The position numbers and the translations under genes were made by a program. The notes under the pieces were generated by a model. The model was not told where the DNA came from. It ran no database searches and saw only the letters and a list, made by a program, of their open reading frames with translations. Shown here in pieces: positions 1-64,000 of a DNA stretch of 64,000 nt. This DNA is from Candidatus Sulfotelmatobacter sp. (lineage in GTDB: Bacteria > Acidobacteriota > Terriglobia > Terriglobales > Acidobacteriaceae). Within the stretch, counting starts at the first letter, position 1. Every line of letters starts with the position of its first letter. The stretch spans positions 62,001 to 126,000 of the forward strand of contig JASHOH010000136.1 of assembly GCA_030041215.1 (NCBI GenBank). The letters run 5' to 3'.

Positions 1-2
1 AC

Positions 3-638
3 CGGCTTGCGGTCCTACTGGCGCAGAATCATAAGAACCTCGATGAGGCGCGCCTGATGTCTTTGAACGCCGTGCAACTCGAACCGGAAAAATTGAGTTA
101 TCGCATCAATAACGCGAATGTCCTCATGCAGATGCAGCGTCCGGACGATGCAGTAAGAGTGCTGCAGAACGCGATGCACCTTGCCAAAACGCAGGCGGAA
201 ACCGAGATGGTTGAGAACTTCCTACTGCATGCGTCGGAGTACTCCCAGGCGATGGCGAGGGGGTTTGCCGTCCGGCAGGCTGACGGTGAAGATTCCAAAG
301 TGACGACTGATACTACAGTTGAGGAGGAAGCGGATGCCCAGCAGGTTTCACGCAACCAGCCAATCCCCAACGGACCCCATCGTACCCTCACTGGACTGTT
401 GACTGGCGTGACCTGCTCTCGCGCGGCCATGGACCTGGAGTTGATGGTAGGGGGCAAGAAAATTCCTGTACATGCCAACAATTACTTCAAGGTGCAGTAC
501 AGCGTGATTGGGGTCGAGCTCAAGAAAGACTTGAATCCATGCGCTGACCTCGACGGCAGACAAGCCAAAGTCGAATACATCGAATCGGAAGCGCCGGGGG
601 GAACTGCGGCACTTGTGGCTATTGAGATTCATAAATAG
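3..638 (+). CDS. C-terminal part of a TPR-repeat protein (5' end outside window)
   Basis: The frame is open to the left edge of the window, so this is the 3' end of a longer gene; the ATG at 57 is internal. The visible part begins with tetratricopeptide-type helices (an N-H-x-x-L-D-E-A-R segment, then A-V-R-V-L-Q-N-A), a short acidic linker, and a roughly 90-residue C-terminal beta-rich domain. That domain has the pattern G-x-L-x-x-V-x-C, then N-P-C-x-D-L-x-G-R-x-A-K-V-x-Y. I recall such a tail at the end of secreted TPR proteins in Acidobacteria, but it has no function I can name. TPR units normally mediate protein-protein contacts. Upstream domains, which may be enzymatic, cannot be seen, so the role is open. 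Confidence 0.75.
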   Translation, partial: RLAVLLAQNHKNLDEARLMSLNAVQLEPEKLSYRINNANVLMQMQRPDDAVRVLQNAMHLAKTQAETEMVENFLLHASEYSQAMARGFAVRQADGEDSKVTTDTTVEEEADAQQVSRNQPIPNGPHRTLTGLLTGVTCSRAAMDLELMVGGKKIPVHANNYFKVQYSVIGVELKKDLNPCADLDGRQAKVEYIESEAPGGTAALVAIEIHK

Positions 639-841
639 GCAGCAGTGCCGAATCACCTTCATCCCTCTATTACTGCTTTTCCCTTCGATGAGTGTTGGCC
701 TCGCTCCGCGACCTTTATAATACGAAGATTGGTTTTCCACCGAGGTCCCGACTGTGGGAAGCGAGGCCGGCAGATTCCTCTCCCCGCTCGGAATGGCAAA
801 GGTCAGCTAAGAGCTAGAAGTAGCAGCCAGAAGCTTTTTTC

Positions 842-2833
842 ATGGATTTCAAACTCGTCTCCAACTACAAGCCGCAAGGCGACCAGAAAACCGCGATCGA
901 GGCCCTGACACGCGGAATCTACGATCGCGAGCAGCACCAGGTTCTGCTCGGCGTCACCGGTTCGGGCAAAACTTATACCATGGCCAAGGTGATCGAGGCA
1001 GTGAATCGCCCGACGCTCGTGATGGCCCACAATAAAACGCTCGCGGCCCAGCTTTATCACGAGTTCAAGAATTTCTTTCCTCACAATGCAGTCGAGTATT
1101 TCGTTTCGTACTATGACTACTACCAGCCCGAAGCGTATGTTCCCGCCGCCGATCTCTACATCGAGAAAGAGGCCACCATCAACGACGAACTCGACAAGCT
1201 GCGTCTCTCGGCAACGCGTTCTTTATTTGAACGCCGCGACGCGCTGATCGTTTCCTCAGTGAGCTGCATTTACGGCCTCGGCTCGCCCGAAGCCTATTAC
1301 GGGATGATGCTATTCCTTGAAAAAGGCCAGAAGATCGCGCGCGAAGACGTCACCCACAAGCTGGTCGACATTCTCTACGAGCGCACCAACGGCGAGTTCC
1401 GCCGCGGCACGTTTCGAGTGCGCGGCGATGTGATCGAAGTCTTTCCCACATATGACGACATGGCCTACCGCATCGAGCTATGGGGAGACCAGGTCGAGGG
1501 GTTATCGCAGATCGATCCGCTCTTCGGCACGATCAAGCAAAAGTACATGCGCCTGCCAATTTACCCGAAGACGCATTACGTCATGAAAGACGAAACGCGG
1601 CTGAATGCGGTTGAGTCGATCAAGAAAGAGCTGGCATGGTGGGAAGTGGAACTGGAAAAGCAGGGCCGCATGGTCGAGGCACAGCGAGTGCATCAGCGAG
1701 TGAAGTTCGATCTGGAAATGATCAAGGTGATGGGCTACTGCCATGGCATCGAAAATTATTCGCGGCATTTTACCGGGCGCATGCCGGGCGAGCCTCCGCC
1801 GACGCTGCTTGATTATTTCCCGCGCGATTACGTGATGTTCGTTGACGAATCACACCAGACGGTTCCGCAGTTGCGCGGCATGTATCACGGCGACCGCTCG
1901 CGCAAGGAAGTGCTGGTTGAATACGGATTCCGCTTGCCTTCGGCGCTCGACAATCGTCCGCTCACGTTCGAAGAGTGGGAACATCGAACGAATCAGGTCA
2001 TTTATGTCTCGGCGACGCCGGGCCCATATGAGCTGACGAAATCGGCGGGAGTTGTTGTCGAGCAGATCATCCGGCCGACGGGGTTGATTGATCCGGAAGT
2101 GGAAGTGCGACCGGTGAAGGGACAAATTGACGATCTTCTTCACGAGATTCGCGCCCGTGTCGCTCGCGGCGAACGCGTGCTGGTGACGACTCTGACCAAG
2201 CGCATGGCCGAAGATCTCGCCGAGTACTACGCCGAAGTCGGCGTGAAGTGCCGCTATATGCACTCGGAGATCGAAACCCTCGAGCGCGTCAAGATTCTAC
2301 GCGATCTGCGCAAAGGCGAGTTCGACGTATTGATTGGTATCAATCTGTTGCGCGAAGGACTCGATTTGCCGGAGGTCTCACTGGTCGCTGTTCTTGATGC
2401 CGACAAAGAAGGATTCCTGCGTTCTCAAGGATCGTTGATTCAGACCATCGGCCGCTGTGCCCGCCATCTCAACGGCCGCGCCATTCTCTACGCCGACCAC
2501 AGGACGGAATCCATGCAGCGTGCCATCGACGAAACCAACCGCCGGCGTGCGATCCAGACGGCTTACAACGAAGCGAATGGAATCACCCCGGAGTCGATCG
2601 TGCGACCGCTGGACATGACGCTGGCGGGAATCGTGGCGGCAGATTACACGGATCTGGCGTCGGACGAATCCGAAGGCGTGCCCGAGTTCAAGTCGCAGGA
2701 AGAACTTGACGCGTATATCGCAAAACTCGAAACCGACATGCGCGAAGCGGCGAAGCAGTTTGAGTTCGAGAAAGCGGCGAAGCTGAGGGATGCGATCAAG
2801 GAGTTGAGGACGAAAGAGTTTTTGTTCGCGTGA
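842..2833 (+). CDS. uvrB: UvrABC excinuclease subunit B
   Basis: UvrB receives damaged DNA from UvrA, verifies the lesion with a beta-hairpin and recruits UvrC for incision in nucleotide excision repair. The 663-residue length is normal. Seen: Walker A G-V-T-G-S-G-K-T at residues 37-44, the aromatic beta-hairpin segment [12 protein letters not shown] around residue 95, helicase motif D-E-S-H, the Q-T-I-G-R-C-A-R-H motif VI, and a C-terminal UVR helix pair (about residues 625-660) for UvrC contact. The gene stands alone. In the 203-base upstream gap TATAAT occurs at 716-721, but no good -35 is evident and I saw no clear SOS box. A short GGCATC/GATGCC hairpin follows the stop codon, between uvrB and the convergent cheR-like gene. 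Confidence 0.98.
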
Positions 2834-2879
2834 GGCATCGCAGCAAGATGCCGTGATGCCAAACGCCGGGACGGCAGCG

Positions 2880-3971
2880 CTACCTTCCGTACGCCGCGCT
2901 CGCCGCCACTGGCTTACGGTGATAGGTGTACCCGTCGAAGATTTCGGAGCGGAAGTTCAAATTCGGCGCGCAGAGTTTCTCGGTCTGGCTCAAGAACAGA
3001 TACCCACCCGGCTCCAGATAAAGATGCAGCCGCTCGACCAAGGCGATGCGTTGAGCGCGCGAAAGATGCGGGAGGACATCCATGCAGAAGATGCAGTCGA
3101 AGCGTCCGATGTAGCCTGGACGCGCCAAGTTCATGCAGTTGAAGGTCACCAGGCTGCGCAGGCGCGGCTTCACGAGGAGGTGTGGCGGGTTAGCAGATGC
3201 GGTCTGCGTTTCCTTCGAGCCGCCGCTCCTGGGTTCGGCTGGAAAATTGCTCTGCATTTCCCTCTCCGCATCTTTCGTATCGCCATTGCTTAAAATCGCT
3301 GGCGAACAGATTTTCGCAAAATAGTTGCGAATGGTCGCCGGCGGCAGACCGTTCAATGCCGACTGCGGATAGATTCCACGATCTGCGACTTCGATGTTCG
3401 GCGGCAACAGATCGCTGCCGACGATGTGGATCGACAAGGCTCCGCCTTGATTCGCGATCGAACTCTCGGCGATGCCACCGTTGCGGGCTGCGGATTTTCC
3501 GCTGCCGTTGGCCGAACCGTTCGCCGCAGTTGCGCCAAGCTGGTTCAGTGCATCGCACACAGCCATGGCGATCGAGTAGGTCTCTTCTCCCGTGGCGCAG
3601 CCGGCGCTCCAGATGCGGAGAGGGTTCGGACCATCGGTTGACTTGCGAGCACAAAGCTGCGGAACCACCTGCTTCGTCAAGGCATTCATCGCGCCGGGAT
3701 GCCGGAAGAAACCCGTCTTGGTATTGACCAGTCCATTCAGCGAAGCAGCCAGGCTGGAGCCATCCTGATCTGCGCGCAGCCTTTCGAGCAACTCCGCGGC
3801 TGAACCAAGGCCCTGGGCTTCCATGCTATCGACGACATGCGCTGCCAAGGCGCTGTTCGGGCAGTCGAGCACGATCCCGGTCTGGCGCTCGATCAGAAGG
3901 CGCAGCTCCGAGAGTTCGTGTTCGAGAAGGGTTCCGGTGGCGATTAGTTTGTGCATAAAGGCAGTTCTCAT
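2880..3971 (-). CDS. CheR-family SAM-dependent methyltransferase
   Basis: CheR enzymes methylate glutamates on chemoreceptors using S-adenosylmethionine. The protein has a helical CheR N-terminal domain, the N-T-K-T-G-F-F-R-H segment corresponding to the T-x-F-F-R motif, the SAM-binding loop S-A-G-C-A-T-G-E-E-T-Y-S-I-A-M, and a late F-D-C-I-F-C-M-D-V-L. In typical CheR the last motif reads F-C-R-N-V, so Arg and Asn are replaced here. Two low-complexity insertions (Ala/Asn/Gly-rich and Ser/Glu-rich) enlarge the catalytic domain to 363 residues in all. It is the last gene of a four-gene leftward operon with PilZ-like and receiver/DHp-like proteins. No receptor, CheA or CheB gene is nearby, so the substrate is unknown and classical chemotaxis is only one option. 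An alternative start lies at the internal Met-6. Confidence 0.85.
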   Translation of the reverse strand: MRTAFMHKLIATGTLLEHELSELRLLIERQTGIVLDCPNSALAAHVVDSMEAQGLGSAAELLERLRADQDGSSLAASLNGLVNTKTGFFRHPGAMNALTKQVVPQLCARKSTDGPNPLRIWSAGCATGEETYSIAMAVCDALNQLGATAANGSANGSGKSAARNGGIAESSIANQGGALSIHIVGSDLLPPNIEVADRGIYPQSALNGLPPATIRNYFAKICSPAILSNGDTKDAEREMQSNFPAEPRSGGSKETQTASANPPHLLVKPRLRSLVTFNCMNLARPGYIGRFDCIFCMDVLPHLSRAQRIALVERLHLYLEPGGYLFLSQTEKLCAPNLNFRSEIFDGYTYHRKPVAASAAYGR

Positions 3972-4016
3972 TTGTCAGTTGCCTGTTTGACCTTCTGACT
4001 ATTCATTCTTCTTTGC

Positions 4017-4691
4017 TCAGTCGCCTGCTGCGGCAGTCCGATATCGGCCGGCGCTTTTTTCCATCTGTGCAACCACGTTCATTTCTTTTTCGAGGGAGGA
4101 AAACCGCTGCATCACTTCGTGAATGCGCAATGTCATATTACGGATGGTTTCAATCTGTGCCCGGGCCTGCGCCGAGAGGCTGCCAGGTTCGATCAGCAAC
4201 AAATCAGAATTGCCCAACAGCGATGTGAGGGCATCGTTCAGTCCGTGGCGCATTTCGAGCAGGTAACGCCCCAGCGTGGCCTGCCCTTGCAGAGCGGCGC
4301 AAGTAGCTTCGGCGGTGCGGGCGCGAGCTTCCGCGTTCGCCCGCAATATAGCTTCACTTGCCGCAAGAACCAATGCGTTCAGCCAGTTTTCTTCGCAGCA
4401 CAGCACCGCTGTGCGCGGCCACCGCTCGCGCACCAGTTTTGAGGTGGTAGTATCCCGGCAGACACAAAACAGAGGCTGCGACGTCGAATGCAGCGGTTCA
4501 AGCACTATAGAAAGCAACTTCCGCCGCAGGGGGCCGACGATGGCCACGGTAAATTGATCTACCGAGCGCGGCCACAACTCTCCGCTCAGCACCGTAAACG
4601 TGGGCGCAAGTCGCTCCATCTGCCAGCGAGCTGTAACAACGCGGGAAAATTCCACGTCATCAGAAATTATGAGTACGGTCGGATCATCCAC
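4017..4691 (-). CDS. Degenerate receiver + histidine-kinase DHp-like protein without ATPase domain
   Basis: The 224-residue protein begins like a response-regulator receiver (V-L-I-I-S-D-D-V-E-F at 6-15, keeping the acidic pair). The phospho-acceptor position after the third strand (A-I-V-G, about residue 53) is not Asp. The C-terminal part resembles a two-helix DHp domain: R-H-G-L-N-D-A-L-T-S-L-L-G-N-S-D-L-L around His149, matching the H-x-x-N/R-x-x-L-T pattern of HisKA domains, and a long second helix. There is no N-box, G-box or other ATP-binding motif, so the protein cannot autophosphorylate. It could accept or relay phosphate, or act as a dimeric scaffold. It lies 100 bases downstream of an uncharacterised gene and 45 bases upstream of the cheR-like gene. 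The homology reading is by eye only. Confidence 0.65.
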   Translation of the reverse strand: MDDPTVLIISDDVEFSRVVTARWQMERLAPTFTVLSGELWPRSVDQFTVAIVGPLRRKLLSIVLEPLHSTSQPLFCVCRDTTTSKLVRERWPRTAVLCCEENWLNALVLAASEAILRANAEARARTAEATCAALQGQATLGRYLLEMRHGLNDALTSLLGNSDLLLIEPGSLSAQARAQIETIRNMTLRIHEVMQRFSSLEKEMNVVAQMEKSAGRYRTAAAGD

Positions 4692-4791
4692 AATGCAAAT
4701 TCCTTTGATCCATTCCCGAGGGGGCGGGAACCTTGCTTCTCACAGCCGGGAGCCTCGATTGCCGCGCACGAGTTACACAGCTTTGTTCCTG

Positions 4792-5940
4792 TTAAGACTC
4801 TGAGTTCTGATTCCACTGCGGCGGTTCGGCGGAAATCTCGAATTCCGGAGTTTCATCAGCAACAGGTTTGAGCTGACCTGCATGCTTGGGGGAAGCAACA
4901 TCGCGCGCTGGCACACGATGAGCTGATGCTCCGGCCGATGCAGCAGCAACGGCCCGCTTTGTATGTTTCGGTGTCACTGCCGCGGGGACGGTAGTTTCTG
5001 TAGCGCTAGTGTTTCCTGGCGCGCCCGCATGGTTGCCCGTTGCAGAATCCGGTCCCAACGCGGCATCGATCGAGGCGCGCAGATCCACCAACATCCGCAG
5101 CGGCTGGCCGGAGGAATACTCCGCCTGGAACATGACCTTCCATGACTGGCAGATCATACGCAGACGAATAATCGGCTCTTCCGCGGAAAACTGCGCGCGC
5201 CGGCAGTCGATGGTTTCAACGCCTCTTTCTTCCAACTCATTCAGGCCTTCGAGAACATGATTCAGGTCTTCGTGCATCAGCCGGAAGAAAACCCGACGCA
5301 TGAGATATCCAAAACGTGTGAATGCAATCAGTGCGATCGGCAGGTAGAACAGTTCTCCTGCCTGCGCTTTGGCCTTGCGGCCCTGTTCGAGCACTCCGCC
5401 GTGCAGAAGTTCATCGAGCGAGCGGCAGCGGCGGGCAGAATCCAGTACTCGATGCAGCGAGTTCAGCCACACAGGCGGTTTGAGTTCGATGCTACCTAAT
5501 AGCGGTTCGAGCGCCCGGGCTACATACTCCAGGTCAGCATCGTCGTCCTTCAGATCAGTGGGCGCAATCTGGCTGAAATACTGCACCAGCAGAAAATCGA
5601 TTTTGTCCCGGAGCGAATCCGTCTTCGGGTTTTTGCGCAAGTAATGCTGCAGCAGGTCGATCAAACACTCTGCATCCATCCGCGAACTGGTTTGCAGGAA
5701 CTGGCGCAACTGGTGAACCTGGATCGTGTCATCCATTTCGTTCAGCCATTGCTGCGCCTGCTCGACCGACTCGCGCCCAGGCGTCTCGACGCCAGCTTCC
5801 AGGTCGGCGCACGGCGGAACGTCAATGGCAAACTCGCGCGCCATGTCGGTGTAGATCGGATGCAGCTGGCGCGCGTTCGACCAGACGGCCGCCAGGTCCG
5901 CAGTTGCTTCAGGTAACTGTGAGGATGGTTGTTGAGTCAT
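4792..5940 (-). CDS. Uncharacterised protein in PilZ/CheR operon
   Basis: I do not recognise a family. The chosen ATG (5940-5938) overlaps the stop codon of the upstream PilZ-like gene as ATGA, a translational-coupling arrangement; the frame could be extended 53 codons further but only by running through that gene. This gives 382 residues. The first two thirds are predicted largely helical, with a hydrophobic stretch F-Y-L-P-I-A-L-I-A-F-T-R-F near the middle. The last 100 residues are an Ala/Thr/Pro-rich, probably disordered tail. There is no signal peptide. The partners in the operon (PilZ-like, receiver/DHp-like, CheR-like) suggest a cytoplasmic signalling or scaffold role, which is inference only. 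Confidence 0.7.
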   Translation of the reverse strand: MTQQPSSQLPEATADLAAVWSNARQLHPIYTDMAREFAIDVPPCADLEAGVETPGRESVEQAQQWLNEMDDTIQVHQLRQFLQTSSRMDAECLIDLLQHYLRKNPKTDSLRDKIDFLLVQYFSQIAPTDLKDDDADLEYVARALEPLLGSIELKPPVWLNSLHRVLDSARRCRSLDELLHGGVLEQGRKAKAQAGELFYLPIALIAFTRFGYLMRRVFFRLMHEDLNHVLEGLNELEERGVETIDCRRAQFSAEEPIIRLRMICQSWKVMFQAEYSSGQPLRMLVDLRASIDAALGPDSATGNHAGAPGNTSATETTVPAAVTPKHTKRAVAAASAGASAHRVPARDVASPKHAGQLKPVADETPEFEISAEPPQWNQNSES

Positions 5941-6296
5941 GATTTCACGATCCAGTTGGGAACGGAGTTGAGAAAGCGGGCTGCCACCAGGATCCGGCCC
6001 GGCTGGTATTGCACGGCGACTACCGAGGCTTCGGTGTCGAGAGAGCCATCCACGTTGCGCAGGTGCACTACGTCGCCGAACTCCAGGTGCGTCGAACAAG
6101 AAAATAGAACCTCGCGCGATGTGCCAAACTCAATGATGGTGCTTTCCTGCAAGGCACCACCGCCATTCCTGGAGTTGTTGCGCACCTCAATTTGAACCGG
6201 AATCCGCACTGGCGTGGCCTCAGGAAAAAAGCGCGCCAGTTCGGCGACGCGGTTGAATTGCGCCGTTTGCAACGTTGCTGTTGCGGAGTGAGCCAA
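5937..6296 (-). CDS. PilZ-like small domain protein
   Basis: This 119-residue protein looks like a single PilZ-type beta-barrel: R-I-P-V-Q-I-E-V-R-N-N-S-R-N-G-G-G, alternating hydrophobic strands, then V-V-H-L-R and A-A-R-F near the end. PilZ domains bind cyclic di-GMP through an R-x-x-x-R motif followed by D/N-x-S-x-x-G. Here only partial equivalents are seen (N-N-S-R-N-G-G-G), so ligand binding is uncertain. It is the first gene of the leftward signalling operon, and its TGA overlaps the next ATG. Its upstream region (6297-6480) can form a GC-rich hairpin. Confidence 0.65.
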   Translation of the reverse strand: MAHSATATLQTAQFNRVAELARFFPEATPVRIPVQIEVRNNSRNGGGALQESTIIEFGTSREVLFSCSTHLEFGDVVHLRNVDGSLDTEASVVAVQYQPGRILVAARFLNSVPNWIVKS

Positions 6297-6744
6297 ATGA
6301 CCCTTTCTAAGCCCAGCTTAAGGTTGGGTCGTCACGATAACCCGGTGTTAAATATGCGGTAGGGCTCCCCTCCTCCCGGTTAGGAGAAATCTCGGAGAGC
6401 CCAATACGCGGTTTCACGTGGAATCGGAGCAAACCCGCGACCATAGCCCAGAACGGAAGGTCTAGCACCCAGGGGCTAGATTTTTCAGCGACTTAAGTGG
6501 GCCGGACTAATGAAGTTTAAGGACCAAGTACAGAACCAATCTCAAACTGAGACAATTTCTCAACTTGCCGCTCACAGGTTTAACTGTGCTACTCTCCGTT
6601 CATAAACCAAATCATCGCCCAAATCAGGTTCTAGTTCCGGTTTCTTCGAGGGTGGAAAGCTCGGGCGGAAGAGCCGGATAGTGCATCCAAACCGAAGAAT
6701 CCGAAGCATCGCATTCAAGGACACAATAAAATTGCGGGAGACTT
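6297..6744. other. Divergent intergenic region with two inverted repeats
   Basis: This 448-base region separates the leftward PilZ-like operon from the rightward secreted-protein gene and must hold both promoters. Two structures are visible. GGGCTC around 6362-6367 pairs with GAGCCC around 6396-6401, in the leader of the PilZ-like gene. Near the right end, CGGTTTCTTCG (6638-6648) can pair with CGAAGAATCCG (6693-6703) with one mismatch, enclosing a smaller GCTC/GAGC hairpin; this would lie in the 5' leader of the gene at 6745. I do not recognise a known riboswitch in either. Confidence 0.4.
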
Positions 6745-8856
6745 ATGCATAACAAAGACAATGTGTTGTGGTTGTCGAGCCTCATCATCGGGCTCGCAGC
6801 AGTCGCTTTCCTGCCGCGGGTTCTTGCACAAGATCAATATGACGATCCGCCAACCAGAGTAGCCCGGCTGGGCTACATGGAGGGTTCCGTTTCATTTCAG
6901 CCAGCAGGCGAGACAGATTGGGTTGGAGCCGTTCCTAACCGACCCATGACAACGGGCGATCAAATCTGGGCCGACCAGGGTTCTCGCGCCGAGTTGAACC
7001 TGGGATCGGCCGTCATCCGCTTGTCGGAATATACCGGCATAACCTTTCTCAACTTCGATGACCACACCGTGCAGGTGCAGTTGAGCTCGGGCACCATCAA
7101 CGTGACCGTTCGCCGTCTGCGTGAGGACGACGTGGTCGAGGTCGATACTCCCAACCTGGCGTTCACGATTTTCCAGACCGGTCACTATCGCATGGATGCC
7201 AGCCAAGACGGCGCCAATACCACGGTCTCGATCCGAGCGGGCGAGGGCGAAGCCACGGGCTACGGCCAGACTTACGACCTGCGCGCCGGACAAGTCGGCT
7301 ACTTCAGCGGGACCAACGGACTCTATGCCGACGTTGAGCAAGTCGGCGAGCCCGATGCGTTCGACGTCTGGGTCGAAGGCCGCGACCATCGCTACGACTA
7401 CGCACGTTCGCGCCAATATATGTCGCCCTACGTGGCGGGATTTGAAGATCTCGACGACTACGGCGAGTGGCGCTTCGATCCTGCATACGGAAATATCTGG
7501 TTCCCCAATCAGGTCGCGTATGGCTGGGCGCCGTATCATGTGGGTCATTGGGCCTGGATTGATCCCTGGGGCTACACGTGGGTCGACGATGCTCCGTGGG
7601 GCTATGCGCCATTTCATTATGGCCGCTGGGTGTTCGTGGCTGGGCGCTGGGGCTGGGTCGCGGGTCCCGCAAATGTGGAGCCTCTGTACGCTCCGGCGCT
7701 TGTGGTGTTTATCGGAGCAGGCGGAGGATGGGGCGGAAATATCGGATGGTTCCCGCTCGGTCCGCGCGAAGTCTGGGTGCCGTCTTATCCGGTCAGCCGC
7801 GCGTACATGACACAGGTGAACGTCAGCAGTACGGTTGTGAATGAGACCGTCATCACAAACGTCTACAACACCACCATCATCAATAAAACAACGAACATCA
7901 CTAACATTACATATGTGAACAAAACCGTACCCGGCGCCGTAACGGCAGTTCCGCAAAATGCATTCGCCAGCGCGCAGCCGGTAGCGAAAGTTGCGGTTGT
8001 AGTCAACGCACAGCAGATCGCATCCGCGCCGGTTGCTGCGCGAGTTGCTGTGAATCCCACACGCGAATCCGTGCTGGGAGCGAAAGCTTCCACCGCGGAG
8101 CACGTGAGTGCACCTCCAGCCGCGATTGCGAGCCGGCAGGTGGTGGCAAAGAAAACTCCGCCGCCCCCTCCCGTACCCTTTGCGCAGAAACAGCAGGCGA
8201 TGGCCAAGAACCCAGGACAGCCGCTGCCTAGGCAGCAGTTGGCCGCCATGCGTCCCGCAGCCGCAGCGGTCAGACCGCCGGTGAAAGTTGCGCCTCCCGG
8301 AAAACCTGCGCAGCCGGCAACCGGTCATCCTCCGGCTAACGTTGCGCGTCCCGGAATGCCCGGGGCCCCCGCGAACGCCGGCCGGCCCGCACAGCCAACT
8401 CCGCCTCCTTCACAACCGATGAATCGTCCCGGAGCCCCGCCGCCGAACGAACGGCCGGCTCCTGCGCAGCCCAGCCGTCCTGCACTGCCGGCTCAACCAG
8501 AGACGAATCGGCCCGCGCCCTCGGCCAATCAGCCACCACCAAACCGGCCTACGCCCCCATCACAACCGAATCGACCGCCAGCGAATCAGCCTCAACCAAA
8601 TCGACCGGAGACGAACCGTCCGCCGGAAAATCAACCAAACCCGCCAGAGACGCGTCCCGCTGAGCCAAACCGGCCGCCCGCGGCCGAGCCGAACCGGCCC
8701 GCACCGAATCGCAACGAACCGCCTCCGCGGCAAGCTGCTCCGCCGCCGGAGCGTCCGTCACAGCAACACGCTGCTCCTCCGCCAAAGCAGGAGCAGAAGC
8801 AGCCGCCTCCCGATCAGAAAAAGCGCGAGGAGGAAACACGCCCACCAGGGCTGTAG
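6745..8856 (+). CDS. Secreted FecR-like/DUF6600-like protein with proline-rich tail
   Basis: A 703-residue exported protein. Residues 1-29 form a signal peptide (short N-region, then W-L-S-S-L-I-I-G-L-A-A-V-A-F-L, cleaved near V-L-A-Q). A FecR-type beta-helical domain follows (A-E-L-N-L-G-S-A-V-I-R-L, about residues 35-200). Next comes an aromatic repeat region with W-x-W-x-x-P-x-G-Y and G-R-W-x-W-V-A-G-P units (about 240-310), as in DUF6600 proteins. A V-N-x-T-x-I-N-K-T-rich stretch follows, then about 230 residues of Pro/Asn/Arg/Gln-rich low-complexity repeats. The function is unknown; the tail could contact peptidoglycan or cell-surface polymers. A GGGAG ribosome-binding site stands 6-7 bases before the ATG. 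A strong terminator follows the stop codon. Confidence 0.8.
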   Translation: MHNKDNVLWLSSLIIGLAAVAFLPRVLAQDQYDDPPTRVARLGYMEGSVSFQPAGETDWVGAVPNRPMTTGDQIWADQGSRAELNLGSAVIRLSEYTGITFLNFDDHTVQVQLSSGTINVTVRRLREDDVVEVDTPNLAFTIFQTGHYRMDASQDGANTTVSIRAGEGEATGYGQTYDLRAGQVGYFSGTNGLYADVEQVGEPDAFDVWVEGRDHRYDYARSRQYMSPYVAGFEDLDDYGEWRFDPAYGNIWFPNQVAYGWAPYHVGHWAWIDPWGYTWVDDAPWGYAPFHYGRWVFVAGRWGWVAGPANVEPLYAPALVVFIGAGGGWGGNIGWFPLGPREVWVPSYPVSRAYMTQVNVSSTVVNETVITNVYNTTIINKTTNITNITYVNKTVPGAVTAVPQNAFASAQPVAKVAVVVNAQQIASAPVAARVAVNPTRESVLGAKASTAEHVSAPPAAIASRQVVAKKTPPPPPVPFAQKQQAMAKNPGQPLPRQQLAAMRPAAAAVRPPVKVAPPGKPAQPATGHPPANVARPGMPGAPANAGRPAQPTPPPSQPMNRPGAPPPNERPAPAQPSRPALPAQPETNRPAPSANQPPPNRPTPPSQPNRPPANQPQPNRPETNRPPENQPNPPETRPAEPNRPPAAEPNRPAPNRNEPPPRQAAPPPERPSQQHAAPPPKQEQKQPPPDQKKREEETRPPGL

Positions 8857-8876
8857 AATTGAGGTTGTGGAATTCC

Positions 8877-8908
8877 GGCACCCTGATCTTTTCAGGGTGC
8901 CTTTCTGT
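8877..8908 (+). terminator. Rho-independent terminator
   Basis: A perfect 10-bp stem (GGCACCCTGA / TCAGGGTGCC) with a 5-base loop is followed by TTTCTGTT. It ends the rightward transcript of the proline-rich secreted protein. The stop codon of the convergent hydrolase gene (8892-8894) is inside the hairpin. The opposite strand lacks a T-run after the stem, so it should work in the rightward direction only. Confidence 0.85.
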
Positions 8909-9905
8909 TGTCAGAGGCGCCCGCGACCTGCCGCCCAATTTCGCGAACCGCTTCGATCACTAGGTCAGGACGGTCCAGTTGAATGTAATGTCCGCTGTTT
9001 TTCGCGACCACATGCGTGCCCCGCATAGAGAGGCGAGCCAATTCGTCCTGCATTTGCGCCCATACGTCATTGAGCGGCTTGACTAAATCTTCGGGCAGAT
9101 CGGGCTGCGGCGAATTAGGATCGTGTGACAGAACCACAAGCGGTAGATCGCCGAGCGAACCTGTGGCCGCAGTTTGAGCGGCGCTCTCGGATAGCGCTTT
9201 CTCTTCAAAAACAATTTCCCACGCGTTCTTGAAATTGCACTCCGCCGTGCGAATTTCGACATCTTTGCCGCAGAACCCGAGAAGACGCGGAATGCCGAAT
9301 GGAGTAATGGCTGCCAGGAATTCCTGCTGCCGCAGATCGCTGGCATCGAGATCGTTGATTGCCGGCGGAAATCGCTTGATCTGCTCGGGATGCGCCGAGT
9401 CGATCAGCACGATGCCGGCAACTTCACTGCGGTAAAGGCTGGTATAAAGGCGTACATCGAATCCGCCCATCGAATGGCCGCACAGAATATACGGAGGCGA
9501 AACGCCTGCCCGCTGAAGCAGAGTGCGTAGTTCTTGAGCGATCTCTTTGCTGGTGCGCGGATGCGGGCTGGAGTCACTGTATCCAAGCCCGGCACGATCG
9601 TAAGAACACACGCGCGTGAACTGTGCGATCTGGGGCTGAACTTTGCGCCAGGAGATGTAGCTGTCGCCCAACCCGGAATCGAGAATCACGGCAGGCGCTC
9701 CACTGCCGGTGCAAACGATGTGGATCTTGTAGCCACCCACGTCGAAGAGCTGCCCAGGCAAGGGAAACGAGTGGCGGTCGCGAGAGCTAGCGATACTCTG
9801 GTAACAAATTCCGGCGACGCCGCAGAGAACAGCCACGGTGATAAGGCCGAGCAAGGCTCGACGAAAAACTTGGCCGGAGGCTTTTTCTTTGACAGGAGTG
9901 GGCAT
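8892..9905 (-). CDS. Membrane-anchored or secreted alpha/beta hydrolase
   Basis: A 337-residue hydrolase of the alpha/beta fold. An N-terminal hydrophobic segment (about residues 17-36, after a Lys/Arg-rich start) is a signal peptide or anchor. The catalytic residues are visible: nucleophile elbow C-G-H-S-M-G-G with Ser145, and His306 in K-N-S-G-H-Y-I-Q-L-D; the acid is probably one of the Asp residues before the last strand. The oxyanion region is G-S-G-A-P-A-V-I-L-D-S-G-L-G-D. The substrate cannot be told from sequence; esterase, lipase or haloperoxidase-like activities are all possible. It is convergent with the upstream secreted protein and 41 bases from the end of argS, which lies upstream on the same strand. 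Confidence 0.85.
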   Translation of the reverse strand: MPTPVKEKASGQVFRRALLGLITVAVLCGVAGICYQSIASSRDRHSFPLPGQLFDVGGYKIHIVCTGSGAPAVILDSGLGDSYISWRKVQPQIAQFTRVCSYDRAGLGYSDSSPHPRTSKEIAQELRTLLQRAGVSPPYILCGHSMGGFDVRLYTSLYRSEVAGIVLIDSAHPEQIKRFPPAINDLDASDLRQQEFLAAITPFGIPRLLGFCGKDVEIRTAECNFKNAWEIVFEEKALSESAAQTAATGSLGDLPLVVLSHDPNSPQPDLPEDLVKPLNDVWAQMQDELARLSMRGTHVVAKNSGHYIQLDRPDLVIEAVREIGRQVAGASDNRKAP

Positions 9906-9946
9906 TAATCCAGCGCGGAAACTGCGCCTTTATTCTTGGCGAAATT

Positions 9947-11983
9947 CTACATGACCGGAGGCACGGTAACGCCCGTCACTTCCAGAATCCGGATCAACTC
10001 GCGGCGCACGAGCGCCACGGTGGCCAACAGAAATTGTTTCTTCTTTTCGTCAGGCTCAGTCAGAATCGGATGGCGGTGATAAAACGTATTGAACAACTGC
10101 GCCAACTCGAATGCGTGTTTGGCAAGATGCGCCGGCTCGGTGGTTGAAATACATTGATCGACGATATAAGAAGTCTTCCCGGCGGCAAGCCACAATTCCC
10201 AAAACTCGTCGCCGTTTTCGCGGGAAAAAAATTTAGCCAGCTCATCCGCAGAAATACTTTGTCCAAGACTTCCGCAGAAACCATCGAGATCGACTTCGCC
10301 TTTTTTGAAGATGCTGTTGGCACGGACCACTGCATACTGTGCATAGGGCCCAGTTTCGCCCTCAAAGCTAAGAGCGTCTTTGAAATCGAAAGCAATGACC
10401 GATTGCTTGGTGAACTTCAGCATAAAAAAACGAAGCGCGCCGATGGCAATCTGCGTGGCAATGTCCTGGCGTTCGTCATCCGCCAGCTGCGGATGGCGAG
10501 AGTCCACTTCCCTCTTCGCGGAAATAACGAGCTGGTCAATCAGATCGTCGGCCTTAACTCCAAAGCCCTTGCGCCCACTGACCTCGATATAAGAACGCAT
10601 CTTGTCCTCTTCGCTGAGCGTATAACCAAGCTCGGCGGCGCAACGCGGCGTGAGCGCGACCATCTCATAAGAGAAATGCGTATAGTGATCGGCAGCTTCT
10701 TTGTGGCCGAGCTCGCGAAGCGCTTCAATCACCGTACTCTGCGCCTCTGATTGTCGCGCGTCAATCACGTTATAGATTTCTGAAACACCGCCGAAGTGGG
10801 GATGGTGCAGTTCGCCTCTGACGGCAGAGATCCAGCACTCGTGATTGTTGGGATAACGATAAAACTTGCGATAACCGAAGTCGCGCCCCAGCAGCCCAAA
10901 CTTCCACAGATGATATGCAATGTCTTTGCCCACATAGCCGACCGTGCCATTGGAGCGCACGATGACTTTCTGATCTTCCTCCGAAATCTCCTGTGCGTCC
11001 CCTGTGTCCTCTGTGTTTTCGACTTTTCCCGTTCCCGCTCGGCGCATTACCCAACAGCCCGTGTTCTTGCCTTCCGTCTCGTAAGTGAGCACACCTGCAT
11101 CCTTGAGCTTGGCGAAGGCGGCATCCCAGAAATGCAGGTGCAGGATTTCGCTCTCGCGGGGAAGAAAGTCGTATTCGATGTCGAGCCGGCCCATTGTTTC
11201 GAGATGGCGGCGGAGGACTGCGCTTGAGATGAGGTCCGCGATCGCCGCGGTTTCGCTGCTGGCATCTTCGATCGCATGAAGAGTCTCCGCCCGCGCCTGC
11301 TGGTTCTGCCCATCTTGCTCGTACCATTGCGAAACGCGCGCGTAAAGATCCCAGCAGTAGTAATCGAAGCGCGGCCGACGAGTGAGCGCCTCAATTTCCG
11401 CCCGCGTCTTCTTTTCCAGATACGTGAAGCCAACAACTACGTCGGCTACCTGCACGCCGGTATTGTCGATGTAGTTTTGAACATCGACTTCCCTGCCCGC
11501 ATAGCGCAGAAGACGAACAAACGTGTCCCCCAGGATGGCGTTTCGCAAATGGCCAATATGCGCCGCTTTGTTGGGATTGATGCTGGTGTGCTCGACAAGA
11601 ATTTTTCCCGACGGCCTCTCAGCCGCAGGCTTGCGATCGCTGGCTAGAGCCGCTGCCATCCAGGCGCGATCGATTTTGACGTTCAGGTATCCGGGCGAAG
11701 CAACGTTCATCTCAGCGATTCCCTCGATATTTCCGATTTCGGTCCGGATGGACTCGGCGATCTTCAGCGGCGCTGAGCGCAGCGGCTTCGCGAAGGGAAA
11801 AAGAGGAACGGCAAAATCGCCCAGTTCGACTTTCGGAGGCTGCTCGATGACTATCTTGGGCAAAGTTGCAGCGGGATAACGCTTCCGGAGAAACGCGGCA
11901 ATGGCCTGAGCTAACTTTTGTTCAAGATGGCGGTACAAGACTTCCTCTAAGCACTGCTTGAGAAAAGTGATTTTAGCAGACAT
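9947..11983 (-). CDS. argS: Arginyl-tRNA synthetase
   Basis: Class I aminoacyl-tRNA synthetase that charges tRNA-Arg. From the start chosen (M-S-A-K-I-T-F-L, ATG at 11983) it is 678 residues; a longer frame to 12142 would overlap larC's upstream region and has a repeat-like, non-homologous extension. Seen: an N-terminal additional domain, H-I-G-H at 142-145 in N-P-N-K-A-A-H-I-G-H-L-R-N-A, a Rossmann fold, and a C-terminal anticodon-binding helical domain ending E-V-T-G-V-T-V-P-P-V-M. The KMSKS loop is replaced, as usual in this enzyme, here by V-S-G-R-K-G-F-G-V-K-A-D-D. Around residues 318-333 an acidic insertion (K-V-E-N-T-E-D-T-G-D-A-Q) is encoded by DNA resembling a dispersed CTCTGTG-type repeat. 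Confidence 0.96.
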   Translation of the reverse strand: MSAKITFLKQCLEEVLYRHLEQKLAQAIAAFLRKRYPAATLPKIVIEQPPKVELGDFAVPLFPFAKPLRSAPLKIAESIRTEIGNIEGIAEMNVASPGYLNVKIDRAWMAAALASDRKPAAERPSGKILVEHTSINPNKAAHIGHLRNAILGDTFVRLLRYAGREVDVQNYIDNTGVQVADVVVGFTYLEKKTRAEIEALTRRPRFDYYCWDLYARVSQWYEQDGQNQQARAETLHAIEDASSETAAIADLISSAVLRRHLETMGRLDIEYDFLPRESEILHLHFWDAAFAKLKDAGVLTYETEGKNTGCWVMRRAGTGKVENTEDTGDAQEISEEDQKVIVRSNGTVGYVGKDIAYHLWKFGLLGRDFGYRKFYRYPNNHECWISAVRGELHHPHFGGVSEIYNVIDARQSEAQSTVIEALRELGHKEAADHYTHFSYEMVALTPRCAAELGYTLSEEDKMRSYIEVSGRKGFGVKADDLIDQLVISAKREVDSRHPQLADDERQDIATQIAIGALRFFMLKFTKQSVIAFDFKDALSFEGETGPYAQYAVVRANSIFKKGEVDLDGFCGSLGQSISADELAKFFSRENGDEFWELWLAAGKTSYIVDQCISTTEPAHLAKHAFELAQLFNTFYHRHPILTEPDEKKKQFLLATVALVRRELIRILEVTGVTVPPVM
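10990..11030. repeat. CTCTGTG-type half repeat inside argS
   Basis: The DNA reads CCCCTGTGTCCTCTGTGTTT in its core and resembles one arm of the inverted repeats at 17032-17130 and 35681-35756, whose arms read CTCCGTG...TGTCTCTG and end with GGTGAA. It is in frame with argS and encodes an acidic Glu/Asp/Thr/Gly stretch that I do not expect in ArgS at this place. Confidence 0.5.
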
Positions 11984-12147
11984 CAGCTCGCGCTCAGGTT
12001 TGACGCAGGATAGAACGTTCCCTATGATGAAAATTACGTCGTTGGTCATTGGTCTTTGGTCGTGGCTAATGACGGTTTGCCTCGCTACACGTGGTTTCAG
12101 CCCAGTCTCGGCCAACGGCGAACGACCAGCGGCCAACGACATTTTCT

Positions 12148-13512
12148 ATGCGCATCGCCTACCTCGAGTGCTTTTCAGGAATGAGCGGCGACATGTTCAT
12201 GGGCGCGCTCGTCGATGCAGGAGTTCCGAGCCGTTTGCTGGAGGAAACGGTCGCTGCGCTTGCCATTGGCGCGCGCCTGAAAGTCTCTCGCGTCGTGCGC
12301 AGCGGAATTTCTGCAACCAAGGTAGACGTATGGGTGAATGGCGAGAAAGATATGCCCCGCGAGGAGTATTGGGAGACTAAGGGGTCTCACCAGCACTCGC
12401 ATTCGCACTCACGCAGGCATACTCACGGACGAAACCTGACCGCGATCAAGGAACTGATTTCCCGTGCTGCGATTTCACCGACGGCAAAGATAAAGGCCAT
12501 CGCCATGTTTGAAGCTCTGGGAGCGGCAGAGGCCAAGATTCACAACGTTTCTATCGAGGACGTTCATTTCCACGAAGTCGGAGCGGTCGACGCAATTGTA
12601 GATATCGTTTGCGCCGCCGTCGGCGCTGAGGCTTTGGGAGTCGACGAAATTGTCTGCTCTCCATTAAACGTAGGCGGCGGCACAGTGAAGTGCGCGCATG
12701 GAACATTTCCCGTACCGGCGCCCGCAACTCTGGAGTTGCTGAAGGATGCACCCGTGTATTCTTCCGGTTTGGAAGCTGAGTTGGTTACGCCGACGGGCGC
12801 TGCCATCGTGAAAGCCTTGGCATCGCGTTTCGCCGCATTTCCGGAGATGAAAATCGTGAAATCAGGATTCGGCGCCGGGACACGAGATTTTCCAGGCCAT
12901 CCCAACGTAGCGCGATTAACCGTCGGAGAATCCATAAAGACCCTGCCTGCTCACACAGCAGAGGAAACAGTCATCGTGCTTGAGGCCAACCTCGACGATC
13001 TGAATCCACAGATTTTCGGTTACGTGATGGATCGGCTGCTGGAAGAAGGCGCGCTCGACGTTTTTGCCGTTTCCGTCCAGATGAAAAAAAATCGGCCGGG
13101 AACGTTGCTGACTCTATTATGCAAGCCTGAAGATGCTAGCAAACTGACGCAAATGCTTTTCACCGAAACCACAACGCTCGGCGTGAGGCGGCGTGATGAA
13201 GTGCGAACCGTGCTGGCAAGACGCTGGGAGAGCGTGCAGACTGCCTGGGGCGAGGTGCGCATCAAAATTGCCAGCATGAATGGCAACGTCACCAATTACG
13301 CTCCCGAATATGAAGATTGCCGGCGTATTGCAGCGGAACATCACGTCCCGCTGAAGCAAGTGATGGGAGCCGCGGTCGAGGCGTATGTGCAGTCCAGCAA
13401 GCGTCCCACAAACAATGTCCTTCCGAACCGGCCCCTAGCCGGTGAGGAATCTGCTTTTTCCGCGCCGTCCAGAACTGTGGCGTCCAGACCAGGCAAGAGA
13501 AGAGCAAGATAA
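12148..13512 (+). CDS. larC: Nickel insertion protein of nickel-pincer cofactor synthesis
   Basis: LarC inserts nickel into the pyridinium-bisthiocarboxylate mononucleotide made by LarB and LarE, giving the nickel-pincer cofactor of lactate racemase and related LarA enzymes. The start M-R-I-A-Y-L-E-C-F-S-G-M-S-G-D-M-F-M-G-A-L matches the family; the frame upstream is repeat-like. It is 454 residues. A His-rich linker (about residues 88-101, S-H-Q-H-S-H-S-H-S) between the two halves is typical of metal binding. In Lactobacillus plantarum LarC is made by programmed frameshifting from two frames; here it is one uninterrupted frame. No larA, larB or larE is in the window. metG starts 7 bases downstream. 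Confidence 0.92.
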   Translation: MRIAYLECFSGMSGDMFMGALVDAGVPSRLLEETVAALAIGARLKVSRVVRSGISATKVDVWVNGEKDMPREEYWETKGSHQHSHSHSRRHTHGRNLTAIKELISRAAISPTAKIKAIAMFEALGAAEAKIHNVSIEDVHFHEVGAVDAIVDIVCAAVGAEALGVDEIVCSPLNVGGGTVKCAHGTFPVPAPATLELLKDAPVYSSGLEAELVTPTGAAIVKALASRFAAFPEMKIVKSGFGAGTRDFPGHPNVARLTVGESIKTLPAHTAEETVIVLEANLDDLNPQIFGYVMDRLLEEGALDVFAVSVQMKKNRPGTLLTLLCKPEDASKLTQMLFTETTTLGVRRRDEVRTVLARRWESVQTAWGEVRIKIASMNGNVTNYAPEYEDCRRIAAEHHVPLKQVMGAAVEAYVQSSKRPTNNVLPNRPLAGEESAFSAPSRTVASRPGKRRAR

Positions 13513-13519
13513 CTAGAGC

Positions 13520-15535
13520 ATGAGCAGAAAGTTCTACATCACGACACCGATCTATTACGTGAACGCGCACCCGCACATCGGGCACGCATACACCACGATC
13601 GCGTGCGATATGATCGCCCGGCGCCATCGCATGTTGGGCGATGAGACATTCTTTCTTACCGGCACCGACGAGCACGGACAGAAGATTGAGCGCGCGGCGC
13701 AGGCCGCGGGAAAAACCCCGCAGCAGTATGCCGATGAAATCTCCGCCGAGTTTCGTCAGTTATGGAAGCGGATGGGAATTACCAACGACGACTTCATCCG
13801 CACCACAGAAGACCGGCACAAGAAGCGAGTACAGGAACTATTCCGCACTATTCGCGACAACGGCTATATCTACAAGGGAACTTACACTGGCCAGTATTGT
13901 GTCTCCGACGAGTTGTATGTCGATGGCGCACAGCCGGGCGACCCCTGTCCCACATGCGGCCGGATTACCGAAACCGTCCACGAGGAAAATTACTTCTTCA
14001 AGCTGTCGGCCTTTCAGGAAAAATTGCTCGATTTGTATACGAACCCGGACTTCATTCGTCCCGAGACGCGCCGCAATGAAGTGAACTCGTTTGTCCGCTC
14101 CGGCCTGCGTGACTTATCCGTCAGCCGCTCGACCTTTACCTGGGGCATTCCTGTACCGGACGATCCCAAGCAGGTGATCTACGTTTGGCTCGACGCACTC
14201 GCCAACTACATCACGGCGATCGGCTACGGATCGAAACACGCTGCTGCGCAAGCGGCATTTAAGAAATTCTGGCCGGCCGACGTGCACATGATCGGCAAGG
14301 AGATCGTCCGTTTTCATTGTGTGTACTGGCCCGCATTTTTGTTGGCTGCCGGTTTGCAGCTGCCGAAGGCCATCGTCGCGCACGGCTGGCTGCTGTTTGA
14401 AGAAAGCAAGATGTCGAAATCGCGCGGAAACATCGTGCGTACCGAAACCATACTCGACGTGCTGGGCGCCGATGCCCTGCGCTACTTCCTGCTGCGCGAA
14501 GTCGTTTTCGGCCAGGATGGTTCGTTTTCTTTCGATGCGCTGGTCCAGCGCTACAACTCTGACCTTGCCAATGGCCTCGGAAATTTGGCCAGCCGCACGC
14601 TGACCATGATCAACTACTATTTCAAGGGAGAAGTTCCCTACCCTTCGCACGCTGCTGCGAGAACCACCGCAGACGATGCGATCGCCGAGACAGCCAGCAA
14701 AACAATTCGGGAATTCGGCACGCTGTTTGATCAATTCCAGTTCTCGCGCGCACTCGAAACTGCATGGGCATTAGTGGCCGCAGTAGATAAGTACATCGTT
14801 GATAATGAGCCCTGGGCATTGGGTGAAAAGAACGATGAACAGAACCGTGCGCGTCTGGCAACCGTGCTTTACACGGCAGCAGAAGCGTTGCGCATCGCGA
14901 CTGCTCTCGCCCACCCCGTGATTCCCGAATCAACGGCAAAGATTTGGGCGCAGATGGGACTCGGCGATATAAAGAAGCTGGCGTTGAATGAGCTGGCCTG
15001 GGGCCAATTACGTTTGGGAACAAAGCTTGGAGAAGTACAGCCTGTTTTCCCGCGGGCCGATAAGAGCGCGATTGAAAGGATGCAGAAGATGGAAGATGAG
15101 CGAAGAGGCGCTCCGGTAGCGGCAACTCAGGCAGTGGCTGAAACACCATCGCTGTCGGCTCAAGGGCCAGCCAATCCCGCGATCCAGGCCGCCGCTCCCG
15201 CCGCGAATAATAAGATTTCGATTGATGATTTCGCCAAAGTCGAGTTGCGTGTCGGCCTGGTGAAAGTTGCCGAGCGTGTTCCCAAGTCTGACAAGCTCCT
15301 GCGCCTGGAAGTTGATATCGGCAGCGAAGTCAGGCAGGTACTCGCCGGCATCGCCGAAGCATATGCGCCGGAAACTCTGGTCGGCCGGAAAGTTGTGATC
15401 GTGGCCAACCTTGCTCCCCGCAAATTGCGTGGGATGGAATCAAACGGAATGATTGTCGCCGCTTCCCTAGAAGACGGAAAGCCAGTATTGGCAGGCTTTT
15501 TGGAAGATGTGCCCGTTGGCGCACGGCTGAAGTAG
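13520..15535 (+). CDS. metG: Methionyl-tRNA synthetase with C-terminal tRNA-binding domain
   Basis: Charges tRNA-Met, including initiator tRNA. The 671-residue protein has H-P-H-I-G-H at 17-22, the connective-peptide zinc cysteines (Y-C-V-S-D and C-P-T-C-G), K-M-S-K-S at 297-301, and a helical anticodon-binding domain. A Pro/Ala/Gln-rich linker (about residues 520-560) then leads to a C-terminal EMAP/Trbp111-type OB domain (about 565-671: K-V-E-L-R-V-G-L-V through G-M-E-S-N-G-M-I) that mediates dimerisation and general tRNA binding. It begins 7 bases after larC, so the two are probably cotranscribed, and tatD follows after 99 bases holding a repeat. Confidence 0.97.
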   Translation: MSRKFYITTPIYYVNAHPHIGHAYTTIACDMIARRHRMLGDETFFLTGTDEHGQKIERAAQAAGKTPQQYADEISAEFRQLWKRMGITNDDFIRTTEDRHKKRVQELFRTIRDNGYIYKGTYTGQYCVSDELYVDGAQPGDPCPTCGRITETVHEENYFFKLSAFQEKLLDLYTNPDFIRPETRRNEVNSFVRSGLRDLSVSRSTFTWGIPVPDDPKQVIYVWLDALANYITAIGYGSKHAAAQAAFKKFWPADVHMIGKEIVRFHCVYWPAFLLAAGLQLPKAIVAHGWLLFEESKMSKSRGNIVRTETILDVLGADALRYFLLREVVFGQDGSFSFDALVQRYNSDLANGLGNLASRTLTMINYYFKGEVPYPSHAAARTTADDAIAETASKTIREFGTLFDQFQFSRALETAWALVAAVDKYIVDNEPWALGEKNDEQNRARLATVLYTAAEALRIATALAHPVIPESTAKIWAQMGLGDIKKLALNELAWGQLRLGTKLGEVQPVFPRADKSAIERMQKMEDERRGAPVAATQAVAETPSLSAQGPANPAIQAAAPAANNKISIDDFAKVELRVGLVKVAERVPKSDKLLRLEVDIGSEVRQVLAGIAEAYAPETLVGRKVVIVANLAPRKLRGMESNGMIVAASLEDGKPVLAGFLEDVPVGARLK

Positions 15536-15550
15536 GACCGAGCGAAGGCA

Positions 15551-15597
15551 TGTGGGGCAGCCGCCCTCGGCTGTCCGCCGAGCGAAGCCCGGCCCGC
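15551..15597. repeat. TGT(A/G)GGG-type dispersed repeat (family B)
   Basis: An intergenic element between metG and tatD: TGTGGGGCAGCCGCCCTCGG, then CTGTCC and an inverted GAGCGAAGC segment. Relatives occur at 21001-21068 and, in frame, inside leuS at 30510-30555. It contains self-complementary GGGC/GCCC and CCGAGC/GCCCGG-like segments that could fold in RNA. Confidence 0.6.
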
Positions 15598-15634
15598 TTT
15601 TGCTACTCGAGCCAACGACCAACCACCAACGTCC

Positions 15635-16459
15635 ATGTTCGTAGACTCTCACGCCCATCTCGATGGCAAGCAGTTCAACGCCGACCGCGAGCAGGTGATT
15701 GCCCGCGCCCGCGATGCCGGTGTGCAGGCCATCGTCGCCATCGGCAACGGTGATGGTCCGCAGGACGTCGATTGCGGAATTCGTTTGGCAGAGAAATACG
15801 AATTCATCTACGCGACTCTAGGCATTCACCCCCACGAAGCCCGGCTTGCTGACGAAGCCGCTTACCAGAAGATGGAGAAGTTGGCGAAGCATCCCAAGGT
15901 AATTGCCTGGGGAGAGATTGGGCTCGATTACTACTACGACCACTCCCCACGCGACGTGCAGAAAGAAGTCTTTATGCGGCAAATGGAATTAGCGGCTGCC
16001 GCAAAGCTGCCCATCGTGATTCACTGCCGTCCGTCAGACAACAGCGACAATGCCTGGCAAGATTGCCTGGGGTTAATCTCGGAACAGTGGGCAGCTCGAG
16101 GACTTGGAGGGATTTTGCACTGCTTCACCGGAAATTGGCCTCAAGCCAAGCGCGCTCTCGATATGGGGTTCATGATTTCCTTCGCCGGCAACATCACATT
16201 TCCCAAGGCGCAGCAGATTCGCGATGCGGCTCTCGAAGTTCCTCTCGAGCGCCTGCTAATTGAAACCGACAGCCCATATCTGGCGCCAGTTCCGCTTCGG
16301 GGCAAGCGTAACGAACCTGCATTTGTTGTGGAAACCGCACGCAAGCTTGCCGAGTTGAGGTCGCTTGCTCCCGAGGAAGTCGGTCACATCACTAGCCGAA
16401 ACTTCTACAATTTTTTCAAATTGGCTGAAATCTCTGAAACAAGAATTTGCTCACATTAA
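15635..16459 (+). CDS. tatD: TatD-family metal-dependent hydrolase/DNase
   Basis: A TIM-barrel metallohydrolase; family members are 3'-5' exonucleases/DNases and D-aminoacyl-tRNA-processing relatives. Metal ligands seen: H-A-H at 6-8 (M-F-V-D-S-H-A-H-L-D), E in W-G-E-I-G-L-D-Y-Y, H in P-I-V-I-H-C-R, H in G-I-L-H-C-F-T-G, and D in I-E-T-D-S-P-Y-L. The length of 274 residues is normal. metG-tatD adjacency is common in bacteria, which supports the call. Translation starts 99 bases after metG. I cannot distinguish TatD from the paralogues YcfH and YjjV; the metG linkage favours the YcfH type. Confidence 0.93.
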   Translation: MFVDSHAHLDGKQFNADREQVIARARDAGVQAIVAIGNGDGPQDVDCGIRLAEKYEFIYATLGIHPHEARLADEAAYQKMEKLAKHPKVIAWGEIGLDYYYDHSPRDVQKEVFMRQMELAAAAKLPIVIHCRPSDNSDNAWQDCLGLISEQWAARGLGGILHCFTGNWPQAKRALDMGFMISFAGNITFPKAQQIRDAALEVPLERLLIETDSPYLAPVPLRGKRNEPAFVVETARKLAELRSLAPEEVGHITSRNFYNFFKLAEISETRICSH

Positions 16460-16531
16460 ATCGTGCCCGCCAGCGCTTCTTCTGATAATCTCAAAGCGGA
16501 TTCCATATATTTCAGAAAGAATTGAAATCCG

Positions 16532-17026
16532 TTGCCTGATAACAGTTTCGACATCGTCAGCAAGGTCGACATGCAGGAGGTGTCGAACGCCATTCAGCAG
16601 GCGCTGAAAGAGATTCACACCCGCTTCGATCTGAAAGACTCAAAGTCGAACATTGAACTGGAAAAAGATGCTATCGTCCTGCATTCCGCTGATGAGTACA
16701 AGCTGAAAGCCGTGAACGACGTCCTGCAGCAGAAACTGGTAAAACGCGGTGTACCCCTGAAGAACCTAAGTTATGGCGTAGTCGAGCCAGCGGCAGGCGG
16801 AACTGCCAAGCGCCGCGTCAGCTTGCAGCAGGGCATCGTGGTCGAAAAGGCTCGCGATATCGTGAAGCTGGTGAAAGATTCCAAGAAAAAGGCGCAGGCC
16901 TCGATTCAAGGAGATTTTGTGCGGGTCAGCAGTAAAGATCGCGATACGTTGCAAGAAATTATCGCTATGTTGCGGCAGCGCGACTTCGGCGTTGACTTGC
17001 AGTTCACAAATTACAGAACGAACTAG
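16532..17026 (+). CDS. yajQ: YajQ family cyclic di-GMP-binding protein
   Basis: YajQ/DUF520 proteins are small two-domain RNP-fold proteins; members from Xanthomonas bind cyclic di-GMP and act with transcription factors. The 164-residue frame starts with TTG at 16532 (M-P-D-N-S-F-D-I-V-S-K-V-D-M-Q-E-V), which aligns with the usual family start; no ATG lies nearby in frame before Met-11. Seen: R-F-D-L-K-D-S, K-R-G-V-P-L-K-N-L-S-Y-G, and the terminal R-Q-R-D-F-G-V-D-L-Q-F-T-N-Y-R. It sits between tatD and a polyprenyl synthase, with a CACGGAG-type repeat right after the stop. Confidence 0.95.
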   Translation: MPDNSFDIVSKVDMQEVSNAIQQALKEIHTRFDLKDSKSNIELEKDAIVLHSADEYKLKAVNDVLQQKLVKRGVPLKNLSYGVVEPAAGGTAKRRVSLQQGIVVEKARDIVKLVKDSKKKAQASIQGDFVRVSSKDRDTLQEIIAMLRQRDFGVDLQFTNYRTN

Positions 17027-17031
17027 CGATA

Positions 17032-17130
17032 TTCACCACGGAGACACGGAGTTCTCTTTGGAAAACGAAAGGTCCGCAGTTGCAGTTCAATTTTCATTTT
17101 TCTCTGTGACTTCGCGCCTCCACGGTGAAA
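17032..17130. repeat. Inverted CACCACGGAG...GTGAA repeat (family E)
   Basis: The left arm begins TTCACCACGGAGACACGGAG and the right arm ends CTCCACGGTGAA. The arms are roughly complementary and could form a long imperfect hairpin between yajQ and the polyprenyl synthase gene. A second copy lies at 35681-35756, a single arm at 51655-51672, and an arm-like stretch inside argS. Confidence 0.7.
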
Positions 17131-17140
17131 AAGGTTTAGC

Positions 17141-18130
17141 TTGAGCGCATCGGCCACCATTAACGGCAAAGAGATTTTCGACCTGCTGCGCGACGACCTG
17201 GCCGCGCTCGAAGGCGAGTTCGGGCACGACACCGTCGCGGGCGTTCAAGCCATCACGGAAATCGGCGAGTACTTGCGCGCCGGCGGCGGCAAGCGCATTC
17301 GTCCCGCGCTGCTTTTGCTTTCTTCCAAGCTCTTCAATTATCAAGGACGTGGCGCGGTGCGACTGGGAGCAGTGGTCGAGATTATTCATACCGCCACGCT
17401 AGTCCACGACGACATCATCGACGAAGCCAAGACACGCCGCGGCCGACCTTCGGCCAACACGCAGTGGGGCAACTCGAAATGCGTGCTGGCCGGCGACTGG
17501 CTTTATATGCAGGCCTTCAAGATCGCCGTGCAGGAGCGTAATTTTCGCATTCTCGATACATTGATCGAGCTCACGCAGCAGATGGTCGAAGGCGAACTGC
17601 TGCAGATGGAAAAGCTCGGGCAGTTGATCAGCCTCGACGAGCACTTCGACCTGATCTATCGCAAAACGGCTTGCCTCTTTTCCGTGTGCATGCGGCTGGG
17701 AGCAATCCTCGGCGGAGCAAGGCCCGAACAAGAACAAGCTGTGGGCCAGTATGGGCACGATCTCGGCATGGCATTTCAGATTGTTGATGATGTCCTCGAC
17801 CTTACCGCGGCAGAAGAGGTCCTGGGAAAGCCCGTCGCCAGCGATCTGCGCGAAGGCAAAGTAACGATGGCCGTGATTCACACGTTGGAGCGCTGCACTG
17901 AGGATGAACGGGCCAAAATTCAGACCATTCTGAATGAACGCGCCTTCAATGGCGTCACTCACGTCCAGATCATGGACATTCTCAGACGCTACGGCTCGCT
18001 CGAAGCCGCCACCGACCACGCTGCCCGTTATGCGGAGTCGGCACAGAAAGCCATCTGCTGCTTCCCGGATTCGGAGATCAAGAGGGCGCTGCTCTGGGCG
18101 CCGGAGTTTGTGGTGGCACGAGAAAAGTAA
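17141..18130 (+). CDS. Trans-polyprenyl diphosphate synthase
   Basis: Condenses isopentenyl diphosphate with an allylic primer to make a long all-trans chain, most likely the side chain of the respiratory quinone. The 329-residue protein shows G-G-G-K-R-I-R-P at 48-55, the first aspartate-rich motif D-D-I-I-D at 90-94 and the second D-D-V-L-D at 216-220. The residue five before the first motif is Ala85, which in this family leaves room for long products. The start is TTG at 17141 behind an AAAGG site; a stop codon 5 codons upstream excludes longer frames. The gene resembles ispB/hepT; product length cannot be fixed from sequence. Confidence 0.92.
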   Translation: MSASATINGKEIFDLLRDDLAALEGEFGHDTVAGVQAITEIGEYLRAGGGKRIRPALLLLSSKLFNYQGRGAVRLGAVVEIIHTATLVHDDIIDEAKTRRGRPSANTQWGNSKCVLAGDWLYMQAFKIAVQERNFRILDTLIELTQQMVEGELLQMEKLGQLISLDEHFDLIYRKTACLFSVCMRLGAILGGARPEQEQAVGQYGHDLGMAFQIVDDVLDLTAAEEVLGKPVASDLREGKVTMAVIHTLERCTEDERAKIQTILNERAFNGVTHVQIMDILRRYGSLEAATDHAARYAESAQKAICCFPDSEIKRALLWAPEFVVAREK

Positions 18131-18221
18131 GCTTTACGCCGCACTTCAACTCCCCCTCCACTGCAATCTTTCTTGTTTATACTGAACCCTTTCTTCGCCA
18201 TTCCATATCGAATCTTTATTC

Positions 18222-19190
18222 ATGGATCTCAATCTACTCATGGCTCGGCACGGATACGCACTGACTTTCGGCCTGCTTTTTGCCGAGACTATGGGCCTTC
18301 CCTTTCCCGCGGCCATCGCGTTGCTGGCCGCGGGAGCCGCCGTATCCGCGCACGCGCTATGGGGCCCGCCGGTGTTGGTGATCGCTCTTGCCGCCCTGCT
18401 GCTGGGCGATTCCGTGCAGTTTTTTCTCGGCCGGCACATGGGTTGGGCACTGCTGGGCTTTCTTTGCCGCGTGTCCATCAATCCCGAGACTTGCATTCTG
18501 CGCTCGGCGGAATCGTTCTATAAACGCGGCAAAGTCACTCTGGTGATCGCCAAATTCATCCCCGGGGTGAACACCATGGCCGCGCCTCTGGCCGGCAGCA
18601 TGAAAATGCGCTACTGGCAATTTCTGCGCCTGGATTTTGCCGGGGCGCTCGTTTACTCGTGCACATATCTAGTGGTGGGATATGTTTCGCGCGATTTTCT
18701 GGCGACAGTTTTTCGTGGATTTCGTACTGCAGGAAGGGCGATGGAAGCGGTCGTTATCATCGCCGTCATGGCGTATGTCATTTACCGTGTCGTGCAATAT
18801 CGGAAATACAGAACGTACCGCGTGGTGCCGCGAGTGCAGGTTCAGGAACTGGCGGGGCGATTATCTTCGCAAGCTGCGGACCAGGTTCTGATCGTCGATG
18901 TTCGCAGCCATGGTTACTACGACCCCGGCGCTGCCCGCATCAAGAATTCCATCCGCATCGAGCCAAACAACCTCGAAGAGGAGATCAAAAATCTTCCCAA
19001 AGACAAAGACATTTATCTCTACTGTACTTGAGCGCGCGAAGCGACTAGCGCCCGGGTGGCGCACCTGCTTCGGGAAAAAGGCTTCAACACGTTCGTGATT
19101 GTCGGAGGCCTTACTGCCTGGCGCAAAGCCGGCAAGCCAGTTGAACCGGTCCCTAAGGATGATCTGGTGAAGTTGCCGACGTTCAGCTAG
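18222..19190 (+). CDS. DedA-rhodanese fusion, probable selenoprotein (in-frame UGA at 19029-19031)
   Basis: Seen: an N-terminal DedA/SNARE-associated membrane domain (about residues 1-205) with F-I-P-G-V-N-T-M-A-A-P-L-A-G, the family's P-G loop, and several membrane segments. A rhodanese domain follows (residues 215-320): L-I-V-D-V-R-S, then Y-L-Y-C-T at 265-269. The next codon, 270, is TGA. The frame then continues A-R-E-A-T-S-A-R-V-A-H-L-L, then G-G-L-T-A-W-R-K-A-G, to a TAG at 19188. The post-UGA part is exactly the second half of a rhodanese domain, with no frameshift. As I recall them, Cys-containing relatives read Y-C-T-C at this loop, so UGA would stand for selenocysteine two residues after the catalytic Cys268. 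DedA proteins move lipid carriers; rhodanese domains carry sulfane sulfur or act in redox. A gene caller would end it at residue 269. A nonsense mutation is the alternative, but the intact downstream frame argues against an old one. Confidence 0.85.
19029..19072 (+). promoter_or_regulatory. Candidate bacterial SECIS element after UGA codon
   Basis: Five bases after the UGA, CGAAGC (19037-19042) can pair with GCTTCG (19067-19072). After an internal loop (GACTA opposite ACCT), GCGCC (19048-19052) pairs with GGCGC (19058-19062), leaving the apical loop CGGGT. Bacterial SECIS elements recognised by SelB lie directly 3' of the UGA, with an apical loop carrying G residues roughly 16-37 bases downstream; here the GGG is 23-25 bases after the UGA. 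The fold was worked out by hand, and SelB binding is inferred. Confidence 0.65.
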
Positions 19191-19282
19191 ACCTTGTAAT
19201 TCCGCGTCGGCGATGAATCCTGCTAATTGAAACGCTGTATGCGGTTCGATGGCGTTGCAGTCTATACTTTCACCAGCAAGAT

Positions 19283-19855
19283 ATGGCTTCAAATCAGGAA
19301 GTGGAAGTAAAATTCCGCGTCGGCAGCTTGCGCGCTCTCGATCGCAAACTGCGCGCTGCCGGATTCCACAAGCAGACTCCACGCACGCTGGAAGTGAACA
19401 CGCTTTACGATCTTCCTGGAGCCCAACTGCGCAAGCGCAAGGAGTTGTTGCGACTGCGACAGTACGGCAGAGAATGGAAGGTAGCGCACAAGAGCGGAAC
19501 CAGAACAGGTAGGCACAGCAGCCGTCAGGAACTTGAAACCGAGGTGGGCAACGGCAAGGTGATGGAAGCGATTCTCCGCTCGCTCGGTTACGAACCATCC
19601 TTTCGTTACGAGAAATTTCGCACCGAGTGGAGTGACCGCAAAGGTGAAGTCGTAGTCGATGAAACTCCTGTTGGAAACTTTGCGGAGATCGAAGGGTCCC
19701 CGCGCTGGATCGACGAAACCGCCAGGAAACTCGGCGTAAGCCGGGATCAATACATCATGAAGAATTATGCAACATTGTTTAACGAGTGGAGGCGCCAAAC
19801 CAACAGCCCAGCGGAGGAAATGACCTTTCGCGCAATCCGCAATAAAAAGCGATAA
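19283..19855 (+). CDS. CYTH-domain protein (class IV adenylate cyclase/triphosphatase-like)
   Basis: CYTH enzymes act on triphosphates in a beta-tunnel: adenylate cyclase CyaB, thiamine triphosphatase or inorganic triphosphatase. The signature E-V-E-V-K (residues 6-10) is present, with further charged strands R-K-E-L-L-R-L-R-Q, K-V-A-H-K-S-G, E-L-E-T-E-V, and K-F-R-T-E-W. The length of 190 residues fits the CyaB-like branch, which usually carries the Y-E-K-x-R-T/E-W segment seen at about 110-117. The actual reaction cannot be fixed. A TATACT box lies 14 bases before the ATG. It precedes yvcK by 62 bases. Confidence 0.85.
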   Translation: MASNQEVEVKFRVGSLRALDRKLRAAGFHKQTPRTLEVNTLYDLPGAQLRKRKELLRLRQYGREWKVAHKSGTRTGRHSSRQELETEVGNGKVMEAILRSLGYEPSFRYEKFRTEWSDRKGEVVVDETPVGNFAEIEGSPRWIDETARKLGVSRDQYIMKNYATLFNEWRRQTNSPAEEMTFRAIRNKKR

Positions 19856-19917
19856 TAGCGAGGGGAAATTTTTATCGCTCATTCAAGGAATATGCACAAA
19901 TCGTTAATCACCCATCC

Positions 19918-20991
19918 ATGCCAAACACCCCAACAGAACTGAAAACGGCCGACCTGCTAGCGACGCAGCAGGTCACTCGCGAGCAAGGCCTGCACGTGGT
20001 CGCCATCGGCGGCGGTACCGGTCTTTCCACTCTGCTCAAAGGACTTAAGCTCTTCGCTCTCACTCCTGCCGAACTGGTTGCAGCGCCCTCGAGTTCCCCG
20101 ATCATTCGCGATCTTTGCGCGGTGGTCACCGTCAGCGATGACGGCGGCTCCAGCGGACGCCTGCGCAAAGAATTCAACATGCTTCCGCCCGGCGATATCC
20201 GCAACTGTATCGTTGCCCTCAGCGAGGATGAAGCCCTGCTCTCCCGGCTTTTCCGTCACCGCTTCGAAAAGGGTTCCGGGCTTGAAGGTCACAGCTTCGG
20301 CAATCTTTTTCTCGCTGCCCTCACCTCCATCACCAACGACTTCTCAGAGGCCGTTCGCCTCTCTTCGGAAATTCTGGTTACTCGCGGACACATTCATCCC
20401 GCCACCACATCCAACATCGAACTTGAAGCCCTGATGGAAGATGGCACTCGCGTTCGCGGCGAAACTAAGATCACAGCCAGCAAAGGACGCATCAAGGAAC
20501 TCTTCCTCGTTCCTCCTAATGTCGAGCCCCTGCCTCAAACTCTAGAAGCCATCGCGCGCGCCGACGTCATCAGCATCGGTCCCGGATCTCTGTTCACCAG
20601 CCTGATTCCGAATCTGCTCGTGCACGGTATTGCGGACGCCATCGTCAATTCGCCAGCCACGAAGGTGTTCATCTGCAATCTGATGACGCAGGCCAACGAA
20701 AGCCTCGGCCTCACCGCTGCCGATCACATTCGCGCCCTCAACAGCCATGCTGGTAAACAGATTTTTGACTATGCGCTCATCAACCGCACGCCCGTCTCCG
20801 ATCAACTCAAGGCGAAGTATGCGCTCGAGGGTGCCTGCCAGATTGTCGCCGACCTTGATGCCATTGAAGCCTTAGGCGTCATCTCGGTTCTCGGAGATTA
20901 CCTCGAAGAAGCTGGCGTCGCCCGCCACAATGCGATCCGTGTGGCCACCGATTTATTGCTGCTGGCAGCGCCAACTCGGCGCAAAAAGTAG
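19918..20991 (+). CDS. yvcK: YvcK/CofD-like gluconeogenesis factor
   Basis: YvcK proteins bind UDP-sugars and are needed for growth on gluconeogenic carbon sources and for cell-wall synthesis control in Bacillus and mycobacteria (CuvA). Seen: the Rossmann start V-V-A-I-G-G-G-T-G-L-S-T-L-L-K-G-L-K (27-44), V-T-V-S-D-D-G-G-S-S-G-R-L-R, the P-P-G-D-I-R-N-C segment, G-H-S-F-G-N-L, and S-I-G-P-G-S-L-F-T-S-L. The length of 357 residues is slightly above the usual 320, owing to a short N-terminal extension. Unlike in Firmicutes, it is not next to rapZ or whiA here. Confidence 0.93.
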   Translation: MPNTPTELKTADLLATQQVTREQGLHVVAIGGGTGLSTLLKGLKLFALTPAELVAAPSSSPIIRDLCAVVTVSDDGGSSGRLRKEFNMLPPGDIRNCIVALSEDEALLSRLFRHRFEKGSGLEGHSFGNLFLAALTSITNDFSEAVRLSSEILVTRGHIHPATTSNIELEALMEDGTRVRGETKITASKGRIKELFLVPPNVEPLPQTLEAIARADVISIGPGSLFTSLIPNLLVHGIADAIVNSPATKVFICNLMTQANESLGLTAADHIRALNSHAGKQIFDYALINRTPVSDQLKAKYALEGACQIVADLDAIEALGVISVLGDYLEEAGVARHNAIRVATDLLLLAAPTRRKK

Positions 20992-21000
20992 CAGCAGCCG

Positions 21001-21068
21001 TGTAGGATAGCTGCCCTCGCTTGCCCTGAGCTTGCCGAAAGGTTGTCCAGCGGAGCGAAGCTCCGCAA
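21001..21068. repeat. Family B repeat carrying a nested CTTGCCCTGAG element
   Basis: Starts TGTAGGATAGCTGCCCTCG and ends TTGTCC...CGGAGCGAAGCTCCG, like the copy at 15551. Between these halves lies CTTGCCCTGAGC...GAAAGG (21020-21042), a sequence that in related form makes up the 5' end of glmU at 37265-37288. The simplest reading is one element inserted in another. Confidence 0.6.
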
Positions 21069-21117
21069 CGCGAAGCGCAAACGCGCGGGTACTACGGACG
21101 CGCTAAAATGTGTCGTT

Positions 21118-21567
21118 ATGAGTTCGGTTCAAATGAAATTTCCATGTGCTTGTCTTCTCGCGCTCTTGGCCTTCTTCCCGCTCGCCTCCGGCCAACGTAA
21201 CAAAGAGGAAGAACCCACCGCTGAACTAACTTTTCTCGTCTTAAAAGACGATAATGGCAAGCCAGTGCGCAACGCGGCCGTGATCATGCATTCGGTAAAT
21301 CCGAAAGGCAAGCAAGGGCGTGGGGGCCTCGAACTCAAGACCGATGCGGAAGGAAAAGCGAGCTTCGATGGCATCCCTTACGGCAAGCTGCGCGTGCAGG
21401 TGCTCGCCCAGGGATTCCAAACCTTTGGTGAAGACTATGAGGTCGACCGCGCAAAAATGGATTTCACCATTAAACTGAAGCGTCCGCAGGACCAATATTC
21501 AATTTACGGCGCAGACGACAAAAAGGACCAGAAACCGCCATCCGACCCGAATGCCAAGCCGCAATGA
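21118..21567 (+). CDS. Small secreted carboxypeptidase-regulatory-like protein
   Basis: A 149-residue exported protein from the ATG at 21118; the frame extends upstream only into the repeat. Residues 1-25 form a signal peptide (F-P-C-A-C-L-L-A-L-L-A-F-F-P-L-A-S-G). The mature part has the seven-stranded Ig-like pattern of carboxypeptidase D regulatory domains: V-L-K-D-D-N-G-K-P-V-R-N-A-A-V, T-D-A-E-G-K-A-S-F-D-G-I-P-Y-G, then L-R-V-Q-V-L-A-Q-G-F. It ends with a Lys/Asp/Pro-rich tail. Such domains are common in acidobacterial surface proteins and have no catalytic role. A TAAAAT box ends 8 bases before the ATG, suggesting a leaderless or nearly leaderless message. Confidence 0.75.
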   Translation: MSSVQMKFPCACLLALLAFFPLASGQRNKEEEPTAELTFLVLKDDNGKPVRNAAVIMHSVNPKGKQGRGGLELKTDAEGKASFDGIPYGKLRVQVLAQGFQTFGEDYEVDRAKMDFTIKLKRPQDQYSIYGADDKKDQKPPSDPNAKPQ

Positions 21568-21589
21568 GTGTTGCGATAGAATTTCGCCT

Positions 21590-21970
21590 ATGCCTTACCT
21601 ACTGAAAACCGAACCTTCGACGTACTCCTTCGCCGACCTCCAGCGCGAAGGAACCACCCTTTGGGACGGCGTAAGCAATCCGATCGCGCTCAGAAATATG
21701 AGCACGATGAGTTCCGGCGAGCGACTGGTCATCTATCACACCGGCGACGAGAAAAGCGCAGTAGGCACAGCGACAGTGGTATCGGTTGACGCATCGGATG
21801 CAAAGAATCCACAGTTAAAGATCAAAGCGGGCAAGCCGATTGCGAAGCCCGTAACGCTGGCTGAGGTGAAGGCGCATAAATTGTTCGCTGATTCACCCCT
21901 GGTGCGCCAGGGACGCCTGAGCGTCGTTCCCTTGACCGAAGCGCAATATAAGTTTCTTGGCGGAGAGTAA
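21590..21970 (+). CDS. EVE domain protein
   Basis: EVE domains are PUA-like folds thought to bind modified bases in DNA or RNA. The 126-residue protein has the characteristic start M-P-Y-L-L-K-T-E-P-S-T-Y-S-F-A-D-L, the L-W-D-G-V-S-N-P-I-A-L-R-N-M segment, Y-H-T-G-D-E-K-S-A-V-G and the terminal L-V-R-Q-G-R-L-S-V-V-P-L. The ATG at 21590 was preferred to one 13 codons upstream because the family begins at this residue. A TAGAAT box ends 7 bases before it. No modification or restriction genes are next to it, so a housekeeping role is more likely than defence. Confidence 0.92.
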   Translation: MPYLLKTEPSTYSFADLQREGTTLWDGVSNPIALRNMSTMSSGERLVIYHTGDEKSAVGTATVVSVDASDAKNPQLKIKAGKPIAKPVTLAEVKAHKLFADSPLVRQGRLSVVPLTEAQYKFLGGE

Positions 21971-22020
21971 CGCGCGAGTCGGTTGAGGGCGGGTTCGTAC
22001 GCCATCGGTCAATTGTGTGC

Positions 22021-22201
22021 TGTCATTCCGAACGCAGCGAAAGCCGCGAGAGGAACCTTACGTCAGCAGTGGGCGCTCATGTCGTTCGCGGGACCCGCAG
22101 GACTGCATGCGCCGCCGCAATTGTTCTTTTCTCCGCTGCTGCGTGATTGAGGTGCATCGTAAGGTCCCTCCGGGAGCTACCGCTCCCATCGGGATGACAA
22201 C
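22021..22201. repeat. TGTCATTCCG...GGGATGACA repeat (family A)
   Basis: Begins TGTCATTCCGAACG and ends CCCATCGGGATGACA, so the termini are inverted (TGTCAT / ATGACA). The right half, AAGGTCCCTCC-GGAGC-CGCTCCC-CGGGATGACA, recurs at 56660-56712 and 57483-57525. It fills most of the 271-base gap between the EVE gene and the cupin gene. Confidence 0.75.
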
Positions 22202-22241
22202 GTGCTGAAAGAGGGCGACCGTAGATTCGACAATTAAACAA

Positions 22242-22604
22242 ATGCCCACTCTGATTCCTCAGCCTACACGCATTCAATCCGCAGGCAACAAACCGAAGCT
22301 TATTGACGAATACATCGGCCGCGTGAATACGCAGACTTCGGCGGCAAGCGTCGCCCACATGCGCAGTCCCGGCGGCTGGATCGAGCCGGGCCAAAGACCC
22401 GAATTCGACGAATTCACGATCGTGCTGAAAGGCATGTTGCGCGTCGAGCACAAAGATGGATTTCTCGACGTCACAGCAGGACAGGCAGTCATTGCCCATT
22501 CAGGAGAATGGGTGCGCTATTCCACTCCGCAGCAAGGCGGCGCCGAATACATTGCCGTTTGCCTGCCGGCATTTTCCATGGAAACCGTGCACAGGGACGA
22601 GTAG
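22242..22604 (+). CDS. Cupin-domain protein
   Basis: A 120-residue single-domain cupin. The fold is suggested by S-V-A-H-M-R-S-P-G-G-W-I-E-P-G-Q-R-P (first motif), V-L-K-G-M-L-R-V (strand pair), and D-V-T-A-G-Q-A-V-I-A-H-S-G-E-W-V-R-Y (second motif with Gly-x-Pro-like turn). The usual paired metal-binding histidines of motif 1 are not evident, with Glu/Arg at those places, so catalysis is doubtful and ligand binding or sensing is possible. It is transcribed rightward alone, and the next gene is convergent. Confidence 0.8.
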   Translation: MPTLIPQPTRIQSAGNKPKLIDEYIGRVNTQTSAASVAHMRSPGGWIEPGQRPEFDEFTIVLKGMLRVEHKDGFLDVTAGQAVIAHSGEWVRYSTPQQGGAEYIAVCLPAFSMETVHRDE

Positions 22605-22673
22605 GTTTTCCGTCTATGGCTTACGAATGGACTGCCGCCGTTGCTCTTCATTGCGATTCTGATCCGGAAAAAC

Positions 22674-23855
22674 TCATTTCTTTCCCGCGCCCACGGTGAA
22701 TGCCTTTACCACTATGGCATTCGGCTGCGAGCCCACCGGAATCATAGTGAGCATTGAATACTCGGTCGGCTCGAGCTTCCTCGGAGTACGTTTCTGAACC
22801 ACGGTGATATCGCCCGCCTGCGCATCGAGCACGAGAATGTAGTTTTGATTCTGTGATAACGCCAAGCTGTCGGGCCGGCTGCCCACAGCAACCGTCGCGA
22901 TTCGCTTGCCGGCATCGATGTCGTAGACGGCGATGCTGTTGGAGCCGAAGTTGCTCGCATAGAGCCGCGAGTTGTCGTTGGTGACCACAGCATGCGTGGG
23001 ATGCTGGCCAATCAAAACGCTGTTTCCAACTTCGTCGTTTCCTGTTTCGATGATGGAAATGCTGTCCGAGTCAAAATCGCAAACCATCAACTCGCCACCG
23101 TCAGGTTTTAGTGTGAGACTGACGGGAGTCTTCCCAACATCGAGAAGAGCCAAGACGTGATCACCGGAGTTATCGCCTGCTTTGTTGCCCGCGAGCGCAA
23201 TCGAGGCGACCTGCGAAGATCCTGAGCAGGCAACAAAAGCTTTGCTCGAATCGGGCAGGATAGCGATGTCCTCCGGCTGCTGGCAGACCGGCAGGGTTGC
23301 GCGCACGCGCAGCAGCCTGGCATCGAGGATCGACACCGTGTTATCGCCGCGATTGGAAACGACAACAGTTGCACCATCGTGCGAAACTCGCGCCAATCCC
23401 GGGGCAGAGCCAACGCGCACATTGCCAAGAACAGCGCGTTTTTCCAGATCGATCACCGAGACATTGTTCGACCCAGAATTCGCCACATAGGCACGCTTGC
23501 CGTCATTTGCGACGTCGATGAAATAAGGCCGCCCGTGAACGCCGATGGTGGCGACCACCACGTTTTTCTCGGCATCGATGATGCTGACGTTGTTCGATCC
23601 GGTATTGACGACGTAAATCTCGTTCTTCTTGCTGTTAGCTGCAATGCCAGTGGGCCCGGTGCCCACGGCAATGTCTTTCACGCGCTGAAAAGTGAGCAGA
23701 TTTATAACGCTGACAGTGTTGCTCTTTCCGTTGGTGATATAGGCGTATTCGCGATAAGAAGGGCCGTAGTTCGGCAGCGTTTGCCCGCGGAAGTACCACC
23801 AGCTCGCTCCGCCGAGCACAACCAGAAGTAGAACGATGAGCAGGACTTTTCGCAA
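22674..23855 (-). CDS. YVTN-type beta-propeller protein, membrane-anchored
   Basis: A 393-residue protein with an N-terminal hydrophobic segment (residues 4-20, after M-R-K) and about seven 40-residue propeller blades. The repeated signature is Y-V-(V/A)-N-x-G-S-N-N-V-S-(I/V)-I-D, with V-G-x-x-P at blade ends; for example N-G-K-S-N-T-V-S-V-I-N, N-T-G-S-N-N-V-S-I-I-D and N-S-G-S-N-N-V-S-V-I-D. YVTN propellers are surface or periplasmic proteins with binding roles; none of the catalytic residues of related lactonases was identified. It overlaps nothing and lies 53 bases downstream of a secreted protein gene on the same strand. Confidence 0.85.
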   Translation of the reverse strand: MRKVLLIVLLLVVLGGASWWYFRGQTLPNYGPSYREYAYITNGKSNTVSVINLLTFQRVKDIAVGTGPTGIAANSKKNEIYVVNTGSNNVSIIDAEKNVVVATIGVHGRPYFIDVANDGKRAYVANSGSNNVSVIDLEKRAVLGNVRVGSAPGLARVSHDGATVVVSNRGDNTVSILDARLLRVRATLPVCQQPEDIAILPDSSKAFVACSGSSQVASIALAGNKAGDNSGDHVLALLDVGKTPVSLTLKPDGGELMVCDFDSDSISIIETGNDEVGNSVLIGQHPTHAVVTNDNSRLYASNFGSNSIAVYDIDAGKRIATVAVGSRPDSLALSQNQNYILVLDAQAGDITVVQKRTPRKLEPTEYSMLTMIPVGSQPNAIVVKAFTVGAGKK

Positions 23856-23908
23856 GATTCAGGTTGAGGGTTAGCAATCAGAGTATCAGAGCGGATCGTT
23901 CTGCGAAA

Positions 23909-25267
23909 TCAGCGCGTCGCGGCTTGCGAGGCCGCCGCGGGAGCCGCGGGCTGCCGCTGAAGTTCCGTCATGAGAACTTTGGCGCTCTCGGGTGAGAGTC
24001 GAACTTCGCCGTCCAGTACCAGAATCAGGCGGCCCCGTCCAGTGGATTCAAAGCGCGCGTGGGTAAGGGTGGCATGGCCCCAGGCGGCCGCGGGAAGAAT
24101 GTCTTTGAAATCGGTGGCGTCGTGGACTACGGAAAACAGAATTGCGTTCACATTCTCGCGAATTTCATCCCCCAGGGATCCCGAGCGGAGGGACTCGCCC
24201 AGCAATCCCCCGGCGTCGATCCGGCTGATTTCCGCTGTCATACGCAGTTTGCCGTCATCAGCAATTGATGGGGACAGTTTGAGTTCGATGCTGCCGTTGC
24301 CTTCTGCCATCTCGTTCATCACGCCACCGCCCATGCAAAGCCAGCGTTCGAAGTGCAAGCGGATAGTGACAACGCTGACGGGAGCAGAGGCGCCCAGCGT
24401 CGCATCCAGGATTTCGACCTGATTCCCGCAGCGATCCGACTTGCCGAATTTCGCATTCAAGATGCCAACAATGTTCTGCTGAAGCTCAGACAGGTCTCTC
24501 TCCAGTTCGACTGCGAAAACACTTTCATCTGTGGAAGACTTGTGTTGCGTAATCATGCCAGATGTTGTGATCGTGATTCCCTGATTCCCGAGTTTGATAG
24601 CGGTCTTTGCCGGAACGAGATCATAGCTTTCGTTGGCGCCGTGGTCGCCAATGACAATGCTCAGTTGCTCTCCCAGTTCCATTTGGCTGCCATGGAAGGA
24701 CGTCAGTGCTGCCTCAAGAGCAGCCCCTAGAGCGGTCACATTCGCGACCTGCTGCTTCGCACTTTCGAATTGCGCGGAGAACATCCTGGATTGTTGTTCC
24801 AGCTCAGCATCTGCCTTGAGCAGCCTCTTGGTTACCTCCCTAAGACCGGATCTTTGTGGCTCGGAGAAAGTATCGACAAAGGTTTTGTTTTCCACGCGGG
24901 CAGCCTCGACGGTTTTGGCGAGAGCGGCAGCGCGAGTGGCGAGATCTGCGGGGCTTTGTTGTGCGGCCGTATCGATAAACGAGCGCAACTGGGCAAGAGC
25001 AGCATCGGTGCTCTTAAGCATTGCCCGGTAGCTTATGGTCTGGGCTGTGGTCGCTTGAACGGCCAGCGCCGCATGGAAATCTCTTAGATCGTCTTTCGCA
25101 TCGACGCCGGTGGGGCGGCCTGTGCCGCTGAGTCCTCCTCCGCCCGCTAAACCGCCGCCGACGTGGCCACCAGCCGCGCCCGCCTGAGCGAACATTTGAC
25201 ACGAATGGGCAAGCAATAGGGCGCACAGAACAAGTGCTGCGGTGGGGTTGAAACGGTTGCGCGACAT
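23909..25267 (-). CDS. Secreted protein of unknown function with long helical region
   Basis: I do not recognise the family. From M-S-R-N-R-F-N-P-T-A-A-L (ATG at 25267) the protein is 452 residues; a longer frame to 25369 adds a basic stretch that would bury the signal peptide. Residues 8-28 are a signal peptide. A Gly-rich stretch comes next, then about 150 helical residues of coiled-coil character (S-T-D-A-A-L-A-Q-L-R-S-F-I through E-L-E-Q-Q-S-R-M-F). The rest is a beta-rich C-terminal half containing one W-L-C-M-G-G-G, ending in an Ala/Pro-rich tail. The same-strand beta-propeller gene follows by 53 bases, so the two may form an envelope operon. Confidence 0.65.
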   Translation of the reverse strand: MSRNRFNPTAALVLCALLLAHSCQMFAQAGAAGGHVGGGLAGGGGLSGTGRPTGVDAKDDLRDFHAALAVQATTAQTISYRAMLKSTDAALAQLRSFIDTAAQQSPADLATRAAALAKTVEAARVENKTFVDTFSEPQRSGLREVTKRLLKADAELEQQSRMFSAQFESAKQQVANVTALGAALEAALTSFHGSQMELGEQLSIVIGDHGANESYDLVPAKTAIKLGNQGITITTSGMITQHKSSTDESVFAVELERDLSELQQNIVGILNAKFGKSDRCGNQVEILDATLGASAPVSVVTIRLHFERWLCMGGGVMNEMAEGNGSIELKLSPSIADDGKLRMTAEISRIDAGGLLGESLRSGSLGDEIRENVNAILFSVVHDATDFKDILPAAAWGHATLTHARFESTGRGRLILVLDGEVRLSPESAKVLMTELQRQPAAPAAASQAATR

Positions 25268-25397
25268 GACCCGGATCCCTGCGAAACCCCGATTCCGCCT
25301 GCGCGGCGGGAACACTCTAGATTGGCGCAGACTTGGAAGAAAGGCTACAAGATTTACAGTTCTTTGCACAGAGACGTTGGTGGTGCGTCGGGCTCAG

Positions 25398-26456
25398 CTA
25401 CTTACTTACCGCCGTAGGCTCATACATCCCAATCCCCGGCACGGTCCTTCCCACCACAGCCGCGATCTGCCTCACCTGCACCATCAATTCGTCAAACTGA
25501 TCAGGAAACAGCGACTGCGGCCCATCAGACATCGCTTCGTCGGGATTGTTATGAACTTCGACCATTAATCCGTCGGCACCAACGGCAACTGCCGCGCGCG
25601 ACAGCGGGGTGACCTTGTTGCGCTTGCCCGTGCCGTGGCTGGGATCGACGAGAATCGGAAGATGGCTCAACCGTTGCACCGCGGGCACCACGCTCAGGTC
25701 CAGCGTATTGCGGGTATGATCCGCGAAAGTGCGAACACCGCGCTCGCATAGCGCGACGTTGTAGTTGCCCTCGCTCAGAATGTATTCCGCAGCCATAAGA
25801 AATTCTTCCAATGTGGCCGACATGCCGCGCTTGAGGAGCACCGGTTTCTTGGCTCGCCCGGCGCGCTTGAGCAAAGAGAAATTCTGCATATTGCGCGCAC
25901 CGATCTGAATCATGTCGGCATATTCCTCGACCAAGTCGAGCGATTCATTGTCGATGGCCTCGGTGATGATCTTCATCCCATATTGCTGGCGAATCTCCGC
26001 CATGATGCGCAGGGCTTCTTCGCCCAGTCCCTGGAACGAATACGGAGACGTACGTGGCTTGTAGGCACCGCCTCGGAAGAATTGCGCTCCCGCCCGGCTA
26101 ACGCGCTCGGCTACTGCAAACGCCTGTTCTCGGCTCTCGATGGCGCAGGGTCCAGCAACAATGGCCAGGCCATTGCCGCCTATGGCGACGTCGGTCCCGG
26201 TGAACCGAATCACCGTATTGTCTTCCTTGATGTCGCGGCTGACGAGCTTATAGGGCTTCGAAACCTTGATGACTTCCTGCACGCCCGGCATTTCTTCCAG
26301 CGTGCCCTGCTCGACTTCGCCCTTGTTGCCGGTGATTCCGATCGCCGTGCGTTGCGCGCCCGGCATGGGATGCGCACGATAACCGAGTTTCTCAATTTTC
26401 TGGCATACGCCACGAATTTCGTCTTCCGTGGCGTGCGCCTTCATCACCACCAGCAT
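25398..26456 (-). CDS. aroF: 3-deoxy-D-arabino-heptulosonate 7-phosphate synthase (type I beta)
   Basis: Catalyses the first step of the shikimate pathway, joining phosphoenolpyruvate and erythrose 4-phosphate. From the ATG at 26456 the protein is 352 residues. It has an N-terminal ferredoxin-like regulatory domain (residues 1-70, as in Thermotoga enzymes sensitive to Tyr/Phe) and a TIM barrel with [31 protein letters not shown] and D-P-S-H-G-T-G motifs that bind substrate and metal. An SD-like GAGGGAA stands before the start. A promoter with a 17-base spacer lies 26-54 bases upstream. The gene is divergent from nfo. Confidence 0.96.
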
Positions 26457-26481
26457 AGATTCCCTCGACGCACAGAAATTA

Positions 26482-26510
26482 AGTGTACCTTTCCCGGTGG
26501 TGCACAGCAA
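26482..26510 (-). promoter_or_regulatory. Sigma-70-type promoter of aroF
   Basis: On the minus strand TTGCTG (26510-26505) and TACACT (26487-26482) are separated by exactly 17 bases. The start codon follows 25 bases after the -10 box with an SD-like sequence between, so this promoter gives a leadered message, in contrast to several neighbours. Confidence 0.55.
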
Positions 26511-26586
26511 ATAGGGCAAAATGTCAAATTCCTGCGACGTTTTTGTGGGAAGGTAACTGAGGGGAACTCGCCGTTATACTTTTCTC

Positions 26587-27510
26587 ATGCCTCGTTCCAT
26601 GGCCCGCGAACAGGATATTCTCCGTCGCCGCGGGCCGAAACGCCCGCCCCACCTGACCTCCCGCCGCATCGGCATTCACACTTCCACCGCCGGAGGCGTG
26701 TTCAATGCCGCCGAGCGCGCCTACCGCTTAGGGTGCAACACATTGCAGATTTTTTCTTCCAGCCCGCGCCAGTGGGCACCATATGAACTCAGCGAGCTGC
26801 AATGTGCTGAGATGTCCCGACTGCGCGCTCTGTATGACCTGAAACCGCTGGTGATTCACACGAATTATCTTGTGAACCTGGCAAGTTCTACCGAACAGTT
26901 CTTGCAGAAATCGGTCGAGGCATTTCGTGGCGAGGTGGAGCGGGCCCTGGCACTCTGTGCCGAGTATCTGGTCCTGCATCCCGGATCCTATCGCGGCACA
27001 AACCGCGAGCGTGGACTGCTGCAAACTGCTGCCGCTATCGCTGCCGCAACCAAAGATCTCGACTTAGCCAAAGGCGGTTTGACCATCCTCATCGAGAACA
27101 CTGCCGGATCTGAATTTTCCTTAGGAGGCAGTTTCGAGCAAGTCGCCGAAGTGATCGACCACCTGCGTAGCATATTGCCGATCGCCGCCTGCATCGACAC
27201 CTGCCACACACATGTCGCTGGATATGACCTGGTCAGCGAGGAAGGGATTTATCATACATTGAAGCAACTCGATGCGACCATTGGCCTGAATAACGTTAAA
27301 GTCGTCCACTGCAACGATGCCAAGGCCGCTCGCGGATCGAAGCTCGACCGCCATCAGCACATCGGCAAAGGAATGATCGGCAAGCAGGCATTCCGCATTT
27401 TGCTGAATGATCTTCGTCTCGCCCATGCAGCATTCATTGCCGAAACACCGATTGATAAACCGGGAGATGACCGCAGAAATGTGCAGGCGCTGAAGAAACT
27501 CGTTCAGTAG
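26587..27510 (+). CDS. nfo: Endonuclease IV (AP endonuclease)
   Basis: Cleaves DNA 5' of abasic sites in base excision repair with three zinc ions. The TIM-barrel protein (307 residues, including about 27 extra basic residues at the N-terminus) shows I-G-I-H-T-S-T-A-G-G-V, the L-Q-I-F-S-S-S-P-R-Q-W segment, V-I-H-T-N-Y-L-V-N-L, V-L-H-P-G-S-Y, I-L-I-E-N-T-A-G, C-I-D-T-C-H-T-H-V-A-G-Y, H-C-N-D-A-K and D-R-H-Q-H-I-G-K-G: all the zinc-binding His, Asp and Glu motifs of the family. A TATACT box (26575-26580) ends six bases before the ATG, so the transcript is probably leaderless. Confidence 0.96.
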   Translation: MPRSMAREQDILRRRGPKRPPHLTSRRIGIHTSTAGGVFNAAERAYRLGCNTLQIFSSSPRQWAPYELSELQCAEMSRLRALYDLKPLVIHTNYLVNLASSTEQFLQKSVEAFRGEVERALALCAEYLVLHPGSYRGTNRERGLLQTAAAIAAATKDLDLAKGGLTILIENTAGSEFSLGGSFEQVAEVIDHLRSILPIAACIDTCHTHVAGYDLVSEEGIYHTLKQLDATIGLNNVKVVHCNDAKAARGSKLDRHQHIGKGMIGKQAFRILLNDLRLAHAAFIAETPIDKPGDDRRNVQALKKLVQ

Positions 27511-27551
27511 TATGCCGCGGAGAAGAACGACCTGTTGTATCTTAGTCGCGA

Positions 27552-28421
27552 ATGATCCGCATTCTGATTTGGATACTGAGTCAGCCCCTGTTATGGGCCG
27601 TTGCGGGGGTAATTGTCGGCCCGTATTTCTTCTTTAATGGCTTTCGTTGGCTTCAACGTCAACGGCTCATTGCCGACACTCCCCGCTCCAGCATTCGTTC
27701 CGCGGCACTCGGTATGGTTGAGCTGAGTGGCAAGGCAGTCGGCCCATATACCCTGGTGGCGCCCTTGAGCCAGACAGACTGTCTCTATTATCGAGTAGTG
27801 ATTGAATCCAATCCCCGCGGCGACCTGCATAGCAACATCAAGGAACTGAGCGCACCGTTCTTTCTCGATGACGGCACAGGCAAGGTTCTGATTTTTCCGC
27901 AGGGGGCGGAGCTGCACATGCCTCCGACCAGCGATAGGGCGGAATACGGAAAACTGGCCGCGACACTCGCGGGTTATTCGGCGGGCACGCCTGAGTTCGC
28001 CCAGGAATATGCTGTACGGCCCGGCGACAACATTTTTGTTATGGGCATGCTGCGGGAAAATCCCTGGTGCAAGAAAGATCCAATAAAAGAATGCACCGAA
28101 CTCTCGCGCATTGGCCCGGGGTTCGTAAGCGAAGCGGAAGCTGACTTGATTCGCCGCGAAGCCAACCCCTATTTGAGCTTCAAACTGCCGGCCGGTGCCA
28201 CAATCGACTCTGAGGACGTCTTCGACTTACACCCTGCGGTGATCATTATGAAAGATCGAAATCCGCTTTTCATCTCTGCTGGCAGTCAGCGGGAAGTCGT
28301 GGCCAAACTTAAATTCAAATCGCTTCTCTACATCTGGGGCGGGGCTGCGGCCGCGTTGTGGGGATTGTGGCAGATCATCCATTACGTGCAAATCTCAGAC
28401 CTTTTGCAGGGGAACTCGTAG
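27552..28421 (+). CDS. GIDE-domain membrane protein
   Basis: A 289-residue protein with one N-terminal membrane segment (residues 5-28) and one near the C-terminus (about 258-276). The region between matches the GIDE domain known from eukaryotic mitochondrial E3 ligase MUL1 and its bacterial relatives: T-P-R-S-S-I-R-S-A-A-L-G-M-V-E-L-S-G-K-A, then L-S-Q-T-D-C-L-Y-Y-R-V-V-I-E, and F-F-L-D-D-G-T-G-K-V-L-I. No RING domain is present. The cellular role of bacterial GIDE proteins is unknown. It lies 41 bases after nfo and 34 bases before leuS. TATCTT ends 8 bases before the ATG. Confidence 0.8.
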   Translation: MIRILIWILSQPLLWAVAGVIVGPYFFFNGFRWLQRQRLIADTPRSSIRSAALGMVELSGKAVGPYTLVAPLSQTDCLYYRVVIESNPRGDLHSNIKELSAPFFLDDGTGKVLIFPQGAELHMPPTSDRAEYGKLAATLAGYSAGTPEFAQEYAVRPGDNIFVMGMLRENPWCKKDPIKECTELSRIGPGFVSEAEADLIRREANPYLSFKLPAGATIDSEDVFDLHPAVIIMKDRNPLFISAGSQREVVAKLKFKSLLYIWGGAAAALWGLWQIIHYVQISDLLQGNS

Positions 28422-28455
28422 CTCCGTTGTAAAATCATAAGATTCGCCATACGTT

Positions 28456-31056
28456 ATGCCCTCGACCGACAAGTCGGAAGAAGCTGCCGTCACCCAGAGT
28501 GAACGGCACAGCAGCGGCCGCTCGCGCGACGACCGTTATGACGCCCAGCGCATCGAGGCGAAATGGTTCGAGCGCTGGCAAAACAATCCGCAACTTTATG
28601 CGGCCGAGCCACATTCGGCTAAGAAAAAATATTACGTGCTCGAAATGCTGCCTTACCCTTCGGGCGTGCTGCACATGGGCCACGTGCGCAACTATTCAAT
28701 CGGCGACGCCCTTGCCCGCTACATGTGGATGAACGGCTACAACGTGCTCCATCCCATGGGATGGGATTCTTTCGGCTTGCCCGCGGAAAATGCCGCGATC
28801 CAGAACAACACGCCGCCCCGCCAGTGGACGCTGGGCAACATCGCCAAGATGAAGGCGCAGATGAAGCGCCTTGGCTTCGCCTACGACTGGTCGCGCGAAG
28901 TGACCACCTGTTTGCCCGAATATTATCGCTGGAACCAATGGTTCTTTCTCAAGCTATACGAGAAAGGGTTGGCATATCGCAAGAAGAGCAAAGTCAACTG
29001 GTGCCCACAATGCGCCACGGTTCTGGCCAATGAACAAGTACTCGCCAACGGCTGCTGCTGGCGGCATGAGGATACGTCCGTCGAGCAGCGCGAGCTCGAG
29101 CAATGGTTCTTGCGCATCACGAGATACGCTGACGAATTGTTGCGCGATCTCGAAAAGCTCCCTGGCTGGCCCGAAAAAGTTGTCACCATGCAGCGCAACT
29201 GGATCGGCCGCAGCGAAGGTGCGCTGGTCGATTTCAAACTCGACTACACGCAGCCGCATCATGGCTTCGGCCCTGCGGGTGCAACGATCAAGGTTTTCAC
29301 AACGCGGATCGATACGATCTACGGCGCAACTTCGATTCAGCTTGCACCCGAGCACCCGATAGTGAACGATCTTGCGGCCGGCAACCCCGAGCTGCGCCGA
29401 AAGGTCGATCAGCTCATCGCCGAGCAGCGCAAGGCCAAAGAAAAAGGCGACATCGGCGAAATCGAAAAGCATGGCGTCCCCACCGGCCGTTACGCGACCA
29501 ATCCCTTCAATGGTGAGAAAATTCCCGTCTGGGTGGCGAACTACATCGTCATGGACTACGGCACCGGCGCCATCATGAGCGTGCCCGCGCACGACGACCG
29601 CGATTACGAGTTCGCGAAGAAATATAACCTTGAAATCCGCCTCGTAATTCTTCCCATCACCGAGGGTGAAGAAACCATGGCCGAGCCGGTGCTCCCCTTC
29701 ACCGCGCATGACGGAATGTTGATCAATTCAGGACCATTCAGCGGGCTCTCCTGCGAGGACGCCATCGAGAAGATGACCGAGCATGCTGAAAAAGGCGGCT
29801 TCGGCAACGCGACAGTGACTTATCGCTTAAAGGACTGGGGCATCTCGCGCCAACGCTACTGGGGTACGCCGATTCCCATGTTGTATTGCGAGAAAGACGG
29901 AATCGTCGCGGTTCCCGAAAAGGATTTGCCCGTCATTTTGCCCGAAAACGTCGAAATCACGCTTGCCGGTGGCTCACCACTCGCGCGCGTGCCCGAGTTC
30001 GCCAATGCAACCTGCCCGAAGTGCGGAGGGCCGGCGCGCCGCGAGACCGACACCATGGACACGTTCGTTGATTCGTCCTGGTATTTCTACCGCTACACCG
30101 ACGCGCACAATGATCGCGCACCTTTCGATTCGAAGATTGTGCAGTACTGGTTTCCGATTGATCAGTACATCGGCGGCGTCGAGCACGCCATCCTGCATTT
30201 GATTTATTCGCGCTTCTGGACCAAGTTTATGCGCGACATGGGGCTTGTCTCGAACGACGAACCGGTCGAGCGCCTGTTCACGCAAGGCATGGTGATCAAA
30301 GACGGCGCGAAAATGTCGAAGAGCCTTGGCAACATCGTCAGCCCCGACGAAATGGTGGTCCGCTACGGCGCCGACGCCGCGCGGCTATACAGCTTATTCG
30401 CCGCTCCGCCCGATCGCGATCTCGACTGGCAGGATTCGGGGATCGAAGGCATTCAGAGATTCTTGGGGCGCGTGTATCGATTTGTTTTCCGCAACGCGGC
30501 CGCCGCACATGTAGGGACGGCCACCCCCGTCCGTGCGGTCGAGCAAAGCTCGGCAGCGCGCGCCATTCAGCGCAAGCTTCATCAGACGATCAAGCGCGTG
30601 ACCGATGATTTCCAAGGCCGCTGGCATTTCAACACCTGCATCTCGGCCATCATGGAACTAGTGAACGTTCTCTATGCGTCAGAGGATGCGATCGCTCAAG
30701 GCGCGGTTCCGAAGGCACTGCTTGTCGAGGTGCAGCGCGATCTCGTGGTATTGCTGGCGCCTTTCGCCCCCTATCTCGCGCATGAACTTTGGGAGATGCT
30801 CGGCCAAAAAGAAAGCTTGCTGAAAGCCCCGTGGCCGAAGTTCGACCCCGAGCTCGCCAAAGAGGAAGAACTCGAAATTCCCGTGCAAATCAATGGCAAG
30901 CTGCGCAGCAAGATCGTTGTGCCCGCGGATGCCACAGAGGAGTTGGTCATTGAGCGTGCCTTGGCCGACGAAAAATTACGTGCCGCAACTGCGGGCAAGC
31001 AGATCGCGAAGAAAATCTACGTTCCCAGCAAACTGCTGAATCTTGTCGTCAAGTAA
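28456..31056 (+). CDS. leuS: Leucyl-tRNA synthetase
   Basis: Charges tRNA-Leu and edits mischarged products. The 866-residue protein shows the HIGH motif as H-M-G-H in [15 protein letters not shown], the CP1 editing domain (about 250-440, with T-x-x-x-x-D-T-I-Y-G-A-T and [12 protein letters not shown]-x-R-D), the zinc-binding C-P-K-C-G, K-M-S-K-S, and a C-terminal domain ending [13 protein letters not shown]. At residues 685-700, between catalytic core and anticodon-binding domain, [15 protein letters not shown] is encoded by a family B repeat. A serine/arginine-rich N-terminal 25 residues precede the usual start. Confidence 0.97.
30510..30555. repeat. Family B repeat in frame inside leuS
   Basis: TGTAGGGACGGCCACCCCCG, then TCCGTGCGGTC and GAGCAAAGCTCGGCA match the order of blocks in the intergenic copies at 15551-15597 and 21001-21068. 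The reading frame of leuS passes through it without a stop, coding about 15 residues in a surface linker. Confidence 0.6.
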
Positions 31057-31070
31057 ATTTTATCGCCGGG

Positions 31071-31182
31071 TGTCATTCCGAAGCCCCGCGCTTTCACCAG
31101 CGGGGCGAGGAATCTCCCGGCAAACGACCGTCGTACAAGGAGTTCCTTCGCTTCGGCTGAAAAGCGGCTCCGCTCAGGATGA
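31071..31182. repeat. TGTCATTCCGA...CAGGATGACG repeat (family A)
   Basis: This 112-base element in the leuS-guaA gap starts TGTCATTCCGAAG and ends CTCCGCTCAGGATGACG. It contains CCCCGC...GCGGGG and CGGCTGAAAAGCGGC hairpins. A close relative stretches over 46066-46232. Confidence 0.7.
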
Positions 31183-31248
31183 CGCGCCATGTAGATCACG
31201 AATTCGACCCGAGCTGGTGGCGCACTTGCTTTACACCAAGCCATCGAT

Positions 31249-32841
31249 TTGAGACACTCTTCCGTGGAACCCCAATCCCGGCACGAGCAATCCATCGTCA
31301 TCCTTGATTTCGGCGCGCAGTATACACAGCTCATCGCGCGCCGCATCCGCGAACAGAATGTTTTTTCTGTAGTGCTTCCCTGCACCGCCTCTCTCGATGA
31401 AGTCAAGCGCAATGCTCCGGTCGGCATCGTGCTTTCCGGAGCGCCCTGGTCCGTCTACGACAAGGATGCGCCGCCGGCTGACAAGCGTGTTTTCGATCTA
31501 GGTGTGCCCGTGCTTGGAATCTGTTACGGCCTGCAATTCATGGTGCACACCCTCGGCGGGAAAGTGCGGCCTGCGGACAAACGCGAATATGGACACGCGG
31601 AAATCGACGTCATCGCCGACTCCGCGCTGTTTCATGGATTAGCGAAACGCCAGCCGGTTTGGATGTCGCACGGCGATGAAGCGCTTGAGTTGCCGCGCGG
31701 CTTTGAGTTGACCGCCAAAACGACAACCGCTGTCGCAGCAATCCAGAATGTCCCGAGAAAGTGGTTCGCCGTCCAGTTCCATCCTGAAGTTCACCACACT
31801 CGTTACGGTACCGAGATCCTGCGCAATTTTATCTTCCGCATCTGCGGAGCCAAACCAACCTGGACCCCCCAGCATTTCATCGATTCCACGGTGGAAGAGA
31901 TCAGGCGCGAGGTAGGCAAGGGACGCGCCATCTGCGCGCTCTCCGGCGGAGTCGATTCATCGGTCGCAGCGGTCTTGGTTGACCGCGCCTTGCGCGATAA
32001 CGGCGGAAAAGCGCGCCTGACCTGCATTTTCGTCAACAACGGCGTGCTGCGAAAGAATGAGTTTGAGAAAGTGCAGAAAACTCTGCGCGACAAGCTGGGC
32101 CTGCATCTCGATGCAGTCGACGCAACCGATCGCTTTCTAGGCAAGCTGAAGGGCGTCATCGATCCCGAGAAGAAGCGCAAAATTATTGGCAACGAATTCA
32201 TCAGAGTTTTCGAGCACGAAGCTCATCGCATCGAGAAGGCCGAAGGCAAAGTGAAGTGGCTGGTGCAGGGGACGCTTTATCCAGATGTGATCGAATCACG
32301 TTCCGTGCGCGGGCCATCGCAGGTCATCAAATCACATCACAATGTCGGCGGCCTGCCTGAGAAAATGAAGCTTAAGCTGATTGAGCCGCTGAAAGATCTG
32401 TTCAAGGACGAAGTCCGCAAGCTCGGCCGCGATCTGGGCGTCCCGGAAGAGATTTTGCAGCGTCAACCGTTCCCCGGCCCTGGCCTCGCCGTAAGGGTCC
32501 TGGGCGAGGTCACGCCAGAACGACTGGCGCTGCTGCGCGAATGCGATGACATTGTCGTTAGCGAAATCAAGAACGCTGGGTTATACACAAAAATCTGGCA
32601 ATCGTTCGCGGTCCTGCTTCCAGTAATGTCAGTCGGCGTGATGGGCGACATGCGAACCTATGCCTACACTTGTGCCATTCGTGCCGTCAGCTCGGAAGAT
32701 GGCATGACAGCCGACTGGGTTGCTCTTCCGCACGACGTGCTGAAAAGAATCTCCACGCGCATTGTGAATGAAGTGAAGGGCGTCAATCGCGTGGTATACG
32801 ACGTTACATCGAAGCCGCCAGGCACAATTGAGTGGGAGTAA
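31249..32841 (+). CDS. guaA: GMP synthase (glutamine-hydrolysing)
   Basis: Converts XMP to GMP using glutamine ammonia and ATP. The 530-residue protein has a class I glutamine amidotransferase domain with nucleophile Cys in V-L-G-I-C-Y-G-L-Q-F and the His/Glu pair in Q-F-H-P-E-V. An ATP pyrophosphatase domain (A-L-S-G-G-V-D-S-S-V-A-A P-loop) and the C-terminal dimerisation domain ending K-P-P-G-T-I-E-W-E follow. The start is uncertain: TTG at 31249 and GTG at 31264 are both possible; the family domain begins at Ser/Ile about 17 residues in. No ribosome-binding site is clear. Confidence 0.97.
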   Translation: MRHSSVEPQSRHEQSIVILDFGAQYTQLIARRIREQNVFSVVLPCTASLDEVKRNAPVGIVLSGAPWSVYDKDAPPADKRVFDLGVPVLGICYGLQFMVHTLGGKVRPADKREYGHAEIDVIADSALFHGLAKRQPVWMSHGDEALELPRGFELTAKTTTAVAAIQNVPRKWFAVQFHPEVHHTRYGTEILRNFIFRICGAKPTWTPQHFIDSTVEEIRREVGKGRAICALSGGVDSSVAAVLVDRALRDNGGKARLTCIFVNNGVLRKNEFEKVQKTLRDKLGLHLDAVDATDRFLGKLKGVIDPEKKRKIIGNEFIRVFEHEAHRIEKAEGKVKWLVQGTLYPDVIESRSVRGPSQVIKSHHNVGGLPEKMKLKLIEPLKDLFKDEVRKLGRDLGVPEEILQRQPFPGPGLAVRVLGEVTPERLALLRECDDIVVSEIKNAGLYTKIWQSFAVLLPVMSVGVMGDMRTYAYTCAIRAVSSEDGMTADWVALPHDVLKRISTRIVNEVKGVNRVVYDVTSKPPGTIEWE

Positions 32842-33001
32842 AAGGACCTCAAGTGCTCAACATTTGAGCATACGAAAAGAGTGATCATGTCCACTTGAAA
32901 TTTGGAAACCTTTGGATCACTCGAAACTCGCACACCTAAGAACTCCGAACCTTATGAAACCCTAAAATTTCAAAGCGTCCCTTCTGCTATCCTTCTCCGT
33001 T

Positions 33002-34489
33002 ATGTCTACGCTGGTCGAATGCGTACCGAATTTCTCAGAGGGCCGAGACAAAGCCAAAGTCGATGCCATTGTCGCTGCCATGAAAATGGATGGGGTCTAC
33101 CTGCTCGATCGTGAAATGGACGCCGACCACAACCGCTGTGTCATCACCCTGGTTGGCGAGCGCGAAGCCATTCAGGAGGCCGCAATTCGCGGCGTAGGTA
33201 AGGCCGCCGAGTTGATCGATCTGAACGTGCATCAGGGAGCTCATCCGCGAATGGGCGCGGCGGATGTGGTTCCGTTCATCCCCATTGACGGCGTAACCAT
33301 TGAAGATTGCGTCGCCATGGCGCGGCACGTCGGTGAAGAGATTTGGAAGCGCTATCAGATTCCGGTGTACTTGTACGAAGCCGCTGCGACTATATCGGAA
33401 CGGCAGAATCTGGAGAACATCCGCCGCGGGCAGTTCGAAGGCATTCGTGCCGAAATTGCCACCAACCCGGCACGCAAGCCAGACTTCGGCGAGCCGCGCG
33501 TGCATCCCACCGCCGGTGCGACGGTCGTCGGAGCCCGCAAGTTTCTCATCGCCTACAACGTCTTTCTGAACACTCCGGACGTCGAGATCGCGAAAAAAGT
33601 GGCCAAGGCCGTGCGTTTTTCCAACGGCGGCCTGCGGTTCGTAAAAGGGGCCGGATTCCTTGTACGTGGACTGGCACAGGTTTCGATGAACCTCACCGAC
33701 TTTGAGCAGACTCCCATCCATCGCGTCTTTGAAACGGTCAAGCGCGAGGCGGCGCGCTACGGCGTGATGCCAGTCTCCAGCGAAATCGTCGGACTCATTC
33801 CGAAGAAAGCTCTGGAGCAGGCCGCAGAATGGTTTCTGCAAATCGAGAATTTCGATTCATCGCTGATTCTGGAAAATCGTCTCGCCGCAGTGATGAGCGG
33901 GAAAATCGCTGCAGGCGGATTAAGGTCGGGAGTCGAGCCATTTATCGAGCAATTGGCTGCGCCTACCGCAACCCCCGGAGGCGGCAGCGCGAGCGCAGCC
34001 GCCTCGGCTATGGCTGCCGGGCTGGCTACAATGGTAGCCTCAATGTCGCGGGGCAAAAAAGCCTACGTGCAGTATGAAGCCCAACTGAGCGCCGCCATCG
34101 CACAGCTCTCGCGTTTGCGTGAAGAGCTCAAAGCCGCCGTCGATGCCGACGCTGCGGCTTACGATTCGGTTATGAAGGCCTACAAGCAGGCGAAAAGCGA
34201 ACCCGCCAACGCTGACACCGTAATCGATAATGCCCTGAAGGTTGCCACCGGAGTTCCTCTCGATGTCGCTGAGAAGGCCTATCAAGTCTCGCAGATTACG
34301 CAAAGTCTGTTTGCCATTACCAATCCCAACATGAAATCTGACTTGACCACAGCTCAGGCCCTTGCCAGCGCCGCAATTACGGGGGCGCTGGCCAATGTGG
34401 AGATCAATCTTGCTTCGCTAAAAGATCAGGCCTTCGTGGCAGACGTACGCAAGAGAGTGGACAAGATCAAATCTGCGGGAGTGAGGTAA
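33002..34489 (+). CDS. ftcD: Glutamate formimidoyltransferase/formimidoyltetrahydrofolate cyclodeaminase fusion
   Basis: The N-terminal part (about residues 1-300) is a formiminotransferase: L-V-E-C-V-P-N-F-S-E-G-R-D, D-x-D-H-N-R, H-Q-G-A-H-P-R-M-G-A-A-D-V-V-P-F-I-P. The C-terminal part (about 310-490) is a cyclodeaminase: A-A-P-T-A-T-P-G-G-G-S-A-S-A-A-A-S-A-M-A-A-G-L-A and a bundle of helices ending R-V-D-K-I-K. Together they move the formimino group from formiminoglutamate of histidine breakdown to tetrahydrofolate and release ammonia. The two activities are separate genes in many bacteria. No hut genes are nearby. TATCCT ends 8 bases before the ATG. Confidence 0.95.
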   Translation: MSTLVECVPNFSEGRDKAKVDAIVAAMKMDGVYLLDREMDADHNRCVITLVGEREAIQEAAIRGVGKAAELIDLNVHQGAHPRMGAADVVPFIPIDGVTIEDCVAMARHVGEEIWKRYQIPVYLYEAAATISERQNLENIRRGQFEGIRAEIATNPARKPDFGEPRVHPTAGATVVGARKFLIAYNVFLNTPDVEIAKKVAKAVRFSNGGLRFVKGAGFLVRGLAQVSMNLTDFEQTPIHRVFETVKREAARYGVMPVSSEIVGLIPKKALEQAAEWFLQIENFDSSLILENRLAAVMSGKIAAGGLRSGVEPFIEQLAAPTATPGGGSASAAASAMAAGLATMVASMSRGKKAYVQYEAQLSAAIAQLSRLREELKAAVDADAAAYDSVMKAYKQAKSEPANADTVIDNALKVATGVPLDVAEKAYQVSQITQSLFAITNPNMKSDLTTAQALASAAITGALANVEINLASLKDQAFVADVRKRVDKIKSAGVR

Positions 34490-34708
34490 ATCCCTCCAGA
34501 AGTCTCTCTGCACCCGGCAATGATTGATTGCACAGGTTCAGTTGCGGTTTCAAGCAACTACGTTCTAGCACTTTCGGATGGGCACAACGCGGGGCAGTTG
34601 GCTTAGAATATGTTCAAGGAATCACGGAAAGCCATATTTCAGCATCTAACTATGCAAGATACGGGGACATTTCCGTTCATGTATAAGACTTTGGTAGCGA
34701 GGAATGTT

Positions 34709-35671
34709 ATGAGGACAGAGGCCGTCATGCGAAACCTGAAGCTTTGCCTGAGCGCTATTACCATCTGCTCCATTTTGACTGGGCTGGCAAGCGCCATGCC
34801 GCTGAACTCGTCGGCGCGTGCCGTGATCCCAACCGATTTGCAGCAGTTAATCTCCGCCGATTACCGCGAGTTGAAAAATTCGCCCACCGCGATGCAGCTT
34901 AAGCAGCAGTTGCTGCCCGATAATCTCAAACAGTTCGAAGAAGCGCTGAAAGGCGTCGGCATCGACCCCGATAAAGATATCGACACGCTCACCTTCGCCG
35001 CGTTCCGCACCGAAAAGGAAGGTATGAAGCAGGTCGGCGTCGCCTCCGGGCCCTTCGCCATGAAGGCGGTCATCAAGAAGCTGACGCTGGCCAAGATCAA
35101 ACCCACGAAGTACCGAATGGCCAACATCTATCCCATGGATGGCGGCATGATGATGGTGTTCCTGGATGACAGCACGCTGCTCTTCGGCGAGATTTCCGCC
35201 GTGAAGCTGGCGCTCGACACGCGCGATGGCCTGACCCTGAACGTGGACGCAAATTCAACCATGGCCGACATGATGGCGAGCGTCGATTCCTCGCCTGTGT
35301 GGAGCATTCTGGACCAGCAGGGCACGCAGGCGGTCATGCGCTCAGCCCTAGGCGACGCGGCGAAAGTCGCCGATTATGACACGATCAAGAAGCGCCTGCT
35401 CGGTTCGCGCTATACCATGAATTTCAACAGCGGCGTGAACTTCGATCTGACCGTGGTCACGTCAGATTCGGTCAGCGCGGCCACGCTTTCTTCGCTGGTT
35501 AAGGCCGGCTTGCTTTATAAGAAGATGAGCGCCAGCGCCGCTGAAAAAGTAGCAATGGACAATACCAGCGTAGATTCCGACGGCTCGAATGTGAGCTTCC
35601 ACTTCAAATCGAGCGATCAGCAGTTTCAGGCGCTGATGCACTCGCAGTTGTTCCAGGCAGTTTCCCACTAA
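34709..35671 (+). CDS. Secreted protein of unknown function
   Basis: I do not recognise the family. The ATG at 34709 was chosen because a GCGAGGA ribosome-binding site precedes it by 5 bases; Met at 34727 is the alternative. This gives 320 residues. Residues 7-30 are a signal peptide (L-K-L-C-L-S-A-I-T-I-C-S-I-L-T-G-L-A-S-A). The mature protein is a soluble alpha/beta protein with internally similar segments (E-A-L-K-G-V-G-I-D-P-D-K-D-I-D-T-L-T-F-A-A-F) resembling substrate-free, chaperone-like or DUF3352-type envelope proteins, but the match is weak. An inverted repeat separates it from convergent glmU. Confidence 0.7.
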   Translation: MRTEAVMRNLKLCLSAITICSILTGLASAMPLNSSARAVIPTDLQQLISADYRELKNSPTAMQLKQQLLPDNLKQFEEALKGVGIDPDKDIDTLTFAAFRTEKEGMKQVGVASGPFAMKAVIKKLTLAKIKPTKYRMANIYPMDGGMMMVFLDDSTLLFGEISAVKLALDTRDGLTLNVDANSTMADMMASVDSSPVWSILDQQGTQAVMRSALGDAAKVADYDTIKKRLLGSRYTMNFNSGVNFDLTVVTSDSVSAATLSSLVKAGLLYKKMSASAAEKVAMDNTSVDSDGSNVSFHFKSSDQQFQALMHSQLFQAVSH

Positions 35672-35680
35672 GAGAAAATC

Positions 35681-35756
35681 TCACCACGGAGGCACTGAGA
35701 CACGGAGAAGAACGAATTCGAAAGTCTTCCTCCGTGACTTTGTGTCTCTGCGGTGA
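35681..35756. repeat. Inverted CACCACGGAG/CTGCGGTGA repeat (family E)
   Basis: The left arm 35681-35710 (TCACCACGGAGGCACTGAGA...) pairs with the right arm 35726-35756 (CTTCCTCCGTGACTTTGTGT...) over about 30 positions with a few mismatches, several of them G-U in RNA. It lies between two converging genes and may serve as a two-way transcription stop, though neither strand has a T-run. Confidence 0.75.
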
Positions 35757-35762
35757 ATTCAC

Positions 35763-37298
35763 TCACTTTCCTTTCGGAGCACTCCTGTTTTTCACCCATC
35801 CTTCCTTCACCACCTGCTTCGCGCGGGCAATGGCGAGCGATTCTTCCGGAACATCTTCTGTGATGCATGATGCTGCGCCGATGTATGCGCTTTTGCCCAC
35901 GCGCACGGGCGCAACCAGCGTGGTATCGCTGCCGATGAAGGCTCGGTCTTCGATTACGGTGGTGTACTTGTGGGCGCCGTCATAGTTGCACGTAATTGTT
36001 CCCGCGCCGACGTTCACACCCGCGCCGATTTCGGCGTCGCCAAGATAAGTCAGGTGGTTGGCCTTCGATCCCTTGCCCAGCCTGGCTTTCTTTGTTTCGA
36101 CGAAGTTGCCGATATGCGCACCTTCGCCGATATCGCTGCCCGGGCGCAAATGGGAATAGGGGCCGATAATTGCGCCTGTGGCGACGCGCGATTCATTCAG
36201 GATGGATCCGGGATTGATGAGCGCTCCATTCCCAATCTGCGAATCGCGGATCACTGAATAGGAACGGATTCGGCAACCGAAGCCGACACGCGTTTTGCCG
36301 AGGAGTTGCACGAACGGTTCGATCACTGTATCAGCAGCGATCTGAACATCGCTGTCGATCACACAGCTTGCGGGGTAATAGATGGTAACTCCTTCGGCCA
36401 TCAGTTCATAGCATTTGCGCGCCCGCATCTGAGCATCAATAAAAGACAACTCCGCGCGCGTGTTTGCGCCTAGCACTTCGATCGGGTTCTCGGTCTTCCA
36501 GGCGACAACGCGGTGCTTCTGGTTGCATAGAACCTCGGCCATATCGGTGAGGTAATACTCGCCGTGCGGGTTCTCGTTGGCCAGTTTTTCAATATGAGTA
36601 AGAAGTTCAGGAACAGAGAAGACATAAAATCCCGCGTTGATCTCGCGAATTTTTTTCTGCGCCGCGCTTGCAGATTTTTCTTCGACGATGGCTGCAACTT
36701 CTGCGCTTCGCGAATTCTTGCGAAGGACGCGACCATAGCCCGTGGGGTGGTCAAGTTCGGCGCTGAGCAGCGTCATCGCGGCTTGCTGGTCAAGATGAAA
36801 GTTGAGCAGTTGCGCGATGGTCTGCGGCGTGATCTGCGGCGCGTCGCCAGAAAGCACGATCACGTGGTCGTAAGTAGAGAGCGCGTCGCGGGCCACCATC
36901 ATGGCGTGGCCGGTGCCATGCTGCTGCGCCTGCAACACAAAATTTACCCCTGTCGTGCCAACAGCCTGGCGAACGTGGTCAGCTTCGTAGCCGATGATGG
37001 CGAAGACGTCGCCCGAAGGAACGACGCTTGTGGCGGCGGCGATGACGTGCGCCAGCAGCGGCTTGCCTCCGACTTCGTGCAGGACTTTCGGAAGCTGCGA
37101 TTTCAGCCGCGTGCCCTTGCCGGCAGCCAGAATGGCCACAGCAACGCGTGGGCCGCGAGCATCAGGACTGTGCTCTTCTTTTTCTTGTTCTTGCAGCCAA
37201 GCCGATTTTGCCGGTCGAGTTTTTGTGGAACCAGATTCTCTAGAACCGGAATGCGCTTTCGCGGCTTGCCCTGAGCGGAGTCGAAAGGATTTCTTCAT
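35763..37298 (-). CDS. glmU: Bifunctional GlcNAc-1-phosphate uridyltransferase/glucosamine-1-phosphate acetyltransferase
   Basis: Makes UDP-N-acetylglucosamine for peptidoglycan and lipopolysaccharide. The uridyltransferase domain begins V-A-V-A-I-L-A-A-G-K-G-T-R-L-K-S-Q-L-P-K-V-L-H, and is followed by L-S-G-D-A-P and the G-E-Y-Y-L-T-D motif. A left-handed beta-helix of hexapeptide repeats (about 290-500) holds the acetyltransferase active site, with G-A-G-T-I-T-C-N-Y-D-G. The frame has an unusual 52-residue basic N-terminal extension; its first residues (S-F-R-L-R-S-G-Q-A) come from a repeat. No other ATG start lies between it and the catalytic domain. The usual length is about 455; here it is 511. 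Confidence 0.95.
   Translation of the reverse strand: MKKSFRLRSGQAAKAHSGSRESGSTKTRPAKSAWLQEQEKEEHSPDARGPRVAVAILAAGKGTRLKSQLPKVLHEVGGKPLLAHVIAAATSVVPSGDVFAIIGYEADHVRQAVGTTGVNFVLQAQQHGTGHAMMVARDALSTYDHVIVLSGDAPQITPQTIAQLLNFHLDQQAAMTLLSAELDHPTGYGRVLRKNSRSAEVAAIVEEKSASAAQKKIREINAGFYVFSVPELLTHIEKLANENPHGEYYLTDMAEVLCNQKHRVVAWKTENPIEVLGANTRAELSFIDAQMRARKCYELMAEGVTIYYPASCVIDSDVQIAADTVIEPFVQLLGKTRVGFGCRIRSYSVIRDSQIGNGALINPGSILNESRVATGAIIGPYSHLRPGSDIGEGAHIGNFVETKKARLGKGSKANHLTYLGDAEIGAGVNVGAGTITCNYDGAHKYTTVIEDRAFIGSDTTLVAPVRVGKSAYIGAASCITEDVPEESLAIARAKQVVKEGWVKNRSAPKGK
37265..37288. repeat. CTTGCCCTGAG...CGAAAGG element at the 5' end of glmU
   Basis: CTTGCCCTGAGC followed by GGAGTCGAAAGG (plus strand) lies within the first codons of glmU. 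The same block is nested in the family B repeat at 21020-21042. Confidence 0.55.
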
Positions 37299-37660
37299 TG
37301 GCCCAAATATACCTTGAGCCGCTGTTTACTGGTTAGTTAGTCCATCCACCCCTCCCCCCGTGCCCATCCTAGTGGAATCAAGGGGTTGCAGAGATTTTCG
37401 TTGCAAATATCAGAGCTGCAAGGAGTTACAGGCAAATATTAGATTCTAAAACGTTTGCTTATAGAATCTCTTGTGCGCACCATCAATATCTTTTTGCTTA
37501 TGCAAGAATGCACGAGTTTTTTGGAAAATGCAAGGAAAAAAATTCGGCACATGCCTCCCGGCAGTAGGATGCTTGTCCGTTTTTGTCACGCAAACTTGTG
37601 ACCGTCGCGCTTTTATGCCTGGCGGGCGAATGGCAAGATAAATTCTGATTTGAGTTCGCG
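37299..37660. other. AT-rich intergenic region with 8-bp inverted repeat
   Basis: This 362-base divergent gap is clearly more AT-rich than its surroundings. It holds promoters for glmU (left) and the methyltransferase-like gene (right). AGATTCTA (37441-37448) and TAGAATCT (37462-37469) form a perfect inverted repeat with a 13-base spacer, the size of a regulator-binding site. TGCAAG/TGCAAA words recur several times. No frame of coding quality is present. Confidence 0.45.
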
Positions 37661-38353
37661 ATGCGCAAAGCGATCATGACCGGGCTCATGTTGGTGGCTG
37701 CCCCCGTTTACATTCTAGGGTTAGCGACCCTGCTGATATACCTGTCGGGCGATTGGGGCTGGGTGGAGGGCTGGATCTTCAATGTCTGGTGGGTGTCCTT
37801 CATTTCCGCCAGCTTCCTGTGGCTTCACTACAAGGATCCTGCGCTGCTGGCCGAGCGCATGCGCCTGCCCGGAACCGGCGGTGAATCGGGCGCCGATTTG
37901 GTTATCCTCCTCGGGATAAAAGTGGGCTTCCTCGCCTGGCTCTTCCTATCGCCGTTGGACGTGCGTTTCGGCTGGCTGCCCCGTCTGCCGCTGTGGTGCG
38001 AGGTCTGCGGAGGCATCCTGCTTTTCGCAGGTGGTTTCTTAACTTTCCGGGCGTTCACTGATAACCCGTATCTCTCGCAGTTGGTGCGCATTCAGACCGA
38101 GCGCGGCCAGCATGTCATTGACACGGGCGTCTACGGCTTTGTTCGCCACCCCATGTATCTTGGGGCAAGTCTATGGTTCATTGGTGGCGCGTTGCTGCTC
38201 GGCTCCGTTTGTGGCCTTCTCGTAGCTCTGGCCATGGTCGGGTTGCTCGTTGTGCGCATCTTTGGCGAGGAGAAGCTGTTGGCACGCGATCTGGAGGGCT
38301 ACCAGGCCTATCGCGAGAAAGTGCGGTACCGCCTTGTGCCGCACGTCTGGTAA
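37661..38353 (+). CDS. Isoprenylcysteine methyltransferase-like membrane protein
   Basis: A 230-residue integral membrane protein with about five hydrophobic segments. The C-terminal signature G-V-Y-G-F-V-R-H-P-M-Y-L-G-A (residues about 157-170) and E-E-K-L-L-A-R-D-L-E-G-Y-Q-A-Y-R-E-K-V-R-Y-R-L-V-P are those of the ICMT/PEMT-like family, which binds SAM in the membrane. Bacterial members methylate lipids or small molecules, since prenylated proteins are absent; the substrate is unknown. It stands alone with an AT-rich upstream region. Confidence 0.85.
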   Translation: MRKAIMTGLMLVAAPVYILGLATLLIYLSGDWGWVEGWIFNVWWVSFISASFLWLHYKDPALLAERMRLPGTGGESGADLVILLGIKVGFLAWLFLSPLDVRFGWLPRLPLWCEVCGGILLFAGGFLTFRAFTDNPYLSQLVRIQTERGQHVIDTGVYGFVRHPMYLGASLWFIGGALLLGSVCGLLVALAMVGLLVVRIFGEEKLLARDLEGYQAYREKVRYRLVPHVW

Positions 38354-38472
38354 GCACCCCGTTAGCTAATCCCCGCTCCTAATATCGTCACTTCTCAGTT
38401 TCAGTTCTGAGTCGCTGCCCCAATACTCTCCCGGCGCGAGCTGCAAACCGGGGACTGACAACTGAGACTGAA

Positions 38473-38883
38473 TCAGTGAATTCCCTTGCTGTTGAGATAT
38501 GGGCCGTATTTTTTATCGGAGCCCTGGATGTGGTTGGTGAGCCAATCCCTAAGAAAATTCATAACCTGAAGGGAAAGGCCGGTGCTGGCGCCGCTGTTGA
38601 ACTTGGCTTGCACTTGCAGAACCTGATTGGTGAGATCGTCATGCTCTTTCTTGTGGGCGGCGGAGTCGGGATAATTCGTTCTGGCAAAAAATTGCTCTTC
38701 GCGGGCGAAGTGCGACTTGGTGTAGGTGACCAAGGAGTCCAGGATCTTCCCCAGGGCGTCTTTGCCATGGCCGGTTTTGAGGGCATCATGCAACTCGTTG
38801 ACTAGGGCGACAAGTCGCTTGTGGTCGTCGTCGAGCACTTTAACACCTACGCTCATTTTTTCGTTCCAAGTCATCAGCGGCAT
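38473..38883 (-). CDS. Bacteriohemerythrin
   Basis: An oxygen-binding di-iron four-helix protein of 136 residues. Seen: P-L-M-T-W-N-E-K-M-S-V-G at the start, D-D-D-H-K-R-L-V-A-L-V-N-E-L-H-D, H-F-A-R-E-E-Q-F-F, Y-P-D-S-A-A-H-K-K-E-H-D-D-L, and L-R-D-W-L-T-N-H-I-Q-G-S-D-K-K-Y: the full set of His, Glu and Asp iron ligands. Such proteins store or sense oxygen, or protect against nitric oxide. The gene has no partner. It is followed, on the other side, by a simple CTGA/CTCAG-rich stretch (38392-38470). Confidence 0.95.
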   Translation of the reverse strand: MPLMTWNEKMSVGVKVLDDDHKRLVALVNELHDALKTGHGKDALGKILDSLVTYTKSHFAREEQFFARTNYPDSAAHKKEHDDLTNQVLQVQAKFNSGASTGLSLQVMNFLRDWLTNHIQGSDKKYGPYLNSKGIH

Positions 38884-39025
38884 GGGGCAGCGTGTCCTTT
38901 CGGTGACGGGTTTGCTGAGGATCGATGAGAGCGGTTTAAGAAAGCTGCGGCCTACTCAAAGGTGAGAGCAAAGCGTGGGCCACCTTTCGGCACGGATGTG
39001 CGTGCCGATTGTTAACTCACCCTAA

Positions 39026-39199
39026 CACGAAATATGCAGCTACTGCGGATGCTGCCCCTGGAACCATTGCCCCAACCTGGAGCCCGCCGACGATGCCCTC
39101 CGCGCCATGGGCTTCACCAACGTCAAAGCGCTTTACCTCGCAGACAACATCGTCACTAACTGGCAGGATAAGGGATATCCCTTCACCTCTGGGAAGTAA
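39026..39199 (+). pseudogene. Truncated rhodanese-domain remnant
   Basis: In the frame starting after a TAA at 39023-39025 the sequence reads C-S-Y-C-G-C-C-P-W-N-H-C-P-N (from 39035), then L-R-A-M-G-F-T-N-V-K-A-L-Y-L and W-Q-D-K-G-Y-P, ending with TAA at 39197. This is the C-terminal half of a rhodanese domain with the Cys-rich active loop Y-C-x-C-C-P-W-x-x-C-P-N. No start codon or N-terminal half precedes it; the upstream 140 bases carry stops. It is best read as the tail of a deleted gene. Confidence 0.75.
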
Positions 39200-39206
39200 T
39201 TCCGTC

Positions 39207-41564
39207 TTACTGCGTAACGGTGATGGTCAGAGTCGCGCTCTGGCTGATTGCACCGCTGCCGCTGGTTGAGGCGGTTACGGTTACGGTGCTAGTCCCCGGA
39301 GGTGTACCGCCCCCCCGTATTGCTACTGCTGCCGCACGACAGCAACAGTGCCGTCGCCGCAAGAACAGCTAGGACGCTGAAGGTGCGTAAGCTGCTACGC
39401 TGTCGTCCCGAGGCGGCGATGAAGATGAATCCCATCCACGGAACAAGAAGAAATGCGTAAATCGGACGAACGGGAGAAGATGCAGCGGGCATTCGTACGG
39501 CCGCGCTTGCCGCTGTGGTGCTTATTGTGAGCGTGCTGGTTGCGGGATTGCCACTACTTGGGGTAACCGACGATGGATTGAAGCTGCACGAGGCCCCTGA
39601 TGGCAGCCCGGTACAGCTAAAGCTCACTTGGGAATTGAATCCGTTCGTCGGGGTCACGGTGAAGGTTGCCGTTCCGCTTTGCCCTGCAACAATAGTCAGG
39701 CTTGCAGGTGTTACCGAAACTGTATAGCTCGGACTCGAGCTAATCGTATAAGTTGCGGTCGCTACGGCGCTGTTCGTGTATCCGCTGGCTGCAGCCATTG
39801 CTTCGATTGTTTCCGTAGAACTGACTGTGAGAGGCGCGCTGTACACGGCAGATCCTGTCGTCGGAGTTGTGCCATCATTGGTGTAGTAGATTGTGGCGCC
39901 GGACGTAGAGTCGGAGATAGTTACCGTCTGCGCCGAATTGTAAGTACCTCCTGCGGGAGAGATTGATGGCGTGGCCGCCTGCGGCACCGAGACGGGGGTA
40001 ACAGTAAGCGTTTGCGGCGAAGATGTAGAACCCGCGAACGTGCCGTCTCCGCTATATGTGGCGGTCATTTGATAAGTATTTACCGCCAGGGCGCTTGGAT
40101 TGTAATTGAATGTCGCTGTTCCCGCACTCAAATCGACGGATCCGACCTCGTTCGATCCATTGAAGAATCCGACTACACCGGTGGGTGTGCCGCTGCCCGA
40201 GGTTGGGGTCACGGTCGCCGTCATGACTACCGGCCCGTTCGAGCCTGCCTGAACGCTGGATGGAGAAATGCTCAATCCGCTGTTGGAAGGAGACGTTCCA
40301 CCCATCCCTTTTGCGAAGCTGAATACCGTGCCGTCACTATTCGGGCCTCCGCCAGCCTCGCCATAGAAGCTTCCGCTAGTCTGCAGCAGCGCGTAATCCG
40401 GATACATCTCACCAGGCACTGTTCCGAAGCTATAGAGAGTTATCAATGAACCCCCGGCGTCATTCGGAATATCGTGCCCGTCGCGTTCGCGCCGCCCAAG
40501 ATGGTCGGACCGTAAAAGTTCCCATCGTTGGCTTCTATTAGTTGGCTTGGCGCACCACCGTCACTGCCATCGAAGCTGTGCAGGGTATTAAAAGTGCCCG
40601 ACGGGGTAATCTTGAAAATCGTGCCGCAGTCTAATTTACCACCGTATGTACTGTTGCAAATGCCAGCAACACCGCCGCCCCCTGTCGGCCCGTAGAAATT
40701 TCCATCACTTCCCAGCACCAGCCCGCCAGGACTGAATCCGTCGGGACAACCGCTTTCCGGGGCGCAGAAGTCGTAGAGCGTAGTTAGTGTGCCCGTGGGA
40801 GTAAGTTTGAAGATTGTGCCACAGTACAGGGGCTGGTCAATGCCACACACGTCGTTTCCGCCAAAAGCGGTTGTGCCGTAAAAGTTGCCGTCGTTTCCTT
40901 GCACGACTCCGAACATCGGGCCATAACCGGTGGAGCTGCCACTTGCGGGGAAGGTGTAGAGCGTGCTGAGCACTCCTGCAGAGGTGACTTTGAAAACCGT
41001 GCCGCAATTGCTTGAGCATTCGTCTGGTTGAGCACCCCCGGACGTTGTTCCGTAAAAGTTCCCGTCGCTGCCCTGAATCAAATAGCCCAAAGGACCACTG
41101 CCGTCGGCACAGGCCGTCTGCGAGCAGAAGTTATATAGGGTGTTCAACGACCCGCCAGGGAGAATTGAGAAGAACGTTCCTACGCCGTTGGCACCGCCCC
41201 AGAACGTTGTGCCATAGAGTTTCCCGCCTGCGCCGAGTATCACGCCGTTAGGATATGCTCCATCGGGTCCACTGAAGCTGTGTAGAACCTTCAGAGCACC
41301 GCCTGCCGTGATTTCAAAGATAGTTCCGCAAGTCGTCACCCCGGGCTCATTAGGAACAGAGCAGGAAGTGCTGGCGCCGCCAGTTTCCGTAGCACCGTAG
41401 AAGTTTCCTTCAGAATCCTGCACCAAGCCACCGATTGGGTTCGAGCCATTAGTTCCGGAGAAGGTGGCGAGCGTTGTATAGGTTTGCGCAGGCGACGCGG
41501 CTGACACAGCAAAACAGAACACAAGGGCCAAGGTTGCAAGTTTTGAGAAGCTGAGTTTCTCCAC
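39207..41564 (-). pseudogene. GloVer-repeat secreted protein gene interrupted by two poly-G frameshifts
   Basis: Part one (41564-40443) has a signal peptide (residues 1-26) and about nine GloVer-type repeats of about 40 residues with G-T-I-F-K-(I/L)-T-P-x-G and D-G-N-F-Y-G-T-T. It stops at P-G-V-H because a G-tract has five bases (complement of 40451-40455). With six it would continue G-G-S-L-I-T-L-Y-S-F, the repeat consensus. Part two contains an Ig-like domain, a chitobiase-type C-terminal domain (Y-T-N-D-G-T-T-P), another Ig-like domain and a hydrophobic C-terminus. A second tract with seven Gs (39310-39316) gives an early stop. With six, the frame runs on G-G-G-T-P-P-G-T to a TAA at 39207. 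The first and last segments are in the same frame. Decay, phase variation or sequence error are all possible. Confidence 0.8.
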
Positions 41565-41850
41565 GTTGCCTCCATTCGCCTGTGTCGTGGTAGGTGCACA
41601 GGCCTACGCGGGCTGCGGAGTTTGGGACGTCGACGCGATTTATATCGAGTAGCTAAATGAACCTGGGCCAATCGATAAGGCGATGGGGATACGACTTGCG
41701 CACCAATTATAGGTTACGGGGGAAAAGATTGTCGATGGAAGATGTCACATACCAGCGTGAGGCACGCGATCTCGACGGGATCTGTTTAGATCGTTGCCTT
41801 CAGGCGAACACGGCAACGATTGATCCACGGCTCGTAGCCCAGCAGAGCCC
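41565..41850. other. Intergenic region upstream of groES
   Basis: The region between the divergent GloVer gene and the groE promoter holds no coding frame that I would accept. A CGTAGG...CCTACG inverted repeat occurs around 41588-41609. The GloVer gene promoter must be in its left part. Confidence 0.4.
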
Positions 41851-41879
41851 TTGACAACTTCCGACCCACATCGTAAAAT
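41851..41879 (+). promoter_or_regulatory. Sigma-70 promoter of groESL
   Basis: TTGACA (41851-41856), 17 bases, then TAAAAT (41874-41879): nearly the consensus. The CIRCE operator begins at its last base, so the repressor would cover the transcription start. Confidence 0.9.
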
Positions 41880-41905
41880 TAGCACTCGATGTACAAGAGT
41901 GCTAA
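41879..41905 (+). promoter_or_regulatory. CIRCE operator (HrcA-binding site)
   Basis: TTAGCACTC, nine bases, GAGTGCTAA: a perfect match to the CIRCE element. HrcA binds it and represses chaperone genes until heat shock. No hrcA gene lies in the window. Confidence 0.97.
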
Positions 41906-41981
41906 CAGATCGATGTATCCACTGTAAATTCATCAACTTACATCGCGTTCACTGTTTAACTATTCTGAAAGGAGTTGCAAC

Positions 41982-42311
41982 ATGGCGAAATTTACACCGC
42001 TCCACGACCGCATTCTGGTAAAGCGCGTCGAGGAGGCTGCTACCACCCGCGGCGGCATCATTATCCCCGACACGGCGAAGGACAAGCCCCAGGAGGGCGA
42101 AGTCATTTCCGTTGGCAAGGGCCGCGTCAACGAAGACGGCAAGACCTTCCCCCTCGCTGTGAAAGAGGGCGACCGCATTCTGTTCGGAAAGTACTCCGGC
42201 ACCGAAATCAAGATTGATGGGGAAGACTACATCATCATGAAAGAGGACGAGGTGCTCGGCATTCTGAGCGGAGCGGCGGCGAAGAAGGAGATGGCGGGGG
42301 CACGGAAGTAA
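41982..42311 (+). CDS. groS: Co-chaperonin GroES
   Basis: The heptameric lid of the GroEL folding chamber. The 109-residue protein has [12 protein letters not shown] at the start, the mobile loop ([20 protein letters not shown]), [10 protein letters not shown] and [12 protein letters not shown] short basic extension ([11 protein letters not shown]) makes it longer than the usual 97. An AAAGGAG ribosome-binding site precedes the ATG by 7 bases. The transcript starts at the CIRCE promoter, so there is a leader of about 95 bases. groEL follows after an unusually long gap. Confidence 0.97.
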
Positions 42312-44206
<1,895 letters not shown>

Positions 44207-44241
44207 GAACGTGTGGCGCGGGCACTCCTACCCGCGAGACG

Positions 44242-44271
44242 GGGACGGGCATTTTGCCGTCCCTTTTTTTA
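44242..44271 (+). terminator. Rho-independent terminator after groEL
   Basis: GGGACGG (44242-44248) pairs with CCGTCCC (44257-44263) around the loop GCATTTTG, followed directly by seven T residues. Confidence 0.92.
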
Positions 44272-44417
44272 TTGTCGTCACCCAGAGTAAGGCGTGAGCG
44301 ATCCGATGAATAAGCTGTTGGCAAAATAACAGCACTCGATTCACACAGACTCCTGCCTAATACGAGCCAATTAGCGCACAATTCAATCCTTAATCCGATG
44401 TAAGTGGAGCCTTCTAA

Positions 44418-45692
44418 ATGGGGTTAAAAGCAATCGAAGTGTTTGTTCCCGGAGCCTATCCACAACATACCTACGTAGCTCGCAAGGCGGAAGGCTTAGA
44501 GGAGATGCTCAGGGACTCCGTGAGTACGCCCGGACAGATTGTTTCACTGTCGGGACCTTCCAAATCGGGAAAAACCGTCCTAGTGGAAAGAGTGGTTGGC
44601 CGCGATCTCCTCATCCCAGTTTCTGGCGCGACCCTACGCTCAGCCGACGACGTATGGGAGAGGGTCTTGGATTGGATGGACGTGCCGAATAGCACTTCAA
44701 GGAGCCGCACTGTCGGGGCGACCATAGGCGGTGAGGCCACTGCGAAAGGCGGCGTCGAAGTGAAGTTCCTCGCAAAGGCTGAGGCAGGCGGAACTGCAAA
44801 GGCGGAGGTCAACGGAGAGGTCGGCTCAGAAGCGGTTACTCAACGTCGAGGTCTGCAACAGGTCGTCCACGAGATTGGTGGCAGCGACTTCGTTGTGCTC
44901 ATTGATGATTTCCACTACATGGGCCGCGATGTGCAGATCGAGGTTGCAAAGACGTTGAAAGAGGCAGTCCGGCTGGGCGTAAAGATCTTAACTGCAGCCG
45001 TAGCACACCGTGGAGACGACGTGGTGCGGGCAAATCCCGAGCTTAGGGGCCGGGTGAGGGCGATCGATCTTCGGTACTGGAATAGAGATGAACTTCGGTT
45101 AATCGCGGACACCGGCTTCACTGTTCTCAATGCGGAAGTCGATCCCGAAACAATCGACAGGTTTACTGAAGAATCGGCTGGTTCCCCCCAATTCATGCAA
45201 CTACTCTGCCTTCAGGCCTGTTTTGTGCTCGATATACGCGAACACACGTTGCTCAAGAAAAGTGCAGAGGCCGATGAGGGGCTCCAAGCTAAGATTTTCG
45301 AACAAACGAGTGCTAGTACCGATTTCAGGTCATTGGTTGATGTTTTAGACGCCGGTCCTCGTATCAGGGGAACAGAGAGAAAGACGTACAAGTTTCATGA
45401 TGGAACAGAGGGGGATGTGTACCGTGTCGTTCTCAAGGCGATCGCAGCACCTCCACCGAGATTGTCATTTCCATATCAAGAATTGCTTAATCGAACGGAA
45501 CAGGTATGCTCTGGGGAGTTTCCAGTGGGTTCGAGTGTTACCGGGACGTGCCTGCACATGACAAAGCTGGCTGAAGAAAAGTTCCCGGATGAAAGAGCAG
45601 TAGATTGGGATGAACAAAAGCAGGTCTTTGACATTCCTGATCCCTATCTACCCTTCTACCTACGTTGGTCCGGGCGGCTGCGAGAGAGTTAG
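44418..45692 (+). CDS. Orphan STAND/AAA-like P-loop ATPase
   Basis: A 424-residue protein with Walker A G-P-S-K-S-G-K-T (46-53), Walker B V-V-L-I-D-D-F-H (159-166) and a sensor-like A-A-V-A-H-R-G-D-D. A helical region follows (E-S-A-G-S-P-Q-F-M-Q-L-L-C-L-Q), then a C-terminal winged-helix-like part ending D-P-Y-L-P-F-Y-L-R-W. This order and the P-x-x-x-F-Y-x-R-W ending recall archaeal-type MNS/STAND ATPases. Residues 98-138 are a Gly/Ala/Glu-rich insertion. No effector domain is recognisable. Codon use and base composition look less GC-rich than groEL. A GGAG site stands 8 bases before the ATG. Defence, regulatory and toxin-like roles are possible; none is shown. Confidence 0.7.
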   Translation: MGLKAIEVFVPGAYPQHTYVARKAEGLEEMLRDSVSTPGQIVSLSGPSKSGKTVLVERVVGRDLLIPVSGATLRSADDVWERVLDWMDVPNSTSRSRTVGATIGGEATAKGGVEVKFLAKAEAGGTAKAEVNGEVGSEAVTQRRGLQQVVHEIGGSDFVVLIDDFHYMGRDVQIEVAKTLKEAVRLGVKILTAAVAHRGDDVVRANPELRGRVRAIDLRYWNRDELRLIADTGFTVLNAEVDPETIDRFTEESAGSPQFMQLLCLQACFVLDIREHTLLKKSAEADEGLQAKIFEQTSASTDFRSLVDVLDAGPRIRGTERKTYKFHDGTEGDVYRVVLKAIAAPPPRLSFPYQELLNRTEQVCSGEFPVGSSVTGTCLHMTKLAEEKFPDERAVDWDEQKQVFDIPDPYLPFYLRWSGRLRES

Positions 45693-46271
45693 GAATGTCA
45701 GCGGGTGGCCCACGCAACGCGGTTTTCGTTGTGTGGGAATCGATGCTGCCGATGTCTCTGGCTTTGGTTCAGGCGTCCCTCCGGGACGCGGTTCACCTTT
45801 TGACAAGCTTACCCGGCGTTGAAACGCCGGGCTATTGTCAAATGTCCTTCCGGACATTTCGTCTTCCCGGATTGGAAAAACGGAGGGGATTGCCGGTGGG
45901 TACTGGACGATGTTCGCCAGACGGTCGAGTGGCTTTTCAGCCAGGTCCCTCGACTCCGCCCGGGATTTCGGCAGAAGGCTTGGACGCCGCGCAAGCGCCT
46001 CAAGCTGCGCTCAGGATGACGCCGTTCAACGGACGGTCCACTCTGTTCAAACGCTCTTTGGGGCGGCGTCATCCCGAAGGCCAGCGTTTTCACCAGCGGG
46101 CCGAGGGATCTCCCGCCCATTGCGCCGTGTGCGCGGAGATCCCTCCCTCCGCCTGAGGTCCCTCGCTCTGCTCGGGATTTCGGCGCGCGGCTCGGACGCC
46201 GCGCAAACGCCTCAAGCTGCGCTCGGGATGACGCCCCTCCTCTTTGCACTCAGTTCCGCTGAAACGTCGCC
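45693..46271. repeat. Repeat-rich intergenic region
   Basis: No real gene. It has a CCGGCGTTGAAACGCCGG palindrome (about 45809-45826), a GTCCTTCCGGAC palindrome nearby, and a TCGGGAT/CAGGATGAC block (45943-46021). A long family A element runs 46066-46232, with ATCCCGAAGG at the left and CTCGGGATGACG at the right and two sub-blocks reading GGGATTTCGGC. Open frames here on both strands are repeat translations (Arg/Ser/Gly/Pro-rich). Confidence 0.7.
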
Positions 46272-46997
46272 TCAAACCTGCGCCGAAACTTTCGCTCTGT
46301 ACTCTTCCGGTAATCCACTTTCGATTGCGGCGCGGACTTTTTCCATCAGGCTGTCGCGGTCGCCGAAGTCTTGCGGCTCGATCGGTGGATGGAAAATTAC
46401 CGTTGCGGTTCCCGGCTTAATGGCGAAGCGGCCTTTGGGCATGATGTAGTGCGTGCCCGTAATCGTGATGGGAACGATGGGAACTCCGCACTCGAGCGCG
46501 AGATAGAACGGGCCTTTCTTGAAGGGCAGCAGCTTGCCGTCGAACGAGCGCTTGCCTTCGACGTAGATGGTCATGTTAACGCCTTGGTCGATGACCTGCT
46601 TGGCGGCGTGGACAGCGTCGATGCCAGCCTCGCGATTGCCGCGGTCGACGGGGACGAGCGAGCCAAGGCGCATGGCGCGTCCGAGGACGGGCGTGCGAAA
46701 CAGCTCCTTCTTGACCAGGACCGAAGTGCGGCGCGGGATGAGCGGAATGGTGATCGGTGGGTCGAGATTGGAGACGTGGTTCGACATGAAGATGTAAGTG
46801 CGCGCGGGGTCGAGCTGGTCGAAGCCGACGGTTGCAATGTGCACGCCGGCGAGGCGGACGCCGGTAATGGCTCCCCAGGTGAACATGCGGTAGAGGAAGC
46901 TGACGTCGCCGGTGAGGAAGGTCCAGGGAAAGCCGATGAGCGCGGCCAGGGGCGCGGAGACGGACCAGAAGGCGAGCATGAGGAGCGTGCGGAGCAT
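46272..46997 (-). CDS. plsC: 1-acylglycerol-3-phosphate acyltransferase
   Basis: Transfers a fatty acyl group to the 2-position of lysophosphatidic acid in membrane phospholipid synthesis. The 241-residue protein has a hydrophobic N-terminus (membrane-associated), the catalytic H-x4-D as N-H-V-S-N-L-D (His74, Asp79), V-D-R-G-N-R-E-A as the second motif, Y-V-E-G-K-R-S-F as motif III and V-P-I-V-P-I-T as motif IV. It is the last of the leftward genes of this region and follows the M61 peptidase gene at a distance filled by a family A repeat (47075-47123). Confidence 0.93.
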   Translation of the reverse strand: MLRTLLMLAFWSVSAPLAALIGFPWTFLTGDVSFLYRMFTWGAITGVRLAGVHIATVGFDQLDPARTYIFMSNHVSNLDPPITIPLIPRRTSVLVKKELFRTPVLGRAMRLGSLVPVDRGNREAGIDAVHAAKQVIDQGVNMTIYVEGKRSFDGKLLPFKKGPFYLALECGVPIVPITITGTHYIMPKGRFAIKPGTATVIFHPPIEPQDFGDRDSLMEKVRAAIESGLPEEYRAKVSAQV

Positions 46998-47157
46998 GTG
47001 AGTGATTGTAGTGGAGCTGCGAGCTACGAGGTACGGGCGGGCTTGCTTGTGGCGAGTGCGCGGGCGTTCCCAGGGAAAAGAAGGTTCCTCACAATGCCTT
47101 CGGCACTGTTCGGAATGACATCCTTAGTTTTGGGGCTTCTTGCTCGTTGCTCACTGG

Positions 47158-49035
47158 TCATCGCTCACTGCTCGCTTCTCCTTTCAGCCATAGAGCACGT
47201 TGGGCGCGCTGTTGCGGTGTAACCACGTCGAGGTCTTTGAGTTCGTAGGAGATTTCCTCGCGTGCGCCTAGGGTGAACTTCAGTTCGTGATCGCCGCGGG
47301 CGCGGTGGGCCTTCAGCGTAATTGTGTCTCCAGCGGAAAGTGGCGCGATATCCTGCGCGGCGTCCAGTGCGGGCATGTGGCCATTGAGTTCTACGATCAC
47401 GTCGCCTGCTTGCAATCCGGCGCGTTCGGCTTCGCTGTTAGGAGTTACGGAGCTTACGGTCATGGGGCCGTCGAAGTTGCGGGAAGCGGCGAATCCGGCG
47501 TCGGCGACGGTGTTGGTGGATTCGGCGACGCGCAGCCCGACGGCGCGGAAGAGGTCGTTCCAGGGAAGTTCGTCGGTGCCGCTGACGTATTTGGTGAAGA
47601 AGGCGGCGAGGTCGGCGTGGCTGACGGCTTCGGCGGCTTCGCGGACTCCGGCGGAGTCGGGGAAGAAGCGTCCCTGCTTGGCGTAGTTGTCGTTCATCCA
47701 CTGGAAGACTTCGCGGAGAGAGGCGTGGCCTTGCGTGGCGTTGCGTAGCGCGAGGTCGAGGGCGATGCAGAGAAGCTCTCCTTTGTTGTAGTAGGAGATG
47801 CTGCGCTCGGGGCGGCGATAGTAGGCGTTGCCTTCGAGCCAGGCGTCCAGGCTGGACTCTTCGGCGGACTGCGTGAGGTGCGCGGGGCGGCGCTCGAGTT
47901 CGGTGATGTCAGCAGAGAGATCCTGCTCGAAGTGGGGCTCGTCGAGCAGGCCAGCGCGGAGCTGGATGAAGTCGGCGGCGGTGCTGGTGCATCCTTCGCT
48001 GAACCAGAGAGCGCGAGTGTAGTTTTCGCGGGTGTAGTCGATAGGCTCGAGCGATTGCGGGCGGATGCGTTTGACATTCCAGAGATGAAAGAACTCGTGC
48101 GCGGAGACGGAGGCGAGCGCTTCGGGCGCGCGGGCGAGAAAATCGGCGTTGAGGGAGATTGCGGTGGAGTAAGCGTGCTCCATGCCGCCGCCGGCGGGGC
48201 CGTGCGGAAAGTGGTAGATGAACATGTAGGTGTCGTAAGGGCGGTCGTTCATCCAGCTTGTTACGGCGCTGACGATTTTGCGCAGAGTAGCAGTAATTTT
48301 GGTTATGTCGTAGTCGGCGGGGTCGGCGTCGACGATGACGCGGTAGTGCGCGCCTGATTCGTCGAAGTCGGACTCGGTGAAGGGGCCGATTTCGACCGGG
48401 GAGTCGACCAGGCGGTCGTAATTGTCGGCGGTGAAGCGGTTGTCGGATGAAGACGTGAGAGGCGTGGCGACGCGCCAGTTTTCGGGGAGGTGGGTGAAGC
48501 GGATGATCATCGGCTGGCTGCGAGCGTCGACTGGGTACATGAGCACTTCAGCGAGATTAAGAAAGGCGTGATGCGAATTGAGTTCAGCGCCGAAGGGTGG
48601 GATTGTGTCGGCGTAGATTTCGTATTCGACGGTGGCGCCGTTTTGAGTGCCGTCGATTTGCCAGAGGCTGGGGTTGAGGGAGTGGATTGTTAGTTCGTGG
48701 CCGGAACGGTCTTTGGCTCGGACCCAGTTGACGTATTGGCTGAATTCGCGGATTTGGTAGAGGGCGTTCCAGACGGGCAGCTGAAGTTGGCGCTGGACGG
48801 GGCCTTCGGGAAGTTCAACTTGGATGTGTAATAAATGCTGGTCGGGATCTGCCAGCGTGATTGTGTAGTTGGTGGTCGCGTAGGAATTGGCTGCCGCAGT
48901 TATGAGTACCAGTGCTGCTAGCAACGCGAAACTTGAGTAATGACCGTTGCCTACTGCTTGACAGAAAAGCAGGTTCCTCGCCTTCCCTCCCGGAAGACTC
49001 GGAATGACATCTTTTCTTGTTGAGCGGTCTCTCAT
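47158..49035 (-). CDS. M61 family (glycyl aminopeptidase-like) metalloprotease with PDZ domain
   Basis: An exported zinc peptidase of 625 residues. H-E-F-F-H (313-317) is the zinc-binding H-E-x-x-H, with E347 in W-F-S-E-G-C-T the third ligand; N-V-K-R-I-R-P follows as in the M61 family. A PDZ domain lies at about 530-615 (S-V-T-P-N-S-E-A-E-R-A-G-L-Q-A-G-D-V-I-V-E-L-N-G). The ATG at 49035 overlaps the mpl stop (ATGA), supporting this start, yet the first 30 residues (about to Q-A-V-G-N-G) come from an intergenic-type repeat, and the hydrophobic signal segment begins only at residue 36. Substrates are small peptides or proteins in the periplasm; the exact one is unknown. Confidence 0.9.
   Translation of the reverse strand: MRDRSTRKDVIPSLPGGKARNLLFCQAVGNGHYSSFALLAALVLITAAANSYATTNYTITLADPDQHLLHIQVELPEGPVQRQLQLPVWNALYQIREFSQYVNWVRAKDRSGHELTIHSLNPSLWQIDGTQNGATVEYEIYADTIPPFGAELNSHHAFLNLAEVLMYPVDARSQPMIIRFTHLPENWRVATPLTSSSDNRFTADNYDRLVDSPVEIGPFTESDFDESGAHYRVIVDADPADYDITKITATLRKIVSAVTSWMNDRPYDTYMFIYHFPHGPAGGGMEHAYSTAISLNADFLARAPEALASVSAHEFFHLWNVKRIRPQSLEPIDYTRENYTRALWFSEGCTSTAADFIQLRAGLLDEPHFEQDLSADITELERRPAHLTQSAEESSLDAWLEGNAYYRRPERSISYYNKGELLCIALDLALRNATQGHASLREVFQWMNDNYAKQGRFFPDSAGVREAAEAVSHADLAAFFTKYVSGTDELPWNDLFRAVGLRVAESTNTVADAGFAASRNFDGPMTVSSVTPNSEAERAGLQAGDVIVELNGHMPALDAAQDIAPLSAGDTITLKAHRARGDHELKFTLGAREEISYELKDLDVVTPQQRAQRALWLKGEASSER
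48969..49010. repeat. GGTTCCTC...GGAATGACA repeat at the start of the M61 peptidase gene
   Basis: AGGTTCCTCGCCTTCCC... ending TCGGAATGACA is a short family A element like those at 47075-47123 and 60898-60990, here read in frame as codons 9 to 22 of the M61 peptidase. Confidence 0.6.
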
Positions 49036-50507
49036 TTTTTGCCGGCCGCGTTGGCGGAATTGGCGAATTCAGAATCGCCCGACAGCTCACGCAGGCGGGC
49101 AGGAAGTTTTTCGTAGATGCCGCCGAAGCCGCCGTTGGAAAGAATGGCGACTACATCACCAGACCGCATATCAGAAGCAATCGAACTCACGATCTGGTCG
49201 GCGTCGGCGATCAGGCGAACGGGCTTGCCGCACTTCTTGATTTCAGCCGCGAGCTCGGGTAATTCGAGACGTTCGTTTTCGGGGATGGCTTCGGAGCGGA
49301 ATACGCCGGCGACGATGATTTCGTCGGCGAGGGCGAGGCTGCGGGCCAGATCGCTTTGCAAGACGCGGCGGCGGAGGGTGTTCGAGCGGGGTTCGAGGAT
49401 AGCCCATAGCCGCGCGCCGGGATAGATCGTACGTAGCGCTTTGAGTGTGCCGGCGATCGCCGTGGGGTGATGCGCAAAGTCGTCGATAATGGTAATGCCG
49501 TTGACTTGCGCTTTCACTTCGAGGCGGCGCTTGACGCTTTTGAAAGTTTTCAATGCTGTTGCAATCTGGTCTCTCGAGATTCGGTAATTGGCGGCGAGAG
49601 CAGCAGCAGCGGTTGCGTTCCAGACGTTGTATTCGCCCGCGAGGGCGAAGTCGAAATCGGCCCAGCGATCGCCATTGTGTTGAACTGTCCAGGAAGTGCG
49701 TCCGGATTCGAACTTGAGATGGGTGATGCGCCATTGAGCGCCGGGGCTTACGCCATAGCGCTCGACTGGGCAGAAGGCTTTGGCGAGGCAGCGATTGAGG
49801 CTCGCGCTTTCGCTATCGTCTGCGGTGACGCCGCCGAAGGCCACGATGCGCCCGCGACGAGGAATCAGATTGACTAGGCGCTTGAATGCGGTTTCGACTG
49901 CGTCGAGATCTTTGTAGATATCGGCGTGGTCGAATTCGACGGAAGTGATAATTGCGGCATCGGGGAAGTAATGCAGGAATTTTGGGCCTTTGTCGAAGAA
50001 GGCGGTGTCGTATTCGTCGCCTTCGAGGATGAAGTGCTTGCCTTCCCCGAGGTGAAAGCTGGAGCCGAAATTTTCGGCGATGCCGCCGATTAAGAATGAC
50101 GGTTGCAGGCCAGCGGAGTGAAAGATCCAGGCTAGCATGGAAGTCGTCGTAGTTTTGCCGTGGGTTCCGGCGACGACCAGGACTTCCCTGCCACGGAGAA
50201 ATTCATCGTGAAGCAATTGAGGAAGCGAGCAGAATGGAATGCGATGATCGAGCACGTGCTCGAGTTCGGGATTGCCGCGAGAGATGGCATTGCCGACGAC
50301 CACCAAGTCCGGGTTGGGCTCGAGATTGCGCGGGTCGAAGGGCTGAGCTACGGGAATTTCGAGTTGTGCAAGGAAATCGAACATGGGCGGGTAGGCGGCG
50401 GCATCGGAGCCGGTGACGCGGAAGCCGCGCTGCTTGAGCATTCCGGCGAGCGAGGCCATGGCGGTGCCGCAGATGCCGATGAGATGGATGTGGTTCTTTG
50501 TAGTCAT
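49032..50507 (-). CDS. mpl: UDP-N-acetylmuramate:L-alanyl-gamma-D-glutamyl-meso-diaminopimelate ligase
   Basis: Recycles murein tripeptide by joining it to UDP-MurNAc in one step. The 491-residue Mur ligase has H-L-I-G-I-C-G-T-A-M-A-S-L-A-G-M-L-K (the Rossmann start typical of Mpl, compared with G-I-G-G-x-G-M in MurC), the P-loop G-T-H-G-K-T-T-T-T, E-G-D-E-Y-D-T-A-F-F-D-K-G-P-K-F-L-H-Y and D-D-F-A-H-H-P-T-A-I. The E-Y-D-T-A-F-F-D-K signature separates Mpl from MurC. The stop overlaps the start of the M61 gene. The upstream gap (50508-50648) holds palindromes. Confidence 0.93.
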   Translation of the reverse strand: MTTKNHIHLIGICGTAMASLAGMLKQRGFRVTGSDAAAYPPMFDFLAQLEIPVAQPFDPRNLEPNPDLVVVGNAISRGNPELEHVLDHRIPFCSLPQLLHDEFLRGREVLVVAGTHGKTTTTSMLAWIFHSAGLQPSFLIGGIAENFGSSFHLGEGKHFILEGDEYDTAFFDKGPKFLHYFPDAAIITSVEFDHADIYKDLDAVETAFKRLVNLIPRRGRIVAFGGVTADDSESASLNRCLAKAFCPVERYGVSPGAQWRITHLKFESGRTSWTVQHNGDRWADFDFALAGEYNVWNATAAAALAANYRISRDQIATALKTFKSVKRRLEVKAQVNGITIIDDFAHHPTAIAGTLKALRTIYPGARLWAILEPRSNTLRRRVLQSDLARSLALADEIIVAGVFRSEAIPENERLELPELAAEIKKCGKPVRLIADADQIVSSIASDMRSGDVVAILSNGGFGGIYEKLPARLRELSGDSEFANSANAAGKK

Positions 50508-50650
50508 GAGTATGAATTCCGGACCTCAGGGGCTAAAGCCCCGGCAGATAAACACGCTTTTCGCGGCGCTGAAGCGCCGCTTTTCCACGGTGTCATTCAC
50601 GCATTCTCGACCCATTCTCAATCCGAAACACGTATCATTCACGCATTCTC
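50508..50650. repeat. Palindromes and direct repeat between mpl and ldcA
   Basis: GGGGCTAAAGCCCC (about 50528-50541) and GGCGCTGAAGCGCC (about 50561-50574) are short hairpins of family C, also seen at 52717-52765. TCATTCACGCATTCTC occurs twice (50593-50608 and 50635-50650), 42 bases apart; the second copy covers the ldcA stop codon. Confidence 0.75.
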
Positions 50651-51599
50651 AACTCGATATCGTTCGTTCGAGAATCTTCAAGTCTACGTTTTTCTCATTC
50701 ACCGTTAGCTTTGCGCGCACGCCGAAAGGGAGCGTGATATTCCCAGCAGTCACGTGTCCGGAGCGGACTCCATAGGCTATTGGAATTCCGAGCTCGCCAA
50801 CGATCCGGAGGATGACTTCTTCCAGCGTGTATCCCTGGTTCGCATTTTGCGCGCAGTCGAGCATCTCGCCGAAAATCAGGCCGCGGACGCCCTTCAGTTT
50901 GCCCGCCAGCTTTAATTGCATCAGCATGCGATCGATCTGGTAGGGCTTTGTGGCGACGTCTTCCAGAAAAAGAATTTTTCCGTCAGTGTGAATCTCGTAC
51001 GGAGTTCCTAGGGAAGCGACGAGGATGGAAAGACAGCCTCCATAGAAGATGCCTTCGGCGTTTCCTTGCGCCAAGCTACATGTTCCAGAAGCCGCGTCCA
51101 GATTGAGTTCCCATGGCGCAGCGTTGGTGAGTGCGGATTGCCAGGAAGTGAGATCGACTCCGTCTTCATGCGCCCAGTCTTTGGCGACCATGGGACCGTG
51201 GAAGGTGACGAGGCCGGTGGCGTCGTTTAAGTACGTCAACAAGGCGGTTAGGTCGCTGTAGCCGACGAAAATTTTGGGATGCGCTTTGATCGCCCCGAGA
51301 TTGATTTTGTCGAGAAGATAGTTGGAGCCATATCCGCCGCGGGCGCAAATGATCGCACGGACGTCATCACGCGTAAACATTTCTTCGAGTTCGCGGGCGC
51401 GGCGGTCGACGGAGCCGGCGAAGTAGAGATCCTGATCGAGAATGGAGTTGAGATAAATCGGTTTGTAGCCAGCACGGCGCAGGGCGGTGCATCCGGCTTC
51501 GAGATCGGCGCGGTTGACGTTGCTGGCGGGGGCGACGATGGCGATGGTGTCGCCGGGGCGCAGGGCAGGGGGTTTGAGGGGCGGAGTTGAAGGCGGCAT
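50649..51599 (-). CDS. ldcA: LD-carboxypeptidase (murein tetrapeptide carboxypeptidase, S66)
   Basis: Removes the terminal D-Ala from murein tetrapeptide in the cytoplasm, giving the tripeptide that Mpl uses. The 316-residue protein shows the S66 pattern: P-G-D-T-I-A-I-V-A-P-A-S, C-A-R-G-G-Y-G-S-N-Y, nucleophile Ser115 in V-G-Y-S-D-L-T-A-L, a Glu and His near the C-terminus (R-S-G-H-V-T-A-G-N). It lies 141 bases upstream of mpl on the same strand, and dapF lies just upstream of it. The function-neighbour link of ldcA and mpl strengthens both calls. Confidence 0.92.
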   Translation of the reverse strand: MPPSTPPLKPPALRPGDTIAIVAPASNVNRADLEAGCTALRRAGYKPIYLNSILDQDLYFAGSVDRRARELEEMFTRDDVRAIICARGGYGSNYLLDKINLGAIKAHPKIFVGYSDLTALLTYLNDATGLVTFHGPMVAKDWAHEDGVDLTSWQSALTNAAPWELNLDAASGTCSLAQGNAEGIFYGGCLSILVASLGTPYEIHTDGKILFLEDVATKPYQIDRMLMQLKLAGKLKGVRGLIFGEMLDCAQNANQGYTLEEVILRIVGELGIPIAYGVRSGHVTAGNITLPFGVRAKLTVNEKNVDLKILERTISS

Positions 51600-51677
51600 G
51601 GTTGAGGTTTGTGCGAATCCCTATATTGACACATCGGGAATCGAGAAGCAGTTCACCACAGAGACACAGAGCAAGCC

Positions 51678-52550
51678 TTACAGTAAAAACTCTCCGCGGC
51701 AGACCAGGCGTGCTGTGCCGCGCAACAACACGTGTTTGCCTTCCAGGCGCACGGTTTGGATTCCGCCGGGAGCATGCACGCGCAGCGGCGACCTGGCCTT
51801 TCCCGTCGTTATTGCCGCCACGGCGGCTGCGCAAGAACCCGTACCTGATGATTGCGTTTCTCCTACGCCACGTTCGAAGAATCGAACGCGCACGTCGTGA
51901 TCGCCCTCGGTAGTTACGAATTCCACATTTACGCCTTGTTTGAACTTCAAGCTGCGCTGAATTTCTGTCGCGTCACTTTGCCAGTTTGCCGGAAAGCCGT
52001 TCACGAAGATTACATAATGCGGGTTGCCCATCGAGATCGGGACGCCCCGGATCTCGCGACCATCCAGCTTGAACGCAAGTTCCGTTTGCACCTCCGCCGT
52101 GCCCATGTCAACTTCAAATTCGTAATCAGAGTCAGTTCGTTCGGTCAAAGTACAGGTTTTCAGGCCGGCACCGGTTTGAATTGTGATCTTTTCTTTTCCC
52201 TGCTCGGCGCAGATGTAGGCCGCGACGCAGCGCGTGCCGTTGCCGGAGATTTCAGCTTCGGATCCATCCGCATTGATCAGGCGAATTTCCAAATCGGCTG
52301 AGTCGTGCGGGTAGAGCCACTCGACGCCGTCCGCGCCGACGCCTTCGTGGCGGTCGCAGATGCGGCGGGTGATGGAAGAGAGTTCATCTTGGGAGGGCGA
52401 TTTGCCCGGGTGCTCTGAGTCGACTGAGCGCGAATCAATCAGCAGAAAATCGTTTCCACAAGCAACGGCTTTTATGAACGGGATGGTCAGTGGTGGCACA
52501 GGTTGGAGTAATGCGAAGCTGGATTTTATCATTGCCCTGTTTGATGCCAC
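51678..52550 (-). CDS. dapF: Diaminopimelate epimerase
   Basis: Interconverts LL- and meso-diaminopimelate without a cofactor, for lysine and peptidoglycan. The two catalytic cysteines are present: Cys108 in S-G-N-G-T-R-C-V and Cys240 in S-S-G-T-G-S-C-A-A-A-V. Also present are A-C-G-N-D-F-L-L-I-D, G-A-D-G-V and G-N-P-H-Y-V. At 290 residues it is a little longer than usual, because about 20 residues precede the normal start; Met-7 or a GTG around residue 18 are possible real starts. A single-arm CACCACAGAG repeat (51655-51672) follows the gene. Confidence 0.95.
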   Translation of the reverse strand: MASNRAMIKSSFALLQPVPPLTIPFIKAVACGNDFLLIDSRSVDSEHPGKSPSQDELSSITRRICDRHEGVGADGVEWLYPHDSADLEIRLINADGSEAEISGNGTRCVAAYICAEQGKEKITIQTGAGLKTCTLTERTDSDYEFEVDMGTAEVQTELAFKLDGREIRGVPISMGNPHYVIFVNGFPANWQSDATEIQRSLKFKQGVNVEFVTTEGDHDVRVRFFERGVGETQSSGTGSCAAAVAAITTGKARSPLRVHAPGGIQTVRLEGKHVLLRGTARLVCRGEFLL

Positions 52551-52901
52551 GTTAAGTCATGTTTTGGGGGGATGTACGGCGCTGAGGGTTTCGAAAATCT
52601 TAAACCGCAGAGACCGCCCGTTCGGCCGCTTTCGCTCACTCAGGGCAGGCTCCGAAATGCCGCGGAGGACGCAAAGAAAAACTGGCAGGAGCGGTGAAAG
52701 CAATCAAAGCACCTCCGGGGCTAAAGCCCCGGACACAAGTCAAAGCCGTTATCGCAGCGCTGGAAGCGCTGCGCCACCCAAAAGCTGCGCTTTTCGAACC
52801 ACATCCCACTGCGCTTCGCGGGCCCTAAAGGGCATCGATGCCTGCACGCTGACGCGCGGCCCTCGAAGGGCCGCTCTTCCACGGCAGGCCGACGGCAGTG
52901 A
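52551..52901. repeat. Repeat-rich gap between dapF and a glycosyltransferase gene
   Basis: No gene. From the left: a family D block TCGAAAATCTTAAACCGCAG (52590 on), also at 62318, then CTCACTCAGGGCAGGCTCC. Further right are palindromes CCGGGGCTAAAGCCCCGG (about 52717-52734), GCAGCGCTGGAAGCGCTGCG (about 52752-52771), AAAGCTGCGCTTT, and GGGCC...GGCCC hairpins. Confidence 0.7.
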
Positions 52902-54593
52902 TTAGGGGCCGGCTGCGGGGGTGGGAGTGCGAGCTTGAAAAATTGCGGCGGCAGGTTGGCCGGTGGTGTGGATTTCGACTAGAGCGGTCAAGTGCTTTTC
53001 GGTTGCTGCGTGCCAGACGGGGTCGCCGGCGAATCCGATTACATAGTCTGCATAGGCTGCTGGGTCGGCGAGAGCGCGTTCCCATAGCCCTTCAGGATCG
53101 CTCGGCTGCTTCCAGACGCGATGATTGCCTTCGTTGATCACGCGGCGCAGGGGGATACCGGCCTGCTCAAGTGCGCCTGAGTGCTCGCCCAGATACATCA
53201 GCAGCGTGGAGGATGGTGGGAACGAGGTGAACCAGGTCGCGAGTTGCTTGTCGATTGCGACGCGGCCGCGGGAGTTGATAGAAGCCTCGCGATAACAGAT
53301 CGGATCGGCGCGCCAGATCGTGGCGTAGCTGGCGGCGATGAGTGCTATGCACGTTACGACTCCGGCCACAGGGGACCAGCGCGAGATCGGTGATTGAGCG
53401 CCCAGAACTTTGCTGATCGACTGCGCGACAAACGAAATTCCTAGCGGGACGAACACAGCGAATGCGGGCAGCAGTTCAAGACCGTAGCGCAAGTTGTAGA
53501 GCGAGAAAGGCCACCAGGTAGGGACGAAAATGGGGATGCTTCCATAGGCGATGGAGATTGCGTAAAACGGCAGCGGCGCCCAGAGGAATAAGGGGGTGCG
53601 TCCGCGGCCGGTGAATAGCGCGGCGGCAGCGCCGATCAGCGCCAGAGCTAGCCACAGCCTTCCCTGCCACTCTGGGCCGCCGACGTTGAGTTCTGCGCCC
53701 TTCAAGAAATAGGAGGCCGCCGTGATGGGATTGTTTTTTGCTGGATTTACAGTTGCGGTTCTGATTTCGATTGCTTTGGCCGAATACGGGCCGTTGGCAA
53801 ATTCCAGCGGATTGCGATAGACGGCGGCGTTGTAGGCCAGCCAGAGAATGGGGCCGGCAGCGGCGAGCAAAATAAAGGCGAAGATTGTACGACGGGAAAA
53901 AGCGTGCGATTCGTGCGCGTTATCGTTCTTCACAGTCACCGCGATCACGGCGATAATCATCACCGCGGCGAGAAACCATCCGTCATAGCGCGTGAGGCAG
54001 GCAGGGGCGAGACAGAAGCCGCATTTGATCAGACACCAGTTTGTTGGAGAGAGCTCTTCACTGTTCGCCCTGCCTTGTTGGAACTCAGCAAAATAAACCA
54101 CCGCCCAGATAAGAAAAGCGAGATAGAGCGACTCGTTCATCGCGGTCGCTTGCATGTAGATGAGATTGGGATTGGCAGCGTAAGTTATCGCCACGAGCCA
54201 GGACCAGACCTTGGCTTCATCATCCAATTTTCCGTGTCGAGCGAGCACGGCACGCATCAAGCGGAAAATTCCGAGCGTTCCGAAAACGAATCCTGCCATC
54301 GAGGGAAATGATCCGCCCATGCCGCTTTGCCACATTTTGTTGGAAAAGATGAAAGGGATGATGAGCAAATGCGGCAATGGAAGCCAGACTGTGCCCAGTT
54401 GGAGCAGGCCGGGAGTTTTGGAGTCGAAGACGCGGCGGGCGATGTTGATGTGGGCGACAGCGTCGCCGTAGAGGAGGATTTCCCCGCTGCGGTTGTAGAA
54501 CATCAAAGAAAAAACTGAGATGAAGATGGCGATCCACACGAGGCGCACGACTTCGTTTTCGGAGCGGGCTCGCGGGGAGAGTTGCGGCTTCAT
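52902..54593 (-). CDS. Membrane glycosyltransferase-like protein (PMT/ArnT-like fold)
   Basis: A 563-residue integral membrane protein with about ten hydrophobic segments. After the first segment comes the loop Y-G-D-A-V-A-H-I-N-I-A-R-R-V, where the Asp-x-x-x-His pattern is the usual position of the catalytic Asp in polyprenyl-phosphate-sugar-using GT-C enzymes. A soluble periplasmic C-terminal part starts near residue 430. The acceptor and sugar are unknown. Its neighbours (cell-wall genes on one side, a PfkB kinase on the other) do not settle the role. Confidence 0.75.
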   Translation of the reverse strand: MKPQLSPRARSENEVVRLVWIAIFISVFSLMFYNRSGEILLYGDAVAHINIARRVFDSKTPGLLQLGTVWLPLPHLLIIPFIFSNKMWQSGMGGSFPSMAGFVFGTLGIFRLMRAVLARHGKLDDEAKVWSWLVAITYAANPNLIYMQATAMNESLYLAFLIWAVVYFAEFQQGRANSEELSPTNWCLIKCGFCLAPACLTRYDGWFLAAVMIIAVIAVTVKNDNAHESHAFSRRTIFAFILLAAAGPILWLAYNAAVYRNPLEFANGPYSAKAIEIRTATVNPAKNNPITAASYFLKGAELNVGGPEWQGRLWLALALIGAAAALFTGRGRTPLFLWAPLPFYAISIAYGSIPIFVPTWWPFSLYNLRYGLELLPAFAVFVPLGISFVAQSISKVLGAQSPISRWSPVAGVVTCIALIAASYATIWRADPICYREASINSRGRVAIDKQLATWFTSFPPSSTLLMYLGEHSGALEQAGIPLRRVINEGNHRVWKQPSDPEGLWERALADPAAYADYVIGFAGDPVWHAATEKHLTALVEIHTTGQPAAAIFQARTPTPAAGP

Positions 54594-54624
54594 CGCAGCT
54601 TTACTCGTAGGGCCTCATTGCAGC

Positions 54625-55548
54625 TTAATCGAGGTGCGTGAGTTCGCGGAAAATCTGGAAGCGGGCGTCGATTTCATCGCGCGTGAGCGATTGTAGGCGT
54701 TTGGTGCCGAATTCTTCGACGGCGAACGAGCCCATCACGCCTCCGTAGAAGAGAGCGCGCTTGAGCACTTCGCGATTCAATTCTTCCTGCGAGGCAATGT
54801 AGCCCATGAAGCCCCCGGCGAAGGAATCGCCTGCGCCGGTGGGGTCTTTGACTTCATCGATCGGCAGAGTCGGCGCACGGAACGGGTGATGGCCAATGCC
54901 AAATGCGCCTTCGCGAAAGAAGATTGTGGCGCCATATTCGCCGTGTTTGACCACGAGTGCTTGCGGTCCCATGGCGAGAACTTTCTGCGCGGCTCGAGGC
55001 AGGCTTTTTTCGTTGGCCAGCATTTTGGTTTCGGTGTCATTGATCAGCAGCACGTCGACGAGCTTGAGGGTTTCGGCGAGCTCCGGACGAGTGCGCTGAA
55101 TCCAGTAATTCATGGTGTCGCATCCGGTGAGGCGGACGCCGTTCATGGTGCGGCGGACGTTGGCTTGCAGAGTGGGCTGGATGTTGGCGAGAAAAAGGAA
55201 TTCGGTGTCGGCATATTCCTTGGGGATGCGTGGAGAGAATTTCTCGAATACGTTCAGGTGGGTGTAGTCGGTTTTGGCCTCGTTGAGATTGTCGGTGTAC
55301 GTTCCGCCCCAGCGGAAGCTCTTGCCGGGAGCGCGCTCGATGCCGTGCGTGTCGATGCCTCGTTTCTTGAAGACCGACTCATGCTCGGGAAGAAAGTCAT
55401 CGCCGACAACTGCGACAACACGGACCTGAGTGAAGTAACTGGCGGCGAGCGCGAAATACGTGGCGGCGCCACCAAGGACGCCTTTTACGCTACCTGAGGG
55501 CGAAGTGACATCATCAAATGCGACGGAACCTACAACGACGATGCTCAT
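54625..55548 (-). CDS. PfkB-family carbohydrate/nucleoside kinase
   Basis: From the ATG at 55548 ([13 protein letters not shown]) it is 307 residues; the longer upward frame lies inside mtnP. Ribokinase-family signatures are seen: G-G-A-A-T-Y-F-A (27-34) and D-P-T-G-A-G-D-S-F-A-G-G-F with the catalytic base Asp241. The start overlaps the mtnP stop by one base (TAATG), so the two are coupled; MtnP-type phosphorylases release a sugar phosphate, and PfkB partners often phosphorylate nucleosides such as adenosine or inosine. The substrate is therefore inferred to be a purine nucleoside or related sugar. Confidence 0.9.
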   Translation of the reverse strand: MSIVVVGSVAFDDVTSPSGSVKGVLGGAATYFALAASYFTQVRVVAVVGDDFLPEHESVFKKRGIDTHGIERAPGKSFRWGGTYTDNLNEAKTDYTHLNVFEKFSPRIPKEYADTEFLFLANIQPTLQANVRRTMNGVRLTGCDTMNYWIQRTRPELAETLKLVDVLLINDTETKMLANEKSLPRAAQKVLAMGPQALVVKHGEYGATIFFREGAFGIGHHPFRAPTLPIDEVKDPTGAGDSFAGGFMGYIASQEELNREVLKRALFYGGVMGSFAVEEFGTKRLQSLTRDEIDARFQIFRELTHLD

Positions 55549-56411
55549 TATTTTATGTACTTTCCCAGGATTAGTTTTAAGCGCTTTTTTGTGGCTGCGG
55601 GAATCTTTTTGGGGTCGGTCAGAATTGCGTGCGCCAGCGCCGAACCGCATTTGCACGATCTTTCTTTTGGCACGGCGGCAACGGTCTCGCGCACGACTTT
55701 GCAGGCGTTCTCGGCGTTCTTGTTGAGCACTGCGATGATCTGATCGACGGTCACCGAGTCGTGATGCGGATGCCAGCAGTCGTAATCGGTGACCATGGCG
55801 ACCGTGACGTAGCAAAGCTCGGCTTCGCGCGCGAGCTTGGCCTCTTGAAGGTTGGTCATGCCGATAACGTCCATGCCGAGCGAGCGGTACACGTTCGATT
55901 CAGCTTTGGTGGAAAACTGCGGGCCTTCCATGCAGAGATATGTTCCGCCGCGCTTGCCGGTTACGCCGGCTTTTTTGCAGGCGGCTTCGACCACTTTCGC
56001 GAGCTCTGCACATACAGGATCGGCAAAAGCGACGTGGGCCACCACTCCTCCGCCGAAAAAAGTGTCTATGCGGTGGCGTGTGCGATCGAAGAACTGATCA
56101 GGAATGACGAAATCGAGCGGCTTGTGCTCTTCTTTGAGCGAGCCGACGGCGGAAATTGAAACGATACGTTCGACGCCGAGCTGCTTGAAGCCGTGAATGT
56201 TGGCGCGGAAATTGAGTTCGCTGGGAAGGATGCGGTGTCCGCGGGCGTGCCTTGCCAGGAAGGCGACTTTGCGGCCTTCCAGCGTACCGCAGATGTAGGC
56301 GTCGGAAGGGGCGCCGAACGGCGTGCGCAGGCGGACTTCTTTTGCTTTGGTCAAGCCCGGCATCGAATAAAGGCCGCTGCCGCCGATGATGCCGATTTCT
56401 GCCTGGGGCAA
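55548..56411 (-). CDS. mtnP: S-methyl-5'-thioadenosine phosphorylase
   Basis: Splits methylthioadenosine with phosphate into adenine and methylthioribose-1-phosphate. The 287-residue protein starts with [10 protein letters not shown] and contains [36 protein letters not shown] and [13 protein letters not shown]; the His of A-R-H and the M-E-G-P-Q-F segment are typical MTAP/PNP-type active-site motifs. It is coupled to a PfkB kinase by TAATG. A broader purine-phosphorylase specificity (inosine, guanosine) cannot be ruled out. Confidence 0.94.
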
Positions 56412-56766
56412 AGATCCTCCGAGTCAGAGCGTGCTGATTTCCTTAGAATGCGCGAGGCAAACGAGTGATTATACAGGAGCGGACGGTCTGGTCTGAGAAT
56501 GACGCGCGTGCTGTTAGTAGAGAGAAAATCTTTTAACTGCAAAGGTCGCAGACAGATGTCGTGCCCAAGTAAACGGCAGATGACCACGCGGGGAGCAGGG
56601 AGTTTCACGGGGAATTCCGCGGCCCGCAGCCGAAATGTTCTTTCACGCTGCTGCCGATCGACGCGTATCGTAAGGTCCCTCCGAGAGCTCCCGCTCTCGT
56701 CGGGGGACATCGTGGTGCATGGCGGGGGCGAGTTCCGTCCACTGCACTGGGCGCTCGGTCCGTTAT
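56412..56766. other. Intergenic region with family A repeat
   Basis: The 355-base region upstream of mtnP must contain its promoter. A stretch TCGTAAGGTCCCTCC...CTCGTCGGGGGACA (about 56660-56712) is the same half of family A as at 57483-57525. A short family D-like phrase GCAAAGGTCGCAGA occurs at 56539-56552. No coding frame is convincing. Confidence 0.5.
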
Positions 56767-57399
56767 TCACTCGCTGATCTTCGGGGCATTTTTATACGCT
56801 TTGCCCAAGCATTCTGCCTCAAACAAGCGCTCGTCAATGCGGTGTAAGGTTTTCGCCATCGCCGGAGTTATTAGCGGGTAATGCTTGATTTCGAAGAGGT
56901 GAAAGACGATGAACCAGACGGGTTGGTCGGTGGTCATCCAGTGCTGGCGATCGAAGCGCTTCAGGTTCACCGGCACGGAGAAGCGTCGCAGGGTGCGCTC
57001 GCGGCGCAGATTGAAATAAAGGTTGAAATAAGTCAGGGCCAACTCGCGCAGCGTGCGATGAACCGGCTCACGCCAGCGACATCCGGTGTAGTTTGATTTG
57101 GCCACGGCGCCCCAGCAGCCGTGCTGACGGAAGATGGCTAGGACGTGGTCGGTGTCGTGGTCGGCTTCGAGGTCGAGCAGGAGCGGGGAGTAGCCGTTGG
57201 CGCGCAGTGCGGCGGCGGCGAAGATTGCGCCTTCCATGCAGTGCGCGGTTTGTTCGGCCAGTACGCGTCGCGGCGACCAGGCGGTGTCGGCGAGATGATA
57301 AGGAGCGTCGTCGAGAAATTTCTGGACGCCGTAAGGATCTTTCATGCTGCGCAGCTTGCGCAGTTCTTTAGGGGAAAAATCGGCGAGCGGGTCGGTCAT
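56767..57399 (-). CDS. Transglutaminase-like/papain-fold protein of unknown function
   Basis: From M-T-D-P-L-A-D-F (ATG at 57399) it is 210 residues; a longer frame to 57543 runs into a repeat. It contains R-V-L-A-E-Q-T-A-H-C-M-E-G-A-I-F-A-A-A-A-L-R-A-N-G (Cys as candidate nucleophile), L-E-A-D-H-D-T-D-H-V-L-A-I-F-R and G-C-W-G-A-V-A-K-S-N-Y, in the Cys, His, Asp order of transglutaminase-like folds. It lacks a signal peptide. I know no function for the family. Confidence 0.7.
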   Translation of the reverse strand: MTDPLADFSPKELRKLRSMKDPYGVQKFLDDAPYHLADTAWSPRRVLAEQTAHCMEGAIFAAAALRANGYSPLLLDLEADHDTDHVLAIFRQHGCWGAVAKSNYTGCRWREPVHRTLRELALTYFNLYFNLRRERTLRRFSVPVNLKRFDRQHWMTTDQPVWFIVFHLFEIKHYPLITPAMAKTLHRIDERLFEAECLGKAYKNAPKISE

Positions 57400-57443
57400 T
57401 GAGGGTTGAGTGTACACGAGAGTGAATGGCGAGCGCGCCTCCG

Positions 57444-57525
57444 AGATGCTCTTTCCCGCGCCGATGCTGATTGAGGCGCTTCGTAAGGTCCCTCCCGGAG
57501 CTGCCGCTCCCGTCGGGATGACATC
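57444..57525. repeat. AAGGTCCCTCCCGGAGC...CGGGATGACA repeat (family A half)
   Basis: TGAGGCGCTTCGTAAGGTCC, then CTCCCGGAGCTGCCGCTCCC and GTCGGGATGACA (57471-57523) closely match 22150-22200. It lies upstream of the transglutaminase-like gene and makes up the false extension of its frame. Confidence 0.7.
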
Positions 57526-57660
57526 CTGCTGGCCCACACCCAACTATCGTTGACAATTCCGGCCAATAACAGGCAAACTACCGCATCCGCCGAATTCGGC
57601 CCTTCGCGAGAGCCTGCGGCGGTTCACAATAGGAATTGCGGATCCCAGCATCGATTGACC

Positions 57661-58104
57661 ATGGAGCAGCCAGTCTCCTACACGCTCGATTCCACCCTGG
57701 AAACTGTGGACCATGCGGAAGAAAAAGCTACCCGCATCGCCACGGAGCTGGGTTTTCCAGAAGAGGAAGTGATGCAGATTTCCATGGCGGTGCGCGAGGG
57801 AGCGGTCAATGCGGTGCTGCATGGGAATGCGTATTCTCCTGATAAAAAGGTTATTCTGGCGTTTGAGCGCACGCCTGACGGCCTAGTCATCACCATTCGC
57901 GACCAGGGCAAGGGCATCAACCTTAACGATATTCCTAACCCGCTGGCACCGGAAAATCTGCTGAAGACTTCCGGCCGCGGCATCTTTCTTATGCGTTCTT
58001 TTATGGACGAAGTGGAAATCCGCCCGTCGCAGACGGGCACAGAAGTGAAATTGATCAAGCACGTCCACGGGCCATCCGCGGGCGGCAAGGAGGCTTCTCA
58101 GTGA
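57661..58104 (+). CDS. RsbW-like anti-sigma factor ATP-binding protein
   Basis: A 147-residue HATPase domain of the serine-kinase type. N-box-like R-E-G-A-V-N-A-V-L-H-G-N-A-Y, G1 box D-Q-G-K-G-I, then G-R-G-I-F-L-M-R-S-F-M-D-E-V. RsbW-type proteins bind a sigma factor and are released by an anti-sigma-factor antagonist, which they also phosphorylate. The antagonist is the next gene, overlapping by four bases. The start at 57661 is supported by the family N-terminus; the frame to 57550 would add an unlikely basic leader. No sigma factor gene is adjacent, so the target is unknown. Confidence 0.9.
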   Translation: MEQPVSYTLDSTLETVDHAEEKATRIATELGFPEEEVMQISMAVREGAVNAVLHGNAYSPDKKVILAFERTPDGLVITIRDQGKGINLNDIPNPLAPENLLKTSGRGIFLMRSFMDEVEIRPSQTGTEVKLIKHVHGPSAGGKEASQ

Positions 58105-58445
58105 GCATGAAACTCAGCACTCGGCAGGTGGACGGAGTCACCATTGTAGACTGCAGCGGCCGCATCACGCTTGGCGAAGGCAGTGTCATGATGCGCGATA
58201 CCGTGCGCGACCTGCTGTCGAAAGGCCAAAAGAAAATTGTCTTGAACCTTGGCGACGTCAACTACATCGACAGCTCGGGCATCGGCGAACTGGTCAGCGC
58301 CTTCACCACCACCAAGAACCAGGGCGGCGAACTGAAGCTGCTGCATCTGACTAAGAAGGTGCACGATTTGCTGCAGATCACCAAGCTGTACACTGTTTTC
58401 GATGTGAAGGATGACGAGGCTGCCGCGGTAAAGGGCTTCAAGTAG
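58101..58445 (+). CDS. STAS-domain anti-sigma factor antagonist
   Basis: A 114-residue STAS protein with V-T-I-V-D-C-S-G-R-I-T-L-G-E-G, and the phosphorylation-site loop N-Y-I-D-S-S-G-I-G-E-L (Ser in D-S-S-G). It is the switch partner of the preceding RsbW-like kinase. GTG at 58101 overlaps the previous stop; AAGGAGG at 58086-58092 is well spaced for it and poorly for ATG at 58107, so GTG is preferred. Confidence 0.93.
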   Translation: MSMKLSTRQVDGVTIVDCSGRITLGEGSVMMRDTVRDLLSKGQKKIVLNLGDVNYIDSSGIGELVSAFTTTKNQGGELKLLHLTKKVHDLLQITKLYTVFDVKDDEAAAVKGFK

Positions 58446-58587
58446 ACCGGAAGCTATTCGCGTGAAGCAAAACGGGCGCTGAACAGTACTGCTACCGCTT
58501 TGGCGCCCAATACTTTTCCGCAAACGAGCGAGGCAACTTATCGGGCTTGCCGGACATTCTAGTTTATAGAGCGCGAAAGGAGACGTT

Positions 58588-58965
58588 ATGAACAAGTCCC
58601 TGGGTTTCGCGTTGGTTCTTCTCGTAAGTTTCCTGACTCTTTCCTGTGGCGGCTCGAGCAGCACTCGCCAACTGCAATCCATTACTGTTCAGGCGACCGT
58701 GAGTGGTGAGCAGATCGAGTTCACAGCGGCAGGGACGTTTTCGGCGCCGCCAACGACGGTAAGTCCTCTGCCGGCATCGTGGTATTACGACCTGCCCAGC
58801 TCACAGTACACGCTGACCACTCAGCCCTTCTCTTATAGCTGTGTGCCGCCTCAACACCCGGGGCCCCTGATAGCAACGGCACCAGCCGATCCCAATGCTC
58901 CGAGCAGCGGATCGACTTTAAACACGAAAATGATCGTTGGAAGCGCGCCCATAATTTGCCCGTAA
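58588..58965 (+). CDS. Small lipoprotein
   Basis: A 125-residue exported protein with a lipobox L-T-L-S-C-G-G at residues 18-24 (lipidated Cys22). A Ser/Thr-rich linker and a short beta-rich domain with two further Cys follow. I know no family. A AAAGGAG ribosome-binding site lies 6 bases before the ATG. Confidence 0.7.
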   Translation: MNKSLGFALVLLVSFLTLSCGGSSSTRQLQSITVQATVSGEQIEFTAAGTFSAPPTTVSPLPASWYYDLPSSQYTLTTQPFSYSCVPPQHPGPLIATAPADPNAPSSGSTLNTKMIVGSAPIICP

Positions 58966-59155
58966 AGGACTTCGGTACATCCAGGAGGGCGACTTCCGCC
59001 CCGTGGCCGGGCATTCCTATTCCTTTCGATGCGCCGCTACGAGGCACTGCGTGACAACACCCCCCTCGCATATTTACAAGAGCTCGCGCTTTTCCACAGC
59101 CTGATTGTGACGATTGAACTTGCCGCGCTTACGCCGTTCCCTTCACCATCAGCGG

Positions 59156-59668
59156 ATGTGGAATTTCGAGAATTTTCTCTTTTTCTCGCTGATGCTTTCG
59201 GCGATCCCCGCTGCGGGATCTGACTGCCTGCCGATCTCGCAGGCGCCGCAGCACGTGGGGGAAACGAAATGTATCACGGGAAAAGTACTGCGCGTGAAGA
59301 TCGGGGTGAAAGGTGTTCACTTTGTCGATTTTTGTGAGGACCAGATGGCGTGTCCATTCACGGTAGTGGTCTTTCCTTCTGACCTGAAGGATGTGGGCGA
59401 TGTGCGCCGGCTCGCGGGGCAGGTCATTGAGATTCATGGGCCGGTGAAGCTGTACAACGGGCGCGCGGAAATTATTTTGAGCCGAGTGAGCCAGTTGACG
59501 GCGGGATCGACGCTGATTCCGCCGCTGCCCAAGAATTACGACGTAGAGAAGCAGGGGAAATACAGTGCGGGGAGGATTCGTCCGCCGAAGAGGCTGAAGA
59601 CGCCGAAGCAGCAGCCGAATTCGACGGCGACGTATGGAAACGAAGCTGATGTGGAAAATCCGCAATGA
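59156..59668 (+). CDS. Secreted OB-fold-like protein
   Basis: From M-W-N-F-E-N-F-L-F-F-S-L-M-L (ATG at 59156) it is 170 residues with a signal peptide ending near A-A-G-S. The mature part has G-E-T-K-C-I-T-G-K-V-L-R-V, H-F-V-D-F-C-E, V-V-F-P-S-D-L and L-A-G-Q-V-I-E-I-H-G-P-V-K, the strand pattern of small OB-fold domains found next to nucleases and in single-strand-binding relatives. It ends in a basic low-complexity tail. The frame could start 14 codons earlier, but that would spoil the signal peptide. Confidence 0.7.
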   Translation: MWNFENFLFFSLMLSAIPAAGSDCLPISQAPQHVGETKCITGKVLRVKIGVKGVHFVDFCEDQMACPFTVVVFPSDLKDVGDVRRLAGQVIEIHGPVKLYNGRAEIILSRVSQLTAGSTLIPPLPKNYDVEKQGKYSAGRIRPPKRLKTPKQQPNSTATYGNEADVENPQ

Positions 59669-59681
59669 ATCCTGCGAGTTC

Positions 59682-60875
59682 TCAGACCATGCCTTTTCTT
59701 AATTCCTCCAACGGATACCTCGTGCCGCGCCACGTGATGCCATCATCGCGCAGCGTGTGGACCATCGAGCGCAGCAGCGTGTAGATGAACAGCGTCGTGC
59801 TCACCGGATGAAGCAAGAAGTAATATGGCGGAAGTTTCGAGTGCCACGACATGCCGACATAAATGAGGAACAAACATGCCAGAGCGATGGCGTAAGGCAG
59901 GCGCGCCCATCCGTGGGCGAGGATCACTCCGAGAAATGGCAGGAGGTTGAGGAAGGCCAAACCAAAGGCGGAGAGCAGCGTACGCCAGGGTTGGAACGAC
60001 AGCACGGCGAAGAAGTTCTTCGTCAGATTGTTGACTACGCCCATGGCGCCGCGCGCCCAACGAATGGAGATCAGGTCGGCGCCAAAGACATTGCGCTGCG
60101 TGAAGCCGGCATTCTTTACTAGCTTGCCGAGCTTCATGTCGTCGAGAACCTCCATGCGCAGCGCTTCGTAGGTGCCAATGGTCTCATACACATTGCGACG
60201 CACCAGATTGAATGCGCCGACCCCCATGTGATCGTCGGCTGCGGGATCGGCGACTTTCCACGGCCGATGTCCAAAAACGAACATCGTCTGAAAGAACGCG
60301 ATCATCATGTGCTCGCCGGGGGATTTCATGATTATTTGGGGAAACAGAACTAGATGATCGACTTTTTCGGCCTCGGCATAGGCGAGCGCACGCCGCAGAG
60401 AATCGGGCTTGAACAAGACATCTGCATCGGTGAATAGGAGCCAATCGCCGGAGGCCTGGTTAGCGGCGGTCCACATGGCGTGGGTCTTGCCCATCCAGCC
60501 ATCGGGAAGTTCGCGGTGGTGAATGACAATTAATATGGGGTGCCCCACTTCTCGCCTGTTTTGCGAGAAGTGGGCGGCGATCTCATCCATGATTTCGCCG
60601 GTGCGGTCGGTGGAGCGGTCGTTTACTGCGATCACTTCGTAGTTGTCGTAATCAAGGGCGAGCAGTAAGCGCAGCGATGGCTCGATGTCAGTCTCTTCGT
60701 TGCGTGCGGGGACAATAATCGAGACGCGGGGGTTCCCGGATGGAGCGACGGGATTGCGGTCCCATTCTGGCCGCGAAATGTCGGCGATGCTCGGCATGCC
60801 GATGGCTGCATCGACGATGCGTGAGAACCATGCGAGAGCTAGGATTGTGCCAGCGATCCAGTGTATGTAGTGCAT
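59682..60875 (-). CDS. GT2-family membrane glycosyltransferase (HpnB-like)
   Basis: A 397-residue protein with an N-terminal membrane segment, a GT-A domain (V-S-I-I-V-P-A-R-N-E-E, N-D-R-S-T-D-R-T, F-T-D-A-D-V-L-F as the D-x-D site, then W-M-G-K-T-H-A-M-W) and three C-terminal membrane segments. It resembles hopanoid-biosynthesis-associated HpnB and similar polymer or lipid glycosyltransferases. Inside the domain, about residues 101-113 (F-S-Q-N-R-R-E-V-G-H-P-I), coding DNA is a perfect 12-bp inverted repeat. No hopanoid genes lie beside it. Confidence 0.85.
   Translation of the reverse strand: MHYIHWIAGTILALAWFSRIVDAAIGMPSIADISRPEWDRNPVAPSGNPRVSIIVPARNEETDIEPSLRLLLALDYDNYEVIAVNDRSTDRTGEIMDEIAAHFSQNRREVGHPILIVIHHRELPDGWMGKTHAMWTAANQASGDWLLFTDADVLFKPDSLRRALAYAEAEKVDHLVLFPQIIMKSPGEHMMIAFFQTMFVFGHRPWKVADPAADDHMGVGAFNLVRRNVYETIGTYEALRMEVLDDMKLGKLVKNAGFTQRNVFGADLISIRWARGAMGVVNNLTKNFFAVLSFQPWRTLLSAFGLAFLNLLPFLGVILAHGWARLPYAIALACLFLIYVGMSWHSKLPPYYFLLHPVSTTLFIYTLLRSMVHTLRDDGITWRGTRYPLEELRKGMV
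60544..60574. repeat. Perfect 12-bp palindromic repeat inside a glycosyltransferase gene
   Basis: CCCACTTCTCGC (60544-60555) and GCGAGAAGTGGG (60563-60574) are exact reverse complements with a seven-base loop (CTGTTTT). They lie in frame inside the GT2 gene. Confidence 0.9.
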
Positions 60876-60897
60876 TTGTAAAAGTGTGTCGTCGCCC

Positions 60898-60990
60898 GAG
60901 ATAAAAGCAGGTTCCCTTCGGCGCCCTCTCGCTTCGCTCGGTGTTGCTCAGGGCAGGCTCTCATCCGCGCTTCGCGCGCGTTCGGAATGA
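60898..60990. repeat. Family A repeat before the GT2 gene
   Basis: AGCAGGTTCCCTTCGGCGCC, CTCGCTTCGCTCGG, TGCTCAGGGCAGGCTC and TTCGGAATGACATCC, in this order, fill most of the gap between the GT2 gene and the MFS gene. The CAGGGCAGGCTC part is also found near 52640. Confidence 0.65.
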
Positions 60991-61016
60991 CATCCAAATA
61001 TCTCTCGGTTTCCTGC

Positions 61017-62243
61017 TCACAGATGAACTTCGCTTTCAAACCTGACTTCCGGCGCAAATTTCATCCCATAGAAGAGTATGGCAGATGAGATGACCATGGC
61101 GAGTACCGGGAGGATAAATGCCACCTGGAGAGAATGCTTGTCGGCGACCCAGCCCATCATGGTGGGAGAGGGAACGTCGCCGAGAATGTGGATGATGAAG
61201 ATGTTCACGGCGAGAGCGGTGGCGCGGATGTGGGCGTCGACCGAGTTGATGACCGCGGCGTTTAGTGGCGCTGTGTTCAGCAACAGCAGGAACGCGGCGA
61301 GAGCAATTGCAGGCATCATGATGCGGCCGGTGGCGAACAAAGCGATGATCATGACGGGAACGCCAAGGGCCATGCTTGCCGCCGAGACCAGATAATAGGA
61401 ACTTTTCATGCGGCGAAGCAGGTAGTCACCGAGCCAGCCTCCAGCGAGAGCGGCGAGAATGCCATCGACCACGATGATCAAGCCGAACATCAGATTGGCC
61501 TGTTCCAGAGAATAGTGCCGTTCGCTGTAGAGAAATTGCGGCATCCATACCTGAATGCCGCCGAGCGAGTAGGTCATCGCGGCCATGCCGAGCGTCGAGG
61601 TCAGAAACGCCGGGTTTGTCGCTAGGCCAAGAACGGTGGCGCGCTCCGGAGTTACCTTCTGCGAGTCGAACTGGCCGCGCTCGGGTTCTCGCAGAAACAA
61701 GACTGCCAGGGCCAGGACGAATCCCGGCGCAGCGGCAATGTAGAACGGAAAACGCCAGCCATGATGCGGGGCAAGATAGCCTCCGAGAAGATAACCGGCG
61801 GCCGATCCGACGGGGATGGCGAGATAGAAAACGCCGAGGATACGTCCACGTTTTTCCTCGGCAAACAGATCGGCAACAAAGGTGGGCGCAATGGTAACGA
61901 ATGTGGCCTCGCCCACGCCGACAAGAGTATGGCGTATTAATAGCTCGGTATAGGTGTGAGTGACAGCGGTGAGAAGTGTGAGGGCGCTCCAGAAGGTCGC
62001 CCCGAGGAAGATAATCAGTTTGCGGGAGTAGCGGTCGGCCAGCGGCCCCACAAACGGAGCGGCCACCATATAGAAGCCCAGAAAGGCGCTGGTGAGGTAG
62101 CCGATCTGGGCTTTGGTGAGATGGAATTCGTCCTGTACCAGCGGCTGCACGGCAAAGAGGACGTTGCGATCGATGTAATTCAGTAGGTTCAGGGCAGTGA
62201 GAAGGATCAGCGCAGTGCGAGGATGGAAGTTTGTCTGGGACAC
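61017..62243 (-). CDS. MFS transporter (Spinster-like)
   Basis: A major facilitator transporter of 408 residues with 12 hydrophobic segments. The N-terminal N-L-L-N-Y-I-D-R-N-V-L, the motif G-P-L-A-D-R-Y-S-R-K in the loop after the second segment and V-G-V-G-E-A-T-F are those of Spinster-type and bacterial relatives. Substrate unknown. I start at GTG 62243 (M-S-Q-T-N-F-H-P-R-T). A longer frame to 62336 adds a Pro-rich leader that begins in a family D repeat. No ribosome-binding site supports either. Confidence 0.85.
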   Translation of the reverse strand: MSQTNFHPRTALILLTALNLLNYIDRNVLFAVQPLVQDEFHLTKAQIGYLTSAFLGFYMVAAPFVGPLADRYSRKLIIFLGATFWSALTLLTAVTHTYTELLIRHTLVGVGEATFVTIAPTFVADLFAEEKRGRILGVFYLAIPVGSAAGYLLGGYLAPHHGWRFPFYIAAAPGFVLALAVLFLREPERGQFDSQKVTPERATVLGLATNPAFLTSTLGMAAMTYSLGGIQVWMPQFLYSERHYSLEQANLMFGLIIVVDGILAALAGGWLGDYLLRRMKSSYYLVSAASMALGVPVMIIALFATGRIMMPAIALAAFLLLLNTAPLNAAVINSVDAHIRATALAVNIFIIHILGDVPSPTMMGWVADKHSLQVAFILPVLAMVISSAILFYGMKFAPEVRFESEVHL

Positions 62244-62388
62244 GGGTCGAGCGAATATAGCATGAGGAGGTGGGGGCGGACCGATTGGTTTGAGCGCTAT
62301 TGGTGGCCCACGATTGTCGAAAATCTTAGACCGCAAAGACCGCCGGGAACTTCCGCGAAAGGTCGCTAGGAAAAGCGTCAGTCAACAT

Positions 62389-62417
62389 TTGACGTACGCG
62401 ACAATTGTCGCTATTAT
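62389..62417 (+). promoter_or_regulatory. Promoter and palindromic operator of Xre/RES toxin-antitoxin pair
   Basis: TTGACG (62389-62394), 17 bases, TATTAT (62412-62417). The perfect 14-bp palindrome GCGACAATTGTCGC fills 62398-62411 between the two boxes, the position of an autorepressor site; antitoxins of this type bind such sites with a helix-turn-helix. The ATG follows only 9 bases after the -10 box, so the message is nearly leaderless. Confidence 0.75.
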
Positions 62418-62426
62418 AGACGCCAA

Positions 62427-62864
62427 ATGGTAAAAGAACTTCGTGCGGTAGTCAAAGAACTCGGTGGTCGCAAATTGCTCGGAAAGAGAGTGGCTACTCA
62501 GCGCGATCTCTGCCAGGCTATTCGCAAGGGATTTCCGCCCGCAGTGGTCGAAGAACTGATGCGCGCTTCCGGCCTCACACTCAAGGAACTGGCTGAGGCC
62601 CTTGATCTCTCGCCGCGCAGCCTTCAACGGCGCCGCCGCACCGGGCGATTGGCGCGCTTTGAATCCGATCGGCTCTATCGTCTAGCACGCATTGTGGCTC
62701 TGGCGGAGGAGAGCCTCGGAAGCCGGCAAAGTGTCACGCACTGGCTGAAAAATTCCAATCGCGCTCTGGGCGGCATTGCCCCCATCAATGCTATCGATAC
62801 GGAACCGGGCGCTCGCGAAGTGGAAAATGTGCTCGGGCGCATCGCCTACGGCGGCATCAGTTGA
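62427..62864 (+). CDS. Xre/MbcA/ParS-type antitoxin
   Basis: A 145-residue protein with a helix-turn-helix at about 50-70 (L-T-L-K-E-L-A-E-A-L-D-L-S-P-R-S-L-Q-R-R-R) and a C-terminal DUF2384 part (W-L-K-N-S-N-R-A-L-G-G-I-A-P-I-N-A-I-D-T-E-P-G-A-R-E-V-E-N-V-L). Such proteins neutralise RES-domain toxins by capping the active site with the C-terminus. The gene overlaps the toxin gene by four bases. The promoter palindrome is its likely autoregulatory site. Confidence 0.92.
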   Translation: MVKELRAVVKELGGRKLLGKRVATQRDLCQAIRKGFPPAVVEELMRASGLTLKELAEALDLSPRSLQRRRRTGRLARFESDRLYRLARIVALAEESLGSRQSVTHWLKNSNRALGGIAPINAIDTEPGAREVENVLGRIAYGGIS

Positions 62865-63355
62865 CGCGCGTTTATCGCGTGTTGCGCAAGGCCTACGCGC
62901 GTTCTCCCTTTGACGGTCAGGGAGCTTATCTCTACGCTGGACGCTGGTCGAGCCCCGGAACTCGTCTGGCATACACTTCCGAACATCAATCGCTGGCCAT
63001 GCTTGAATATTTTGTTCATCTTGAAACTGCGGATGCGCCCCGCGACCTAGTGCTGGTCGTGGCAGAGGTTCCGGACGACGTGCCAAGAAAAAGAATCACG
63101 GAGGAGAATCTTCCATCAAAGTGGCGCGAGTTCCCGGCGCCGTCAGAACTCGCCCGCATCGGAGACGATTTCGCCCGCCTGGGCAAGCAATGCATTCTGA
63201 TTGTTCCTTCAACGCTGGCGCCACACGAGAACAACTGGCTGCTCAACCCGCGACATGCAGCTTTTGAGAAAGTTGTAGTTTATGATTCCGAGCCACTTAC
63301 TTATGACTCGCGAATGTTTGCAGCTCGGCGAAGTCGAACGAGTAGGAAATTCTAA
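62861..63355 (+). CDS. RES-domain toxin (NAD-degrading or ADP-ribosylating)
   Basis: A 164-residue RES protein; members such as MbcT break down NAD+ and ParT ADP-ribosylates a metabolic enzyme. It carries the conserved Arg in G-R-W-S-S-P-G (R28), A-Y-T-S-E-H-Q-S-L-A-M-L-E-Y-F-V-H (with E49) and P-S-x-L/A-P-H-E-N-N-W-L-L-N-P, where Ser and Trp close the active site. The TTG start lies on the antitoxin stop (TTGA), so toxin synthesis is translationally coupled. All key residues appear intact, so it is probably active. Confidence 0.93.
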   Translation: MTRVYRVLRKAYARSPFDGQGAYLYAGRWSSPGTRLAYTSEHQSLAMLEYFVHLETADAPRDLVLVVAEVPDDVPRKRITEENLPSKWREFPAPSELARIGDDFARLGKQCILIVPSTLAPHENNWLLNPRHAAFEKVVVYDSEPLTYDSRMFAARRSRTSRKF

Positions 63356-63360
63356 GCGCG

Positions 63361-63771
63361 TTATTTTCGCGGTTTCGCTGGTTTCCTCGGCCAAGTGGCG
63401 ATGATTGTCGTAGAAATTCCACCACGTGGATGGAAATCGCCTTTCACTTCGGCCCACACCGGCTTTGCCCAGCGAACCACGTCTTCGAGCACCCGGTTGA
63501 CAACATTCTCCTGAAAAATGCCGAGGTTGCGGTAAGACTGCAAGTATTCTTTGTATGATTTAAGTTCGAGGCACAGCTTGTCGGGTTGATAGCGCAGCGT
63601 AATGACGCCGAAATCGGGCAGGCCGGTTTTGGGGCAAACGGAGGTAAACTCAGGGTCGTCGATTACGATCTCGTATCCCGGGAACTGGTTCGGCCAGGTT
63701 TCGATTTCAGGAAAGTTGGCGTTTAGTCCCGCGGCTGCGTGTTCGGGCGTGTAGCGTGGATTCTTGGGCAT
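63361..63771 (-). CDS. queF: NADPH-dependent 7-cyano-7-deazaguanine reductase
   Basis: Reduces preQ0 to preQ1 in queuosine biosynthesis. The 136-residue protein is of the short, unimodular (YkvM) type. S-V-C-P-K-T-G-L-P-D-F-G contains the active-site Cys that forms a thioimide, followed by E-L-K-S-Y-K-E-Y-L-Q-S-Y-R-N and the G-I-F-Q-E segment. TACAAT on the minus strand (63783-63778) ends six bases before the start codon. I saw no preQ1 riboswitch in the 229 bases upstream. Other queuosine genes are not in the window. Confidence 0.95.
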   Translation of the reverse strand: MPKNPRYTPEHAAAGLNANFPEIETWPNQFPGYEIVIDDPEFTSVCPKTGLPDFGVITLRYQPDKLCLELKSYKEYLQSYRNLGIFQENVVNRVLEDVVRWAKPVWAEVKGDFHPRGGISTTIIATWPRKPAKPRK

Positions 63772-64000
63772 CGGAGTATTGTAGCGGGTGCGCGGCCCGC
63801 GCTAATGGCTGCAGCTGCCAAAATCAAAATCTCAAACCGCGAAGGTCGCAGAGGACCCCGCAAAGTCCGCCGAGAGATGATGGTCTAGGCTGATCTCGCG
63901 GACTTTTGCATTCCGTAGCCGCTGGTTCTGGCGTCGCATCTAACAAAGTAACAGAACAGGCGAACGGCGTTTCTCGGAGTCTAACCACGGTGGTAAATTA
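63772..64000. other. Right-edge intergenic region
   Basis: Holds the queF promoter and a family D block (AAATCTCAAACCGCGAAGGT and CGCAGAGG...CCGCAAAGTCCGCCG at 63828-63869). I see no gene up to the window edge. Confidence 0.5.

Follow-up and report, generated by a model that had tools for sequence, protein, structure and literature searches.

A probable selenoprotein of Acidobacteriota that joins a DedA membrane domain to a rhodanese with a Cys-x-Sec pair

In the window (the whole 64,000-nucleotide stretch of Candidatus Sulfotelmatobacter sp. DNA that was analysed), a reading frame for a DedA-type membrane protein reaches a TGA codon and continues beyond it as a rhodanese. Does this codon end a short membrane protein, or is it read as selenocysteine (Sec), and what would a Cys-Sec pair then do beside a DedA domain? 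The answer given here is that Sec is almost certainly inserted; the task that the pair performs is argued with less assurance.

Reading frame and domain layout

The coding sequence lies on the forward strand at positions 18222 to 19190, as do all features described below, and specifies a protein of 322 amino acids when TGA is translated as Sec. Translation of the window gives an ATG at 18222 and a single in-frame TGA at codon 270 (19029-19031), right after Y-L-Y-C-T, followed by 52 in-frame sense codons and a TAG stop at 19188-19190, just as the initial annotation had it. The read-through protein contains two domains above their Pfam cut-offs: a VTT (DedA) membrane domain at residues 29 to 154 (18306-18683; PF09335, 43.4 bits, cut-off 33.9) and a rhodanese domain at residues 209 to 302 (18846-19127; PF00581, 47.2 bits, cut-off 22.2). 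The second match runs across the TGA, and the earlier claim that the frame past this codon is the remainder of a rhodanese domain therefore holds. Under translation table 11 the open reading frame called on the window ends at 269 amino acids, the truncated DedA protein that a gene caller had been expected to yield. Judging from this call and from the unreached NCBIfam cut-off discussed below, ordinary annotation would likely close such genes at the UGA, and the catalytic half of the rhodanese would go missing. Neither a tRNA nor an RNA family turned up when the window was searched with ARAGORN and Rfam.

Decoding of codon 270

The genes compared at column 270 were drawn from a search of the order (298 genomes sampled from a larger group, 267 of them with a match at E ≤ 1e-30), from 37 named loci, and from 19 further genes of the phylum, 18 of which are from other families and one a second copy in genome G041. 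The 127 locus matches were reduced to 102 rows by leaving out exact repeats, short rows (alignment not covering about residue 12 to 305) and locus L092, which has a gap at column 270; in locus L097 the rhodanese part is absent. With two second copies (L051/L086 and L090/L113) these rows stand for 100 distinct genes, and with the phylum genes for 119. The proposed partner of Sec270, Cys268 (19023-19025), is Cys in 102/102 aligned rows. Column 270 is TGA in 93 of the 119 distinct genes, the window gene included, and Cys (TGC or TGT) in the other 26, with no third state, so that the in-frame UGA is aligned with Cys in the homologues, as the initial annotation had it for the family. Clade A (over 50% identity) has 65 TGA and 2 Cys distinct genes, clade B (40%-50%) consists of 14 genes that are all Cys, clade C (under 40%) has 11 TGA and 8 Cys, and the 19 further phylum genes divide into 17 TGA and 2 Cys. 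A sequencing error, one of the three outcomes that the initial annotation had named as refuting its proposal, is rejected because TGA occurs at the same codon in 93 distinct genes; the other two, homologues without Cys at this column and a genome without Sec machinery, were not observed either.

TGA at this codon is widespread in the genus and beyond it. The genus of the window is represented by 24 genomes, that of the window among them, and a full-length match with one TGA is found in 22; in the two exceptions the match is in pieces, with TGA in one of them (G213), or only distant matches occur (G194, best E 2.9e-42). A search of the phylum gave a match in 71 of 396 genomes at E ≤ 1e-28, and 16 TGA genes from 11 other families have the TGA at the same site. 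There is also a distant clade of DedA-rhodanese genes (L138-L157, L161-L177) of about 34% identity with many TGA members and the same hairpin core, and G041 is a genome with two TGA copies, whose identity to the window protein is 61% and 30%. A plasmid search returned distant homologues only, the best of about 34% identity.

The initial annotation had pointed to the Sec machinery as the first thing to look for, and all four components are present in the host assembly (5.03 Mb, listed as 100% complete): selA (contig C158, 542.8 bits, cut-off 267.9), selB (C111, 374.6 bits, cut-off 242.25), selD (C167, cut-off 125; 267.9 bits for the first piece, 366.3 when its neighbour is included), and a tRNA with anticodon tca that ARAGORN calls tRNA-SeC, about 2 kb downstream of selA. 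The best 5 of 21 tRNA-Sec candidates in the host genome were checked with ARAGORN, and among those five loci one is SeC, the rest being Gly, Leu, Ser, and one locus of four ordinary tRNAs. The host selD itself has one in-frame TGA (G000:C167:148-1143; L023, L024), and for this reason SelD is probably a selenoprotein too. At L012:5790-8381, translating TGA as sense puts a cytochrome-like gene, selA, and a further gene into one frame; the TGAs inside this stretch look like ordinary stops, which counsels caution against calling read-through by frame alone.

The state of codon 270 follows the machinery from genome to genome. Scored at E ≤ 1e-60 and among the matches listed, selB accompanies a TGA copy in 71 of 74 genomes, vs 5 of 64 that have only Cys copies, that is, no TGA copy among those matches (Fisher p about 4e-29, with kinship left uncorrected). 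selA is present in all three of the TGA genomes that gave no selB match (G168, G118, G276). G255 and G270, whose Cys genes fall within the TGA clade, yielded neither selA nor selB, and a search for selA in five other Cys genomes without a selB match gave 0/5. The five genomes with selB and only Cys copies among the matches listed (G160, G123, G153, G203, G096) imply that loss of the machinery is not the sole route to Cys. On a tree of 95 of the 123 rows (28 clade A rows were left out), the Sec/Cys state changes 6 times, a number reached by 0 of 500 shuffles, and the starred branches force 4 changes. The Cys forms are nested among Sec forms on this tree, which has many open forks and two long branches meeting at its root. 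We infer that the changes were mostly replacements of Sec by Cys, and that Sec is probably the older state in Acidobacteriota, yielding to Cys upon loss of the Sec machinery.

Shortly past the UGA lies a candidate SECIS hairpin. Its core, GCGCC-CGGGU-GGCGC in the window (19048-19062) and GCGCC-CGKGU-GGCGC more generally, extends from 17 to 31 nucleotides past the TGA. Its four inner pairs can be formed by 91 of the 93 TGA genes vs 5 of the 26 Cys genes. Bacterial SECIS elements have a G near the start of the hairpin loop, and such a G is present here, the loop reading CGNGU/C in 94 of 95 TGA rows. The outermost pair is lost in 8 of those 95. Two-sided replacements preserve one inner pair, as U-A in L094 and as G-C in L169, and two TGA genes fail to form it; there is very little variation at the remaining inner pairs. 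Against shuffled sequences the hairpin region of the window has no advantage in folding energy (z −0.30), and RNAalifold on three sequences found no two-sided changes; with the folding energy not significant, the case for a SECIS element is one of comparison between genes.

That comparison extends to synonymous sites, which are frozen in the hairpin. Among 67 clade A TGA rows (65 distinct genes) with 59 comparable four-fold sites and a median codon entropy of 1.65 bits, codons 277 (GCC) and 279 (GTG) are invariant at 67/67, codon 280 is GCG in 66/67, and ACT is used in 64 of the 65 rows with Thr at codon 269; three of the four four-fold sites that vary least in the clade A gene thus lie in the hairpin. 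The six-fold site of lowest entropy in this clade is codon 276, with AGC in 66/67. Low-entropy two-fold sites also occur outside the hairpin, at Cys82 and Cys91. In the TGA members of clade C, whose proteins are only about 34% identical, the same codons recur (GCC 11/11, GTG in 10/10 Val, GCG 11/11); the Cys members of that clade vary (GCC 5/8, GCG 5/8), as do the Cys genes of clade B at the frozen codons. These observations support a role of the hairpin just downstream in directing Sec insertion. Within the order set, ACT stands at codon 269 (19026-19028) in 71 of the 76 distinct TGA genes vs 2 of the 24 Cys genes, and the T directly 5′ of the UGA is possibly part of the recoding context.

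Taken together, the TGA/Cys column, the Sec machinery, the selB pattern, and the hairpin argue for a selenoprotein with a Cys268-x-Sec270 pair, as was originally proposed. SelB and tRNA-Sec would read the UGA at codon 270 as Sec, directed by the downstream hairpin, and on these comparative grounds we regard insertion of Sec at residue 270 as almost certain. Two other readings of the codon have to be set against this one. It could be a genuine stop, leaving a truncated DedA protein of 269 amino acids with the rest as a decaying remnant or separate piece. The table 11 call gives exactly this product, and an opening of 52 codons would not by itself exclude chance. Against it stand the rhodanese match that spans the TGA, the alternation of TGA and Cys over all distinct genes, the frozen hairpin codons, and selection beyond the codon: when the window gene is compared with 66 clade A rows (two of them second copies), pN/pS is 0.181 over codons 271 to 320, as against 0.242 over codons 200 to 269 and 0.314 in the VTT part, and purifying selection is thus stronger past the UGA than before it. 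With the sequence conserved past the UGA, a truncated DedA protein was rejected, and a genuine stop in whatever form is most improbable. The UGA might otherwise be translated as something other than Sec, by near-cognate suppression, by a tRNA-Cys with anticodon UCA, or under a changed code. Genes for tRNA-Cys with a UCA anticodon occur in some bacteria, and a reading as Cys would suit the Cys homologues. Yet TGA is an ordinary stop in the window, ending 20 of 48 greedy non-overlapping open reading frames of at least 150 amino acids, a figure on which a code change was rejected; the sole tca tRNA among the best 5 of 21 candidates is tRNA-SeC, the presence of TGA tracks selB, and TGA genes retain the hairpin, which few Cys genes have. 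Such a decoding seems to us as remote as a stop.

The two halves of the protein and their possible coupling

An AlphaFold2 model built on a 56-sequence alignment (pLDDT 87, pTM 0.81) is helical over its DedA part and takes a rhodanese fold from about residue 200 to 313, in which a strand (263-267) leads into Cys268-Thr-Sec270 and a helix starts at 271. The fold matches the rhodanese 3gk5 with Z 15.5 over 99 residues and rmsd 1.7, in agreement with the Pfam assignment; the fold-search list was filled by rhodanese rows, and the DedA half gave no informative match. In a phmmer alignment to 6mxv that is gapless in this region, residue 270 falls on the Cys of that solved rhodanese; if the Y-L-Y-C strand is instead lined up by eye, it is Cys268 that comes to lie there. 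The linker after the last long helix (residues 190-206) has five K/R and no D/E. Basic stretches mark the cytoplasmic side of membrane proteins under the positive-inside rule, and because of this positively charged linker the rhodanese domain is probably cytoplasmic.

The DedA half differs from ordinary DedA proteins in a consistent way. Cys82 (18465-18467) and Cys91 (18492-18494) are present in 56/56 fusion proteins of alignment A3 vs 0/20 other DedA proteins from related genomes, which have no such site. The latter set comes from an HMM alignment (10 of 30 VTT loci gave no match; 22 rows less one duplicate and one fragment) and includes gaps in 3 rows at column 82 and 4 at column 91. Arg at column 117 shows the reverse (0/56 fusions vs 20/20), and at column 111 the fusions have Lys in 53 and Arg in 3 where the other DedA proteins have Arg in 20/20; the window protein has Lys111 and Asn117, in the second reentrant loop. 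Acidic residues are kept in the fusions (Glu22 in 46/56, Asp63 in 53/56), and all 56 match the DedA model NF008102. The Cys pair also occurs in two proteobacterial Cys homologues. The Cys82 and Cys91 codons are near-fixed in clade A (entropy 0.19 and 0.11 bits against a two-fold median of 0.94). According to the portion of Todor et al. available to us (PMC10127716), an Arg pair at the second reentrant helix of YghB is essential and likely binds phosphate; by our column matching this pair would correspond to columns 111 and 117. With Lys at 111 and no Arg at 117, the cargo would arguably not be the usual undecaprenyl phosphate. The DedA half thus looks co-adapted with the rhodanese, and the Cys pair together with the lost lipid-binding Arg suggests a thiol/selenol relay with a changed cargo.

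In the mechanism that we propose, Sec270 would be the nucleophile, attacking an oxidised or sulfane-sulfur substrate, and Cys268 would resolve the adduct via a selenenylsulfide or persulfide. Cys82 and Cys91 on the DedA core would exchange electrons or sulfur with Cys268-Sec270, and rhodanese chemistry would thereby be coupled to what the DedA domain moves or senses. That the Cys-Sec pair serves in redox or sulfur transfer is reasonably probable; its coupling to Cys82/Cys91 is a tentative suggestion, with the balance somewhat against it. The explanation as a whole, a UGA-encoded selenoprotein of DedA and Cys-Sec rhodanese with a relay mechanism, we consider very likely.

What the coupled protein would do can be pictured in several ways. 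It may be a Sec-dependent, redox-gated membrane transporter or flippase, in which Cys268-Sec270 exchanges electrons or sulfane sulfur with Cys82/Cys91 on a DedA core with a remodelled lipid-phosphate site, and this redox or sulfur chemistry would power or switch the passage of a new substrate through the membrane; we put this forward as a speculative possibility. The halves may also be independent, an ordinary undecaprenyl-phosphate flippase domain serving only to tether a Sec sulfurtransferase to the membrane. The DedA proteins of COG0586 are putative undecaprenyl-phosphate flippases, and a DedA-rhodanese fusion has been reported with the link between its halves unclear (both in the portion of PMC10127716 available). 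A polyprenyl synthetase-like neighbour, so named from reading the sequence (17141-18130 in the window), would fit this arrangement and is found in 31 of 36 related loci; since most of these loci come from near relatives and contig ends truncate some of them, the neighbour counts for little as evidence. The two invariant Cys and the absence of Arg117 in 56 fusions, with the reverse in 20 other DedA proteins, speak against an ordinary flippase domain, and simple anchoring is in our judgement rather unlikely. On the other side of the gene, at 19283-19855, lies a CYTH-domain-like neighbour, likewise named from its sequence, in 28 of the 36 related loci, mostly close relatives.

Handling of selenite or another S/Se oxyanion would be a third task, with the DedA domain importing the anion and the Cys-Sec rhodanese reducing it or passing Se to SelD. 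A 2005 study by Ledgham reportedly dealt, going by its title, with a DedA protein and selenite in Ralstonia metallidurans. The megaplasmid of strain CH34 encodes a Cys-type DedA-rhodanese, which may be a different gene from the selenite-linked one, and a DedA protein of Cupriavidus (Ralstonia) metallidurans is tied to selenite resistance/uptake in the section available of a review (PMC11422209). Among the matches listed, 59 of 64 genomes with only Cys forms are without a selB match, and this persistence of Cys forms without selB means that feeding SelD is not the general role; we consider selenite handling improbable.

Relation to known families and significance

The closest described family is NF041203 (rhodanese_LYCAU, "rhodanese-related (seleno)protein"), likewise a rhodanese with Cys-x-Sec at the same place. 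It is the best NCBIfam match of the window protein (86.1 bits, residues 195-309), is matched by 56/56 fusion proteins, and shares with the window protein the Cys-x-Sec in the rhodanese loop, C268-T-U270. Plain membership was rejected, 86.1 bits being below the curated cut-off of 115. The model has 126 positions and, as read from it and from three relatives, describes a rhodanese without DedA, whereas the window protein has VTT. These three were the relatives found in 297 genomes of the phylum at E ≤ 1e-29, and one of them, with TGA, is above the cut-off. These rhodaneses (L158-L160; one CxU, two CxC) have no DedA part and, by reading, a signal-like hydrophobic N-terminus; because of these stretches they may be exported, unlike the DedA fusion. 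A 2026 review (PMC13188914) lists NF041203 in its Table 1 as rhodanese form 3, CxU, and counts proteins that share an architecture but differ in Sec position or motif as separate subfamilies. The portion of it available covers 119 selenoprotein families or subfamilies without a DedA or VTT entry or the word DedA.

Fusions of the Cys type are known and have the same two-domain order (COG0586 + PF00581; P. aeruginosa PA1209; "DedA family protein/thiosulfate sulfurtransferase GlpE"). In those of C. metallidurans and X. sacchari the site reads Cys-x-Cys, Sec is absent, and the DedA half carries the same two Cys. A DedA-rhodanese fusion gets brief mention in PMC10127716 and in one further paper; in the parts available, "cysteine" is absent from both, and in PMC10127716 "selen" appears only in a reference title. 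With the UptA/DedA undecaprenyl-phosphate flippases the fusions have the VTT core and acidic residues in common; they differ in having Lys for Arg at 111 (53/56) and never Arg at 117. TsoB (NF045694), which is rhodanese/DsbD fusion-like, combines by name a Sec rhodanese with a membrane redox protein and is weakly matched by 2 of 56 fusions. Its motif is UxxxxU with two Sec, as far as the source consulted in part tells; the window protein has one Sec, in CxU, and no TsoB match at E ≤ 1. The table of a deep-Sep study, itself consulted in part, includes a single acidobacterial genome, to which it assigns three selenoproteins, all already known.

A Sec-bearing DedA-rhodanese fusion was not found in the searched portions of the literature (PMC13188914, PMC9312934, PMC12013277, PMC1088965), nor a DedA selenoprotein in those of the literature pairing selenocysteine with DedA, in both cases with few subscription papers covered. 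The designation "new selenoprotein" therefore stands for the Sec-bearing DedA fusion and has to be given up for its parts. CxU rhodanese selenoproteins (NF041203) and Cys-type DedA-rhodanese fusions were already known; the Sec-bearing fusion is new with respect to the literature searched, and the invariance of Cys82/Cys91 and the loss of the lipid-binding Arg are new here.

The fusion would add a selenoprotein subfamily with an integral membrane domain of the transporter type, found in one order and 11 further families of Acidobacteriota, a major soil phylum. Sec and Cys have been exchanged naturally in this family, in two cases in genomes with neither selA nor selB, and it is thus well suited to the question of why Sec is retained. 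The invariant Cys82, Cys91, Cys268, and Cys/Sec270 provide a testable hint at the role of DedA-rhodanese proteins, including those of bacteria with the Cys form.
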